This document shows positions 1-64,000 of a DNA stretch of 64,000 nt, piece by piece. The notes under the pieces were generated by a model, which saw only the letters and a list, made by a program, of their open reading frames with translations, ran no database searches and had not been told where the DNA came from. Origin of the DNA: an uncultured Verrucomicrobiae bacterium (GTDB taxonomy: Bacteria > Verrucomicrobiota > Verrucomicrobiia > Limisphaerales > UBA1100); NCBI GenBank assembly GCA_937775205.1, contig CALKBX010000020.1:23210-87209 (forward strand), read 5' to 3'. Made by a program: the position numbers and the translations under genes. Positions within the stretch are counted from its first letter, which is position 1; every line of letters starts with the position of its first letter.

Positions 1-52
1 CCACGCAAGGCGCGAGTGATAGAAACGGGGTCAATGACAGCATCTTGGCTGG

Positions 53-754
53 TCATTTTGCTGAGAGTTCACGGATCTTCAGGCTTCGGAATTCGCACCG
101 GTCGTTGTGATCGGTTAACAAAATGTGGCCGGTGACCTTTTTGCCGAAGCCCTCGAACTTCTTGAACTTGCTCTTGGCCACGCCCGCCAACACGCGCTCG
201 CTGCCCAGCGTGTAGCTCAGCACCTTCTCGCCATTGAGCCAATGCTCCACCTTTTGGCCAGCCACCTTGATGCGCGACTGATTCCATTTATTGATGCGCA
301 CCGGCTCGGCCAGCTTTACCGCGCGCGGCAACACCGCGTAGAACGTTGCGGTTAGGCTCAACGGCTGCTTCAGCCAGAAGCTGTCATCAATCATCTGGTA
401 CTCGTGACCAATAGCGCCGCGCTTCTCGAGCACCATGTACTTGACGCCGTTGTTGCCCTTGGCGCCAACCTTCCACTCCCACGTAAACTCGTAATCCGTC
501 CACGTCCGCCGCGTGAGGAGGTTGCCAGCTTTCTTGCCCTGCAGTTTCACAAGCACCCCTTTCTCAATTGCCCAACCCTCGCCGGTCACATTTTTCTGGC
601 CAAGGTTGCGCCAGTGCTTGTTGATGTTTTTGCCGTCAAAAAGAAGCTGCCAACCGGCCTTTTGCTCGGCCTCGGTCAGCGAGTTGAGTTCACCGGCAAA
701 CAAGCCGGGCACGGAGAAGGAAAGGGCCACAAAAAAAAGCCGCATGGATGTCAT
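53..754 (-). CDS. DUF1080 (3-keto-disaccharide hydrolase-like, LamG-like fold) secreted protein
   Basis: ORF 53..889 with internal start MTSMRLFFVALSFSVPGLFAGELNS (signal peptide). Motifs GWQLLFDGKNINKHWR, WKVGAKGNNGVKYMV and YQMIDD are typical of DUF1080. Confidence 0.85.
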   Translation of the reverse strand: MTSMRLFFVALSFSVPGLFAGELNSLTEAEQKAGWQLLFDGKNINKHWRNLGQKNVTGEGWAIEKGVLVKLQGKKAGNLLTRRTWTDYEFTWEWKVGAKGNNGVKYMVLEKRGAIGHEYQMIDDSFWLKQPLSLTATFYAVLPRAVKLAEPVRINKWNQSRIKVAGQKVEHWLNGEKVLSYTLGSERVLAGVAKSKFKKFEGFGKKVTGHILLTDHNDRCEFRSLKIRELSAK

Positions 755-760
755 GCGGCT
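739..760 (-). terminator. Intrinsic-terminator-like hairpin followed by a U-tract (minus-strand transcript), overlapping the DUF1080 start codon
   Basis: Perfect stem gccgcatg/catgcggc with a 5-nt loop. On the minus strand it is followed by 8 T (plus-strand A-run 731-738). Confidence 0.6.
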
Positions 761-792
761 TTTGTAAATGGTCTTTGAGGTTTGCGCAAGTT

Positions 793-1485
793 CTACAGCT
801 TTCGCACACGAATAGCCCGGTACCAGACCTCTTCGCCGTGATGCTGGATAACGATATGACCCTGCGGTTGCTCCATGAAACCTTCCCATGTCTTGAATTT
901 GCTCTTCTGGATGTGTGCCTTGATCTCGTCACTGCCCCAAGTGTACTCGACAATCTTCGCGCCATTGAGCCAGTGCTGCACGTTGTTTTTCTTAAACACA
1001 ATGCGCACCTTATTCCATTCGCCAGCCTTGTTGTAAGGCTTGTCCTTCATCCCTTTACCAATGAGTTCGTAGAGTGAGCCTGCCGTGCGCAGGGGAAAGC
1101 GGATTTTTCCATCTGGATGCCGCTCATCATCCAGTACTTGAAGCTCCGGCCCCGTGACATAAGCCGGCTTTTTCTGTTCCAACACGCGGTACATAATACC
1201 GCTGTTGCCCCCAGGGGAGACCTTCCATTCGCATTCAAATTCGAAATCAGTAAAGCTCATGTCCGTCGCGAGGTCACGCGGCTTGCCGCCTTTGCCACGA
1301 GGAATGGTTTTTATGGTGCCATTCTCCACCTTCCATCCGTCATCAGGGAATCCCTTCTGGCCGTAACCACGAAGACCCGTAACTGTTTTTCCATCGAACA
1401 GTGTGATCCATTTGCCCGCGCCTTGCGCCGAGAGATTCAACGCCAGAAACAGGGCGCCCGCCAGAAGTGCATTTGTCTTTTTCAT
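793..1485 (-). CDS. DUF1080 (3-keto-disaccharide hydrolase-like) secreted protein
   Basis: MKKTNALLAGALFLALNLSAQG signal peptide; WITLFDGKTVTGLRGYG, CEWKVSPGGNSGIMYRV, ELQVLDDERHPDG. Confidence 0.88.
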   Translation of the reverse strand: MKKTNALLAGALFLALNLSAQGAGKWITLFDGKTVTGLRGYGQKGFPDDGWKVENGTIKTIPRGKGGKPRDLATDMSFTDFEFECEWKVSPGGNSGIMYRVLEQKKPAYVTGPELQVLDDERHPDGKIRFPLRTAGSLYELIGKGMKDKPYNKAGEWNKVRIVFKKNNVQHWLNGAKIVEYTWGSDEIKAHIQKSKFKTWEGFMEQPQGHIVIQHHGEEVWYRAIRVRKL

Positions 1486-1497
1486 TTAAAAATTGGG

Positions 1498-3440
1498 CTA
1501 CTGCATCACGGGGATTTTCATTTTATTGCCTAGCAAAAGGTACTGGCGAATCGCCTCGATTTGTTTCTTGGCGTCGCCCTCCAGCACATCGACGAGCACG
1601 CTGCGGGCGTCTTTGTCGAAGTAAGTCGGCATACGAGTTTGCGGATCCACTCGCAAAGGGTCGAGCATCCAGCGCAGGAAAAACTCCGGCTGCAGCCGCG
1701 CGCCCACTTGGGCGAAGTTGATGCCTTGCGCTTCGAAGACCTGCAGCGGCTCGCGATTTTTCACGCCGTGACAGGCGATGCAGGAAAAGCCGCCGTCCAC
1801 GCCCACAAGTTGCCGGCCCACCTCGGCGAGCTTAGCATTCACCGCCGCCGGTTCCGGCACAGTTCGGGGCGCGTACCCGTGCGCTTGGGCGAGGCCTTGC
1901 GCCAGCGGCTTGGCGCGCGCGGGGAAGGCGGGCATGCGATGGGGCAACCACGGGCGCGGGCGCGGCTTGATGTAGCCCGCGAGCAGCAACTGCATCCACT
2001 CGGGCCGGAGCTTGAGGCCGATGAGATCGAGCTTGGCGAAGCCATCGAGTTCGCCGTGGCAGGCGTTGCAATTGAGCACGCGGATTTGGCGCCGGGCAAA
2101 CTCGGCGGGCTCATGGCGCTGGAGCGACTGGCGGTCGGTGGCGGCAAAGGCGCGCAGCGCGGCGCGTTGGGCGGGGGCGAAACCGAAGTGCGGCGACTTT
2201 CCATCGGCTCGTCGGCGAGGCAACCGCTCCTTCCATTTGTCGACAGTCAACGCGCTGAGCTTGGGTGCGGTGAATTTATTTTCGCCCTTGTGATTATGGC
2301 AATTGATGCAGCCGAGGGTGGTAATAATTTTTTGCCGTGCGCGATGGCGGCGATGTCTTCATCGATCTTCGGCTCGGCGTGGGCCGGGGCCTTGACGCGC
2401 AGCCATTGAGAAATATCCCACGCCTCCTTGGCGGTGAGGGCAAACTTCGGCATTCGCGTCCACGCATAATGAGTGTCCGGCGCGCGCAGAAAATCGACCA
2501 GCTCGCCCTCGGGAAATTTTCGGTTCACGTGATTGAGGGAAAGTTTGCCGTCCACCGCCGCCGCGCCGGGGAGCGTGTGGCAACCGGCGCAGTTGAGTTG
2601 ACTCACCAATTCCTCGCCCGCTTCGAGGTCGGGTTTCGGATATTCCACCGCCGGGTTGGGTGGGCCCTTGAGGGTTTCCAAATACGCGGCAATGGCGGCG
2701 GCATCGGCGGGGGCGGTCTCGCCGTGCAAGAGCTTGGGCATGCGCGCGGTTTTGCGTTGGGCTTTGGGATCGAGAATCCATTCGGCCATCCAATCGCGAT
2801 GCCGTCGATCGCCGATGGCCGCAAAGCCGGGGCCGCTCATAGCCAGTTCCGGAATGCCCGCGCCTTCGCTGGCGTGACAGCGTTGGCAGCTGTATTCGAT
2901 GAAAATTTCGCGGCCGTTTTCCACGAGACTCGCCCGCGCGAGCGGCGCGCCGGGCAGATGCGTGAGCTGGCCGCTACGGATGGGTTCGTGCGGAAGCGGT
3001 TTGTCGGGCCGTTCACTCCAGAAAATCCGCAACTGCGCATCACCCTTGCCGGGGCTGGCATAGGTGACCTTGATGGCGTTGGCACCTTTGTTGAGCCGCA
3101 CGGTTTTAATTTTAGCTTCGGCCCCGCCGCCGATACCTTTGAGATCGAGCAATACGGCGTTGTTAACCTCGAGCTTCACACCGCCTTTGCCAGTAGCGTG
3201 AAAAGAATAATCACCGCGCAAATCGATGTTCACAAACCCCTCGAAAGTGGCCGTGAACTGTCCCGCGGGCGCAAAAGGCGAAGGCGATTGGCCGGCGGGC
3301 ACGTACAGCCAAAGATTCGGCACCACCGTCGCCACCGTCGCCTCGCCCACCCGCCAAGTGAGCGCCAAGCCCGGCTGCGGCTCCGCGGCGGGCGAATAAT
3401 TCGCCGCGGCGACCAAGAAAATAAGGGCAAATTTTCGCAT
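1498..3440 (-). CDS. PA14-like domain plus pentaheme c-type cytochrome protein, interrupted by a single-nt frameshift at 2328-2333
   Basis: ORFs 2247..3524 (internal start MRKFALIFLVAAANYSPAAE at 3440) and 1498..2250 are two parts of one protein. CXXCH motifs: CQRCH, CAGCH, CNACH, CIACH, plus CINCH restored when the frame is corrected at the A6/T6 run. Confidence 0.82.
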
Positions 3441-3568
3441 GAAACAGCGTGGAGGAGTGATAACGGATGAAGCGGCCGGAGGCAATAAAATCCAATGAAG
3501 CCTTGAGATTTCTTGACGCTTCATTGCCGCGCCTCTACTTTGAGCGCCCCCCCAAATTGGGATTTATC

Positions 3569-4942
3569 GTGAATGTAAAAGTTGAAATAATCGAACTGGC
3601 GCCGTGCAAGAAGCAGCTGCGCTTTGAACTACCGGCGGAAGACGTGGACGCTGCGTTTGCGAAAGTGACGAGCACGTTTCGCAAACAGGCCAATCTGCCG
3701 GGCTATCGCAAGGGCAAAGCACCGGAGGCCAAAGTGGCGGCACAGTTTGCCGACAAAATTCAGGATCAAGTGCGCGAGCAGTTGCTCAATGACTGCTATC
3801 GCAAAGGGTTGGAGGATAACAAAATCCGTCCGCTGCTGCAGCCGGAGGTGGAGGAGGTCAACTTCAAACGCGGTGAGGCGTTGAATTTTTTGGCCACGGT
3901 GGAAACCGCGCCAGATTTTGAAATGCCTGAGTACAAAGGATTGCCCGCCAAGAAACCGAAGCTGGAAGTCGCCGACGCCGACGTGGACAACGCGCTGAAC
4001 AAACTCCGCGAAGGCCGCGCGGAATACAAGGAACAGGAGCGCGGCACGCAAGCAGGCGATTATGTGGTGGTGAGCTTCACCGGCACCAGCGACGGCAAGC
4101 CGCTCACGGATTTCTCGCCCACCGCGCGCGGGATGACCAAGCAGGAAAATTTTCCGCTGCACGTGCACGCCGATGAGCACGATCATTTTATTCCCGGCTT
4201 CACCAAACAACTCATCGGCGCCAAGCCCGGCGAGGAACGCACGGTGACGGTCACCATCCCCGACGAGTTTCCCAGCCAACCGAAGTTGCAGGGGCTAAAC
4301 GTGATTTACGAAGTGAAGGTGATGCAGGTGAAAGAAAAGGTGCTGCCCGAATTGACTGATGAGTTTGCCAAAAGCTGGGAAGCGGAGAGCGTAGAAAAAT
4401 TGCGCGAAGGCGTGCGGGACGATCTGAAATCCAATCAAGAAGGCGAGGCGATGCGCGTGGTGCGCGCGCAGGTGCACGAGGAGCTAATGAAAAAAGTGAG
4501 CTTCGCCGTGCCCGAACCCGTGCAACAAAACGAGCTGCGCATCGTGGTGGAAAGCATGGTACGCACGCGCCGCGCCGGTGGAGCATCGGAGGAAGATATT
4601 GAGAAAGCCAAAGAGCAAATCACCGCCGAGGCCAACCCCATCGCCATGGATCGCGCGCGTTGGTTTTTCATACACCCTCTCATTGCCGAGACGGAAAAGG
4701 TGGAGGTCAGCCGCGAGGAAGTGCTGCGCGTCATCGCGATGCAAGCCCAGCAAATGGGCAAAGATCCCCAGCAACACGTGAAAGAACTGGCCGACAACAA
4801 TCAGATCAGCGCCATCCAAAACCAAATCCGCGAGCAAAAAGTCATCGAGCTCATCGCCGAACACGCCGAGATCGAACTGGTCGACCCACCCGAGCCGGAC
4901 CCCGCCGAGCACGATCACGACCATGGTCACTCACACGGATGA
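3569..4942 (+). CDS. tig: Trigger factor (peptidyl-prolyl isomerase/chaperone) with His-rich C-terminus
   Basis: GTG start giving VNVKVEIIELAPCKKQLRFELPAEDVDAAF; FRKQANLPGYRKGKAP ribosome-binding region; ends AEHDHDHGHSHG. Confidence 0.93.
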   Translation: MNVKVEIIELAPCKKQLRFELPAEDVDAAFAKVTSTFRKQANLPGYRKGKAPEAKVAAQFADKIQDQVREQLLNDCYRKGLEDNKIRPLLQPEVEEVNFKRGEALNFLATVETAPDFEMPEYKGLPAKKPKLEVADADVDNALNKLREGRAEYKEQERGTQAGDYVVVSFTGTSDGKPLTDFSPTARGMTKQENFPLHVHADEHDHFIPGFTKQLIGAKPGEERTVTVTIPDEFPSQPKLQGLNVIYEVKVMQVKEKVLPELTDEFAKSWEAESVEKLREGVRDDLKSNQEGEAMRVVRAQVHEELMKKVSFAVPEPVQQNELRIVVESMVRTRRAGGASEEDIEKAKEQITAEANPIAMDRARWFFIHPLIAETEKVEVSREEVLRVIAMQAQQMGKDPQQHVKELADNNQISAIQNQIREQKVIELIAEHAEIELVDPPEPDPAEHDHDHGHSHG

Positions 4943-5001
4943 CACAGGAAATTTCAGAATCGTGCATTGACGCCCACGCGCAACCCCCTATCCTTTTGCC
5001 T

Positions 5002-5729
5002 ATGAAACCCACACTACTGCACGCCCTATTTCCTACGTTACTGTTGAGCTTGCTGCTCAGCGCGGGCTGTAAAAAAGACAAAGAAGCCGACGCTGAAGAA
5101 GACGATGGCAAACAATCCACCGCCTCCGAAGGCGGTGGTGATCCCGGCGGCGGTGGTGGGACCGGAGGAATGGGACCGGGTGGTGGTGGTCCTGGAGGAA
5201 TGGGACCGGGTGGTGGTGGTCCTGGAGGAATGGAACCGGGTGGTGGTGGTCCTGGAGGAATGGGACCGGGTGGAGGCCAACAACCTGTGAGGCTCGACCC
5301 CAATCAACCTCAGGCTCCGCAAATGATTTGGACTGTGAACACCGGTCGCCGCCAATCTCCAGGCTTGGATATTCGCACAATCTATTTGGGTAAACCCGCC
5401 AGCACAATTCAGCAGGCTTTTGGAAGCCCGACGGATGCAAAGTTGGTGGGTACCAACGGAGTATGGACTTATCCCGGAATGAAAATTCGTGACGCCCAAG
5501 GAAAGACCTACAATGCCGTAAGATTTACCATCCAACCCGTCCCCAACGGCGGCGGAAAAGTAATCGCGATTGATGTAATCCCCGGCGCAATTGCCGGAGC
5601 TGTGGGGGGCGGTGGCCCCGGCGGCGGTGGCCCTGTGGATTTCCGGGTGGAGGTCCGGGCGGCGGTCCGGGCGGCTGGTGGGCCGGGTGCGGCCCCGGCG
5701 AGCAAAAGGGTGGACCGAGCGCACCATAA
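5002..5729 (+). CDS. Gly-rich lipoprotein with decapeptide repeats; probable -1 nt frameshift near 5635
   Basis: MKPTLLHALFPTLLLSLLLSAGCKKDK lipobox. GMGPGGGGPG repeats. The annotated frame runs on through a terminator to 5880; adding one G at ~5635 restores GGFPGGGPGGGPGGWW...PSAP* ending at 5727-5729, just before the terminator. Confidence 0.6.
5160..5275 (+). repeat. In-frame 30-bp minisatellite (unit ggaatgggaccgggtggtggtggtcctgga), about 3.7 copies
   Basis: Tandem near-identical units encoding GMGPGGGGPG; one copy has gaacc instead of ggacc (GMEPGGGGPG). Confidence 0.9.
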
Positions 5730-5752
5730 CCTTTCCAAAAATAAAAATTCAC

Positions 5753-5777
5753 GCGCGGCGAGTGCCGCGCTTTTTTT
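5753..5777 (+). terminator. Rho-independent terminator, potentially bidirectional
   Basis: Perfect 7-bp stem gcgcggc-gagt-gccgcgc followed by T7; A-rich on the 5' side; lies between convergent genes. Confidence 0.85.
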
Positions 5778-5783
5778 GTGCCG

Positions 5784-6905
5784 TTATGCGAACCGGCCGG
5801 CCAAGGCCGAGTGCGCTTCGCGCAAGACCATCTCGGTGGTGGCCCAGTCCACGCAGCCGTCGGTAATGCTCACGCCGTAATCCAATTCCTCCAACGGCAC
5901 CGGAAATTTCTGCGCGCCCGCGTTCAAATTGCTTTCCAACATCACGGAATGAATATGGCGATTGCCGTCACCGATTTGCCCCAGCACATCCGCCAGCACT
6001 GCCGGTTGCCGTTCGGGATCTTTGCCGCTGTTGCCGTGGCTGCAATCAATCATCACCGACGGCGTAAGCCCCGCCTTCTCCGAAGCCGTCACCGCGCGCG
6101 CCACGTGTTCGGCGGAATAATTTGGGCCACTACTGCCGCCGCGCAAAATCAATTGGCAATCCGGATTGCCACGAGTGGTCACCGCGCTGGCGCGGCCCTC
6201 GGCGGTGATGCCCAAAAATGTTTGCTCTTGCTTGGCCGCCACGATGGCGTTCACCGCCACGTCGCAATCACCCGCCGTGGAATTTTTGAACCCCACCGGC
6301 ATCGACAGGCCACTGGCCATTTGCCGATGCGTTTGGCTCTCCACGGTTCGCGCACCGATGGCCGCCCAGCACAGCGAATCCGCAATGTACTGCGGCGTGA
6401 TGGGATCCAGTAATTCCGTAGCCGTCGGCAGGCCGAGCTCCAGCACTTCGCCCAAAAACTCGCGGGCAATTCGCAGGCCGGCGGGGATGTCGCACGTGCC
6501 GTTGAGATACGGATCCATAATCAACCCCTTCCAGCCGAGCGTGGTGCGCGGTTTTTCAAAATAAACGCGCATCAAAATCAGCAGCCGATCATTCAGCTCA
6601 TCGGCCAGCGCCTTGAGTTTGGCGGCGTACTCGCGGCCCGCTTTCAAATCGTGAATGGAACACGGGCCAACCACCGCGATGAGGCGTGGATCTTCGCCGT
6701 GGATGATGGCGTGCAGTTCGCGCCGCACTTGCGTCACAAATTCGGTTTGCGCTTCCGTGCGCGGCAGCTCCGCCACCAGCGCGGCCGGACTCGGCAGCAC
6801 CTCGGAGGAAACAACGCGGATGTCGGTTACTCGTTGCAAGGGGCGGGAATAAACATCATTCGGCTGGGTCTTGTAAAGCCCGCAGCACTTCGGGGTCGCG
6901 CACAT
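5784..6905 (-). CDS. 3-deoxy-7-phosphoheptulonate synthase (class I DAHP synthase, AroF/G/H type)
   Basis: VGPCSIHD, MRVYFEKPRTTLGWKGLIMDP, GAIGARTVESQTHRQMASGLSMPVGFKN, LRGGSSGPNYSAEHV. The exact start is uncertain because the annotated start overlaps the upstream gene by 50 nt. Confidence 0.95.
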   Translation of the reverse strand: MCATPKCCGLYKTQPNDVYSRPLQRVTDIRVVSSEVLPSPAALVAELPRTEAQTEFVTQVRRELHAIIHGEDPRLIAVVGPCSIHDLKAGREYAAKLKALADELNDRLLILMRVYFEKPRTTLGWKGLIMDPYLNGTCDIPAGLRIAREFLGEVLELGLPTATELLDPITPQYIADSLCWAAIGARTVESQTHRQMASGLSMPVGFKNSTAGDCDVAVNAIVAAKQEQTFLGITAEGRASAVTTRGNPDCQLILRGGSSGPNYSAEHVARAVTASEKAGLTPSVMIDCSHGNSGKDPERQPAVLADVLGQIGDGNRHIHSVMLESNLNAGAQKFPVPLEELDYGVSITDGCVDWATTEMVLREAHSALAGRFA

Positions 6906-7614
6906 CCACCCAGCGACCAGCGATTTCTAGCCCGGCGATGGGCTCGCCGACCGTGAGCATCGCGGTCAACGCATCGGTTAACTCATACTCACCGCGAGGC
7001 GATTTTTCCAAACGCGCCGTGTGTTGGAAAAGCATCGGCCGGAAAATATAAATCCCCGCATTGTACCAAGCCGTCTCGCTATCCTTCAAAAAATTTTCCG
7101 ACCGCAATTCGTCCAGTTGCGCTTCCGAAGGTTTCTCCACCAAATGATTCAAACAAAACGCCTCATCAAAAAAGAATAACCCGCCCTTCGTCACATCCTC
7201 GCTGCCCGTCACCGTCACCAAGCCCGAAAATTCGCCCTTGCCCCAACGCTCGAGCATTTTCTGATACGTCTCCGGCTTCACCAAAATATCGCCATACGTC
7301 AGCAAAAACGCATCGTCGCCCACAAAGTCTCTCGCCAACTCCGGCGCTTTCCCCGTCCCATCCTGCACGGTCTGCCGCGCATAAGAAATGCTAACCCCAA
7401 ATTCCGCCCCATCGCCAAAGTGCGATTCGATTACCTCTGCCTTCCAACCGGTGATAACACAAAACTCAATCACCCCCGCTTCGCGCAGGCCGGTAACGAT
7501 GTGCTCCAAAATCGGCCGCCCCTCCACTGGCAGCATCGGTTTCGGCACCTCGTCCGTGAGCCCGCCCATGCGAGTACCTTTGCCAGCGGCTAAGATGACG
7601 GCTTTCATCGCCAA
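6856..7614 (-). CDS. Sugar-nucleotide nucleotidyltransferase (NTP_transferase family)
   Basis: MKAVILAAGKGTRMGGLTDEVPKPMLPVEGRPILEHIV signature. Confidence 0.88.
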   Translation of the reverse strand: MAMKAVILAAGKGTRMGGLTDEVPKPMLPVEGRPILEHIVTGLREAGVIEFCVITGWKAEVIESHFGDGAEFGVSISYARQTVQDGTGKAPELARDFVGDDAFLLTYGDILVKPETYQKMLERWGKGEFSGLVTVTGSEDVTKGGLFFFDEAFCLNHLVEKPSEAQLDELRSENFLKDSETAWYNAGIYIFRPMLFQHTARLEKSPRGEYELTDALTAMLTVGEPIAGLEIAGRWVDVRDPEVLRALQDPAE

Positions 7615-8361
7615 TTACTTCGCCTTTCCTTGACTCGCCACTGCGTCCATCGCGGCCTTCACAGCTTCCTCGTCGCCGAGGTAATAGTTTTTAATCGGTT
7701 TCAAATCTTCGTCCAGTTCGTACACGAGCGGCATTCCGGTGGGGATGTTGAGTTTCAAAATGGCTTCGTCGGAAACGTCATCGAGATATTTCACCAACGC
7801 TCGGAGGCTGTTGCCGTGGGCGGCGATGATGACGCGTTTGCCGGCCTTGATTTCTGGCGCAATGGTTTCGTGCCAATATGGGAGGAAGCGGTCGACCGTG
7901 TCCGCAAGGCATTCGGTGAGCGGCTGCTGGGCCTCGGTGAGATTGGCGTAGCGCGCGTCGTTGCCGGGCCAGCGCGCGTCACTTTTTTCTAACGCGGGCG
8001 GCGGAACATCGTAGGCGCGCCGCCAAATGAGTACTTGTTCTTCGCCGTGCTTCTCGGCGGTCTCGGATTTATTGAGGCCCTGCAACGCGCCGTAGTGGCG
8101 TTCGTTCAGCCGCCAATCGCGCCGCACGGGGAGCCACATTTGGTCCAGCTCATCCAGCGCAATCCACAACGTGCGAATAGCGCGCTTGAGCAATGAAGTG
8201 TGGGCTTGGTCGAAAACGAAGCCGTTTTCCTTGAGCACACGACCCGCCGCCTTGGCCTCTTCGCGGCCTTGATCGGTGAGATCCACATCGTGCCAACCGG
8301 TGAATCGATTGTCCAAATTCCATTGTGACTGTCCGTGACGCAGTAAAACTAATTTATGCAT
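7615..8361 (-). CDS. gpmA: 2,3-bisphosphoglycerate-dependent phosphoglycerate mutase
   Basis: [66 protein letters not shown]. Confidence 0.96.
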
Positions 8362-9373
8362 GGCGGCGAACTTTAACGAGGTAGCCTTGGCCTGTCAGCA
8401 AAAACGTGCTGCAATCGCGCGCGTGGACGATGAATTTATCAAACTGACGGAATCGGCGGGATGGCTGGACCTCTCCAACCGCTCGCGGCTGTGCCTGTTG
8501 GGGGCGGATCGCGCGAAGTTTTTGCACGGGCAAGTGACCAACGATATCAACGGCCTCGTCGAGCACACCGGCTGTTACGCCGCGCTGGTGAATGCGAAGG
8601 GCAAAATGGAGAGCGATCTGTTTGTGTATCGGCTCGCGGAGGAATTGCTCTTGGATTTCGAGCCGAGCTTAGGCGATGCGGTGCGGGCGCGACTGGAAAG
8701 TTTTATCATCGCTGAAGACGTGGAGGTAGCCGATGTGGCACCGCATTTCGGGTTGGTCAGCGTGCAGGGGCCGAAGGCGACGACGGTTTTGGCGGCACTG
8801 AAATTGCCCGTGCCGGAAACGGAATTCTCGCTGGCAAAAACTGCGGATGAAATTTTTGTGGTGAACCAACCGCGGTTGGGTTCGGCCGGGTTCGATTTAT
8901 TTGTGCCGGTGGATGCGTTGGCCGATTGGAAATCGCGCGTGGCCGAGCACGCGCCTTTGTGCAGCGAAACGGCATTTGAAAAAGCCCGGGTGTTGGCGAC
9001 GGTTCCGTTGTTTGGAAAAGATTTCACTTCCAACAATCTCGCGCCCGAGTGCGGCATCGAGGCGCGGGCCATCAGCTATGCCAAGGGCTGTTACATCGGC
9101 CAGGAAGTCATCGCGCGCATTCGCTCCCGTGGAAAAGTAAACCGCATCCTACGCGGGCTACGGTTGGACGGTGCTGCGGTGGAAGGCGATGCGATTTATC
9201 TCGGCGAGAAACAAGTCGGCACGCTGTCGAGCGTAATCACCGAACCGGATGCCGCGCTGGCGATTGTGCATCGCGATGCGGCTGAGTTGGGAACCGCACT
9301 TCGGGTGGACACAAAAAACGGCAACGTGAAAGCGAAGGTCGCCACGCTGCCGTTTGAAAAGTTTGCACTCTAA
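8360..9373 (+). CDS. ygfZ: YgfZ/GcvT-family folate-binding protein
   Basis: [26 protein letters not shown] motif (K-G-C-Y-x-G-Q-E); [25 protein letters not shown] at 8423 ([11 protein letters not shown]) is a plausible alternative start. Confidence 0.88.
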
Positions 9374-10965
9374 AAATCAACCAACTCCACATCGAACACC
9401 AGCGTGGCGGCGGGCGGGATGAGCGGCGGTCGGCCGCGTTCGCCATAGGCCAAGGCGTGCGGAATGATGAGTGTGCGTTTCTCTCCCTTTGTCATGTCGC
9501 TCAACGCCTCATCCCATCCTTTGATGACTTGACCCGTGCCGACCACAAATTCAAACGGCTCGCCCCGCTTCACGGAGCTGTCGAACTCGGTGCCGTCAAG
9601 TAGACGCCCAGTGTAGTGTGCCTTGATTTTTTTGCCGTTGCCGACTTTTTCGCCTGCGCCGGCTTTCGTGACCACATAACGCAAACCGGATTTGGTAGTG
9701 ACGAGTTCGGCTTTGGGATGATCTTTTTTGAGTTTGGCGATGAGGACTTCGATGAGGTTTTTGTCAGACTTCACATCAATGATTTCTAGCTGGAAAATCA
9801 GGGTGGCAAAGGGCGGAATATCCGCGCCGGCGCCGGATTCGCCAAAACCGAGCTTGTGCGGGATGACGAGTGTGCGGTGTTCGCCTTTTTTCATTCCGGC
9901 AATACCTTCAGTCAAACCATCAAGCCGTAAATTTTCGCCCACGGGAATGACGAGTGGATCTTCGTTTTTGCTGGAATCATCAACGACGGTTCCGTCGGCT
10001 AATGTGAATTTGAGATTCAGCGTCAGCTTGTCGCCTTCGCCGGGGGCTTCGCCTTCGCCGGATTGGGTGATGATGTATCGCAAGCCGGTCTTCGTGGTGA
10101 TCACTTCGGCTTGGTGTTTTTCCTTGAGGCTGGCGAGCAGCGCGTCGGCTTGTTCGGTGTCTTTTTTCATGCGTTCTTCAAATTTTGCCTGTTTGGCGTT
10201 TTGTTTGGCTTCACGGATTTTTTTGAAACCGGCTTCGTCAACTTTAAACGCCGTGGCCGACGCGCCGTTGCGGATGAGTTTGAGGTTGTTGATTTTGTCG
10301 CCTTTCACAATGGCATTAACCACTCCCTGCCCGATGACCACGTGGCCGAATACGGTGTGTAATCCGTCGAGGTGTGGCGTGGCGCGGTGAGTGATGAAAA
10401 ATTGGCTGCCGTTGGAGCTGCCGCCGTTGGAGTACGCAGCCTTCGATCCTTGAGGATCGGAGTTGGCCATTGAGAGGATGCCTGCGCTTTTGTGGGTGAG
10501 ATCCTTGCGGGTTTCATCCGCAAAATTATAGCCGGGGCCGCTGCCGCCGGTTCCTTTCGGGCAGCCGCCTTGAATCATAAAATCCGGAATCACGCGGTGG
10601 AAATTGAGCCCGTCATAATAGGGCTTGCCCTTCGGGCGATTGGCAAAATCCTTGGTGCCCTCGGCGAGGCCGACGAAACTGGCGACGGTCACGGGCGTTT
10701 TCTCAAACTCCAACTGCGCGATGATGGTGCCTTTGGTGGTGGTGAATTCTGCGAAAAGTCCGTCGCCCAAATCCGCTTTGGCCGGTTCTGCGGGCAACGG
10801 GATATTGGCCACGGGCACCGATTTATTCGGCGCAAAAATGATGGGGGGCGAGGTGTCGGAGCCGGTTGCCGCAGAGGAATCCTGTTGGCCGCAGCCGGTG
10901 AATAATGAAAACGCCAGCACGGCCAAAACGGCGGTGCCCAAAGGTTTTAGAAACGGGGTACGCAT
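9370..10965 (-). CDS. Dual-family immunophilin lipoprotein: cyclophilin-FKBP(degenerate)-FKBP
   Basis: Start MRTPFLKPLGTAVLAVLAFSLFTGCGQQ (lipobox). Cyclophilin core FHRVIPDFMIQGGCPKGTGGSGPGY...GSQFFITHRATPHLDGLHTVFGHV. Two FKBP domains, the last with YTGRLLDGTEFDSSVKRGEPFEFVVGTGQVIKGWDEAL. Confidence 0.93.
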   Translation of the reverse strand: MRTPFLKPLGTAVLAVLAFSLFTGCGQQDSSAATGSDTSPPIIFAPNKSVPVANIPLPAEPAKADLGDGLFAEFTTTKGTIIAQLEFEKTPVTVASFVGLAEGTKDFANRPKGKPYYDGLNFHRVIPDFMIQGGCPKGTGGSGPGYNFADETRKDLTHKSAGILSMANSDPQGSKAAYSNGGSSNGSQFFITHRATPHLDGLHTVFGHVVIGQGVVNAIVKGDKINNLKLIRNGASATAFKVDEAGFKKIREAKQNAKQAKFEERMKKDTEQADALLASLKEKHQAEVITTKTGLRYIITQSGEGEAPGEGDKLTLNLKFTLADGTVVDDSSKNEDPLVIPVGENLRLDGLTEGIAGMKKGEHRTLVIPHKLGFGESGAGADIPPFATLIFQLEIIDVKSDKNLIEVLIAKLKKDHPKAELVTTKSGLRYVVTKAGAGEKVGNGKKIKAHYTGRLLDGTEFDSSVKRGEPFEFVVGTGQVIKGWDEALSDMTKGEKRTLIIPHALAYGERGRPPLIPPAATLVFDVELVDF

Positions 10966-11066
10966 AGCGGCTCCATCAAAGCGGATTGGCGGCAAGAGGC
11001 GAGCCTTTTTTCTGTTTTTTGTGTTTTGGCGTGACAAATCGGACGGCTCGCCGCACGTTGCCGCCG

Positions 11067-11603
11067 ATGGACGATTCAATGGACGAACTGAGTGAAGTGG
11101 CAGTGATCAGCACGAGCCAAGGCGAAATGGTGGTGGAACTTTGGGACGATGTGGCGCCGGGCACGGTGAAAAATTTTAAGGAGCTCGCCAATAAATCATT
11201 TTATGACGGCACCTGTTTTCATCGCATCGTGAAGGGCTTTATGGTTCAGGGCGGCGACCCGAATACGAAAGACCCCGCGATGGAGGATGACTGGGGGATC
11301 GGTAATCCGGGCTACCAAATTGATGCCGAGTTCAGCGATCGCCCGCACGTGAAGGGCGTCATTTCGATGGCGCGGTCCAGCGATCCCAATTCCGCCGGCA
11401 GCCAGTTTTTTATCTGCCTCAAGGCCGCCAGTTTTTTGGATGGCGAATACACGTGCTTCGGCGAACTCATCAAAGGGATGGACGTGCTCGAGACGCTCGG
11501 CGAGGTGCCGTGCGGCGGCGGTGGCGAAGGCAGCCGCCCCGAGGAACGGCAGGACGTGATGTCCATCACCATCGTGTCGCACGAAGACGCCGGTGTGGAA
11601 TGA
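11067..11603 (+). CDS. Cyclophilin-type peptidyl-prolyl cis-trans isomerase
   Basis: FHRIVKGFMVQGGDPN, GVISMARSSDPNSAGSQFFICLKAASFLDGEYTCFGELIKG. Confidence 0.95.
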   Translation: MDDSMDELSEVAVISTSQGEMVVELWDDVAPGTVKNFKELANKSFYDGTCFHRIVKGFMVQGGDPNTKDPAMEDDWGIGNPGYQIDAEFSDRPHVKGVISMARSSDPNSAGSQFFICLKAASFLDGEYTCFGELIKGMDVLETLGEVPCGGGGEGSRPEERQDVMSITIVSHEDAGVE

Positions 11604-11806
11604 CCGCCGCCGAACAAGCCACTCTCGAACAAGCGCTGCAACAACTCGGCGTGCCTCCCGCCAAAGCTCCCCCGATGGCCGAGCAACTCGACAAGCGCGC
11701 CCATCAACTTGCCGCCGAAGGTGATCGCACCCACGAACAAGCGCTCATCCATTTATTGCAGCTTATGAAAACTGCACACAATGAACGCACCAAACAAAAT
11801 GGCTGA
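11600..11806 (+). CDS. Small conserved-looking helical hypothetical protein (68 aa)
   Basis: ATG at 11600 overlaps the cyclophilin stop (ATGA coupling): MTAAEQATLEQALQQLGVPPAKAPPMAEQLDKRAHQLAAEG... Confidence 0.6.
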   Translation: MTAAEQATLEQALQQLGVPPAKAPPMAEQLDKRAHQLAAEGDRTHEQALIHLLQLMKTAHNERTKQNG

Positions 11807-12353
11807 TGAAATTCAAAAATGGGAAAAGCGCGACAGTCGACCGCTGAGTGACCATCGCATTTTTCAACTGCGCGAAGATACCGTCGTTAACCCGCGCACC
11901 GGCAACGAGCATAAAATGGTGGTGCTTGAGTGCCCCGACTGGGTGAACATCATCGCCCTCACGCCCGAACGCGAGGTGGTGATGGTGGAGCAATACCGCC
12001 AAGGCAGCGAAACGGTGGAGCTGGAAATCCCCGGCGGAATGATGGATCCCCACGAGACCGATCCCGTGGCCACGGCGTTGCGGGAGTTGCGGGAGGAAAC
12101 TGGCTACACCGGTGACGCCGCCAGCGCCCGCAAGATAGGCGAATGCCTCGCCAACCCTGCCATCATGAACAACCGCGTCCACACCATCCTCGTGGAAAAC
12201 TGCCATCGCACTCACGAAATGCAAATGGACGCCGGAGAAGACTTACTGCCGCGCCTCGTGCCCGCCGAAGATTTGCCGCGACTGGTGAAGGAAAACAAAA
12301 TCCGCCACTCAGTGATTTTGGCGGCGTTGCATTATTTCGCTTTGGAAAAGTGA
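11781..12353 (+). CDS. NUDIX hydrolase (ADP-ribose pyrophosphatase-like)
   Basis: NUDIX box GG...ATALRELREETGYTGD; VMVEQYRQGSETVELEIPGGMMD. Start could be the internal MADEIQKWEKRD. Confidence 0.9.
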   Translation: MNAPNKMADEIQKWEKRDSRPLSDHRIFQLREDTVVNPRTGNEHKMVVLECPDWVNIIALTPEREVVMVEQYRQGSETVELEIPGGMMDPHETDPVATALRELREETGYTGDAASARKIGECLANPAIMNNRVHTILVENCHRTHEMQMDAGEDLLPRLVPAEDLPRLVKENKIRHSVILAALHYFALEK

Positions 12354-12360
12354 TTTAACT

Positions 12361-12426
12361 GCCAAGGCGCAAAGACGCCAAGGGAAACCATTTTCAAAAG
12401 CTTGGCGTCTTTGCGCCTTGGCGGTT
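12361..12426. repeat. Perfect 22-bp inverted repeat (gccaaggcgcaaagacgccaag / cttggcgtctttgcgccttggc), 18-nt spacer
   Basis: Arms 12361-12382 and 12401-12422; spacer ggaaaccattttcaaaag; between convergent genes. Related copies near 16369, 24945 and 58179. Confidence 0.92.
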
Positions 12427-12433
12427 CAAAAAA

Positions 12434-12709
12434 TTATTTGCTTCTCGCCGCTTCCTTCTTCTCCTCCAAATCCGATTCGAGCGTTTTCTTGTCGCTTGCC
12501 AATTCGCGTTGCAATTGTTCGAGGGCTTCGAAGTCGCCGGTCGCTTCGGCTTCGGCGATTTTGCCGCCGAGGAACACTTCGCGTTCGGCGAGTTTGGATT
12601 GGTAAAGATTGTCCAGCTCGGCGAGCTCGGCTTTGAGTTCGGCACTCACTTTTTGGACGGGCGATTCTTTGTCCAGTTTTTCCATCGCGATTTCGTATGC
12701 GCTTTTCAT
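12434..12709 (-). CDS. Small coiled-coil hypothetical protein (91 aa)
   Basis: MKSAYEIAMEKLDKESPVQKVSAELKAELAELDNLYQSKLAEREVFLGGKIAEAEATGDFEALEQLQREL; adjacent and co-directional with the TPR gene. Confidence 0.65.
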   Translation of the reverse strand: MKSAYEIAMEKLDKESPVQKVSAELKAELAELDNLYQSKLAEREVFLGGKIAEAEATGDFEALEQLQRELASDKKTLESDLEEKKEAARSK

Positions 12710-12710
12710 T

Positions 12711-13157
12711 TTATTCCTTCTTTTTCTTCCACGGTTGATCGGGGAACTTGGTGGGCAGTTTAATATTCTCCAGCTTGGGCTCCGCCATTTTCAAATCATC
12801 TTCACCGCCCGCCGCCGTTGCCTCCGTTGCGTTGGGATCCGCTTTCCAGCCGGCGATCTTCGCCTGCAAGCCGTGGTGCTCGGCGGTTTCTTTGTTGCCG
12901 CTCTTCATATAAGCCAGCGAAAGATTGGTGTGCACGCGCTGTTCATTGGCGTTGATCGCCTCGGCGGCGTGCCCGGCCTCGATGGCGGCCGCGTAGTTTT
13001 CCTGCCGGTAAAACGCCATGCCCAGCGACAGCCGCGCCTCAAAATGCTCCGGCTCCGCCGCCAGCACCGCCTCAAACCCCGCCACCGCCGTGGCATAATC
13101 GCCCGTGGTGTAGGCGAACACGGCGTCATCAAATTGGGTTTGCAGATCTTCGGCCAT
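12711..13157 (-). CDS. Tetratricopeptide-repeat protein
   Basis: Internal start MAEDLQTQFDDAVFAYTTGDYATAVAGFEAVLAAEPEHFEARLSLGMAFYRQENYAAAIEAG. Confidence 0.75.
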   Translation of the reverse strand: MAEDLQTQFDDAVFAYTTGDYATAVAGFEAVLAAEPEHFEARLSLGMAFYRQENYAAAIEAGHAAEAINANEQRVHTNLSLAYMKSGNKETAEHHGLQAKIAGWKADPNATEATAAGGEDDLKMAEPKLENIKLPTKFPDQPWKKKKE

Positions 13158-13568
13158 CGTCGTGTGCGCGAGTGTGGGCGGAGCCGCGAACCGGCGCAAG
13201 GCGCGAAATGCCGGAAACGGGGAGCGCACGCGGCTCGCGTGCCTGCCTTGGTGGCTCACCAAGGCGCATTTCGGTGAGCCGCCGAATTGAACACGCGAGC
13301 CGCGTGTTCTCGCCCGCCGTAAAAACGAATGCTCATTGATTAGCAAGCCTAACGGCACCATCTCGCAGTTGTGAATGACTTTGGAGGCCCCGACGCTCGC
13401 ACCTGTTTTCCTGAGCCATCCGCCGCGATAAAATTTTGCCTCATTTGTGAATATCGTTTGACACCTCGCCTGATGATGATAGTTTCCCGCATCCCTTTGC
13501 GGGGAAGCCGGCGGCGCGTGAGCCTGGAGGTTGCGGAGTAGCGGTCGGCAAATTTATCCACACACTCA

Positions 13569-15386
13569 ATGAGCGATAGTTCCGCGACCGAAGAGGTCGT
13601 TAGCGATAGTCCAAAGGTCTCGAAAGTAACCGAGGCCGTCATCCGCATTGCCGGCAACTCGCAGGACGGTATCCAGTCCATTGGCGGTTTTCTCGCCCAA
13701 TTGGCCGGCCGTAGCGAGCAGGAGGTGATGACGTTTATGACTATCCCCGCCACCATCTCCGGCGGGCCGTCGATTTTCCAGGTGCGCATCGGCTCCGGCG
13801 AGGTGCTCACTTCCGGCGATGACGCGGATGTGCTGATGCCCTTCTATCAGCACAGCTACGAAAACCACATTGGTTTTCTAAAAGAAGGCGGCATCGTTTT
13901 GTACGATAGCAGCCACGTGGAGCCGGACCCGGAGTTGCTGAAAAAATACCGCCACATCGGCTGCCCCATCTCGGAGCTCACGGTGGAGGCCATCGGCGGC
14001 ACGGCCAAGGATAAGGGCAAAAATATTTTCGCGCTCGGCCTCGTGGCGCGGATGTTCGATCTCGATGCCGCCAAACTCGAAGGGCTCGTCGCCGAGCGTT
14101 TCAAGGGCAAGGCCAGCAGCATCACCACCACCGCGCTCACGGCGTTTCACGCGGGGTACGGTTATCCGCTCACCACGCTGGAGGAAATTTACGCGTTCGA
14201 GGAACCCAAGGCGCGCGACACGGAACAAGTCGTTTGCAACGGCAACGACGCGCTCGGCTACGGCATCCTCGCCGCCGGCGTGCGTTTCGGCGCGGGCTAC
14301 CCCATCACGCCGTGGTCGGATATTATGGAGCTGCTCCGCCGCGAGCTGCCCAAGTACGATGGAATTTTTGTGCAGTGCGAAGACGAAATCGCCGCCGTCT
14401 CGATGGCCATTGGCGCGGGCTGGGGCGGACGCGTGGCGGTCACCGGCTCTTCCGGCCCGGGCATTTCGCTGAAGGGCGAAGCCATCGGCTGGGCGGTGAT
14501 GGCGGAGATTCCGCTCATCGTCATCGATGTCCAACGCGGCGGCCCCTCCACCGGCATGCCCACCAACGTGGAGCAAAGCGACCTCAACATCGCGGTCTTC
14601 GGCGGGCACGGCGATTCGCCGCGCGTGGTCATCGCACCCTCCAGCGTGGAGGATTGTTTTTACACCGCCATCGAGGCGGTCAACCTCGCGCGCGAGTACA
14701 GCACGCCAGTCATCATTCTATCCGACCAAGCCATCGCCACGCGCATCGAGGCTTTTGCGATGCCGAAGTTGCAGGAGCTTTGCCAAGATATTTCGCCCGA
14801 CCTCACCCCGCGCGAGGATCATAAGCCCTACGACCTCTCCGCGCCTGATGGCATCACCCATCACGCCCCACCCGGCACTTATATTAAAAGCGGTAAATAT
14901 CCAATCGCCACCGGCCTTGAGCACGACGAGATGGGCCACCCCAGCGGTTCGCCCAAGATGCACCAGGATATGTCCGCCAAACGCCGGAGCAAACTACAGG
15001 CGCTCAGTCGCAAATTGCCATTGCCAGAAGTGTTCGGGCCCGAGGAAGGCAACGTGCTGCTCATCGGCTGGGGCAGCACCCAAGGCAGCCTGCGCGAAGC
15101 CACCGAGCAAGCGCGCAAAGCCGGCGACAGCATTTCCTGCATCACCATGCGCCACATCCATCCGATGCCCGAAGGCTTGGAAAATATCTTCGACGGCTTC
15201 AACCACGTGTTCGTGGTGGAAAACAACGACGAAGGCCTCTACGGCTACGGCCAACTCTGCGGCCTGATGCGCGCCAAATTTGCCAACCCCAAAATCGTGG
15301 GCATCAACAAAACCGACGGCCTCACTTGGCGCGTCAAAGACGTGCTCGCCCGCGTGCAAACCAAACTCGAAGAACTTAAAGGTTAA
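13569..15386 (+). CDS. korA: 2-oxoglutarate (2-oxoacid):ferredoxin oxidoreductase, fused gamma/alpha subunit
   Basis: GYGILAAGVRFGAGYPITPWSDIMELL, VTGSSGPGISLKGEAIGWAVMAEIPLIVIDVQRGGPSTGMPTNVEQSDL; N-terminal gamma-type domain. Confidence 0.92.
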   Translation: MSDSSATEEVVSDSPKVSKVTEAVIRIAGNSQDGIQSIGGFLAQLAGRSEQEVMTFMTIPATISGGPSIFQVRIGSGEVLTSGDDADVLMPFYQHSYENHIGFLKEGGIVLYDSSHVEPDPELLKKYRHIGCPISELTVEAIGGTAKDKGKNIFALGLVARMFDLDAAKLEGLVAERFKGKASSITTTALTAFHAGYGYPLTTLEEIYAFEEPKARDTEQVVCNGNDALGYGILAAGVRFGAGYPITPWSDIMELLRRELPKYDGIFVQCEDEIAAVSMAIGAGWGGRVAVTGSSGPGISLKGEAIGWAVMAEIPLIVIDVQRGGPSTGMPTNVEQSDLNIAVFGGHGDSPRVVIAPSSVEDCFYTAIEAVNLAREYSTPVIILSDQAIATRIEAFAMPKLQELCQDISPDLTPREDHKPYDLSAPDGITHHAPPGTYIKSGKYPIATGLEHDEMGHPSGSPKMHQDMSAKRRSKLQALSRKLPLPEVFGPEEGNVLLIGWGSTQGSLREATEQARKAGDSISCITMRHIHPMPEGLENIFDGFNHVFVVENNDEGLYGYGQLCGLMRAKFANPKIVGINKTDGLTWRVKDVLARVQTKLEELKG

Positions 15387-15394
15387 TTCACACC

Positions 15395-16288
15395 ATGAGC
15401 GCCACTGCCGAAATCACCCGCGAACCGCTGAAGAAAAAAGATCTCGCCGCCGATCACCCCACGTGGTGCCCCGGTTGCGGCGATTTCTCCGTACTCGCAC
15501 TCTACTTCAAGCTCATCCAAAACCGCGGCATCCATCAAGAGAAAATCGCCACCGTCGCCGGCATCGGCTGCAGCAGCCGCTTCCCCTACTTTGTGCAAAG
15601 CCACGGTGTCCATTTCATCCACGGCCGCGCCCTGCCCTTCGCCACGGGCGTCGCCATGAGCCGGCCGGACCTCGATCTCTTCGTCTTTGGCGGCGACGGC
15701 GACGCCTTCTCCATCGGCGGAAACCACTTTACCCATTGCTCCCGCAAAAACATCAACCTCACCTACGTGGTGATGGATAACTCCGTGTACGGGCTCACCA
15801 AAAAACAAACCTCCCCCACCTCCCCCATCGGGTTCAAAAGCAAAACCGATATGTGGGGTGCCGTCGATCAACCCATCAACCCCATTAAACAAGCCATCTT
15901 CGCCGGCGCCACCTTCGTCGCCCGCACCACCCACACCAACCCCAAGCACCTGCTTTCAATGATGGAAGCCGCGATGGATCACAACGGCTTCGGCTTCATC
16001 GAATGCCTCAGCGAATGCACCGAATTTTATAATGGCGCCTTCGACGCCAGCAACCCCCGCAAAGGCGGCGAATTTCTCGAAGTCCCCGAAGACCACGACC
16101 CCACCAACGAAACCGAAGCCTACGACCTAGCCGGCCAACCCTTCCCCGGCCACTTCGGAATCTTCTACCAAGTCGACCGCCCCTCCAAACAAGACCGCGA
16201 AAAAACCATCAACGCAAAATTCCTAGAAAAAACCCGCGACCTCGAACCCCACCAAATCCTCCAACAAAACTTCGACAAAATGAAGTAG
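15395..16288 (+). CDS. korB: 2-oxoglutarate (2-oxoacid):ferredoxin oxidoreductase, beta subunit
   Basis: HPTWCPGCGDFSVLALYFKLIQ, VAGIGCSSRFPYFVQSHGVHFIHGRALPFATG, TPP motif GGDGDAFSIGGNHFTH...YVVMDNSVYGLTKKQTSPTS. Confidence 0.95.
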   Translation: MSATAEITREPLKKKDLAADHPTWCPGCGDFSVLALYFKLIQNRGIHQEKIATVAGIGCSSRFPYFVQSHGVHFIHGRALPFATGVAMSRPDLDLFVFGGDGDAFSIGGNHFTHCSRKNINLTYVVMDNSVYGLTKKQTSPTSPIGFKSKTDMWGAVDQPINPIKQAIFAGATFVARTTHTNPKHLLSMMEAAMDHNGFGFIECLSECTEFYNGAFDASNPRKGGEFLEVPEDHDPTNETEAYDLAGQPFPGHFGIFYQVDRPSKQDREKTINAKFLEKTRDLEPHQILQQNFDKMK

Positions 16289-16291
16289 CAC

Positions 16292-16321
16292 GGTAGAGAC
16301 GCGCTTCCGCGCGTCCCTACC
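16292..16321. repeat. Palindromic repeat ggtagagacgcgc-ttcc-gcgcgtccctacc
   Basis: 13-bp arms with one mismatch; same family as 26637-26665. Confidence 0.85.
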
Positions 16322-16323
16322 AA

Positions 16324-16557
16324 GGGAGGAGCAAGTTCCACCTTGCCCCTTTTTTCTTTCTTCCTTTTGAACCGCCAAGCCACAAAGCCGCCAAGGAAAC
16401 CATTTTCAATAGATCCTTCGCGCCCTCAATTATTATGGTGCAAGGTAGGGCGGTTTCTCCGAAACTGCCCCGGCGCGTGGAGAGGGATGAGTTCCACCTC
16501 GTCCCTTTTATCGCCACACAAAATTAATTTGGGGCAAGGTGGAACTTGCCCCTCCCA
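16324..16557. repeat. Long inverted repeat (arms 16324-16349 and 16532-16557) enclosing further hairpins
   Basis: gggaggagcaagttccaccttgcccc and ggggcaaggtggaacttgcccctccc (25/26 match). Confidence 0.85.
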
Positions 16558-16654
16558 AATCTTCCGCAGGTGTGGACACGCGAAAGGGTGTCTCTTCCCG
16601 GGCTACATTCTACATACTGACTCCTTCTTGGCGCCTTTACGGCTTAGCGGTTTA
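16369..16654. repeat. MITE-like non-coding element bounded by imperfect ~27-bp inverted repeats (gaaccgccaagccacaaagccgccaagg ... cttggcgcctttacggcttagcggttta)
   Basis: Terminal inverted repeats of the same family as 12361-12426. The ggaaaccattttcaa sequence next to the left arm is shared with the 12383 spacer. Confidence 0.7.
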
Positions 16655-17161
16655 GATTAAATAAAATGCCACGGTGAGGATGATGCAGACGACTGCGCCG
16701 GCGAGGATGTCGTCCATGATTACGCCCCAGCCGTTGGGGAGTTTTTGGATGGTGTCGATGGGGCCGGGTTTCCAGATGTCGAAGAGGCGGAAGAGGCCGA
16801 AGGCGGCGAGGGCCCAGAGACCCCAGTTTGGGATTTGGAAAAAGGCGGCGAGGGTGGGCTGGCTGGGGCCGGCGAATTCCATATAGGCGAAGATGCCGAG
16901 GAAGCAGATGGGGATGGCGATGATTTCGTCGAGCACGACGGAGGGTGGATCTTTTTCGCCGAGTATGCGTTCGGCGTGTTCGCAGATGCGGGCGGCGATG
17001 GGGAGGAGCAAAATGCATCCGGCGAGGTACGCCCAGAAATTGCCGGGCCAGAGGAGCAGCGCGGTGAGGGGAAAACCGCCGAGGGTGCCGGCGGTGCCGG
17101 GGGCTTTGGGCACGCGACCGAGCCAAGTGCCTTGGGCGATCCAGAGGAGCAGGCGATCCAT
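16652..17161 (-). CDS. pgpA: Phosphatidylglycerophosphatase A
   Basis: LGRVPKAPGTAGTLGGFPL, DPPSVVLDEIIAIPICFLG, IWKPGPIDTIQKLPNGWGVIMDDILAG. Confidence 0.93.
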   Translation of the reverse strand: MDRLLLWIAQGTWLGRVPKAPGTAGTLGGFPLTALLLWPGNFWAYLAGCILLLPIAARICEHAERILGEKDPPSVVLDEIIAIPICFLGIFAYMEFAGPSQPTLAAFFQIPNWGLWALAAFGLFRLFDIWKPGPIDTIQKLPNGWGVIMDDILAGAVVCIILTVAFYLI

Positions 17162-17163
17162 GT

Positions 17164-17832
17164 TTACATATCTTTAATGTAGAGGTCGCGGTTGCTCCAG
17201 AGGTAGTGCACGCCGGAAATGGCGGTGAGCGCCACCGCGCCCCAAGTAGCGATGAAGGTGAACCAAATACTCCAAGGGCAGCCGGCGATTTGCCAGCCGA
17301 AAAATTTCACCCAACCTTCGCCCCAACCGGGATAGCTCACGAGGATGAGCATGGCGACGACGGCGACGAATTGAAAATTGGTTTTGCGTTTGCCGATGTT
17401 CTCGGCGGGGAGGACGACTTGTTTGTTGGCGGCGAGCAGGCGCAGGCCGGTGATGGCGAGCTCGCGCGCGACGATGACGATGACCATCCACGCGGGGATG
17501 AGCGAGTGACCGCCAGTGCCGGGCGCGGCAATGGCTTCGGGAAAATGATAGCCAGTGATGTCGGTTTCGGGATTCATTTTCATTCCGACGAGCAAAATGA
17601 ATCCGGCGGTGACGAGGATTTTGTCGGCCAGCGGATCCATCAGCGCGCCGAAGTCCGACTGTAAATTGCGGCGTCGGGCGATGATGCCGTCGGCGATATC
17701 GGTCATGCCGCCGATGAAAAATAACAGCGCGGCCCAAGAGGTGTTGTACGGCAACGTGTCCCACAGCACGATGATCACAAAAATGACCGTGATGAAAAAC
17801 CGCGATGTGGTGAGTTTATTCGGGAGATTCAT
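17164..17832 (-). CDS. pgsA: CDP-diacylglycerol--glycerol-3-phosphate 3-phosphatidyltransferase
   Basis: MNLPNKLTTSRFFITVIFVI; CDP-OH-P motif GGMTDIADGIIARRRNLQSDFGALMDPLADKILV. Confidence 0.94.
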   Translation of the reverse strand: MNLPNKLTTSRFFITVIFVIIVLWDTLPYNTSWAALLFFIGGMTDIADGIIARRRNLQSDFGALMDPLADKILVTAGFILLVGMKMNPETDITGYHFPEAIAAPGTGGHSLIPAWMVIVIVARELAITGLRLLAANKQVVLPAENIGKRKTNFQFVAVVAMLILVSYPGWGEGWVKFFGWQIAGCPWSIWFTFIATWGAVALTAISGVHYLWSNRDLYIKDM

Positions 17833-17839
17833 CGCGTCT

Positions 17840-19405
17840 TTACATTCTCTCCGCAATCAAATCGTAATCCGTGTGGCCCACCACGCGCACCCACGAGAAA
17901 TCGCCCAGCGGAAGTTCGCCTTTCACGTACACGCGGCCGTCGATGTCCGGCGCGTCGGCTTCGCCACGGGTGAGGGTGTATTGGGCGGCATCGAGTTTGG
18001 GGCTTTTTCGGGAGTTGTCCCGCATATGGCCGTGTTCCCACGAGCGAACGTCGGCCCCTTTGAGATCGGCATCGGTGGCAAGGCGTTCGGCGAGCACGTT
18101 TAACTTGGTGCCGACTTTGGCTTTGCCGCGCGCGCGGGAGATTTTTTTCTGCTCGGCCATCGCGGCGGCGCAGCGTTCTTTTTTGACCGCATCGGGGATT
18201 TGCCCGCGCATGCCGCCCGCGCGCGTGCCGTCTTCTTTGGAATAGGCAAACACGCCGAGCCGTTCAAATTTTGTCTCGCGAATAAACTCCAGCAACGCCT
18301 CGAAGCGCTTCTCTGTTTCGCCGGGGAACCCAACAATAAACGTGGTGCGCAGGGCAATGCCGGGGATGCCTTCGCGAATGCGGCCGATGAGATCGCGGAT
18401 GTATTGGCCATCGGTCTCGCGGCGCATTCGCTCGAGCATTACGTCGTGGATGTGCTGCAGCGGGATATCCACATAACGCGCGACCTTCGGGCAATCGGCG
18501 ATGGTTTTGATGAGTTCATCGGTCCAATGAGCGGGATGGGTGTAGAGCAGGCGAATCCAAAAATCGCCTTGCAGTTTGTTAAGTGCGCGAAGCAGCGTGC
18601 TGAGGTTCGCGCCATCGGCGGGGAGATCGGCATTGGCGCGCGCGAAATTTTCCGGCGACGAAATCGTGCGGCGATGGCCCGGGCGGAGGTCCATACCGTA
18701 ATAGGTGGAGTCCTGCGAAATGAGGTTCAGCTCTTTCACGCCTTGATCGATGAGCCGCTGCGCCTCGGCGATGAGGTCCGGTTGCGGGCGACTGCGATGA
18801 CTGCCGCGCATGCGCGGGATGATGCAAAAACTACACGGATGATTGCAGCCCTCGGCGATTTTTACATAAGCCATGTGACGCGGCGTGAGGCGGAAGCGCG
18901 GGGTTTCCACATCGGGCACGTACTCGGGGCGCGCATGAATTTCGCTGATGGGCGCGGGTGCTTTTTTGCGCGCGCGCTTGGGGGCGCCGCTGGCCGGTTG
19001 CGACGCGCGATGATCAATGGCTTCGCGCACGATGCGCGCGACGTCAGCAATTTGGTCCACGCCCATAAAGGCATCCACCTCGGGCATCAGCTTGGGGAGC
19101 TCCTTGCGGAAGCGCTGCGGCAAACAGCCGGAGACAATGAGCGCCTGTCCGGGGCGTTTGGCTTCGCGGTACTCGTCGGATTCAAGAATGGTGTCCACGC
19201 TTTCCTCCTGCGCGGTGTCGATGAAGGAACAGGTGTTAATGATCAGCGCGTCGGCTTCGGAGGGTTCGTTGGTAATCTCAAGGCCATCAGCCATGAGCGA
19301 GCCAAGCATCACTTCGGCATCGACAAGATTTTTGGCACACCCCAGCGAGATCAAGCCCACACGGGTGGGGGCAGCAACAGCATTACGTTGGGACGAGCGG
19401 GCCAT
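17840..19405 (-). CDS. rimO: Ribosomal protein S12 methylthiotransferase
   Basis: VGLISLGCAKNLVDAEVMLGSL; radical SAM CNHPCSFCIIPRMRG; C-terminal TRAM-like region. Confidence 0.95.
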   Translation of the reverse strand: MARSSQRNAVAAPTRVGLISLGCAKNLVDAEVMLGSLMADGLEITNEPSEADALIINTCSFIDTAQEESVDTILESDEYREAKRPGQALIVSGCLPQRFRKELPKLMPEVDAFMGVDQIADVARIVREAIDHRASQPASGAPKRARKKAPAPISEIHARPEYVPDVETPRFRLTPRHMAYVKIAEGCNHPCSFCIIPRMRGSHRSRPQPDLIAEAQRLIDQGVKELNLISQDSTYYGMDLRPGHRRTISSPENFARANADLPADGANLSTLLRALNKLQGDFWIRLLYTHPAHWTDELIKTIADCPKVARYVDIPLQHIHDVMLERMRRETDGQYIRDLIGRIREGIPGIALRTTFIVGFPGETEKRFEALLEFIRETKFERLGVFAYSKEDGTRAGGMRGQIPDAVKKERCAAAMAEQKKISRARGKAKVGTKLNVLAERLATDADLKGADVRSWEHGHMRDNSRKSPKLDAAQYTLTRGEADAPDIDGRVYVKGELPLGDFSWVRVVGHTDYDLIAERM

Positions 19406-19439
19406 GGGCGCGGCCAGCCTAATGATTCCGAAAATAAAA

Positions 19440-19937
19440 TCAAGAGCCGGAATCGAGCGGAAGGCGATCGGCATCCGAAGCGGCATCGGGCGTGTACAGG
19501 CCGGGGCCGATGTTTTCCAAATGATCGGTGCCGTCGAATTCGCGTTTCCATTTCACGCCATAAAAAACGCCGGCTGCAATCGCCACAAACGCAAACACCG
19601 GCAGCACCAGCCGCCAGTTCACACGCGAGAAAGCGAGCATAATGGCGTCGAGAATCCCGGCGCGCAGGGCGGCATTGCCGCCATCGGGCTGGACTCCCGA
19701 TGCCTGGCCCATCTCGACATTTAGTTGTTCAAGCAGCGCCTCCGTGTCCAGCTTCAGCATATTCGCGTAGCTGCGCACAAAGCCGCGCACATACGCCGGC
19801 GCGGCAAATTCCTCAAACCGGCCGCCCTCCAGCGCCTGCACTTGGTCGGTCTTGAGCTGGGTCGTTTCCACCACCTCCGCCAGCGCCAAGCCTCTCGCTT
19901 CGCGGGCGTGTTTAAGTTGTTCAGCCACCGTTGCCAC
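19440..19937 (-). CDS. RodZ-like HTH plus transmembrane protein (short, no C-terminal beta domain)
   Basis: MATVAEQLKHAREARGLALAEVVETTQLKTDQVQALEGGRFEEFAAPAYVRGFVRSYANMLKLD; single TM WRLVLPVFAFVAIAAGVFYGV. Confidence 0.82.
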   Translation of the reverse strand: MATVAEQLKHAREARGLALAEVVETTQLKTDQVQALEGGRFEEFAAPAYVRGFVRSYANMLKLDTEALLEQLNVEMGQASGVQPDGGNAALRAGILDAIMLAFSRVNWRLVLPVFAFVAIAAGVFYGVKWKREFDGTDHLENIGPGLYTPDAASDADRLPLDSGS

Positions 19938-19955
19938 GCAGCCAATCTAACTGCC

Positions 19956-20007
19956 GTTCACAATGATTGGCACAAAAAGTTATCCCAATGACATTGTGAA
20001 CATTGGG
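19956..20007. promoter_or_regulatory. Inverted repeats in the divergent rodZ-like / MBL intergenic region (possible operator)
   Basis: gttcacaatg (19956-19965) / cattgtgaac (19992-20001), plus nested cccaatg...cattggg (19984-20007). Confidence 0.45.
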
Positions 20008-20035
20008 TGAATCAATGTAGCCCGCAACATTTACA

Positions 20036-20857
20036 ATGCCCGCGACTTCCGGTAGGTTTTCCCGCCAAGTGAGCAAGGCAACCCTTCACGCGCTAGGCAC
20101 AGGCGATGGCTGGGCCGGCGATTCGCGCGGGCACTCGGCGTTCGTTTACCGGCTCGGCGGACGCACGCTGCTGATCGATTGCGGCGAACCGGTGAGCCGC
20201 CGTCTGCGTGCCGCCGGCATTGCGCCCGATGATCTCGATGGCATTTTGCTGACCCATCTGCACTGCGATCATATCGGCGGATTTTTCATGTTGATGCAGG
20301 GGTTTTGGCTCGAAAAACGCACGCGAGATTTGACCGTGCATATGCCCGCCGAAGGCCTCGAGCCGGTGCGCCGGATGCTGGATGCCGCCTTTATTTTCCG
20401 CGAACTGATGCCGGCCGCGCTGGACTTCGCCCCGCTCACCGCCGGTGAGCCGCTGCAAATTGGCCCCATAAAAATCACCCCGCACCCCACCACCCACCTC
20501 GAAACGTTACGTCAACATTTTCAGGAAAAATATCCGCAAGGCTTTGAAGCGTTCAGTTTTATTTTAGAAACCGGAGACACCCGCATCGCCCACAGCGGAG
20601 ACATCGGTGCCGCGACCGATCTCGAGCCGTTGCTGGAAAAGCCGCTGGATCTCTTCTGCTGCGAACTCGCCCACGTGGAGCCCGCCGAACTCTTCTCGCT
20701 GCTTGCCACCAAACAAATCGGCCACGTCTGTTTCACCCACCTCTCGCGCCAACACCGCGAAAATATCGAAGCCCTGAAAACCCAAGCCGCCGAGGCATTG
20801 GGAGAGATGGAGGTGACGTTTTTGGAAGACGATCAGTTGGTTGAGATTTCAGATTGA
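20036..20857 (+). CDS. MBL-fold metallo-hydrolase (RNase Z-like)
   Basis: HALGTGDGWAGDSRGHSAFVYRLGGRTLLIDCGEP, LLTHLHCDHIGG, AHSGDIGAATDL, CFTHLSRQHREN. Confidence 0.88.
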   Translation: MPATSGRFSRQVSKATLHALGTGDGWAGDSRGHSAFVYRLGGRTLLIDCGEPVSRRLRAAGIAPDDLDGILLTHLHCDHIGGFFMLMQGFWLEKRTRDLTVHMPAEGLEPVRRMLDAAFIFRELMPAALDFAPLTAGEPLQIGPIKITPHPTTHLETLRQHFQEKYPQGFEAFSFILETGDTRIAHSGDIGAATDLEPLLEKPLDLFCCELAHVEPAELFSLLATKQIGHVCFTHLSRQHRENIEALKTQAAEALGEMEVTFLEDDQLVEISD

Positions 20858-20891
20858 AGATTCACGAGTGACGGTGGGTTTGTCCCTCAAA

Positions 20892-20911
20892 CCCCGGGCC
20901 ACCGGCCCGGG
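20892..20911. repeat. GC-rich palindrome ccccgggcc-acc-ggcccggg(ctaca)
   Basis: Also seen as cccaggccaccggcccgggctaca at 26695-26718, and as partial cccgggctaca at 16598. Confidence 0.75.
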
Positions 20912-20934
20912 CTACAACCCGCGACCAACGGCCG

Positions 20935-21645
20935 CTACCGGCTCGACTGCATTAGAATCAAATCCTTCTTGTGGCGTTCGTTGTCCGCGCGCATTCGGGT
21001 GGACATTTTGGCGGCGAGGGAGCTGAGGAAGGGGGTGGCGATTTCGGGTTGTTGATCTACAAGGCGCTCGAATTCCTTGGCGTCGATCTTGAGCAGCACG
21101 CCATTGCTGTTGGCCACGATGTCGGCGCTGCGTTTGCCGCGGTCGAACAGTGAAATTTCCCCGAACACTTCGCCCGCCTTCAGCGTGGCGAGCAGCGTTT
21201 CCTTGCCGCCCACCATCTTGCGCACGCGCACCACGCCTTCGAGCAGCACAAACATCGCGTCGCCCACGTCGCCTTCGTTCACGAGGATTTCGAACTTCGC
21301 AAACTTTTGCACCTCCATACTTTGCGCGAAGCGGCCGCGTTGTTGGTCGCTCATCCCCTTGAAAATTTCCACGCCCTCCAGCGTGCCCACGGGAACGCCC
21401 GGGATGAGTGGGCTATGCACGATGGTGCCGGGCTTCATCAAGCCCGCGGCTTTTTCAAAAAAGAGGCCCAGCTCCGGCAGCTCACCGGCGCGCGCCCATT
21501 GCTCGGTGTCCTCGAGATAAAGCCAAATGGCATCAGTCACGCGCGCCTCGCGAATCCATTGAGTGAGCGTGGGGAAATCGATGGGGCCGTAAACCACGTC
21601 ATCCGCAGCCCACACCTTATAAGTTCGATTCGTCGCCATCGCCAT
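20935..21645 (-). CDS. GYF_2-like domain plus cyclic nucleotide-binding (CNB) domain protein, no HTH
   Basis: YKVWAADDVVYGPIDFPTLTQWIREARV (GYF_2-like); CNB phosphate-binding cassette FGEISLFDRGKRSADIVA; C-terminus helical with no winged helix. Confidence 0.88.
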   Translation of the reverse strand: MAMATNRTYKVWAADDVVYGPIDFPTLTQWIREARVTDAIWLYLEDTEQWARAGELPELGLFFEKAAGLMKPGTIVHSPLIPGVPVGTLEGVEIFKGMSDQQRGRFAQSMEVQKFAKFEILVNEGDVGDAMFVLLEGVVRVRKMVGGKETLLATLKAGEVFGEISLFDRGKRSADIVANSNGVLLKIDAKEFERLVDQQPEIATPFLSSLAAKMSTRMRADNERHKKDLILMQSSR

Positions 21646-21659
21646 CGCGGGCAAGTTAC

Positions 21660-21796
21660 GCCGAGGAGGGTTGAATGGAAAGGGGATTTTGAAGGCCCAA
21701 AGTCCAATGACCAAATCCCAAGAGAGTGCGAAAGTGGGTTATTGGAATTTGGGTATTCCTTGGGCCTTGGGTTTTGGGGCTTGGGCATTCCCGCCC
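21660..21796. repeat. Decayed palindromic repeat (aggcccaaagtccaatgaccaaatcccaa ... ttgggccttgggttttggggcttggg)
   Basis: Imperfect inverted arms of CCCAA/TTGGG type; spacer between the ftsK and CNB genes. Confidence 0.5.
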
Positions 21797-24700
21797 TTAA
21801 ACCAATTCCGCCACGCCTTGCCCGCGTCCATCGGCGCCGCCTCCGTCGAGGTCGATGAGAATCTCGCGGGGCTCGTGGCCTTGGGCGGGGCCTACGATTC
21901 CGCGGTCTTCTAGCTCGTCCATAATGCGGGCGGCGCGGGTGTAGCCGAGACGTAGGCGACGTTGCAGTTTGGAGACGCTGGCTTTTTGTTCGCTGCGGAT
22001 CACCTCGATGCATTGCTGGATGAGATCTTCATCCTCACCGCTGACGGCCGAGCCAGCCAAAGCGGGTTTGGAAAGTTGCTGGGTGATGTCCACCTCGAAC
22101 TTCGGTTTGCCTTGGCCGGTGATGAAGCTGACGATTTGTTGCACCTCTTCGTCGGTGACGAGCGGGCCTTGCGCGCGAGTGGGTTTGGGCGCGCCGGGCG
22201 GTTGATAAAGCATGTCGCCTTTGCCTAAAAGTTTCTCCGCGCCCATCTCATCGAGGATGACGCGGCTGTCGATTTTCGAGGCCACCTGAAACGCAATGCG
22301 GCTCGGAATGTTGGCTTTGATGACGCCGGTGATGACTTTCACGCTGGGGCGCTGGGTGGCCACGATGCAGTGGATGCCGGCGGCGCGAGCCATTTGGGTG
22401 ATGCGGGCGATGGCGTTTTCCACCTCGGCGGGCGCGGTGAGCATGAGATCGGCCAGCTCGTCGATGACCACCACGATGTAACTGAGGCGATCTGGGATCT
22501 CGATTTCTTCGTCGCGGGGCACGACGATTTCTTCATCGATTTCCACGGCGAATCCTTCGGAGCTTCCGCGCTCGCCATCAAAGAGAGTCATCTGCGGCTC
22601 CGGCTCGGCGGGCGGTTTGTCGCGGCGGCGTTTGTTGAAGGATTGGATGTTCTTCACGTTCTCCTTTGCAAAAATCTTGTAGCGCTTTTCCATTTCCGAA
22701 ACCACCCAGCGCAAAGCGAGAATGACTTTTTTGGGATCGGTGACCACCGGCATCGCGAGGTGCGGCAGGGTGTTGTACATTTGCAGCTCCACCACTTTGG
22801 GATCGATCATCACCAGCCGTAATTCGTCCGGCGAAAACTTGTAAAGTAACGAGGTGACGATGCCGTTCATACACACGCTCTTGCCCGCGCCGGTGGCGCC
22901 GGCGATGAGCAAATGCGGCATCTCGGCGAGATCGGCCACGATAGGTTTGCCGTACACATCCTTGCCCAACGCCACGGGCACTTTGGCTTTGCTTTTCTTC
23001 CACTCATCACTCTCGAGCAAATCGCGCATAATGACTTTCGTCTTGATGCGGTTGGGCACCTCAACACCCACGGTGCTCTTGCCGGGCACGGGGGCGAGAA
23101 TGTTGATACGTTCCGCCTTCAATGCGGCAGTGACATTGTTGGTGTAGGTGGTGATTTTCTCCATCTTCACGCCCGGCGCGGGATGGAACTCAAAGCGGGT
23201 GATGGTTGGCCCTTTCGTGATGTCGCCCAACGCGACTTCTACGCCGAATTGCTTGAGCGTTTGCTGGATGGTAATGGCGGCGGCTTTGAGTTCGTCGGTG
23301 GAGTCGACGGCGGTGGCAATAAATTCGGGCGCCTGGAGAAATTCGACCGGCGGCAGTTTGTAATTCTCAATCAGCGGGCCGCGCGCCACAGCGGTGGGCT
23401 TGGGCCGTTTGAGTTGCTTGGGCCTGACGGGGCCGGTGCTGGAAATGGCGGGGGCGATGTGCACCGTAGGCTCGGTGTCGTCCTTCGAGTCACCGAGAAT
23501 ATCTTTCGTAGTGGCTGCGCCGTGGTCGGCTTTTTCTGTCAATGCCACCTCGGGATTTGCGGTGAGGTCTTCGTCCTCGAAAACTGTTTCGGGCAAAGCC
23601 GCCACGGCAACGGCCACGGTGTAAATTTCTGCTTTTTGGCTGAGGCCTTCCAACACAAATTCTCCCAACAACCGCACTTCGTACTGAGGTTGGCTGATGA
23701 GATCCTGCTGGATTTTTCCTGAAACCGCCACGCCGCCGACCGGCGCGTATTCCTCAATGCGCGAGGCGATGTTCACGCCGTCGCCGAGAATGTCATTGCC
23801 TTCGCGGACGACGTCGCCCTGATGAATGCCGATGCGCAGTTCAAGATGCTCCTCGCCGAGCACTTTCGCCTGAATGGCCAGCGCGCACTCAACCGCGCTG
23901 AGCGAGCTGTCGAAACTCAAAAGTAAACCATCGCCGATTTCCTTGAGCCATTCGCCTTCAAATTGTTTGACCAATGGCTTGAGCAGGCGGCGTTGTTTTT
24001 TAAGGAGCTTCAGCGCCGCTTTTTCATCGCGATTGGCGAGGGCGGAATAATCCACGATATCCGTGAACACAATCGCCGCCAACTTGCGGCGCGGTTCCGG
24101 GGCGGCATCCTCATCATCGACGGCCACCTTGGGGCGCGCTTGCGGTTGGCTGAGGTCGATGATGTTTGGCTCTTCGTTAGTGACGCCAATGGGCATCGCT
24201 TGGGCGGCGTTGGCCAATTCTTTTTGCAAATCCGCCACGCGCTGTTGCAGTTCAGCTTCGCGTTGGTTCAGCTCGATCTCTTCGTTGGCCAGCGGCTGCG
24301 AGCGATCCACCTTGGGCAGCTTCCATTTTGTCCACGCGGCTTTGGCCCATTCTTTGAGTTGAAAATTAGTGAGATAAAGCAGGCTCACCAAATACACCGC
24401 CAGCAATAACACCGTGGCGCCCGCCGTGCCCACGTGTTGGAAAATGCCTTTGTGCAACAGCATGCCCACATAGCCGCCGGCGTCCACTGTGTTCAGGCTT
24501 TTCGCCAGTCCGCCAAAGAGGCCGGGATATAAACTCAACCCCGCCGACCCCGCCAGCACCAGCGCCGCCGCCCACGGCCAGCGCTTGCGCAAGCCGTCGA
24601 GTTTATCGGTGAAAAATGCGATGGCGAAAATCAGTGTCAACGGCGGCAACAAATACGCCGACGCGCCCAGCGCCATAAAGCACCCCTGAGCCAGCCACGC

Positions 24701-24886
24701 GCCAAGCGTGCCCACGAGATTGTGCAGGGGGTCGTTGACGTTCGTGCCGTTGAGCAACAGATCGCCTTTATCAAAGGAAAACAGCGCCAACAAAAATAAC
24801 ACAGCCAGAGCCAGTAGCCCTATACCGAGCACTTCGTTGGCACCTCCTTTGGAATCCAGTTTTTTGGGAGCCTCCTTACGCGCCAT
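21797..24886 (-). CDS. ftsK: DNA translocase FtsK/SpoIIIE with embedded class III adenylate/guanylate cyclase domain
   Basis: N-terminal 4TM region; coiled-coil NEEIELNQREAELQQRVADLQKEL; cyclase domain KLAAIVFTDIVDYSAL...EWLKEIGDGLLLSF...RIGIHQGDVV...NDILGDGVNIASRIE; motor Walker A LLIAGATGAGKSVCMN, Walker B IVVVIDELADLM; C-terminal gamma winged helix ASVSKLQRRLRLGYTRAARIMDELEDRGIVGPAQG. One continuous 1029-aa ORF. Confidence 0.95.
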   Translation of the reverse strand: MARKEAPKKLDSKGGANEVLGIGLLALAVLFLLALFSFDKGDLLLNGTNVNDPLHNLVGTLGAWLAQGCFMALGASAYLLPPLTLIFAIAFFTDKLDGLRKRWPWAAALVLAGSAGLSLYPGLFGGLAKSLNTVDAGGYVGMLLHKGIFQHVGTAGATVLLLAVYLVSLLYLTNFQLKEWAKAAWTKWKLPKVDRSQPLANEEIELNQREAELQQRVADLQKELANAAQAMPIGVTNEEPNIIDLSQPQARPKVAVDDEDAAPEPRRKLAAIVFTDIVDYSALANRDEKAALKLLKKQRRLLKPLVKQFEGEWLKEIGDGLLLSFDSSLSAVECALAIQAKVLGEEHLELRIGIHQGDVVREGNDILGDGVNIASRIEEYAPVGGVAVSGKIQQDLISQPQYEVRLLGEFVLEGLSQKAEIYTVAVAVAALPETVFEDEDLTANPEVALTEKADHGAATTKDILGDSKDDTEPTVHIAPAISSTGPVRPKQLKRPKPTAVARGPLIENYKLPPVEFLQAPEFIATAVDSTDELKAAAITIQQTLKQFGVEVALGDITKGPTITRFEFHPAPGVKMEKITTYTNNVTAALKAERINILAPVPGKSTVGVEVPNRIKTKVIMRDLLESDEWKKSKAKVPVALGKDVYGKPIVADLAEMPHLLIAGATGAGKSVCMNGIVTSLLYKFSPDELRLVMIDPKVVELQMYNTLPHLAMPVVTDPKKVILALRWVVSEMEKRYKIFAKENVKNIQSFNKRRRDKPPAEPEPQMTLFDGERGSSEGFAVEIDEEIVVPRDEEIEIPDRLSYIVVVIDELADLMLTAPAEVENAIARITQMARAAGIHCIVATQRPSVKVITGVIKANIPSRIAFQVASKIDSRVILDEMGAEKLLGKGDMLYQPPGAPKPTRAQGPLVTDEEVQQIVSFITGQGKPKFEVDITQQLSKPALAGSAVSGEDEDLIQQCIEVIRSEQKASVSKLQRRLRLGYTRAARIMDELEDRGIVGPAQGHEPREILIDLDGGGADGRGQGVAELV
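23612..24091 (-). other. Class III nucleotide cyclase homology domain within FtsK (residues ~266-425)
   Basis: Predicted metal-binding D276 and D319, adenine-specifying K315 and D365, transition-state N372 and R376 (residue numbers in the 1029-aa ORF). Confidence 0.9.
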
Positions 24887-24944
24887 CCGCCAAAAGTAGA
24901 GCAGAAAATGAGGCGTTTTACAAACTCAAACTGGGGGAGGGGAT

Positions 24945-24972
24945 GAACCGCCAAGACACGTCTTGGCGGCTC
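24945..24972. repeat. Short palindrome gaaccgccaagac-acg-tcttggcggctc
   Basis: Same AACCGCCAAG...CTTGGCGG family as 12361 and 58179; in the divergent ftsK/yihY intergenic region. Confidence 0.75.
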
Positions 24973-24986
24973 AAAAATTGTCTCAC

Positions 24987-26096
24987 ATGTTTTTTTCTGA
25001 TAGCTTCCGCCAACCCGTGAACAATCCTTTGCCGAACATCCCGAATCCCTGGAAGATCTTTCGTGAAGATCTGGCGCAGGTGATGGAAAAGGAAAGCCGC
25101 GTGGTACTGCCCAAGCGCTGGATGCGTGTGGCGCGGTTTATCCTGCTGGCGTATCGCAAGTTCGACGAGGAACGCTGCTTCATGCGCGCGGCGGCGCTGG
25201 CTTTCAACTCGCTGCTGGCGCTCATCCCGGTGCTGGCGCTGGCCACAGTGCTCACTACAGCAATCGGGCAAGACGGCAAATCGCAATCGGTGCAGCAGTT
25301 CGTGGGGAAAATTATTGTCAGCGTGTTGCCGGCCAAACACGAGGATCCGGCGAAGGAAACTGAGATAAAAAAAATCCGCGACGGCTTGCAGAAAAATATT
25401 TCTGACTTCAGCAACAACCTCGCGCAGCAGGTAAAGTTCGACAAGACGGGTGTGCTCAGTGCACTGGTGTTTGTGTATCTCGGGCTGATGGTGGTGATGC
25501 AGTTGGAGGATACGTTTAATGATTTGTGGGCCGTGCGGCGGAGTCGAGTGTGGTACTCGCAGTTGCTAAAATTTTCGCCGGGGTTGGTGCTCGGCCCCGG
25601 CTGCATCATCCTCGCCTTCGCGCTGGCCAACGCGGTGCATTTTGAAAACATCAGCGGCCAACTGCAATCAATGGGCGCGGTGGGCAATGTGATCGTGCCG
25701 CTGCTCTTCGCGATGGCGGGCTTAACGTTTTTGTACAAGCTCATCCCGAATACCAAAGTTTCGTGGACCGCTGCGATTTGGGGCGGCGTGGTGGCCGGCA
25801 TTTTGTGGCAACTCAACCACCTCGCCAGCGCGCTGTATATTTCGCACGTGGTGGTGGAGAAAGGTTGGTACTCACAAACCTACGGCGGCAGCCTCGGCCT
25901 GTTGCCGGTGTTTATGTTGGCGGTTTATTTTACTTGGCTGATTCTGCTGTACGGCGCGCTCGTCGCCGCGCGGGTGCAATACCACACCACGCCTCTCCAG
26001 GAATCCGTGGAGGACAAAGATGCCGAGCCAAAAAAACCCAATCCCGGCGAACGCGAGGGCGATGATTTAACAGAAGCCGATGAAGCCAAAAAATAA
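24987..26096 (+). CDS. YihY/BrkB (UPF0761) family inner-membrane protein
   Basis: RAAALAFNSLLALIPVLALATVL, multi-TM, SWTAAIWGGVVAGILWQLNHLASALYISHVVVEKGWYSQTYGGSLGLLPVFMLAVYFTWLILLYGA. Confidence 0.9.
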   Translation: MFFSDSFRQPVNNPLPNIPNPWKIFREDLAQVMEKESRVVLPKRWMRVARFILLAYRKFDEERCFMRAAALAFNSLLALIPVLALATVLTTAIGQDGKSQSVQQFVGKIIVSVLPAKHEDPAKETEIKKIRDGLQKNISDFSNNLAQQVKFDKTGVLSALVFVYLGLMVVMQLEDTFNDLWAVRRSRVWYSQLLKFSPGLVLGPGCIILAFALANAVHFENISGQLQSMGAVGNVIVPLLFAMAGLTFLYKLIPNTKVSWTAAIWGGVVAGILWQLNHLASALYISHVVVEKGWYSQTYGGSLGLLPVFMLAVYFTWLILLYGALVAARVQYHTTPLQESVEDKDAEPKKPNPGEREGDDLTEADEAKK

Positions 26097-26631
26097 TCCG
26101 CTGCGCATCGCGCAATTGGTGTTCGTGCTGACCGCCGCCGTGTGGCTGGGCGGCGCGGTACTTTTCACCTTCGTGGCCGGGCCCATGTTTTTCGCACCCG
26201 AATTGGCCGAAGCCCTCCCCAAACCCCGCGACGGCATCGTGGCACAGGAACTCATCCACCGCTTCACCGCCTTCCAACTTTCGCTCGCCGCCATCGCCGC
26301 GCTCGCGCTGCTGGCGGGATGGCGGCTGGAGGGCAAAGGCGGAAAATTTCCCCGCGCGCGGGCATTGCTGCTGGCGGTGATGGTGGCGCTGATTGTGTTC
26401 GGTTTGATTTACATCACCCCGCGCCTCGAATGGCTGCATCAGCTGAAGTACCCCGACTATTTCAAAATAGGAACCACCCCCGAACAAACCGCCTACGCCA
26501 ACAAATCCTTCGGCCCCCTGCATGGCATCTCGCAAATTGGAAATTTAGTGGTGCTATTCGGATTGATCGCCCAACTCGTGCTCGCGTGGAAAGCCGAGGT
26601 GGGGATGAAAGAAAACCGCAACCCAATGTAG
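26080..26631 (+). CDS. DUF4149-like integral membrane protein
   Basis: Four predicted TM segments; VLTAAVWLGGAVLFTFVAGPMFF...; overlaps the end of the yihY-like gene by 17 nt. Confidence 0.75.
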   Translation: MKPKNNPLRIAQLVFVLTAAVWLGGAVLFTFVAGPMFFAPELAEALPKPRDGIVAQELIHRFTAFQLSLAAIAALALLAGWRLEGKGGKFPRARALLLAVMVALIVFGLIYITPRLEWLHQLKYPDYFKIGTTPEQTAYANKSFGPLHGISQIGNLVVLFGLIAQLVLAWKAEVGMKENRNPM

Positions 26632-26636
26632 CCGAT

Positions 26637-26665
26637 GGTAGGGACACGCAAAGCGCGTCCCTACC
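26637..26665. repeat. Palindrome ggtagggacacgc-aaa-gcgcgtccctacc
   Basis: Same family as 16292-16321; between convergent genes. Confidence 0.88.
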
Positions 26666-26713
26666 GTGCTTGCGGAAAATTCAGAATGAAAAAACCCAGG
26701 CCACCGGCCCGGG

Positions 26714-27064
26714 CTACACTTCCGCTGGCTCCACCAAAGCGGCGTCGTTCCACAGCTCTTCGAGGTCGTATTGGTCGCGGACGGATTGGAGCATCACGTG
26801 CACAATCACGTCGTAATAATCGAGCACGACCCATTGATTTCTCCGATCCCCTTCGGGTTTGGGCGGGGGCACGGCGTGATCTTTTTGGAGGCGGCCGGCG
26901 ATATCCGTCCAGATAGCGCGCACGTGTGGCTCGCTGTTGCCGGTGGCGATCACAAAATAATCGGTGATGGTCGACACCTTTCGCACATCGAGCACGAGCA
27001 GATTCTCCGCCTTTTTATCGTCGGCGTATTCGCGGCACGCCAGAGCCAATGCTTGTCCTTCCAT
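26714..27064 (-). CDS. rsfS: Ribosomal silencing factor RsfS (Iojap/YbeB)
   Basis: ADDKKAENLLVLDVRKVSTITDYFVIATGNSEPHVRAI...GDRRNQWVVLDYYDVIVHVM. Confidence 0.95.
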   Translation of the reverse strand: MEGQALALACREYADDKKAENLLVLDVRKVSTITDYFVIATGNSEPHVRAIWTDIAGRLQKDHAVPPPKPEGDRRNQWVVLDYYDVIVHVMLQSVRDQYDLEELWNDAALVEPAEV

Positions 27065-27071
27065 ATTTATC

Positions 27072-27689
27072 CTAGTAACTATGCCTTAGTTTCAGAGCAG
27101 CCGCAACCGCGGCCGGCACAAAATTTTCGATCTCTTCAATGGGCTCACCCGCACGCAGGCGATCGCGCAAATCACTGGCGGAAATAGCCACCGGTTCCCC
27201 GCGCAACACAGTGCCGCGAAAGGACGGCGGAAATTCCGCCACGCCGGTTTCCGATTTCCCAGCCCCTTCGCCACTCCCGTCGGAACGGGGCACTACCACA
27301 AAAGTGGCCGCGTCCGCAAGCGCCGCCGCTTCGCGCCATTCAGGCAGCGTGGGCACATGATCCGCGCCGATGAGATAAAATAACTCCGCCTCCGGAAAGC
27401 GCGCCGCATAATCGCGCACCGTATCGATAGAGTACGAAACCCCCGAACGCTCGATTTCCTGCGCATCAATTTCGCAACGCGGTTCATCCGCAAACGCCAA
27501 CCGCAGCCACGCCAACCGATCTGCCGCCGGCGCGGGCATTTGCTCCGGCTTAAAAGGCGATTGCGCTGCGGGGATAATAAACAGCCGATCCAACCACACC
27601 TCCGCCAACGCCGCCCGCGCCACCATCATGTGCCCGAGATGAACGGGATTAAACGAGCCACCAAAGAGACCAATGCGTTGCGCCGCCAT
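27072..27689 (-). CDS. nadD: Nicotinate-nucleotide adenylyltransferase
   Basis: IGLFGGSFNPVHLGHMMVARAAL; FYLIGADHVPTLPEWREA; ISASDLRDRLRAG. Confidence 0.94.
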   Translation of the reverse strand: MAAQRIGLFGGSFNPVHLGHMMVARAALAEVWLDRLFIIPAAQSPFKPEQMPAPAADRLAWLRLAFADEPRCEIDAQEIERSGVSYSIDTVRDYAARFPEAELFYLIGADHVPTLPEWREAAALADAATFVVVPRSDGSGEGAGKSETGVAEFPPSFRGTVLRGEPVAISASDLRDRLRAGEPIEEIENFVPAAVAAALKLRHSY

Positions 27690-27690
27690 G

Positions 27691-29577
27691 CTATGCCTTG
27701 GCCGAAGCAGGTTCCGGTTTTTGATCGAGTGCGTTCTCCTCCAGCACGCCTTTGGCTTTGGGGAAAATTTTGATAGCCTCGACGATCATCCAAATTTCCA
27801 GCGCGATCGTTGCCAAGCCAATACCGCCGAGGAGGTAGTTGGGCTTGTGATCAGGGAATCCTTCCCGCGCGGTTAACAACCAACCGGGCGCTTCCCACAG
27901 TTGATAGGTCATCGCCCATACCGGCATGATGAGCATGAAAATCATTGGGATGGCGAGGAACCAAATCGCGCGCCCGCGGCGCCACAAATAAAAGGTGATG
28001 ACAAGAAATGACAGACCGGCGAGCAATTGATTGGTCGCACCAAAAAGCGGCCAAAGAAGAAGCCCGCCTTTGCCGGCGTTGGCGAGGCTCCATACTTTGC
28101 CCGCGGGCGGCACGGCGGCCATTGCACCGGCGATGACGATGGCGAAAATTGTGGCGCCGTGTTTGTTTTGCAACCACGCCAATGGAGCGAGTGGCGGAGT
28201 ATTTGATTCACCGATTTTGCCGCCGAGTGTGGCGGCGAGTTCCTGCACGACGTAACGTTGCAAACGGCAGGCGGTGTCGAGCGTGGTGCCGGCGAAGGAG
28301 GCGACGAGCACGCCCATCAACGCGATGGCCACGGCGGGCGCGATGCCGAGCGCTTGGAGGAAATTTGCCGAGCCCTGCACAAACGCGCCGACCTTCGCGG
28401 CCAATGCACCGGCGGCGAGCCAGTCGCCGTACTGCGCGGTCCACGCGGCGGTGCCGGTGAGCATCGTGCCCTCATGCATCATCCCGAGACCGAGCCCCGC
28501 GCCGCAGGCGAGGATGACCAGCGTGGCGAGAAAGCCCTCGGTGAGCATACTGCCGTAGCCGACGAAGCGCGCGTCCTCTTCGTTCTTGAGTTGTTTGCTG
28601 CTCGTGCCGCTGGAAACGAGGCAGTGAAATCCACTGACCGCGCCACACGCGATGGTAATAAATAGGAACGGAAAAATGAGCGGCGCGTTCTTAGGGCTGA
28701 AATCCCACATCGGCGCCACCATACTGAGCGTTTGTTTTTCGCCGCCGCTTGGCGTGTAGCCAAAGAACGCCGCCACGCCGAGGCCGAGCACGATGAGCGC
28801 CAACGCGGAAATCAATTGCAACGAGTTGATGTAATCGCGCGGCTGCAGCAACGTCCAAACCGGCAGCACGGAAGCGACGTAAGAATAGCCAAGCAGCACG
28901 AGCACCCATTGCCACAAAGGCCACGCGGCGAGAACGGCGTTGAATGCGCCGAGCGCGCCGGTGTTGCCGTAGATGACGGCTAGATACATCACCGCCAACG
29001 CGATGAGCGACGGCAAAAATAATCCAAAGCCTTTGCGATGCAAGAGGGTGCCGATGACGATCGCGATTGGGATTTGCACGATGCACGGAAAGATGGCGGC
29101 GGGGTATTGCTTGAACACCGCGGCGATGACTAATCCAAAAATCGCAAGCACCACGGTGAGCGCCATAAATAATACGAAGAGAAAAAGTAGGCGGACGCGT
29201 TTGTTCAAAACACGACCGGCAATTTCGCCAACGGTTTGGCCGTTGTTGCGGAGGCTGACGACAAGTGCGCCAAAGTCGTGCACGGCACCAATGAAAATAG
29301 AACCGAGCACGACCCACAATAGCGCGGGAAGCCATCCCCACATGATGGCGATGGCCGGGCCGACGATGGGGCCGGTGCCAGCGATGGAGGTGAAGTGATG
29401 GCCGAAGACGATGGATTTTTTAGTGGGCACGTAGTCGACGCCGTCCTCAAGTTTTTCGCTGGGGCAGACGGCGCTGGCGGAGAGACGGAAGATTTTTTTG
29501 CCCAGCCAGCGTCCATAAGTGTGGTAGGCAACGATGAATCCGAGGCCGGCGAGCAGGGCGATGAGGAGGGTTTCCAT
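27691..29577 (-). CDS. cstA: Carbon starvation protein CstA family (peptide/pyruvate transporter)
   Basis: PTKKSIVFGHHFTSIAGTGPIVGPAIAIMWGWLPALLWVVLGSIFIGAVHDFGAL; CGAVSGFHCLVSSGTSSKQL. Confidence 0.95.
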   Translation of the reverse strand: METLLIALLAGLGFIVAYHTYGRWLGKKIFRLSASAVCPSEKLEDGVDYVPTKKSIVFGHHFTSIAGTGPIVGPAIAIMWGWLPALLWVVLGSIFIGAVHDFGALVVSLRNNGQTVGEIAGRVLNKRVRLLFLFVLFMALTVVLAIFGLVIAAVFKQYPAAIFPCIVQIPIAIVIGTLLHRKGFGLFLPSLIALAVMYLAVIYGNTGALGAFNAVLAAWPLWQWVLVLLGYSYVASVLPVWTLLQPRDYINSLQLISALALIVLGLGVAAFFGYTPSGGEKQTLSMVAPMWDFSPKNAPLIFPFLFITIACGAVSGFHCLVSSGTSSKQLKNEEDARFVGYGSMLTEGFLATLVILACGAGLGLGMMHEGTMLTGTAAWTAQYGDWLAAGALAAKVGAFVQGSANFLQALGIAPAVAIALMGVLVASFAGTTLDTACRLQRYVVQELAATLGGKIGESNTPPLAPLAWLQNKHGATIFAIVIAGAMAAVPPAGKVWSLANAGKGGLLLWPLFGATNQLLAGLSFLVITFYLWRRGRAIWFLAIPMIFMLIMPVWAMTYQLWEAPGWLLTAREGFPDHKPNYLLGGIGLATIALEIWMIVEAIKIFPKAKGVLEENALDQKPEPASAKA

Positions 29578-29818
29578 GGCTATGACGCGCGGTGGCGTGC
29601 CGGAAAACTAGGGGGTCTTGGCGAAAAATGCAATGCGCGCGGGCGAATGGGCATTTTTTCAAAAAATTCAGTTGTTAACAGGTGTTAGCAGTGTTAGTAA
29701 CTAACTTTTGCCGTTGGCAAGGCTTATCAACTATAAAGAATGCCTCGCCCGTGCTAAAGACTGGTGTACTGAAAAGGCGCTACGAACTGGCAGGGCGGGG
29801 TGACGAAGGAACAGATTT

Positions 29819-29974
29819 ATGTCACGACATCGCAGTTTACGATCTTCGAATACACTGGGCGCTAAGCGCAACGTGCTGAAGCGCTTTGAGCGCGTGGCAC
29901 TGCTTAAGGAGCGCGGCGAGTGGAAAGAGGGCGACCGCGTGGTGGGACTTCGCAAGACGAAGCCCTCCGAATAG
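29819..29974 (+). CDS. Small basic protein (51 aa), Chlamydiae/Verrucomicrobia-type
   Basis: Not in the ORF track because it is under 60 aa. MSRHRSLRSSNTLGAKRNVLKRFERVALLKERGEWKEGDRVVGLRKTKPSE*, resembling the PVC 'small basic protein' family (TIGR04137, from memory); GAAGGA upstream. Confidence 0.75.
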   Translation: MSRHRSLRSSNTLGAKRNVLKRFERVALLKERGEWKEGDRVVGLRKTKPSE

Positions 29975-30080
29975 CGGCCGCGTAATTATTCGCTTCGATG
30001 TCACGGGCCTTCGCCCGGAGGTGCATCTGTTCCACGGTGAGACACTGAACGGAAGTTCTGTGCCTGAATGAGAACAGTTG

Positions 30081-30785
30081 ATGGTGCGCCTGCAAAAATT
30101 CTTGGCCCAAGCTGGGATCGCTTCGCGGCGTGCCAGCGAGACGATCATTCTGGCCGGGCATGTGGAGGTGAATGGCCGGTCGGTCACGCGACTGGGAACC
30201 CAAGTGGATCCCGCGAAAGACGTGGTGACTGTTTCCGGCAAACCCATCCAACCGTTGAGTCATCGCTATGTCGCGGTGCATAAACCCAAAGGGGTTTTGT
30301 GTACCCGGAAAGACGAGCGCGGGCGGGCCCTGTTGGGCGACCTGTTGCCGCCGGACTGGGACCTGAAACCCGTGGGCCGACTGGACCGCGACAGCGAAGG
30401 ATTGATCTTTGCCACGAACGACGGCGAGTTCGCACTGCGGATGACTCATCCGCGGTACAACGTGCCCAAGGTCTACACGGTGGAGGTGAAAGGCAAAGTG
30501 CCACAAACGGCGCTGACGCAATTCACCGAAGGCGTAGAGGACGCGGGCGAGTTGTTGCGGGCCCGCAAGGCGACTTTGGTGAGGAGCACTCGCGCACGCA
30601 GCATCGTGCGGATTGAGCTCACCGAAGGCAAAAACCGCGAGGTGCGTCGATTGTTTGCGACACAGAAAATAAAAGTCATCCGACTAACCCGGGTGCAAAT
30701 AGGAAAAATAAAATTAGGCGAGTTGCCCCCCGGCAAATGGCGAACACTAACAGAAACTGAAATCCAAACCTTGTTGAGGAACTGA
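30081..30785 (+). CDS. RsuA/RluB-family pseudouridine synthase
   Basis: S4 domain MVRLQKFLAQAGIASRRASETIILAGHVEVNG; GRLDRDSEGLIFATNDG; EGKNREVRRLFA. Confidence 0.93.
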   Translation: MVRLQKFLAQAGIASRRASETIILAGHVEVNGRSVTRLGTQVDPAKDVVTVSGKPIQPLSHRYVAVHKPKGVLCTRKDERGRALLGDLLPPDWDLKPVGRLDRDSEGLIFATNDGEFALRMTHPRYNVPKVYTVEVKGKVPQTALTQFTEGVEDAGELLRARKATLVRSTRARSIVRIELTEGKNREVRRLFATQKIKVIRLTRVQIGKIKLGELPPGKWRTLTETEIQTLLRN

Positions 30786-32263
30786 TGAAAACTACCCTGT
30801 CCCGTATATTAACTCCCGCGCTCACACTCGCGGCCACCACCCTACTCATCGCGCAAACCGCGCCGCCCATTCCAGCTGGACCGGGCGCGCCACCCACGCG
30901 CCAGCCCGAACCGCCCGCGCAACCGGTCCCCACACCGGCTGTGCCCGCGCCCTCGCCGGAAATTATTCCGCTCACTGTCACCCCGGCAGTGCCCGCTGCA
31001 CCCGCCGTGCCGCTGGTGCCACCTACCATCACGCCCCCCGTGGTGCCGCCGGCGCTCACACTGCCAACCCAACCCGCCGCCCGCCGCACTGCCTGTGCAG
31101 CCGGCGTTGATTGAATTAAAACTCCCCACGCCACCGCCCTCCATTGGGTTGGGCGTCATCACCGGTACCCGCGTCAGCGCCCGCGGCAAAGCCACGGTGC
31201 ACAGCCAGCTCGTGTTTCGGTTTGGCCAAAATGAGCCAGTGAACATTCTCGAGGAAATCACGCTCGCCACGCCCAAAGCCGGTGAGCCGCGCAAATGGTT
31301 TCGCGTGCAAGTGCCGCTCGATGCCGGCTTGTGGGTACATCATCAGTTTCTTCACAACCAACGCATCGTGACCATCGTGGGCAACGACGGCAAACCCTCG
31401 CCACACACTTACGCCAGCGTGAAGCCCGACCGCCTCAACGTGCGCGGCGGCGCAGGCGATGCGTTCCCCGTCCTCGGTCAGCTGCCCCAAGGCACGGACG
31501 TCGCCCTCACCGGCGCGCAAAAGGGTAAGTGGCTGGAAATCTTCGCTCCGGGCAACTGCTCCGTATACGTGGCCTCGCAATTCGTGAAACGCGCCAACGG
31601 TAACGTAGCCAACGTCGTTGAAGTGCCGACCCTTCCGGCAGAGCCCCAACCGGACATCCAACCGCAACCGCCCATCATCCTGCCTTTGCAGCCCGGCGTG
31701 CAACCGGTCTTACCCGCGCAACCCGGCACCATTGCTCCCGCAGTTCCCGGAGCCAGACCGGCTGTGCCCGCCGAAACCACCATCACCGTTGACCCCAAAA
31801 CCTTCGGAAACCCCGGCGGCGGACAACCACCCCCGGAGGCATCGGCATCCTCCCCAAACCACCCAAGCCAACAGCACCAGTGATTACCAAGCCCATCGAA
31901 CCTGGTAAACCCGCCGTGCCCACCAAGCCTGTGCAAGTGGCCAAGGCCAACCCTAACCTTCCCCCACCCAGCAAACCGGTGGTGGACAAAAACGGCGCGC
32001 CCATTCGCATCGTCACCCGCGAAGGCATCGTGCATCGCACACTAAGCCTGAGCGCCCCCTCGCGTTACGTGCTCGAGCATCTCGATAGCGGCAAGACCAT
32101 TAACTTCCTCATCACCCAACATCCGGCGTTGGAGAAGAAAATGGAAAAACTGCTCGGCCGTCGCATCCTCGTCAGCGGACAGGAAGCAATGGATGCACGC
32201 AATCAGCACACGCCGGTGCTCATCATCAAAACCTTAAAGACCACTGACGACACCGACAAGTAA
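30785..32263 (+). CDS. Pro-rich secreted protein with SH3-like domain, split by two single-nt frameshifts (~31076-31084 and 31830-31834)
   Basis: ORFs 30785..31114, 31095..31883 and 31880..32263 join into one protein after frame correction (LPTQPA|PAALPVQPALIELKLP; GQPPP|GGIGILPKPPKPTAPVITKPIEPG). SH3-like RLNVRGGAGDAFPVLGQLPQGTDVALTGAQKGKWLEIFAPGNCSVYVASQFV. Confidence 0.72.
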
Positions 32264-32264
32264 C

Positions 32265-33179
32265 GTGGCTATCGACGCCATTGAAAACCGGATTGATGGC
32301 CATACCATCGCCGAGCAAATACACGGGGAAACCCGGCGGCATATTGAAGCCCTGAGTGAGCGGAGCACGCCGCCGGGTCTTGTGTTTGTGCGCTTAGGCG
32401 AGGATCCCGCGTCGCGCGTGTACGTGGGGATGAAGGAAAAAACCTGCAAGCGCCTCGGCATTCAGTCGACCACCCACGTGCTGCCGGAGGACACTTCGGA
32501 AAAGGAGTTGCTCAAGCTCATCAGCGAACTGAACGCCAACCCCACCGTGCACGGCATCCTCGTGCAGGCACCGCTGCCCGCGACCATCAACGAAGCCACC
32601 ATCTTTGCCGCCGTGTCGCCTAATAAAGACGTCGATGGATTTCATCCCGTCAACGTCGGCAAACTGTTGCTCGGCGATCCTGATGGCTTTGTGCCCTGCA
32701 CCCCCGCCGGCGTGCACGAGCTGCTCATCCGAAGCAGCGTGCCCATCCAAAGCGCGGAAGTAGTCATCCTCGGGCGCGGCAATATCGTCGGCAAACCGAT
32801 GGCCGCCATCCTTTGCCAAAAGGCCGAACACGCCAACGCCACCGTCACACTGTGCCATTCACGCACGGCGAACCTCGCCGATCATTGCCGACGCGCGGAT
32901 ATATTGATCGCCGCTATCGGTGTGGCGGAATTTGTGAAAGCGGATATGGTGAAGCCTGGCGCCACAGTCATCGACGTGGGCGTGAACCGCATTGCCGATC
33001 CCAAAGCCAAGAACGGCACGCGGCTGGTGGGCGATGTGGACTTCGCTGCCGTCCAGCCGGTGGCCGGGCTCATCACGCCCAACCCCGGCGGCGTAGGGCC
33101 GATGACCATCGCGCTGCTCATGCGCAATACCGCCCGGGCCGCCGCGCGCGCGACGGGGCTCAATCTCGAATCCATTTAA
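32265..33179 (+). CDS. folD: Bifunctional methylenetetrahydrofolate dehydrogenase/methenyltetrahydrofolate cyclohydrolase
   Basis: VHGILVQAPLPATINEATIFAAVSPNKDVDGFHPVNVG, GRGNIVGKPMAAILCQK, GGVGPMTIALLMRNT. Confidence 0.97.
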   Translation: MAIDAIENRIDGHTIAEQIHGETRRHIEALSERSTPPGLVFVRLGEDPASRVYVGMKEKTCKRLGIQSTTHVLPEDTSEKELLKLISELNANPTVHGILVQAPLPATINEATIFAAVSPNKDVDGFHPVNVGKLLLGDPDGFVPCTPAGVHELLIRSSVPIQSAEVVILGRGNIVGKPMAAILCQKAEHANATVTLCHSRTANLADHCRRADILIAAIGVAEFVKADMVKPGATVIDVGVNRIADPKAKNGTRLVGDVDFAAVQPVAGLITPNPGGVGPMTIALLMRNTARAAARATGLNLESI

Positions 33180-33188
33180 TTTCATAAC

Positions 33189-33635
33189 ATGACCGACGCA
33201 CGAATTCTCCCCGACCTCCAATGCTCGCTGATGTGCGAGGACGTCCGACAGGAAGCCAACGGCAATATTTTCCTGATCGGCGTGCTGAACCAAATTGTCG
33301 TGCCGCAGGTGCCCGTGGCGGCGAACAAGCTGGCGTGCTTCAACCGCTGGACCGCCGGTGTGGGCGAATTCAACGAAGTGGTGAAGCTGATCGCGCCCGA
33401 TCAATCCACCGTGGTTCGCGAGAATGCGCTGGCGTTTTTGATGGAGAACCCCGGCGTGGTGCGCACAAACGTGCATATGTTTCAGGGCGTGGAGTTCACC
33501 GAAGCCGGTGTGTATTACGTGGAAGTGACCATCGACGACGTGCTGAAGCTGCGCTATCCGCTGCCATTGGTGGTGATGCCGCAAAACCAAAACGGCAGTG
33601 GCGACAGCGACGACAACGCAAGCGAGCAGAAGTGA
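33189..33635 (+). CDS. DUF6941-like hypothetical protein
   Basis: MTDARILPDLQCSLMCEDVRQEANGNIFLIGVLNQIVVPQ; DUF assignment from memory of the family pattern. Confidence 0.6.
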   Translation: MTDARILPDLQCSLMCEDVRQEANGNIFLIGVLNQIVVPQVPVAANKLACFNRWTAGVGEFNEVVKLIAPDQSTVVRENALAFLMENPGVVRTNVHMFQGVEFTEAGVYYVEVTIDDVLKLRYPLPLVVMPQNQNGSGDSDDNASEQK

Positions 33636-33638
33636 TTT

Positions 33639-34604
33639 ATGGAACCGGCCCCGTCCAATGGCGAGCCGCCGGAGGAAACTTCGCCGGACGCAACCGAGCC
33701 TCAGCCTGAGCTGGAATCTCCGCCAGAGCCTTCGCCCCCCAAAGGCTTTCCCGTCACCTTCGGCGGCGTGGCGTCTTTTGCCGAAACGGGCTGGGGGCGT
33801 TTGCTCGGCTGGCAATTTCTGATGGCCCTCGCGCTGGGCGGCGCGGTGCTGCTCGTGCTTGCCCGCCATTGGGCGCCGGTGGTGGATTCGGCGATGACCC
33901 AACTCCCCGCCGAAACCGGCTGGCGCGATGGCGCGATGGTTTGGCCCGACGACAAACCCGTAGAGCTTGGTCGTAACAATTATTTCTGCCTCATCGTGGA
34001 TCCCGCAGGCACCGCGCGCCAAGGCCAACTCGCCGATGTGCAGGTGGAACTGCGCCGCGAGGATTGGCTGCTCGGTTCGGTGTTCGGCTATTTTGAATTG
34101 AATTACGCGCCGGGCGATTTGCCTTTGTTGCGCGAGGAACTGGCGCCGTGGTGGGGCGCGCGTCGGCCGTTTTTGTTGCTTGCGCTGGGCGCGGGCGCGG
34201 GCGCGGTGGCGTGGCTGGGCTGGCTAGCGCTGGGCTTTGTGGGCGGCATGGTGGTGCGCTCAGTAGCATTTTACGTAAATCGCCAATGCCCCACCGGAGG
34301 CGGATGGCGACTGGCAGCCGCGGCGCAATTGCCGGCGGCGCTGTTGATGGCGGTGGGGGTGCTGTGCTACGCGCTGGGCTTGCTACCGTGGATGGGCCTG
34401 CTAGTGCTGATGCCGTTGGCGGCGTTAGTGGCGTGGGCGTATTTATTTTTCGCGCCATTCTTCCTGCCGCGCATTGAAGCGACCGACCCCAATCCATTCG
34501 AAGGTGAGGATGAAGAAACCGATACCGACAATGACCAAAGCAAAATCGCTGAACCGGATGAGCCCAATCCATTTCAGGATGCCAAGGACGAAGACAAGAC
34601 GTAA
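33639..34604 (+). CDS. Hypothetical multi-TM membrane protein
   Basis: Several hydrophobic segments (FLLLALGAGAGAVAWLGWLALGFVGGMVV, AAQLPAALLMAVGVLCYALGLLPWMGLLVLMPLAALVAWAYLFF); acidic C-terminus. Confidence 0.6.
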   Translation: MEPAPSNGEPPEETSPDATEPQPELESPPEPSPPKGFPVTFGGVASFAETGWGRLLGWQFLMALALGGAVLLVLARHWAPVVDSAMTQLPAETGWRDGAMVWPDDKPVELGRNNYFCLIVDPAGTARQGQLADVQVELRREDWLLGSVFGYFELNYAPGDLPLLREELAPWWGARRPFLLLALGAGAGAVAWLGWLALGFVGGMVVRSVAFYVNRQCPTGGGWRLAAAAQLPAALLMAVGVLCYALGLLPWMGLLVLMPLAALVAWAYLFFAPFFLPRIEATDPNPFEGEDEETDTDNDQSKIAEPDEPNPFQDAKDEDKT

Positions 34605-34674
34605 TCGGGAGGGCGAAGCTCCCACGGTATTTGCCAGCATTGCCAGTGCGCTCGGGTTCGGTTAGGTTGGGCGC

Positions 34675-35385
34675 GTGAAATTTTGGGTATTGGCATGGGT
34701 GGCAGCCATTTTGATCGGCTGCGGCGGCGAGGAGAGCAGTTCCACGGCGGAAGACCGCGAGCCGCATTTTCTGGCCGGACGGCGGCTGGTCACACAGCAG
34801 GATTACGACGGCGCGGAGCGTTCTTTTTATAAAGCACTGGAAGCCAACCCGCGCTCGGCGGCGGCGCATTACGAATTGGGCGTGCTATTTCTTTCGCGCA
34901 AGAATGACCCGGCGGCGGCAATTTTTCATCTGCAACGCTTCATCACGCTCAAGCCGGAGGCGGCAAATAAAAAAGATGTGCTCGGGCAAATCGAAGGTTT
35001 GAAGAGTGATCTTGCGGGCGAAATCCTCGGCAACCCGCAGTCGCAACCCAATCAATCCATCCTGGCCCTGCGTCGGCAACTCGACCGGTTGGCGGCGGAA
35101 AACGCGGCACTGAAACATCAGCTGCTTTCCAAGGGCATCACGCCCAACCCAGTGTCGGCCACCAATACCACCGCCACGCTGCCGCCCCGGCCCAACCCCA
35201 CGGTGCCCAACCCGCCGCGCCCCGTCACGGCCATGCGCACGCACAAAGTGAAGCGTGGTGACAACCCCACCAGCATCGCACGCCAATATGGCGTTACCGT
35301 TCCCAAACTGCTCGCGGCCAATCCCGGCCTCAAACCGGCGCGTATGCAGATTGGTGATGAACTGAAAATCCCACCGCGCAACTAG
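34675..35385 (+). CDS. TPR plus LysM lipoprotein
   Basis: VAAILIGCGGEE lipobox; TPR-like DYDGAERSFYKALEANPRSAAAHYELGVLFL; C-terminal LysM HKVKRGDNPTSIARQYGVTVPKLLAANPGLKPARMQIGDELKIPP. Confidence 0.85.
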   Translation: MKFWVLAWVAAILIGCGGEESSSTAEDREPHFLAGRRLVTQQDYDGAERSFYKALEANPRSAAAHYELGVLFLSRKNDPAAAIFHLQRFITLKPEAANKKDVLGQIEGLKSDLAGEILGNPQSQPNQSILALRRQLDRLAAENAALKHQLLSKGITPNPVSATNTTATLPPRPNPTVPNPPRPVTAMRTHKVKRGDNPTSIARQYGVTVPKLLAANPGLKPARMQIGDELKIPPRN

Positions 35386-35390
35386 CCCTT

Positions 35391-36251
35391 ATGCAGCGCC
35401 TTCTCCTCGTCACGCTTGGCTGTTTTTGGTTGTTCATGACCTGGCAACTTTGGCGCGTGGAATACGCCGGCCAAAAACTCGGCGCGGCGTTAGGGGTTTC
35501 TACGGTGTGGGACAAAGTGCGGCGCGCGCCGGATGATTCGCATCTGCAAATTGTGCATGCCCCCTCGGGCCGATTGTTGGGCAGCCTCGATTGGGAACCC
35601 CAATTACTGACCAAAATCACCTCCAAGGTGGAAGGTCAAATCACGCAAATCGATGGCTACGAATTGGCGATGGACAGCGGTGTGTTTTTGCTCGAAGCAG
35701 GCCAGGGCCAAGTGCGGTTTAATTTTGAGTTGGCGCTGGACGCCGCCTCGAAATGGCAAACGGTGCGGATCGATTTCCGCAAGCTCGATGACCAAAGCAA
35801 TTTGGATCTGCATCTCGCCGCACTCGCCACGGCCAGCAATCAAGTGCTCAATCTCAGCCTTGAGCTACACAATTACACTAATCAAATTCAGATGCCGCTG
35901 AAGGATTTGCGAGACCCAAGGAAATTTTCCAAAGCCCTCCTCGCACTGCGTGGCACGGGCAAGTTCGCCACGGTCACCACGATGTTTGCCATCAACAAAC
36001 TGCTCGACGAAGCCAACCTCGGCACACAACTTAGCTTTAGTTTCGAACTCCCCCGCAAGGCGCACCTCGACCGCCTGCCCGGCGTGCGATCGGACATCAA
36101 AGTTTATCGCGTGGATTTTGAACCCCTCAAAGGCTGGCCCGCCAGCGTGTACATCAACCCCACCGGAGAAATCCTGCTCGTGCGGCTGCCCCAAGGCTAC
36201 GAGCTGCGCAACACCCATTATTACGGCATCGCCCGCCGTCGCACCCAATGA
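35391..36251 (+). CDS. Hypothetical membrane-anchored protein linked to the downstream ABC transporter
   Basis: N-terminal TM LLLVTLGCFWLFMTWQLW; stop overlaps the ABC ATPase start (ATGA). Confidence 0.6.
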   Translation: MQRLLLVTLGCFWLFMTWQLWRVEYAGQKLGAALGVSTVWDKVRRAPDDSHLQIVHAPSGRLLGSLDWEPQLLTKITSKVEGQITQIDGYELAMDSGVFLLEAGQGQVRFNFELALDAASKWQTVRIDFRKLDDQSNLDLHLAALATASNQVLNLSLELHNYTNQIQMPLKDLRDPRKFSKALLALRGTGKFATVTTMFAINKLLDEANLGTQLSFSFELPRKAHLDRLPGVRSDIKVYRVDFEPLKGWPASVYINPTGEILLVRLPQGYELRNTHYYGIARRRTQ

Positions 36252-37009
36252 TTGAATTAGAAAATCTGGTAAAAAATTTCGGCGACCTCACCGCCGTCGA
36301 TGATTTGAGCCTCACGGTAGACAAGGGCGAATTCGTCGCCGTGCTGGGCCCGAACGCCGCCGGCAAAACCACCACCATCAAAATGCTCGTGGGCCTCATC
36401 AAGCCCAACTCCGGCACGGTGCGCGTGTGCGGCATCGATGTGCAAGCCGATCCCATCGCCGTGCGCCGACACCTTGCGTACGTGCCCGATTTTCCGTTTC
36501 TGTACGACAAGCTCACCCCGTGGGAATTCCTGCGCTTCACCGGCCAGCTTTTTCATATGGAAGAATCACAGATTCAGGAACGCACGCGCGAACTCATCCC
36601 GCGCTTCAACCTCGAGCCGTATCTGCAAAAGAGCATCGAGAGCCTCAGCCACGGCACGCGCCAGCGCATTGCGATTGTCTCGGCGCTCATGCACGCGCCG
36701 GAAGTCTTTGTGCTTGATGAACCGATGGTGGGGCTCGACCCGCATCACCAGTTTATTTTGAAAGAGGTTTTGAAAGAACGCGCCGCCGAGGGGATGACGG
36801 TGTTTCTTTCCACCCACCAAATCAGCGTGGCGGAGGAAGTAGCCGACCGCATCGGCATCATTCACATGGGCAAGCTCGTCGCCGTGGGCACCAAGGAAGA
36901 ACTGCACGCCATCAGCGGCAGCGGCAAGGCGAAGCTGGAAGAAACCTACCTCGCCCTCACCAGCGAAGAATCCGACGTGAGCATGCAGCGCCAAATCCAG
37001 CAGGGATAA
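36248..37009 (+). CDS. ABC transporter ATP-binding protein
   Basis: LGPNAAGKTTTIKMLVGLIKP Walker A; ESLSHGTRQRIAIVSALMHAPEVFVLDEPMVGLDPH. Confidence 0.93.
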   Translation: MIELENLVKNFGDLTAVDDLSLTVDKGEFVAVLGPNAAGKTTTIKMLVGLIKPNSGTVRVCGIDVQADPIAVRRHLAYVPDFPFLYDKLTPWEFLRFTGQLFHMEESQIQERTRELIPRFNLEPYLQKSIESLSHGTRQRIAIVSALMHAPEVFVLDEPMVGLDPHHQFILKEVLKERAAEGMTVFLSTHQISVAEEVADRIGIIHMGKLVAVGTKEELHAISGSGKAKLEETYLALTSEESDVSMQRQIQQG

Positions 37010-37024
37010 CTGCCACCCGTCGCT

Positions 37025-39952
37025 ATGGAATTCCTGCCCGCTGCCCGAAACCGGTTCGCCTCGCCGTTGATGCTGTTGCTGCGCGTGCACTGCGCGCAGG
37101 CGGCGCGCCGCTTCAAGGAGGCCAGTCAGCGCTCGGGCTTTCTCTCCGTGCTGATCGTGGGTTTCCTGCTCTTTTATCCGCTGCTCGCCGCCGGTATGTT
37201 TTATGGTGGGCTGCGCTATGTTTCAAAATTTCCCGGGCTGGGCGATCTCCTCATTGAGCGGCTCATCTTTCTGCTCTTCGCTTTTCTGTTCATGCTGCTG
37301 CTTTTTTCCAACGTGGTGGTGGGCTACACAAACATGTTCAAAAACGAGGAGTCGCGTTTCCTCAACACTATGCCCATTCCCGCCCAATCCATTTTCCGAT
37401 GGAAACTCATCGAGACCGCCGTGGTCGCCTCGTGGGCGTTCATCGTTTTAGTGGCACCGCTGCTGCTCGCCTTCGGCATTCATCAACATGCGGACTGGTA
37501 TTTTTATGTGCTCACGCCTCCACTCGTGGCGGTGTTCATCATGTTGCCGGCGGTGTTCGGCTGCTGGATCGCCGTGGCCATGGCGCGCTTTCTCGATCGC
37601 TCTCTCTTCCAAGCCACCGCCGTGCTGTTGCTGCTGGCGATGTGTTACGCGGTGAAAGTTTACCTCCAACCGGAAGCCGCCAGCGAGCAGACGCTCGAGA
37701 CCCGCGTGGTGGATCTCACGGATCGCCTGCTCGCCAAAACCGAAATCGCGCAGTTCCCTTTTCTGCCCAGCTATTGGCTCTCCAGCACGCTCACGCACTG
37801 GGTGGAAGGCGCGCGCGCGGCGGCGGGTTTCTTCGCCGCCGTGCTGATGTCCAACGTGCTCTTTTTCGGCTTCCTCGGTTTCACGCAAACGGGCCGTCAT
37901 TTTTATGCATCCCTTTCCTCCACGCTCAGCCGCGGCAGCCTCGCCGGCGATTGGTCCACCGCCATGCGCCATGCGCCGCGCCTGTGCGCGCAGGTGATTT
38001 TGCTGGCGTGGTTTTTGCCGGTGGTGGATTTTGCGCCGCTCCAAAAACATTGGCGAGGAGAACTCGCCCCGCTCTCGGCTCACTACGCCGCGCAACGCAA
38101 GTCCGAAGATGTGGACACCCAATCGCTCGGTCGCTGGCTTACCAATCATGTGGCGGAATTGGAACCCCGCCTCGCGCGCGGCGCGCTTTATCATTTGCAG
38201 CCAGAAATCCGCAACCTTTACCTCCGCAGCAGCTCGGGCGAGATGAGGCAATTGGGCCCAGACCTCGACCATCTTTTGCAATCCAACTTGCGCCCCAGCC
38301 TGTCCGGGCTGGATTTCGCCCGCGGCCGCACCCTGTTGCGCGGCGCTGCCGCCGAATTTGCCGCCGAGCCCGAGGCCACGCTGCTGGCGCCATTGCCCGA
38401 ATCGCAAGTGATGTTGCTGCACACACTCGGCGCGTCCCGGTTGGCAGGCCGCACGCTCACTTTCCCTGCCCAAGCCGGTGCCGATGACCCGCTGCCCGAA
38501 CAAACGTACCGCCTGTTTCTCCGCCGACGGATGCCGTTGGTGGATGCCGAAAACGAGCCCACCGCGAAAAAAGTTTGGATCACTGACCACGCGAATTATT
38601 TTGAAGGCACCCTCGCGCGCAAAGGCGACGCGCTGCACCTCACACTGCCCGGCGAAACGCCCGATGAAGAAACCGGCATCCACGGCTTCGACCTCCTCCA
38701 AATGTGGCGCACCAATTCCACAGGAAATCTGGACTGGAAACACTGGCAACTCGGCCGCGTGGAAACCCCGGTAGCCGCCCGCCCACCGCCGCCCGCCCAC
38801 GCCGCCGCCCTGCCGCCACTGGCGCTGCTGGCCATTCCGCTGCTCGCTCTTTTGGCGTGGGTGTTCAACAGCCGCACCACCCATCTGCTCGCGGCCACGG
38901 TGGTCATCGGCCTGTTCATCGCATTTATGGCCGGCAGCGAACATTGGCTCGCGCGGCTCGATGGCACCGGTGGCGGCAGCGCCTTTGGCATTTCCGGCTG
39001 GCGATTCCTTGGCGTGGGCGCGTGGCTGATGCTCGCCGCCGCGCTCCTGCAGGCGGTCACCACGATTTGGCAATCGCCGCTCGCCGCACGGTTTGAAAAG
39101 TGGTTCGAGCGCTGGCAGGAAAAACGAAGCGTGTTCAAATACGAACCGGGCTTGGCTGAACGCATTTTCAAAAAAATCCCAGGCCTCCCATCCGACGTGC
39201 TCGCGGTGTTGCTCAAAGACATCCGAATGTTTTGGCGCGACACCGCGCAGTGGGGGCAATCGCTCATTCTCTTCGGCATCCTCGGCGTGTATATTTTGAA
39301 CCTTCGATTCTTTACCGAGCAGTTCACCTCACTCTTCACCGGCGGCCAGTTTGGGGGTGATTACTTTTTCAAGCTGGTCAGCTTCATGAACCTCGCCGCT
39401 TGCGCGCTGAACCTCGCTACGCTGACCACGCGCTTCGTGTATCCGCAATTTTCGCTGGAAGGCAAACGGCTCTGGATCGTGGGCCTCTCGCCGCTGGGCC
39501 TCTCGCGCGTGGTGAAAGTGAAGTTCATGCTCGCCTCGACCATCTCGCTGCTCATCAGCCTACCGCTCATTTGGTTTTCGTGCCGCATGCTGCAGCTGCC
39601 GATGGGGCAGATGCTGTTCTTCATGGCCGCCATCTCCATCATGTCCGTGGCCCTCAACGGCCTCGCCGTGGGTATGGGCGTGATGTATCCCAATCTTAAA
39701 GAGGATAACCCCAGCAAAATCGTTGCCGGATTTGGCGGCACGTTCTGCCTCGTGCTCAGCTTCGTGTATATCGGCCTGGCGGTGATGTTGCTCGGCGCAG
39801 GCTCGCCCTTCGGCTCGCCATGGCAAGTCTTCGGCCGGCATCCGATGGAAATCCGGATGATTTATCTCGGCATGTTTCTCGTGTTCTCAACCATCGTCGG
39901 CCTCGGCCCGTTGAGCTACGCGCTGAGCCGCGTAAAAAAATTCGAACATTAG
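37025..39952 (+). CDS. Large ABC-2-type exporter permease (975 aa) with long soluble insertion
   Basis: Two clusters of TM segments separated by ~280 soluble residues (about KHWRGELAPLSAHYAAQ to ARPPPPAHAAALPP); adjacent to the ATPase. Confidence 0.8.
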   Translation: MEFLPAARNRFASPLMLLLRVHCAQAARRFKEASQRSGFLSVLIVGFLLFYPLLAAGMFYGGLRYVSKFPGLGDLLIERLIFLLFAFLFMLLLFSNVVVGYTNMFKNEESRFLNTMPIPAQSIFRWKLIETAVVASWAFIVLVAPLLLAFGIHQHADWYFYVLTPPLVAVFIMLPAVFGCWIAVAMARFLDRSLFQATAVLLLLAMCYAVKVYLQPEAASEQTLETRVVDLTDRLLAKTEIAQFPFLPSYWLSSTLTHWVEGARAAAGFFAAVLMSNVLFFGFLGFTQTGRHFYASLSSTLSRGSLAGDWSTAMRHAPRLCAQVILLAWFLPVVDFAPLQKHWRGELAPLSAHYAAQRKSEDVDTQSLGRWLTNHVAELEPRLARGALYHLQPEIRNLYLRSSSGEMRQLGPDLDHLLQSNLRPSLSGLDFARGRTLLRGAAAEFAAEPEATLLAPLPESQVMLLHTLGASRLAGRTLTFPAQAGADDPLPEQTYRLFLRRRMPLVDAENEPTAKKVWITDHANYFEGTLARKGDALHLTLPGETPDEETGIHGFDLLQMWRTNSTGNLDWKHWQLGRVETPVAARPPPPAHAAALPPLALLAIPLLALLAWVFNSRTTHLLAATVVIGLFIAFMAGSEHWLARLDGTGGGSAFGISGWRFLGVGAWLMLAAALLQAVTTIWQSPLAARFEKWFERWQEKRSVFKYEPGLAERIFKKIPGLPSDVLAVLLKDIRMFWRDTAQWGQSLILFGILGVYILNLRFFTEQFTSLFTGGQFGGDYFFKLVSFMNLAACALNLATLTTRFVYPQFSLEGKRLWIVGLSPLGLSRVVKVKFMLASTISLLISLPLIWFSCRMLQLPMGQMLFFMAAISIMSVALNGLAVGMGVMYPNLKEDNPSKIVAGFGGTFCLVLSFVYIGLAVMLLGAGSPFGSPWQVFGRHPMEIRMIYLGMFLVFSTIVGLGPLSYALSRVKKFEH

Positions 39953-40069
39953 CCCGCAGATTGACCAATGCCGAATTGGGGTTCACTTGGGTTTTGCTCA
40001 TTGGGCACTTGCAAACTCCGTTTGCAACCAATGCTTTACACCGCCGCCTTTTTTCCGTAGCTTTTCCCC

Positions 40070-40711
40070 ATGGCTGTTTTCGATGGGCCGGATTTATTAG
40101 AGGAGGATTTTCCCGCTACTGCCAAAGGCGCAACTTTGGTGAATGAGGATCGTGAAGAATTGGATGATCAGGCTTCGAGTCTGCAAACCCAACTCGCGAA
40201 CCTGAATCGCGCGCGCGACAAGCTGGAGCGGGAGAAGGCCACTGTGGAGGAATCGCGCCGCCGGTTTTCGGAATTCCAAACCGGGCGCGAAGAGATGCTC
40301 CACGAGCTCACGCGTAGCCTCGGTTTACTGGAAGAAGCGCAGCTCGATGCCCAGCGCGACGCCGAACAGATGGCTCGCTCAATGGATGACCTGCGCGACG
40401 CACTCGGCAAAGTGGATGCGTTGGTGGAAGTGGACACCCATGACGAAGATTGGAAAGTGCTGCTCACCCGCAACCTCACCACCATCGAAAATGCCCGGAT
40501 GGAACTGAATTCCGCACGGTTGAAATGGACTTTACTGAGTGGCCTCCGCGACGACGAAGGCCAAGGCTTGGCCGCACCCGCACAACCGGGCCAAACGGGC
40601 TTACCGATGCCAAAAAGTTTTGGCCAACTCTGCCTGTGGGGCCTCGCTCTCACATGGCCGGTGTTGCTAATTGGCGCGGTGATCACCGCCGTGCTGCTGT
40701 TGCGGGGGTAA
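40070..40711 (+). CDS. Coiled-coil protein with C-terminal TM
   Basis: DQASSLQTQLANLNRARDKLEREKATVEESRRRFSEFQTGREEMLHELTRSLGLLEEAQLDAQRDAEQM; TM LALTWPVLLIGAVITAVLLLRG. Confidence 0.65.
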   Translation: MAVFDGPDLLEEDFPATAKGATLVNEDREELDDQASSLQTQLANLNRARDKLEREKATVEESRRRFSEFQTGREEMLHELTRSLGLLEEAQLDAQRDAEQMARSMDDLRDALGKVDALVEVDTHDEDWKVLLTRNLTTIENARMELNSARLKWTLLSGLRDDEGQGLAAPAQPGQTGLPMPKSFGQLCLWGLALTWPVLLIGAVITAVLLLRG

Positions 40712-40713
40712 AC

Positions 40714-41202
40714 ATGATCGGATGGTTCAAACGCAAGATTGACCCGATGACCTCGCGGTCGCGTGAACTGCACCACGAAATTGCCGACCTTGAATCACAG
40801 ATCGCCCAACTCAGCAACGTCTCCACCCTCACCGACCCGCGCCAAATCCGAACCGTGCTGGAGAAAACGCGTTACCTTCCACCCGACCCCATCCTGCGCG
40901 CCGATGAGGAACTCACCCACTCGCTACCACCCATCACCGACCCCAACTGCCCCGGTCTCTATAACGACCAAGGCGTGCGAAAGTGCGACCTCGCCGGCTG
41001 GTGGCTCCGCGTAAAACGCCAACCCGCACCCGCGGCCACCGGCAATGACAAGCTCGTCACTTACCTCGCCGCCGGCCGCAACTATGGCTACACCGCCCTC
41101 CGCAGCGAACGCCGCGTGGCCCGCAACCGCTTCGTCCTCCTCGCGTTCATCCTCCTCGCAATGCTCTGGACCGTCCTCAGTCTGCTCATCCCGCAGTTGT
41201 AA
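40714..41202 (+). CDS. Hypothetical protein with C-terminal TM
   Basis: ATG at 40714: MIGWFKRKIDPMTSRSRELHHEIADLESQIAQLSNVSTLTDPRQIRTVLEKTRYL; TM FVLLAFILLAMLWTVLSLLI; immediately follows the coiled-coil gene. Confidence 0.6.
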   Translation: MIGWFKRKIDPMTSRSRELHHEIADLESQIAQLSNVSTLTDPRQIRTVLEKTRYLPPDPILRADEELTHSLPPITDPNCPGLYNDQGVRKCDLAGWWLRVKRQPAPAATGNDKLVTYLAAGRNYGYTALRSERRVARNRFVLLAFILLAMLWTVLSLLIPQL

Positions 41203-41242
41203 ATTGGTTTGCGACTCCGGCCGCGCTCGTTAGCGTTGCGAA

Positions 41243-41725
41243 ATGCACGCCGCGCTCATCGTCACCTCTCTCGGAAAGTTCCGCGCCCAATTCACCGCAC
41301 GCGGCCTGGCCCGTTTGCAGTTTCCAAAAGCCGCTGCCGAGCCCATCGCCGACTCCATCGAGCCGCCAAAAAATTGGCTGCGCCAAACCACCGCCGCGCT
41401 CAATACCATGCTCGCCGGCAATGCCCCAAAAAACTTCCCGCCGCTGGATCTCTCCGCCGGAACTACGTTTCAGCAGCAAACGTGGCGCGCGCTGTTGCGC
41501 ATTCCCGCCGGTCGCACGCGCGGTTATGGCGAACTCGCCCGTGCTGTCCGCCGCCCCAAGGCGGCCCGCGCCATCGGCGGCGCTTGCGGGGCCAATCCCA
41601 TTCCCGTGCTCATCCCGTGCCACCGCGTCATTGGCGCCAACGGCAGTCTCACTGGCTTTTCCGGGGGGATGCATTGGAAGGTGAAACTGCTGGAAATAGA
41701 GCACGCCAAGTTGCCGCTTCATTGA
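41243..41725 (+). CDS. ogt: Methylated-DNA--[protein]-cysteine S-methyltransferase
   Basis: FQQQTWRALLRIPAGRTRGYGELARAV...NPIPVLIPCHRVIGANGSLTGFSGGMHWKVKLLEIE. Confidence 0.95.
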   Translation: MHAALIVTSLGKFRAQFTARGLARLQFPKAAAEPIADSIEPPKNWLRQTTAALNTMLAGNAPKNFPPLDLSAGTTFQQQTWRALLRIPAGRTRGYGELARAVRRPKAARAIGGACGANPIPVLIPCHRVIGANGSLTGFSGGMHWKVKLLEIEHAKLPLH

Positions 41726-41767
41726 CACGCCCGCGCGCGATTGTTAGCGTCCCGCCCTTTGCCGGGC

Positions 41768-44560
41768 ATGAATTACAAAGACACACTCAATTTGCCGCAA
41801 ACGGGTTTCCCGATGAAAGCCGGTCTCGTGCAGCGCGAGCCCGAGCGCCTCAAGCAATGGTACGCCGAAGGCATTCACGACCGCATCCGCGCCCGCCACG
41901 CGAAGGCCACTGAGTCTTTCATCCTCCACGACGGTCCGCCCTTCGCCAATGGCGACGTCCACATCGGCACGGCGCTCAACAAAACGCTCAAGGATTTCAT
42001 TCTCAAATTCCAAACCATGCGCGGCAAAAATGTGCCGTACGTCCCCGGCTGGGATTGCCACGGATTGCCCATCGAATTCAAAGTGATGCAGGATCTCCGA
42101 AAGGAGAACCGGCAAGACGCCACCGCCGCCGACATCCGCAAAGCCTGCGAAGCGTACGCCCGCAAGTACATCGACATCCAACGCGAACAGTTCAAACGCC
42201 TCGGCGTCTTTGGCGATTGGGATAATCCCTACCTCACGCTCGACAAAAAATACGAAGCCGAGGAGCTGCGCCTCTTCGCCGACCTCGTCGAAAAGGGCTT
42301 CGTCTATCGCGGCAAAAAACCGGTCTACTGGAGCATCCCCTGCCGCACCGCCCTCGCCGAGGCCGAGGTGGAATACGCCGACCACGTCAGCCAAAGTGTG
42401 TTTGTAAAATTCCCCGTCAGTGACGAGGACGGCACGCATCTCATCATTTGGACCACCACCCCGTGGACACTCCCCGCTAACCTCGCCGTGGCGTACAACT
42501 CGCGGTTCACTTACAAAAAAATCCGTGTCAACGGCGAGCTTTACATCGTCGAGAGCACGTTACTGCCGACCGTCGCCAAAACGTGCGGCTGGGAAAACGT
42601 CGAGGAAGTTCAATCGCTCAACGGCGACGAAATCGGCGCGCTTGAATACCGCCATCCGTTCATTGACAAAACCGCCAAGCTTTTCGCCGGCGACAACTTT
42701 GTCGAAAACAGCACCGGCACCGGTTTCGTCCACGTCGCTCCCGGTCACGGCATGGACGATTACCACCTCGGCTGCGCCAACGGCCTGCCAATTTATTGCC
42801 CCGTCGACGACGACGGCAAATTCGCCCACACCGACGACCTTCCTGTGGCCGACCAAATGCCCGCCGAGTTGCTCGGCAAAGCAATTCTCGAAAAGAAAGG
42901 CCAAAGCGAAGCCAACGAGGCGGTGCTCGAATTGCTGCGCGAAAAATCCGCGCTCGTGCATCAGGAAAATTACACGCACAGCTACCCGCACTGTTGGCGC
43001 AGCAAAACGCCTGTCATCTTTCGCGGCATGGATCAGTGGTTCATTAACGTCGATCACGAAGGATTTCGCCAAACCGCACTCTCCGCCATTGACGAAGTTC
43101 AATGGGTGCCCGACTGGGGCAAGGCGCGCATCCGCGGTGCGGTCGAATCGCGCCCCGATTGGTGCATCAGCCGCCAACGCACGTGGGGCGTACCCATCCC
43201 CGCATTTTACAATGCCGACGGCGAGCCGCTGCTCGACGCGCGCATCGTCCGCAAAACCGCCGACCTCATCGAACAACACGGCTCCAACGTGTGGTTCGAG
43301 CGTGACACCGCCGAACTCTGGGCCGACGTCCGCCCCGACGATTGGACCGGCGATGCCCCGACCAAAAAATCCACCGATACCCTCGACGTCTGGATCGACT
43401 CCGGCTCCAGCTCCCGCGCCGTATTAATGCAGCGCGCGGAACTTGCGTGCGACGGCGCGGCCGACATTTATTTCGAAGGCAGCGACCAACATCGCGGTTG
43501 GTTCCAATCCTCGCTGCTGCTCTCCCTCGGCGGCAATGGCGCGCCGCCGTACAAAACCGTCCTCACCCACGGTTTTATGGTCGATGCCGACCGCGCGAAA
43601 ATTGCCAAGAGCAATCAAGGCAAAAACACCAAACCGCAAACCAGCGAAGCCTACATCGGCGAGTACGGCGCGGACATTGTCCGCCTGTGGATTGCCTCGC
43701 AGGATTTCCGCAGTGACATCACCGTCAGCAATGAACGCATCAAAAAAGTCGCCGAGACCTATCGCAACCTCCGCAACGCCCTGCGCTATCAGCTCAGCAA
43801 TCTTTACGATTTCGATCCCGCCACCAACGCCGTGCCCGATGCCGACCTCACCGGCCTCGACCGCTGGATGCTCGATCAGTTCACCGCCGTGGTCCGCGAC
43901 GTCACCGCCGCTTACGAGCGTTTCGAGTATCACGTCGTTTACCAGCGCATCAGCCAGTTTGTGTCCGTGGAACTCTCCGCAATTTACCACGACTGCATCA
44001 AGGACCGACTCTACGCCGAGGCCACCAACGCCTCGAGCCGCCGCGCCGCGCAAACCACCCTGCACCGCCTCGCAACCGGCCTCACCCGAATGCTTGCCCC
44101 CATCTGCGTTTTCACCGCCGAGGAAGCGTGGGGGTTTCTCCCCGGCACTCCCACTGAAAAGGCCGCCTCCATCCACCTCGCCGATTGGCCTGAGGAAAAT
44201 TTTGAAATGCCCGCCGAAGAAAAATCCGTGTGGCAAAACCTCTTTGCTCATCGCGAACCCGCACTGGTCGAATTGGAAAAAGCCCGACAAGATAAACAAA
44301 TCGGCAAAGCCCTCGAAGCCCGAGTCACCATTCGGGCCGCCGACCTCGCCACAGCCCAAGCCCACGCCGAAACCCTCCGCGAACTCATCAATATTTCCCA
44401 ACTCGAACTAGTAGAAGACAAATCCGCTGAGACCGCCAGCTACACTGTCACCAAAGCCCACGGCGAAAAATGCACCCGCTGCTGGCGCTGGGAAACCAGC
44501 GTAGGTGAACACGAAGAGCACCTAGAAATTTGTGAGCGATGCGTCGAAGCAGTGGCGTAA
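41768..44560 (+). CDS. ileS: Isoleucyl-tRNA synthetase
   Basis: DGPPFANGDVHIGTALNKTLKDFI (HIGH), DRAKIAKSNQGKN region (KMSKS-like, degenerate), C-terminal zinc motif CTRCWRWE...CERC. Confidence 0.97.
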   Translation: MNYKDTLNLPQTGFPMKAGLVQREPERLKQWYAEGIHDRIRARHAKATESFILHDGPPFANGDVHIGTALNKTLKDFILKFQTMRGKNVPYVPGWDCHGLPIEFKVMQDLRKENRQDATAADIRKACEAYARKYIDIQREQFKRLGVFGDWDNPYLTLDKKYEAEELRLFADLVEKGFVYRGKKPVYWSIPCRTALAEAEVEYADHVSQSVFVKFPVSDEDGTHLIIWTTTPWTLPANLAVAYNSRFTYKKIRVNGELYIVESTLLPTVAKTCGWENVEEVQSLNGDEIGALEYRHPFIDKTAKLFAGDNFVENSTGTGFVHVAPGHGMDDYHLGCANGLPIYCPVDDDGKFAHTDDLPVADQMPAELLGKAILEKKGQSEANEAVLELLREKSALVHQENYTHSYPHCWRSKTPVIFRGMDQWFINVDHEGFRQTALSAIDEVQWVPDWGKARIRGAVESRPDWCISRQRTWGVPIPAFYNADGEPLLDARIVRKTADLIEQHGSNVWFERDTAELWADVRPDDWTGDAPTKKSTDTLDVWIDSGSSSRAVLMQRAELACDGAADIYFEGSDQHRGWFQSSLLLSLGGNGAPPYKTVLTHGFMVDADRAKIAKSNQGKNTKPQTSEAYIGEYGADIVRLWIASQDFRSDITVSNERIKKVAETYRNLRNALRYQLSNLYDFDPATNAVPDADLTGLDRWMLDQFTAVVRDVTAAYERFEYHVVYQRISQFVSVELSAIYHDCIKDRLYAEATNASSRRAAQTTLHRLATGLTRMLAPICVFTAEEAWGFLPGTPTEKAASIHLADWPEENFEMPAEEKSVWQNLFAHREPALVELEKARQDKQIGKALEARVTIRAADLATAQAHAETLRELINISQLELVEDKSAETASYTVTKAHGEKCTRCWRWETSVGEHEEHLEICERCVEAVA

Positions 44561-45862
44561 CTAAACCTTCGGTTCCCAACCCTTCCGATACTCGCGGCCC
44601 CAGTACTTTTTCGTGGCATCCTCGTTGCCGGTGATTTTTCCGGTCTTGGTGTCCACATCAATCGCGCCGCCGGTACGGTGGGCGATGTTGCCGAGGTGGG
44701 TGAGGCGGGTGCTGATTTGGGCGTCGGCGATTTCTGAGTTCAATGGATCGTCGGTGCGAATGGCGTTGAGGAAATTGCCGAAGTGGAAGCCGTCGTCCCA
44801 TTTGCCGGGGTTGGCCTTCACCTCTTTGCCGGCTTTGTCGAATTGTTTGTAGCCGGCGCCGTGGATTTCCAGTTGGCCGGTGTCGCCATAAAAAGTCACG
44901 AAAGAATGCGGCTCGGGCTTGCGGCGATGGCAACTGCTTTGGTCCCAGCTAATGCCCACGTCACCGTAATCGTAAACGGCATACGCGGTGTCGGGCGTTT
45001 CCTGATCGTCATCAAAATGATACCGGCCGCCGCTCATGGTCACGCGCTTCGGGTAATCCACCTCCAATCCCCAGCGTGCTACATCGAGAAAGTGCGGACC
45101 GTTGTTTTGCATTTCGCCGCCGCCGTAATGCCAGTGCCAATGCCAATTGTAGTGCACGAGGTTATCCTTGAACGGCCGCTCGGGGCACGGGCCTTGCCAG
45201 CGTTCCCAGCCTTTTTTGCCGAGCCACGCCGGCACGTCCACCAGCTTCCCTTTGCCGATGCTGCCGCGTGAGCCGTTATAATAGCAGCGCGCGTACAGCG
45301 GCTTGCCAATCTCGCCCGCCTTCACGCGTTCCACGCCCTCGATGATGCCCGGCTGGCTGCGCCGTTGATTGCCCATCTGCACCTTCTTTTTATATTTGCG
45401 GGATGCAGCCACAATCAATTCCGCCTCGCGGCTGTTCTGGCTGCCGGGTTTTTCTACGTACACGTGCTTGCCCGCTTCCATCGCAAGAATCGCCATCGTC
45501 GTGTGCCAAAAATTCGGCGCGGCAATTGAAACCGCATCAATCGATTTATCATCCAAAATCCGCCGGAAATCATCGATGCCCTGCGGCGCTTTCGTTTGCG
45601 GAACCTTCTCCAACGGCCCTTTCGCGCGATTCATCCCACTCGCCACCCGCCGCGAATCCACATCACACAAATACCCCACCTCGCAATTCGACGCCTCGAT
45701 ATATTTCATCGCATGTGCCATCCCGCGACTAAGCCCAATGACGCCTACGGTAATTTTCTTCTGCGTATCTCGCGCGCGAAGGATGGACGGAAAGGCAACC
45801 ACCGCAGCAGCGGATGCCACGGTGATGCCAACGAATTGACGACGGGATAAATGTTTTTTCAT
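44561..45862 (-). CDS. Gfo/Idh/MocA family oxidoreductase with Tat signal
   Basis: [76 protein letters not shown]. Confidence 0.92.
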
Positions 45863-45925
45863 AAGCCAGTTTTCAGAAACCAAAAGGCTACGCCCACCAG
45901 CGAAATTGGCAAGGGAAAGAGCGCG

Positions 45926-46678
45926 CTAAACCGTGCCTTTTTTGATCAAGGCGCGGCCGTATTCGCGGTTCATTCGGGCGATGAAATCGAGGGAGATTTC
46001 CTTGGGACACACCGCTTCGCACGAGCCGGTGACGGTGCAGTTCCCGAATCCTTCGTCGTCCATTTGTTTCACCATCGCCAACGCGCGGCGTTCGCGCTCG
46101 GGTTGGCCCTGCGGCACGAGGCTGAGATGAGAAATCTTCGCAGCGACAAAGAGCATCGCACTGGCATTTTTGCAGGCGGCTACACAAGCGCCGCAGCCGA
46201 TGCATTGCGCGGCATCCATCGCGAGATCCGATTCGTCCTTGGACACAGGGATGGCATTGGCATCGGGAACGCTGCCAGTGCGCACGCTGATGAATCCGCC
46301 CTTCTGCTGAATGCGATCGAACGCTGTGCGATCCACCACCAAATCGCGATGCACCGGAAACGCCGTCGCGCGCCAAGGCTCGATGGTGATCGTCATCCCA
46401 TCGCTGAAATGCCGCATATGCAACTGACACGCCGTCGTACCCTTCTGCCCACCGTGCGCCGTGCCATTGATAACCATCGAGCAGGAGCCACAAATGCCTT
46501 CCCGACAATCGGAATCAAATGCAATCGGTTCTTTGCCCGATCCAATAAGCCCTTCGTTAACGACATCGAGCATTTCGAGGAAGGACATATCGGGACTGAT
46601 GTCGCGGGCTTGATACTCCTCGAAGCGGCCGACATCGCCCGCATTATCTTGGCGCCAAACTTTGAGTTTCAAATCCAT
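45926..46678 (-). CDS. sdhB: Succinate dehydrogenase/fumarate reductase iron-sulfur subunit
   Basis: [67 protein letters not shown]. Confidence 0.95.
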
Positions 46679-46689
46679 CAGCTTGTCCT

Positions 46690-48627
46690 TTATTTGTAAC
46701 TGCGTTGCGTCATCTTCACTTCCTCGTACACAAGATTCTCTTTGTGAAGCTCGGGCGTTTGGTTTTCGCCTTTGTATTCCCACGCACCGACGAAGGAAAA
46801 GTTTTCATCGTCGCGCTTGGCTTCGCCTTCGGGAGTTTGGTGTTCCTCACGGAAATGACCGCCGCAGGATTCCTCGCGTTGCAGCGCGTCACGACACATC
46901 AATTCACCAAACTCCAGGAAGTCTGCCACGCGCCCGGCGTGCTCGAGGCTTTGATTGAGCGAACCATTTTCGCCGGGCACATTGAGGTTGTCCCAAAATT
47001 CAGCGCGCAGTTCGGGGATTTTTTTTATGGCCTCTTCCAGCCCCGCTTTGTTGCGCGCCATCCCGCACTTGTCCCACATAATTTGGCCCAGCTCGCGATG
47101 GAATGAGGTCGGCGTGCGTTTGCCTTTAATGGACAACATTTGATCAATCTGCCCGCGCACTTTTTCTTCTGCACCGGCAAACTCACTGCCCTCCACACTC
47201 GGCCGATCGTCCGGGCCCACTTCGGCGAGGTATTGGCCGATGGTGTACGGCAACACAAAATATCCATCCGCCAAGCCCTGCATCAACGCGCTGGCGCCGA
47301 GGCGATTAGCACCGTGGTCAGAGAAGTTTGCCTCGCCCACCACGTACAAGCCCGGCACGTTGCTCATCAAATTATAATCCACCCACAACCCGCCCATTGT
47401 ATAATGTACGGCGGGGAAAATGGTCATTGGATTTTTGTACGCGTTGCTTCCGGTAATCTTTTCGTACATATCGAAAAGGTTACCGTAGCGTTCGCGCACC
47501 GCGGACTCGCCCAAACGCCCGATTGCATCCTCAAAATCCAAATACACGCCCAACCCTGAACCCACCACGCCGCGGCCCTCATCGCACGCTTCCTTTGCGT
47601 TGCGCGACGCCACATCGCGCGGCACCAAATTGCCAAAGCTGGGATACTTGCGCTCGAGATAATAATCGCGATCCCCCTCCGCCACATCGCTCGCCTTCAG
47701 CTCGCCCTTGCGAATTTTTTCCGCAACCGCCTGGCTTTTGGGAACCCACACGCGGCCATCGTTCCGGAGCGATTCGCTCATCAACGTGAGCTTGCTCTGA
47801 TGTTCGCCGCTCACCGGAATGCAAGTGGGATGAATCTGCGTGTAACACGGATTTGCAAACGCCGCGCCGCGTTTGTACGCGCGGAACGACGCCGTGACAT
47901 TGGAGCCCATCGCGTTGGTGGAAAGGAAGAAAGCGTTGCCATAGCCGCCCGTTGCCAGCACCACCGCGTGCGCCGAGTGCCGGCTTATTTCACCACTCAC
48001 CATATCGCGCACCACGATGCCTTTCGCGTGGCCATCCACCAACACCACATCAAGCATCTCCGTGCGCGGAAACATCTGCACCTTGCCGAGACCTATTTGC
48101 CGGGACAACGAGGAGTACGCGCCAAGCAACAATTGCTGGCCCGTCTGGCCGCGCGCGTAGAACGTGCGACTGACCTGCGCGCCGCCGAAGGACCGATTGG
48201 CCAACAAGCCGCCGTACTCGCGCGCGAAGGGCACGCCTTGCGCGGCGCATTGGTCAATAATGTTCACGCTCACTTGCGCGAGCCGATGCACGTTGGCCTC
48301 GCGCGAGCGGTAATCGCCGCCCTTCACGGTGTCGTAAAAAAGCCGATGCACGCTGTCGCCATCGTTCTGATAATTCTTGGCCGCATTGATGCCTCCTTGC
48401 GCGGCGATGGAGTGCGCGCGGCGCGGGCTGTCCTGAAAACAGAAACACTTCACGTTATAGCCCAGCTCCGCCAACGTGGCCGCAGCTGAAGCGCCCGCCA
48501 AACCGCTGCCCACCACGATGACCTCGTACTTCCGCTTGTTGGCGGGGTTCACCAGCTTCAGGTCAAACTGATGCTTGCCCCATTTCTGGGCCATCGGTCC
48601 GGACGGAATTTTGGCGTCAAGGTTCAT
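46690..48627 (-). CDS. sdhA: Succinate dehydrogenase/fumarate reductase flavoprotein subunit
   Basis: [96 protein letters not shown]. Confidence 0.97.
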
Positions 48628-48628
48628 C

Positions 48629-49393
48629 CTATTTAATAATAATAAAGCCCGCGAGCACACTCACTGGGATGGAAATATAACCGATAAAAATCAAAGCCGA
48701 TGCACCCATTGCAAATCGATCCATCCACGGCGCAAGATTTTTATTCTTAAATCCAAGCGACTGAAACATCGCGCTCAAGCCGTGGCTCAAGTGAACACAA
48801 AGCAACCCCACCGCCACCACATAAAAAACTGAAACTGCCGGCACTTTGAAACCGGTGACAATCATCTTGAAAATATCCGCGTGATCTTTGCCTTCCACGC
48901 CCCCTTCCAGCGGTGTCACAAAATCTTCCGCCACATAAAACGATTCGAAGTCCGCGCTCGCGCCGTTGATCTGCGGCACCTTCCACGTGTAATGCGCCAA
49001 ATGATAAAACGCAAACGCCGCAATAATCAGCCCACTGAAAATCATCGTGCGCGCGGCAAACTTCGCCACAATGTCATCGCGCCGATGCGCGTCCACCGGC
49101 TCTGCCGCCGCCTCGTATTCCACCGTACGCGCCTCGCGATTTTCCGAAGTCAATTTCAGGGCCGACCAAATATGCAGCCCCACCATTCCCAGCAACCCAA
49201 TCCGTGCCACCCACAGCAGCGGCCCCAGCGCCTGCAGCTTGGCGGCGTATTCATTGATCGCCGCCGGCCCCGCGAACACCAGCAAGTTGCCCAGCATATG
49301 CATCACCACAAACCCAAACAGACCCGCGCCCGTAATGGCCATTAGGTACTTGCGACCCAGCGACGTTTTGAAAATGCCCGTGATGAAATCCAT
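48629..49393 (-). CDS. sdhC: Succinate dehydrogenase cytochrome b subunit (b558-type)
   Basis: [42 protein letters not shown]; five predicted TMs; directly upstream of sdhA. Confidence 0.92.
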
Positions 49394-49469
49394 CGACTGC
49401 GCAAAGGTATCGTACAGACCCCGCCCGCCGTCAATGGAATTGCGGAGCTCCAATGTGCTGCCGGCACTA

Positions 49470-49904
49470 TTACTCCACCCGCACTTCAATCGATTTCGGC
49501 AATGCCTCTTCGCGCTTGGCGATTTGGATTTCTAGCAAACCATCTTTGAAGTTGGCCACCACGCTTTCGGCGTCTACATCTTCCGGCAGCGTGAAGCTGC
49601 GGGTGAACGTGCCGTGCGAGCGTTCCACGCGGTGGAAGGTTTTAGTTTCCACGCGGCGCTCCAAATCGCGCTCGCCTGAAAGCGTCAGCACGCCATTCTC
49701 AACCGTCACTTTCACTTTCTCTTTGCTCAACCCCGGCAGCTCCGCGCGGATGGTGTACGCTTCGGCCGATTCCTCGATGTCCACCACCGGCGACCACGCC
49801 ACCGATTGCAAACCCTCGCCGCCCAGCACTGATGCCAGCCGACCGTGAAACAGCTCGTCCATTTCGTGAATGGGATTCCAAATGCTCAATGTGTTCATTT
49901 TCAT
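49470..49904 (-). CDS. Small heat-shock protein Hsp20/alpha-crystallin family
   Basis: WSPVVDIEESAEAYTIRAELPGLSKEKVKVTVENGVLTLSGERDLE...FTRSFTLPEDVDAESVVANFKDGLLEIQIAKRE. Confidence 0.95.
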   Translation of the reverse strand: MKMNTLSIWNPIHEMDELFHGRLASVLGGEGLQSVAWSPVVDIEESAEAYTIRAELPGLSKEKVKVTVENGVLTLSGERDLERRVETKTFHRVERSHGTFTRSFTLPEDVDAESVVANFKDGLLEIQIAKREEALPKSIEVRVE

Positions 49905-50132
49905 TCCTTTCAGGCGGTGTTAAAAAAGGCCGCAAAGTCCCGCCAATTGACTTTTTGGCTGTCTAAAACTCAATGTTTCACCTGTTAACAACAAGAACCG
50001 TGCCAGCCGACAAAAAATCTAAAATCGAAAATAACAGTCTAAAAATGCAATTATTGCGTTTTTTATAATGTTAATATCGTGTGAATTAGAGCTATTTTGG
50101 CACAATGGTGACTGCGCCGTTTTGGCGCTTAC

Positions 50133-50783
50133 CTAAAGTAAGTCGCTAAGCGATGGAATGCTGTGGCCGATGGGTTCGGCGCTGTCGCGGCAGAGCCAGC
50201 GGGACTGGAATCCGGCGGCTTGCGCGCCGTGGTGGTCCTCATTTTCGCTGTCGCCCACGTGCAGGATTTGCGCGGGCGGCAGTTGCAACGCCTCGGCGGC
50301 GGCTTGGAAAATCTCCGGCGCGGGCTTCGCATGCCCCACCTCGGCGGAAACCAGAATGACCTCAAACTCGTTTGCAAGCTCCAGCGATTCCAGCAACGGA
50401 CACAAGCGATCGTCCCAATTGGAAATCACCGCCAACCGCGTGCCGCGTTTCTGAAGCACTTCAATCGTCGGCAACACGTCATCAAAAATGCGCCACGGTT
50501 TGGGCGTGCCGAAGTCGTGATAAATTCCATCAAAAAAACTTTGGCTCGGCAAGGTGGTTGTGAGGCCAGCGAATGTTTCATCCACCATCGCGGCCCAACC
50601 GTTTTTTGTGTATTCGAATTCGCCGCGTTGCCGCCACGCTTCGATAAAGCGTTGGGTAATTTCTTCCGGCGCGGCATCCACGCCGTGGCGCGCGGCCACT
50701 TCGGCATAGGCGTGGCCCACCGAAGGCCACGGCTCGATGAGCGTGCCGCCGACATCAAACGTTATGGCCGCGACATTTTCCAT
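50133..50783 (-). CDS. HAD-superfamily hydrolase (HAD-IA, haloacid dehalogenase-like)
   Basis: AITFDVGGTLIEP, LAVISNWDDRL, GHAKPAPEIFQAAAEALQLPPAQILHVGDSENEDHHGAQAAG. Confidence 0.88.
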   Translation of the reverse strand: MENVAAITFDVGGTLIEPWPSVGHAYAEVAARHGVDAAPEEITQRFIEAWRQRGEFEYTKNGWAAMVDETFAGLTTTLPSQSFFDGIYHDFGTPKPWRIFDDVLPTIEVLQKRGTRLAVISNWDDRLCPLLESLELANEFEVILVSAEVGHAKPAPEIFQAAAEALQLPPAQILHVGDSENEDHHGAQAAGFQSRWLCRDSAEPIGHSIPSLSDLL

Positions 50784-51994
50784 TCGTTCAAATCTTTTTC
50801 GTCCACCGCCGCCGCGAGCCCCAGCAATTCCATCGCCTCGCCCAGCAAATAAATTGAACCGGTGATGACGACAAAATCATCCTTTGCAACAGCGGCAAGA
50901 CCTTCTTCCAAAGATTCGGCGGCGATGACTTCGCAATCGTTTTGCTGTCGGCAATCGTTGGCCAATTCGTCCGGAGACAAAGTACGTTCGCTACTGACCG
51001 GAACACAAACAATGCGCCCTGCCAGCGGTGCGAGAATGGCGACCATTTGTTCCCAGTTTTTATCGGCCAACACGCCGAGCAACAGCGTGGGCCGTTGCTC
51101 CGATTGCAGCTCGGCCAACACGCCGCGCAATGCCTCAGCGCTGGCGGGGTTGTGGACGGCATCGAGTAGCAGCTTGCGGCCATCGCGCTCAAACACCTGC
51201 GCGCGCGCGGGCCAATGAACATTGGCGAGGGCGGTTTCGATCGAATCATTTTTTACCGGCAAAGTGGTTTGCAATGCCTCCACGGTTGCCGCAGCGAGGG
51301 CGGCGTTTTGGCGTTGGTGTTTTCCGGCGAGGGAGGTGTGGTGTTCGGTGTCCACGAAAGTGATGGGGCCGGTTTGTTCGAGCGCGGATTGTGCCTCCAG
51401 CAGTTGTGGCGCGCTGAGGGCGGGGATGCCTTGCTTGAGGATGCCGGCTTTTTCGGTTGCGATTTGGGTGAGCGTCTCGCCGAGGTATTGTTGGTGGTCG
51501 AGCGCGATGGGGGTGATGACAGTAGCGATGGGGGTGACGATGTTGGTGGCATCGAGCCGCCCGCCGAGACCGGTTTCGAGCAGGACGATGTCGCATCGTT
51601 CGCGCGCGAAATGTTCGAGGGCCATCACGGTGATGACTTCAAAAAAGGTGGGCAGTTGCCCGGCGGGAAATTGGCGGAGCAATGCCTGCATGCATTCGGT
51701 GAGAAGCACGGCCTCCGTCTCGGCGATGGGTTCGCGGTTGACTTGAATGCGTTCGCGAAAGCTGACGAGATGCGGCGAGGTGTACAGGCCGGTTTTGTAT
51801 CCCGACGCGCGGTAAATACTCTCGAGCATGGCACACACGGAGCCTTTGCCGTTGGTGCCGGCGACGTGGATGATTTTTAGCGAATGATGCGGATTGCCCG
51901 CGAGCGCAGCAAGTTTGCGCGGATTTTCCAATCCGAGCTTGGAGCCGAGCAGCCGCAGCTGATACAGCCAATCGATGGCTTCGGGATAAGTCAT
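50762..51994 (-). CDS. folC: Bifunctional folylpolyglutamate/dihydrofolate synthase
   Basis: HVAGTNGKGSVCAMLESIYRASGYKTGLYTSPHL; DIVLLETGLGGRLDATNIV; LDAVHNPASAEALRGVL. Confidence 0.95.
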   Translation of the reverse strand: MTYPEAIDWLYQLRLLGSKLGLENPRKLAALAGNPHHSLKIIHVAGTNGKGSVCAMLESIYRASGYKTGLYTSPHLVSFRERIQVNREPIAETEAVLLTECMQALLRQFPAGQLPTFFEVITVMALEHFARERCDIVLLETGLGGRLDATNIVTPIATVITPIALDHQQYLGETLTQIATEKAGILKQGIPALSAPQLLEAQSALEQTGPITFVDTEHHTSLAGKHQRQNAALAAATVEALQTTLPVKNDSIETALANVHWPARAQVFERDGRKLLLDAVHNPASAEALRGVLAELQSEQRPTLLLGVLADKNWEQMVAILAPLAGRIVCVPVSSERTLSPDELANDCRQQNDCEVIAAESLEEGLAAVAKDDFVVITGSIYLLGEAMELLGLAAAVDEKDLNEWKMSRP

Positions 51995-52026
51995 TGCGCA
52001 TGGGCGGACTCCAATTCGGGATGCCG

Positions 52027-54373
<2,347 letters not shown>

Positions 54374-54377
<4 letters not shown>

Positions 54378-54919
54378 GCGTCGTTCAAAATCCAATCCGC
54401 CGCCGCAACAGTGTCGTCCACGATCGCGGCTGGGGCCACGGTGGCGGGCTTGTCGCGTTCCAGTTCGGCGCCGTAGCCGGTGCGGACGAGGATGCTCTTT
54501 TTGACGCCAGCATTCCAGCCGCATTGGAGGTCAGCGGTTTTGTCGCCGACCATGTAGCTTTGGGCGAGATCGATGCCGAATTCGTCGGCGGCGTCCTGCA
54601 GAAATTTTGGGCTGGGCTTGCGGCCGGGGCTTTCGTCCTCGGGAGATTCGGGAGCGAAATAAATTTTCTCAAACCGCACGCCATCGGCCGCCAGCGTCTT
54701 GACCATTTTTTCATTCACCGCGTGCATGTCCGCTTCTTTATAATAGCCACGACCGATGCCGGATTGGTTAGTGACAATGAAAAGGGCGAAGCCCGCGTCC
54801 ACGAGCCGACGCAGCGCGGGGCCGGTGCCGGGAATGATTTCCAGCTTGTCGGGGTCGTGGAGGTAATGCCGCTCGATGTTGAGCGTGCCATCGCGGTCGA
54901 GGAAAACAGCGCGCTTCAT
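54374..54919 (-). CDS. gmhB: D-glycero-beta-D-manno-heptose 1,7-bisphosphate 7-phosphatase (HAD-IIIA)
   Basis: MKRAVFLDRDGTLNIERHYLHDPDKLEIIPGTGPALRRL; FIVTNQSGIGRGYY; MVGDKTADLQCGWNAGVKKSILVRTGYG. Confidence 0.92.
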
Positions 54920-54937
54920 CAGCCGATGGCGCGTGGG

Positions 54938-55924
54938 TTAAGCATAAAAGCTCCCGCTCAATTCGCGCGGTGTGACCACCGCCGTGCCCATTTTTCCGAC
55001 CACCACTCCAGCAGCGTGATTGGAAAACACTGCCGCCTCGTCGGGCGATGCGCCGGCGGCGATGGCGAGGGTGAAGCTGGCGATGACCGTGTCGCCCGCG
55101 CCGGAGACGTCGTAAATTTCCTGCGCCACAGTGGGAATTACCGTGGACTTGGCATCGCGCGGGCAGAGCAACATCCCGTGTTCGCTGAGGGTTACCAACA
55201 TAATCGCCGGCTCGAATTTTTCCTGCACGGCGGCGACGGCGGCGTTGAGGCTGGCCTCGGTGGCTTCGTCGGGCAAACCGGCGAGCGCGAAAAGCTCGCC
55301 GCGATTGGGCGTGATGAGCGACATGCCGACGAGATCGAGCTGATGCGCGGGCTTGGGATCAAAACTCATCCAAATGCCGCGCGGCTTGCACATCGCACGA
55401 AGACCATCGAGGAGTTCCTGCGTGACCGCGCCTTTGCTATAATCGCAAATGATGACCGCGTGCGCGGTATCCAGCTCGGCCTCAATCGCACCGAGCATCC
55501 GCTTGGTCACGCGCGCTTCGGCGGCGTCATTCGTCTCGCGGTCCACGCGCAGCATCTGTTGTTGATGCGCAACAACACGCGTCTTGCGCGTTGTCATCCG
55601 CGCGGCGGAGGCAATCAAACCGCTACTGTCCACGCTGTCCTCTTTCAACAATTGCTTTAGCATTTTGGCGCCGTCGTCTTTGCCCACCAATCCGTACAAT
55701 CCCACGTCCGCGCCGAGCGCCGTGAGGTTGCGCGCCACATTCGCCGCGCCGCCGGGCATGAACGTTTCGCTTTGGAACTCCACCACCGGCACCGGCGCCT
55801 CCGGCGAGATGCGCTTCACGCGCCCCCACAGAAACTGATCCAGCATCACATCGCCCACCACCAGCACCCGACTCTTCGTCGCCGCTCGCAGCAAGCCCTT
55901 CACGCGTTTTACGGTTACACTCAT
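54938..55924 (-). CDS. PfkB-family D-glycero-beta-D-manno-heptose-7-phosphate kinase (RfaE1/HldA-type)
   Basis: VLVVGDVMLDQFLWGRVKRISPEAPVPVVEFQSETFMPGGAANVARNLTALGADVGLYGLVG; DVSGAGDTVIASFTLA; no C-terminal nucleotidyltransferase domain. Confidence 0.9.
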   Translation of the reverse strand: MSVTVKRVKGLLRAATKSRVLVVGDVMLDQFLWGRVKRISPEAPVPVVEFQSETFMPGGAANVARNLTALGADVGLYGLVGKDDGAKMLKQLLKEDSVDSSGLIASAARMTTRKTRVVAHQQQMLRVDRETNDAAEARVTKRMLGAIEAELDTAHAVIICDYSKGAVTQELLDGLRAMCKPRGIWMSFDPKPAHQLDLVGMSLITPNRGELFALAGLPDEATEASLNAAVAAVQEKFEPAIMLVTLSEHGMLLCPRDAKSTVIPTVAQEIYDVSGAGDTVIASFTLAIAAGASPDEAAVFSNHAAGVVVGKMGTAVVTPRELSGSFYA

Positions 55925-56020
55925 TGCACTTCAAAAACCACAAACTAACCCGCCGATAAATCGTCAAAACTCCGCCGAAGGTCAACTCCACTCTGTACCC
56001 TGTTTAGCTTTTTGTTGTTT

Positions 56021-56815
56021 TCAGGATTTTTCCGGCTCCAAAAATCCAGTCAACGGGCTAGTGGCGTGCGCTTGATCGCTCGTCTCGCCGAGGCCGATTT
56101 CGTAAGCCATTCGGCCTGCTTCGGTGGCTTTGGCAAAAGCGCCGGCCATTCGGGTGGGGTCGTCATTGACGGCGATGGCGGTGTTCACCAGCACGGCATC
56201 CGCGCCAAGTTCCATCGCCTCGGCTGCGTGGCTGGGAGCGCCGAGGCCGGCGTCGACAACCACCGGCACGGTGGCTTGATCGAGGATGATGCGAATTTGG
56301 TCGCGGGTTTGCACGCCGCCATTGCTGCCGATGGGCGCGCCGAGCGGCATCACCGTCGCGCAGCCGACTTCCTGCAAACGCTTGGCGATGACAGGGTCCG
56401 CATTAATATAAGGCAACACCGTAAACCCTTCGCGCACAAGTTGCTCCGCCGCCGCCAGCGTTTCCACGGGGTCGGGCAGGAGGTAGCGCGGATCCGGATG
56501 AATTTCCAGCTTCACCCATTTGGGCAAACCCGCCGCCGCCGCCAGCCGCGCCAGCCGCACCGCCTCATCCGCATTCATCGCGCCGCTCGTGTTGGGCAAC
56601 AGTAAAAATTTCTCGGGGTCAATGAAATCCAGAATGTTGGCGAAAGGGTCATTCTCCCCGCTCAAGTCCGCCCGACGCAGCGCGACCGTCACCATCTCCG
56701 CCCCGCTCGCCTCCAACGCCGCCCGCATCAATTCCGGCGACGCAAACTTTCCCGTCCCCAAAATCAAGCGCGAGGAAAATTCACGGCCAGCAATCGTCAA
56801 AGGCAAAACAGACAC
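56021..56815 (-). CDS. thiG: Thiazole synthase
   Basis: [91 protein letters not shown]. Confidence 0.95.
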
Positions 56816-56907
56816 GCGCCCAACTTACGCCCCCAAGCCGAAGGCGTCGAGAATGACTTGGATTTCCCTCGCTCAAAATTTCCCTTTGCCTCATCCTTAC
56901 CGCGCGA

Positions 56908-58180
56908 ATGAAAGGGAGTGCGCTATCACAATTGGGCCGGCGTACTGCGGAGCCGGCGATTACGTGGCTGATGCGGGAGGCTTTGGTGCGGCCGGGTTTG
57001 ATTTCGCTGGCGGCGGGGTTTACGGATAACCCATCGCTGCCGGTCGAGATCACGCGCGACATTATGGCAGATATGCTGCGCTCGGGGAAAACCGGCCAGC
57101 CGCCGTTGCAGTACGGCACCACCGCGGGCGATGAAACGCTGCGCGCGCTCACGGCGCGGCGCCTCGCGCAGTTGGATGGCCAATCGCCAAAGGCCAAGGC
57201 CTACTCGCCGAGTCGGATGATGATTACCCACGGCTCGCAACAGTTCCTGTACATCCTCACGGAAATTCTTTTTGACCCGGGCGACATCGTGCTGGTCGAA
57301 GATCCCTCGTATTTTGTGTACCTCGGCATCATGCAAAGCCACGGCATTCGCGGGCGCGGCATTCGGATGGAGGCGGACGGCATCGACCTCGCCCACCTCG
57401 AGGCCACGCTGGAGGCGCTGAAAAAATCCGGCGAACTGCCCCGGCTCAAGGCACTCTATTTGGTAAGCTATCACTGCAACCCCACCGGCACCACCACCGC
57501 CGCCGCCAAGAAAGCCGCCGCGCTCAAGCTGTTGCGCCGCTACGAAGCCGCTCGCCGGTCATCCGATTTATTTGCTGGAAGACGCCGCCTACCGCGAGCT
57601 GCGTTTTGCCGGTGACGACATCCCAAGCACGCTCACGATGGATCGCACCGGCGACCGCGTCATTTACACCAGCACCTACAGCAAACCCTACGCCACCGGC
57701 GTGCGCGTCGGCTACGGCTTCCTTCCCGCGCCGCTGCTCACGGCGGCCTTGCGCGTGAAGGGCAATCACGATTTCGGCACCACCAATTTTTTGCAGCAAC
57801 TCATCTCGCGCGCGCTCAGCACCGGCGCGTACGAAACCCACGTACAATCCCTCCGCAAACGCTACGCCAAAAAAGCCGCCGCCATGGTCCGCGCCTGCCG
57901 CGAGCATCTGCCGTCGGATGTAAAATGGACCGAACCCAAAGGGGGCCTATACGTCTGGGCTCGCATGCCCGCACGCGTGAAGACCGACCTCAAAAGCAAA
58001 CTCTTCGCCGCCGCGCTAAAGCAAAAGATGATTTATGTTCCCGGCAACCTCTGCTACGCCGACGACCCCACCCGCCGCAAACCCAACCGCGAAATGCGCC
58101 TCAGCTTCGGCAGCGGCAGCATCCCCAACATCAAAGAAGGCATTGCGCGGTTGGGGCGCGCGTTGAAAAAAGTTCTTTGA
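56908..58180 (+). CDS. PLP-dependent aminotransferase (class I/II), split by a frameshift at ~57547
   Basis: ORFs 56908..57615 and 57572..58180 join as RRYEA|PLAGHPIYLLEDAAYRELRFAG; LISLAAGFTDNPSLPVE; PLP-lysine region IYTSTYSKPYATGVRVGY. Confidence 0.85.
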
Positions 58181-58246
58181 ACCGGCGCAAAGACGCCAAG
58201 TTTCTGAAAATGGTTTTTCTTGTCGGCTTTACGCCTTGGCGGTTCA
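58179..58246. repeat. Imperfect inverted repeat gaaccggcgcaaagacgccaag ... cttgtcggctttacgccttggcggttc
   Basis: Same family as 12361-12426; the spacer contains the reverse complement of aaaccattttca; begins at the aminotransferase stop codon. Confidence 0.85.
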
Positions 58247-58247
58247 C

Positions 58248-58281
58248 AAAAAAACGACGCCCGTTTCCGGACGCCGTCGTG
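58248..58281 (-). terminator. Rho-independent terminator for the DUF5069 gene
   Basis: Minus-strand acgacggcgtccggaaacgggcgtcgt followed by T7. Confidence 0.7.
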
Positions 58282-58297
58282 ATTCTGTGATTCCGAT

Positions 58298-58735
58298 TTA
58301 GCCAGCAATCTCGGCGGCGTGGAATTCCTGCCAGTCGTCGAGGTTGTTCAGGTTGATCGCATCATCCGCGCCGGACTCCAGGCCGCAAGCGCCGAGGATG
58401 CCCGCCTTGGTGTCGGCGTCGTGGTTGTATCCGGCGATGGAATCATTCAACGCGCCAATGGCGTCGTCGCCCAGCGTCGCGCCGTCCTGCGCCGAAATCC
58501 ACGCTTCGAACTGCGTGTACGTCGGTTTCTCGTTGGTGATGTAGCTGCGTACCGCTTCGGCATCAAGGCCGAGGCCCGCGATTACCATGCTGTCGTAGCC
58601 CGCGCCGATGCCGGGATAGCCATCTGCGATTTTGCCGGCCGCTTCGAGGCTCACCTTTTGCCACAAACGCGGCAGATGCAGCACGCCCAACGGGCCTTTG
58701 GTGCCGGAACTAATAAGAGGAACAATTTTACTCAT
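58298..58735 (-). CDS. DUF5069 family protein
   Basis: MSKIVPLISSGTKGPLGVLHLPRLWQKVSLEAAGKIADGYPGIGAGYDSMVIAGLGLD. Confidence 0.82.
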   Translation of the reverse strand: MSKIVPLISSGTKGPLGVLHLPRLWQKVSLEAAGKIADGYPGIGAGYDSMVIAGLGLDAEAVRSYITNEKPTYTQFEAWISAQDGATLGDDAIGALNDSIAGYNHDADTKAGILGACGLESGADDAINLNNLDDWQEFHAAEIAG

Positions 58736-58884
58736 AAGTCTGTTTTTCTAAATGTTAGGGGTTCGGGGAAAAGGTAGGCCCGCAAGGCGGGAGGGGTCAA
58801 CGAGTTTTTACGGAAAGGTTTTGCCGTCGGTTTGCCACAATTTTCTTCACCCCACGCTGGACGATGCCTAAGCTGCGCCACCGA

Positions 58885-59997
58885 ATGAGTAAACAAACAT
58901 ACAAGATTGCCGCGTTAGCGGGGGATGGGATTGGGCCGGAGGTGATGCGCGAGGCGCTGAAAGTGCTGCGCGCGGCCGAAGGCAAATTTGGATTTCAACT
59001 GGAGGTCACCGAGGCCGCCGTGGGCTGGGCGGGCATCGATGCCGCCGGCAAGGCGTTGCCCGATGAAACGCTTGCGCTGTGCCGCGAGAGCGATTCGATT
59101 CTGTTCGGCTCCGTGGGCTTGCCCGACCGCGACCCCACCATCCCCAAAGAAGAACGCCCCGAACGCGCCGCGCTGTTGGCGTTGCGAAAGGAGTTCGGGT
59201 TGTTCGCCAATCTGCGCCCCGTGCGTTTGCCCGCCGAGCTGGCGCACGCCTGCCCGCTCAAAGTCGAGCGCCAAGGCGACGGCATCGACATGCTCGTCGT
59301 GCGCGAGCTAACCGGCGGAATGTATTTCGGCCAACCCAAAACCACCGAGACACTCGAGGACGGCCAGCAACGCGCCATCGACACGATGGTTTACACCACC
59401 AACGAAATCGAACGCATCGCGCGCGTCGCATTCCAATCCGCCCAACTCCGCCGCCAGCACGTGACCAGCATCGACAAAGCCAACGTGCTGGAAAACGGCG
59501 TGCTCTGGCGCGAGGTGGTCACAAAGGTCGCCGCTGATTTTCCGGACATCACCGTCGAGCACATGTTCGTGGACAACGCCGCGATGCAATTCCTGCTGCG
59601 CCCCACGCAGTTCGACGTCGTACTCTGCGAAAATATGTTCGGCGACATCCTCAGCGACGAAGCCGCCGCCTTGGCTGGTTCCCTCGGCATGCTCCCCAGC
59701 GCCAGCCTCGGCGCCACCAGCGGCGAACGCACCTTTGGCTTTTACGAACCCGCCGGCGGCACCGCGCCCGACATCGCCGGCCAAGACCTCGCCAACCCCA
59801 TCGCCCAAATCCTTTCCGCCGCCATGATGCTCCGCCACAGCTTCAACGAAACCGAAGCCGCCGCCGCCATCGACACCGCCGTGGCCACCGCCATCACCGC
59901 CGGCCACCGCACCGGCGACATCTTCAGCCCCGAGGATCCCAACGCCAAAAAAGCCACCACCACCCAAATGGGCGATGCCATTGCAGCGGCAATCTAA
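58885..59997 (+). CDS. leuB: 3-isopropylmalate dehydrogenase
   Basis: [89 protein letters not shown]. Confidence 0.96.
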
Positions 59998-59999
59998 AA

Positions 60000-60418
60000 A
60001 TGAAATCCCTCACCGAAGAACTTTGGTTTGATGTCCCGACGCGGCGGGCGTTTATCAATATCACGCCGCAAGTCGAGGACCTCGTGCAACAAAGCGGCGT
60101 GGCGGAGGGGCTTTGCCTCGTGAATGCGATGCATATCACGGCTAGTGTTTTTATTAATGACGACGAGTCGGGACTGCACGCGGATTACGAGCGATGGCTG
60201 GAGGAACTCGCGCCGCATGAGCCAGTGGACCACTACCGCCACAACGACACCGGCGAGGACAACGCTGACGCGCATCTCAAACGCCAAGTGATGGGCCGCG
60301 AAGTGGTGGTGGCCATCACCAAAGGGCGGCTGCATTTCGGCCCGTGGGAGCAGATTTTTTACGGCGAGTTCGACGGGCGACGCCGCAAGCGGTTCTGGTC
60401 AAAATCATTGGCGAATAG
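60000..60418 (+). CDS. YjbQ/UPF0047 family protein, C-terminus shifted by a 1-nt deletion at 60390-60392
   Basis: [56 protein letters not shown]. Adding one G gives the expected RVLVKIIGE* (stop 60416-60418). Confidence 0.88.
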
Positions 60419-60445
60419 TCGGCCGTGTGGTATCGTCTCAGCCCG

Positions 60446-62538
<2,093 letters not shown>

Positions 62539-62559
62539 ACTATGATAGGACGTGCGAAA

Positions 62560-64000
62560 ATGAAATTTTACGAACATCAAGGATTGCAAGTGCCGCACGA
62601 TGTGCCGGTGGCGTCGCGGCGGGATTTTCTTTTGCGCGGCGGCGCGGGCTTTGGCGCACTGGCGTTGAGTGGGTTGTTGGATGCAAACCCGCTAAAAAGC
62701 TCGAGCAATCCGTTGGCGGCCAAGCAGCCGCATTTTGCGCCCACGGCGAAGAGTTGCATTTTCCTTTTCATGGAAGGCGGCCCGAGCCATCTCGATTTGT
62801 TTGACCCCAAACCTTTGGTGAAAAAACTGGCGGGGCAAAGTTTGCCGCCGAGCTTCAAGCGGCCCATCACGGCGATGGGCGAGGCGGAATCGCCCATCCT
62901 CCATCTGCCGCGCAAATGGAAACAGCACGGCCAAAGCGGCCTGTGGGTGAGCGATTGGCTCCCGCGCATCGCGGAGTGCATGGACGACATCGCGGTGATT
63001 CGCTCGTGCTGGACCAACGGCATCAACCACAGCGGCGGCGTTTGCCAAATGAACACCGGCCAACCGCTGGCCGGGCGGCCGAGCCTCGGCGCGTGGGTCA
63101 GCTACGGGCTCGGCAGCGAGAACGAAAACCTGCCGTCCTTCGTGGTGATGACCGACACGCCCGCCGCGCCCGCCAATGGCCCACGCAATTGGAGCGCGGG
63201 TTTTATGCCGGCGATGTATCAAGGGGTGCGGCTCAATCCCGGCGCGGAGCCGATTCGCAATCTCAACTTGCCCAAGGGCATGACCCCCGGCCAATACCGC
63301 AAGCAACTGGATTTTCTCCGCCGCCTCAACGAGCAGCACCTCAAGTCGCGCGAACACCAAACCGAACTCGAGGCCCGCATCCGCGCTTACGAACTGGCCT
63401 ACCGCATGCAAGCCTCCGCACCCGAGGCAGTAGACCTCACTCGCGAAACCGAGGCCACGAAAAAAATGTACGGCTTCGGCAATAAAGATACCGAGCCGTT
63501 TGGCCGCAACTGCCTCTTAGCACGGCGCTTGGTGGAGCGCGGTGTACGCTTCGTGCAGCTCTATCACGGCACCAAAAGCAAATGGGATTCGCACAGCAAG
63601 ATGGAGGAAAACCACGGCCGCCAATGCCGCCAAAGCGATCAGCCGGTGGCCGCATTGCTGAAGGATCTCAAGGCCCGCGGGTTGCTCGATGAAACGCTCG
63701 TAGTGTGGGGCGGCGAATTCGGCCGAACGCCGATGAGCGAAAAGGGCGACGGCCGCGACCACAATCCTACCGGCTTCACGATGTGGATGGCCGGCGGCGG
63801 CGTGCGCGGCGGGCAAGTCATCGGGGCCACCGACGAGCTCGGCCTGTACGCCGTGCAAGACCGTCTGCACGTCCACGACCTCCACGCCACCATCCTCCAC
63901 CTAATGGGCATCGGCAATCTAGACCTCATTTATCGCTACAAAGGCCGCCCCGAAACCCCCACCATCAACGAAGGTGAGGCGTACACAAAGATCACGGGGT
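62560..64000 (+). CDS. DUF1501 family (sulfatase-like) protein with Tat signal, 3' truncated by window end
   Basis: Open frame to the window edge (absent from the ORF list): SRRDFLLRGGAGFGALALSGLL Tat motif; CIFLFMEGGPSHLDLFDPKP; VVWGGEFGRTPMSEKGDGRDHNPTGFTMWMAGGGVRGG. Confidence 0.92.
   Translation, partial: MKFYEHQGLQVPHDVPVASRRDFLLRGGAGFGALALSGLLDANPLKSSSNPLAAKQPHFAPTAKSCIFLFMEGGPSHLDLFDPKPLVKKLAGQSLPPSFKRPITAMGEAESPILHLPRKWKQHGQSGLWVSDWLPRIAECMDDIAVIRSCWTNGINHSGGVCQMNTGQPLAGRPSLGAWVSYGLGSENENLPSFVVMTDTPAAPANGPRNWSAGFMPAMYQGVRLNPGAEPIRNLNLPKGMTPGQYRKQLDFLRRLNEQHLKSREHQTELEARIRAYELAYRMQASAPEAVDLTRETEATKKMYGFGNKDTEPFGRNCLLARRLVERGVRFVQLYHGTKSKWDSHSKMEENHGRQCRQSDQPVAALLKDLKARGLLDETLVVWGGEFGRTPMSEKGDGRDHNPTGFTMWMAGGGVRGGQVIGATDELGLYAVQDRLHVHDLHATILHLMGIGNLDLIYRYKGRPETPTINEGEAYTKITG

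Follow-up and report, generated by a model that had tools for sequence, protein, structure and literature searches.

Does the gene beside the cyclase-bearing ftsK of this locus encode a receptor for the cyclic nucleotide that this FtsK would make? The window, by which we mean the whole stretch of 64,000 nucleotides analysed here, comes from an uncultured Verrucomicrobiae bacterium. In it an ftsK with a class III cyclase domain is followed on the same strand by a gene for a protein with an N-terminal GYF_2-like domain and a cyclic nucleotide-binding (CNB) domain, which we call GYF-CNB. An earlier note on this DNA had taken the two for the synthase and the receptor of one second messenger, with a receptor made to interact with proteins and not to act in transcription. 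What it said of the gene next downstream of ftsK agrees with the coordinates, the length of the product and the Pfam assignments given below.

The CNB protein and the fused FtsK

Table 1. Features of the locus and related gene pairs
Feature	Coordinates	Strand	Basis
RodZ-like HTH_25 protein	19440..19937	-	PF13413
MBL-fold hydrolase, convergent, adjoining the CNB gene; possible phosphodiesterase	20036..20857	+	Synteny, metal ligands, fold
GYF-CNB gene, candidate cyclic-nucleotide receptor	20935..21645	-	ORF (ATG at 21645, stop at 20935; 236 aa), Pfam, homologues, AF2 model
Long C-terminal helix, C-helix-like, residues 200-235	20941..21048	-	AF2 secondary structure
CNB domain, residues 113-198	21052..21309	-	PF00027; PDB matches by sequence and fold
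Phosphate-binding cassette FGEISLFDRGKRSADIVAN, residues 161-179; E163, R172, S173	21109..21165	-	Alignments
GYF_2-like N-terminal domain, residues 15-59	21469..21603	-	PF14237, order-wide homologues
Intergenic spacer with CCCAA-rich repeat	21646..21796	-	151 bp; about 55 bp without the repeat
ftsK, cyclase-bearing, 1029 aa	21797..24886	-	Pfam
Class III cyclase domain	23615..24079	-	Family conservation; aligned to 3mr7
Second cyclase-CNB pairings in the lineage	L135:5526-7268(-) + 7268-7768(+); L221:5742-7433(+) + 4924-5622(-)		G159, G125

By its sequence GYF-CNB is a member of PF00027 (E=2.7e-22; 79 bits against a curated cut-off of 27.5) with an intact phosphate-binding cassette, and its CNB domain resembles those of PKA, PKG, CRP and GlxR in the PDB in both sequence and fold. 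The cassette, FGEISLFDRGKRSAD, aligns with GELGLFEEGQERSA of E. coli CRP (GE...RS). Its GE..LFD...RSAD positions, with GE and RSAD entire, are unchanged in 19/19 family members, and the Glu and Arg that the earlier note had seen as retained for binding a cyclic phosphate (E163 and R172, for the ribose and the cyclic phosphate) are thereby invariant. Across the order the consensus is FG[ED]..LFD.GPRSADV, with Asp in place of Glu in a few relatives (families f26, f48 and f30). For the N-terminal domain, PF14237 (GYF_2) gives 19.2 bits on the window protein alone, against a curated cut-off of 25.8; the same model is matched at E<=0.01 by 22 of 30 order-wide homologues, the best at E=3.8e-6, and D15, Y19-G20-P21, W30, R35, W41 and W50 are invariant across the 30. 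An alternative TTG start would extend the frame to 21714; the homologues begin near the ATG instead.

An AF2 model of GYF-CNB built with 8 sequences (mean pLDDT 75.7) has a small domain at the N-terminus, then a CNB beta-roll and lastly a long helix, with which the chain ends. No helix-turn-helix (HTH) is seen in the model or among the Pfam matches, which comprise two domains only, in agreement with the note, and the lack of a C-terminal HTH rules out a transcription factor of the CRP/FNR type. The best Foldseek matches cover only the ligand-binding half of CRP and GlxR, together with the CNB domains of PKA and PKG, and several of the GlxR/CRP matches are cAMP-bound structures. The C-terminal helix has a conserved R.RADN.R in the order-wide homologues. 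Its base-contact pair is Asp-Asn (D221, N222) in place of the Thr-Ser of CRP, so the base specificity of GYF-CNB is uncertain.

The cyclase domain reported for the upstream FtsK is real. PF00211 (Guanylate_cyc) matches residues 270-424 with E=6.3e-13 and the remainder of the protein is complete, with FtsK_4TM at 16-181, the alpha domain at 511-612, the motor at 621-849 and the gamma domain at 951-1011. When aligned with plain FtsKs, the cyclase is a clean in-frame insertion directly after a conserved linker motif, and the fused protein is the sole FtsK detected in the genome. The six catalytic residues to be expected of an adenylate-type cyclase, whose roles we take to be those established for class III cyclases, are all conserved across the family copies: D276 and D319 for metal, K315 and D365 for the purine, and N372 and R376 for the transition state. 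Retention of the purine-type Lys and Asp speaks against a pyrimidine cyclase. The cyclase and CNB domains are both intact and under purifying selection, pairwise dN/dS, where calculable, being 0.03-0.11 for the cyclase domain and 0.07-0.18 for the receptor, with several pairs saturated at synonymous sites.

Distribution and origin of the gene pair

The window's marine Verrucomicrobiota family was sampled with 20 genomes. The fusion, the adjacent CNB gene and an MBL gene are all present in 19, from 5 genera; the twentieth genome, which is 50% complete, lacks all three. The CNB gene lies directly after the fused ftsK on a single contig in 16 of the 19, and in the other three (G125, G153 and G158) ftsK is broken by a contig boundary: its 3' end adjoins the CNB gene, and the cyclase lies on the second fragment. 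The earlier note had named in advance, as one finding that would refute the pairing, a CNB gene standing consistently beside plain FtsKs as well. Against 19/19 inside the family, such adjacency was found in 0 of the 92 genomes outside it in which both genes were located; the two lie on different contigs in 90 of these and on one contig in two, 79 kb and 2.9 Mb apart. No FtsK-cyclase fusion outside the family was found in a class-level search of 385 genomes. Among the best 80 loci related to the FtsK-borne cyclase in a collection of 85,462 species, an FtsK motor stands in the same frame in only 7, all of them Verrucomicrobiota MAGs, and the CNB gene comes next in 7/7. In the genomes compared, the ftsK-CNB linkage is confined to the lineage with the cyclase fusion. 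Neither the fusion nor the GYF-CNB protein was found described in the open literature searched.

The gap of about 150 bp with a repeat that the note had seen between the two genes is 151 bp long here, and the note had regarded co-transcription as uncertain on its account. Within the window's genus three genomes have gaps of 151-173 bp, all with the CCCAA-rich repeat (3/7 genomes of the genus), and related genomes are without it; in the other 16 of the 19 the ftsK stop and the CNB ATG are 40-91 bp apart on the same strand. The doubt is largely removed by these short gaps, no minus-strand terminator-like site was found in the gap, and co-transcription of ftsK and the CNB gene is, as far as the sequences tell, likely. 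The repeat recurs at other loci of the genus.

On its other side the CNB gene is flanked by the convergent MBL gene in 19/19 family genomes, while in other families the MBL gene is located elsewhere. The metal ligands H74, H76, D78, H79, H154, D189 and H235 are invariant and include an HxHxDH site. A fold search places the protein near arylsulfatase, YhfI, RNase Z and Apyc1; PF23023, the Apyc1 model, scores 35.4 bits, below its cut-off of 50. YhfI and Apyc1 cleave cNMPs, with YhfI preferring cAMP/cGMP (PMC9117128), and the position of the catalytic Glu74 of Apyc1 (PMC9117128), matched by hand, is that of an invariant Phe84 in the MBL protein. The adjacency is solid and the identity of the protein lies among phosphodiesterases, RNase Z-like enzymes and other hydrolases; that it acts as a phosphodiesterase we consider improbable. 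One copy of the gene (G155:C176:65627-66427) has an in-frame TAG and is either a pseudogene or an assembly error. A genome of family f27 (G078) has, within about 6 kb of a plain FtsK and on the same strand, a homologue of the MBL gene and a receiver-like cyclase gene (L140:3680-11272).

Homologues of GYF-CNB occur in 122 of 146 genomes of the order at E<=1e-10, weaker CNB-only matches included, and in 100 by a strict count. In other families the gene is usually far from any FtsK, and the outgroup CNB neighbourhoods that were read contained no cyclase adjoining the receptor, only argS and unrelated genes. The receptor family is order-wide and predates the fusion; with its usual distance from FtsK, it would therefore have been recruited, not created, for the FtsK-borne cyclase. 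The note's idea of a receptor for protein interaction fits the domains of GYF-CNB; its interpretation as a whole is partly supported.

In the CNB tree the window's family is monophyletic (99/96), and f8 is its sister family (97/88). In the f8 genome G007 the genes after a plain FtsK are a 76-aa ORF, RodZ, RimO, PgsA and PgpA; the CNB gene lies on a different contig. Since the sister family has this plain FtsK-RodZ order and a separate CNB gene, the fusion and the adjacency fall on one branch. On that branch, to judge from the sequences compared, the cyclase was inserted into the linker of FtsK, and the CNB and MBL genes took up their position between ftsK and rodZ. The RodZ-like gene is likely the ancestral neighbour of ftsK; the FtsK-RodZ order is found in families f8 and f11 (G007, G010), and RodZ is near FtsK in f25. 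The fusion and the linkage have a single origin each, which makes their coincidence one event. With so few events it carries no strong statistical weight; by a crude estimate about 1 in 62 families would match by chance.

Possible functions of the pair

We favor, with a probability of about 0.58, the explanation that GYF-CNB is a cNMP receptor that does not act through transcription and was recruited to operate with the cyclase in FtsK. The fused FtsK and the adjoining receptor suggest a signal, not described before, that would be connected with the segregation of chromosomes and with division. The receptor gene would be transcribed after, and probably with, that of an FtsK that carries a putative adenylate cyclase between its membrane and motor parts. 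GYF-CNB itself would be a cytosolic receptor whose GYF_2-like domain probably binds a protein partner and whose C-terminal helix probably dimerises. Since FtsK forms hexamers and class III cyclases act as dimers, a cyclase activity that depends on assembly would be natural. In such a scheme, assembly of the FtsK hexamer at the septum would pair the cyclase domains as dimers that make cAMP or a related cNMP, binding of this nucleotide through the GYF-CNB cassette would alter the GYF partner, and the altered partner might report or adjust the state of division or of chromosome translocation. Here we infer the enzyme activity, the ligand, the specificity of the pair, the partner and the place of action. 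A more ambitious version, which we regard as tentative and on balance unlikely, would have FtsK act as both sensor and synthase of a second messenger. Its cyclase would be activated at the septum as the translocase assembles or engages DNA, a dedicated non-transcriptional GYF-CNB would feed back on the divisome and the MBL protein would clear the signal, the whole being a cyclic-nucleotide checkpoint between segregation and division.

The main rival explanation is that GYF-CNB senses a cell-wide cNMP pool from any cyclase, and that its gene came to lie beside ftsK through a single rearrangement that local synteny has since preserved. Such a general role would suit an order-wide protein whose gene elsewhere stands beside argS and many other genes, and RodZ and other ftsK neighbours are largely retained within the family as well. 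It would also suit the second cyclase found in nearly all family genomes, which, with another CNB protein in many of them, qualifies the note's pairing of the synthase with the receptor of one second messenger even as the adjacency itself stands in 19/19. Two class III cyclases and two CNB proteins are encoded in the window genome; apart from GYF-CNB, the only CNB protein is a mechanosensitive channel of the MscS type that carries its CNB domain at the C-terminus (L225:4944-6452(+), contig C23). In G024, G104 and G150, which are 90-95% complete and have two cyclases each, GYF-CNB is the only PF00027 protein found, so that any cNMP signalling through CNB domains there would need it. Against a general receptor stands a linkage that is seen in the single fusion lineage and, among the genomes compared, with no plain FtsK. 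In neighbourhoods with genes called by codon usage, moreover, the FtsK-CNB-MBL block outlasts other neighbours, persisting despite loss of BrkB, NadD or RimO (for example in G104 and G159). We consider a general receptor possible but rather unlikely.

The CNB domain could instead bind another ligand, or none, and serve in structure or in contacts between proteins. For some bacterial CNB proteins no cNMP ligand is known, the base-contact residues here are unlike those of CRP, and three genomes (G004, G032 and G096) carry the GYF-CNB gene with no PF00211 match. However, GE..RS of the cassette is invariant in the family, the fold matches cAMP-bound GlxR/CRP, and the gene co-occurs with cyclases, being present in 97 of 133 order genomes with a class III cyclase versus 3 of 13 without (Fisher p=6e-4, uncorrected for relatedness), which together make this explanation distinctly improbable. 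A cyclase gene adjacent to a CNB gene also recalls the Pycsar antiphage systems, and in PADLOC the CNB part does match PycTIR (3.5e-17) and the cyclase, weakly, PycC. But the cyclase is part of the only FtsK detected in the genome and is conserved vertically across the family, unlike patchy defence islands. A defence role is highly improbable, and membership in Pycsar was rejected for lack of a TIR or transmembrane killing domain, Pfam and PADLOC showing only GYF_2 and CNB.

Most of what is known of bacterial cAMP concerns transcription factors. Here a cyclase lies inside a division and segregation motor. As a putative non-transcriptional receptor adjoins it in 19/19 recovered regions, the proposed link between translocation, division and a second messenger is directly testable.

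Comparison with known systems

The CRP and GlxR cAMP receptors share with GYF-CNB the CNB fold, the GE...RS cassette and the long C-helix; GYF-CNB differs from them in having no HTH, an extra N-terminal GYF_2-like domain and Asp-Asn for Thr-Ser. The regulatory CNB domains of PKA and PKG are likewise non-transcriptional and are among the best PDB sequence matches, but GYF-CNB has a single CNB with a GYF domain and neither a kinase nor an inhibitory sequence. With the phosphodiesterases YhfI and Apyc1 the MBL protein has in common the MBL fold, HxHxDH and similarity of sequence and fold, at about 20% identity, with RNase Z and arylsulfatase equally close and Phe84 where Apyc1 has Glu74.

The FtsK-borne cyclase belongs to the same subfamily as class III adenylate cyclases with an N-terminal catalytic domain (TPR, WD40 and kinase/FHA fusions), and is 49-58% identical to other cyclases of these genomes and of Neomarinimicrobiota. 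Cyclases of this subfamily also occur in the window's family as N-terminal fusions to kinase-WD40 and TPR proteins (L136:5150-7876(+), L230:4212-6503(-)), and the cyclase thus behaves as a mobile module there. In G159 and G125, related cyclases (cyclase-WD40 and cyclase-kinase-FHA) are divergent beside a small CNB gene. In contrast to these N-terminal arrangements, the cyclase of the window is inserted in the linker of a DNA translocase. Pycsar, finally, resembles the ftsK-CNB pair in that the gene for its cyclase, PycC, lies beside that of a CNB effector; here there is no TIR or transmembrane effector, and the cyclase is fused to FtsK, as part of a vertically inherited core gene found family-wide.
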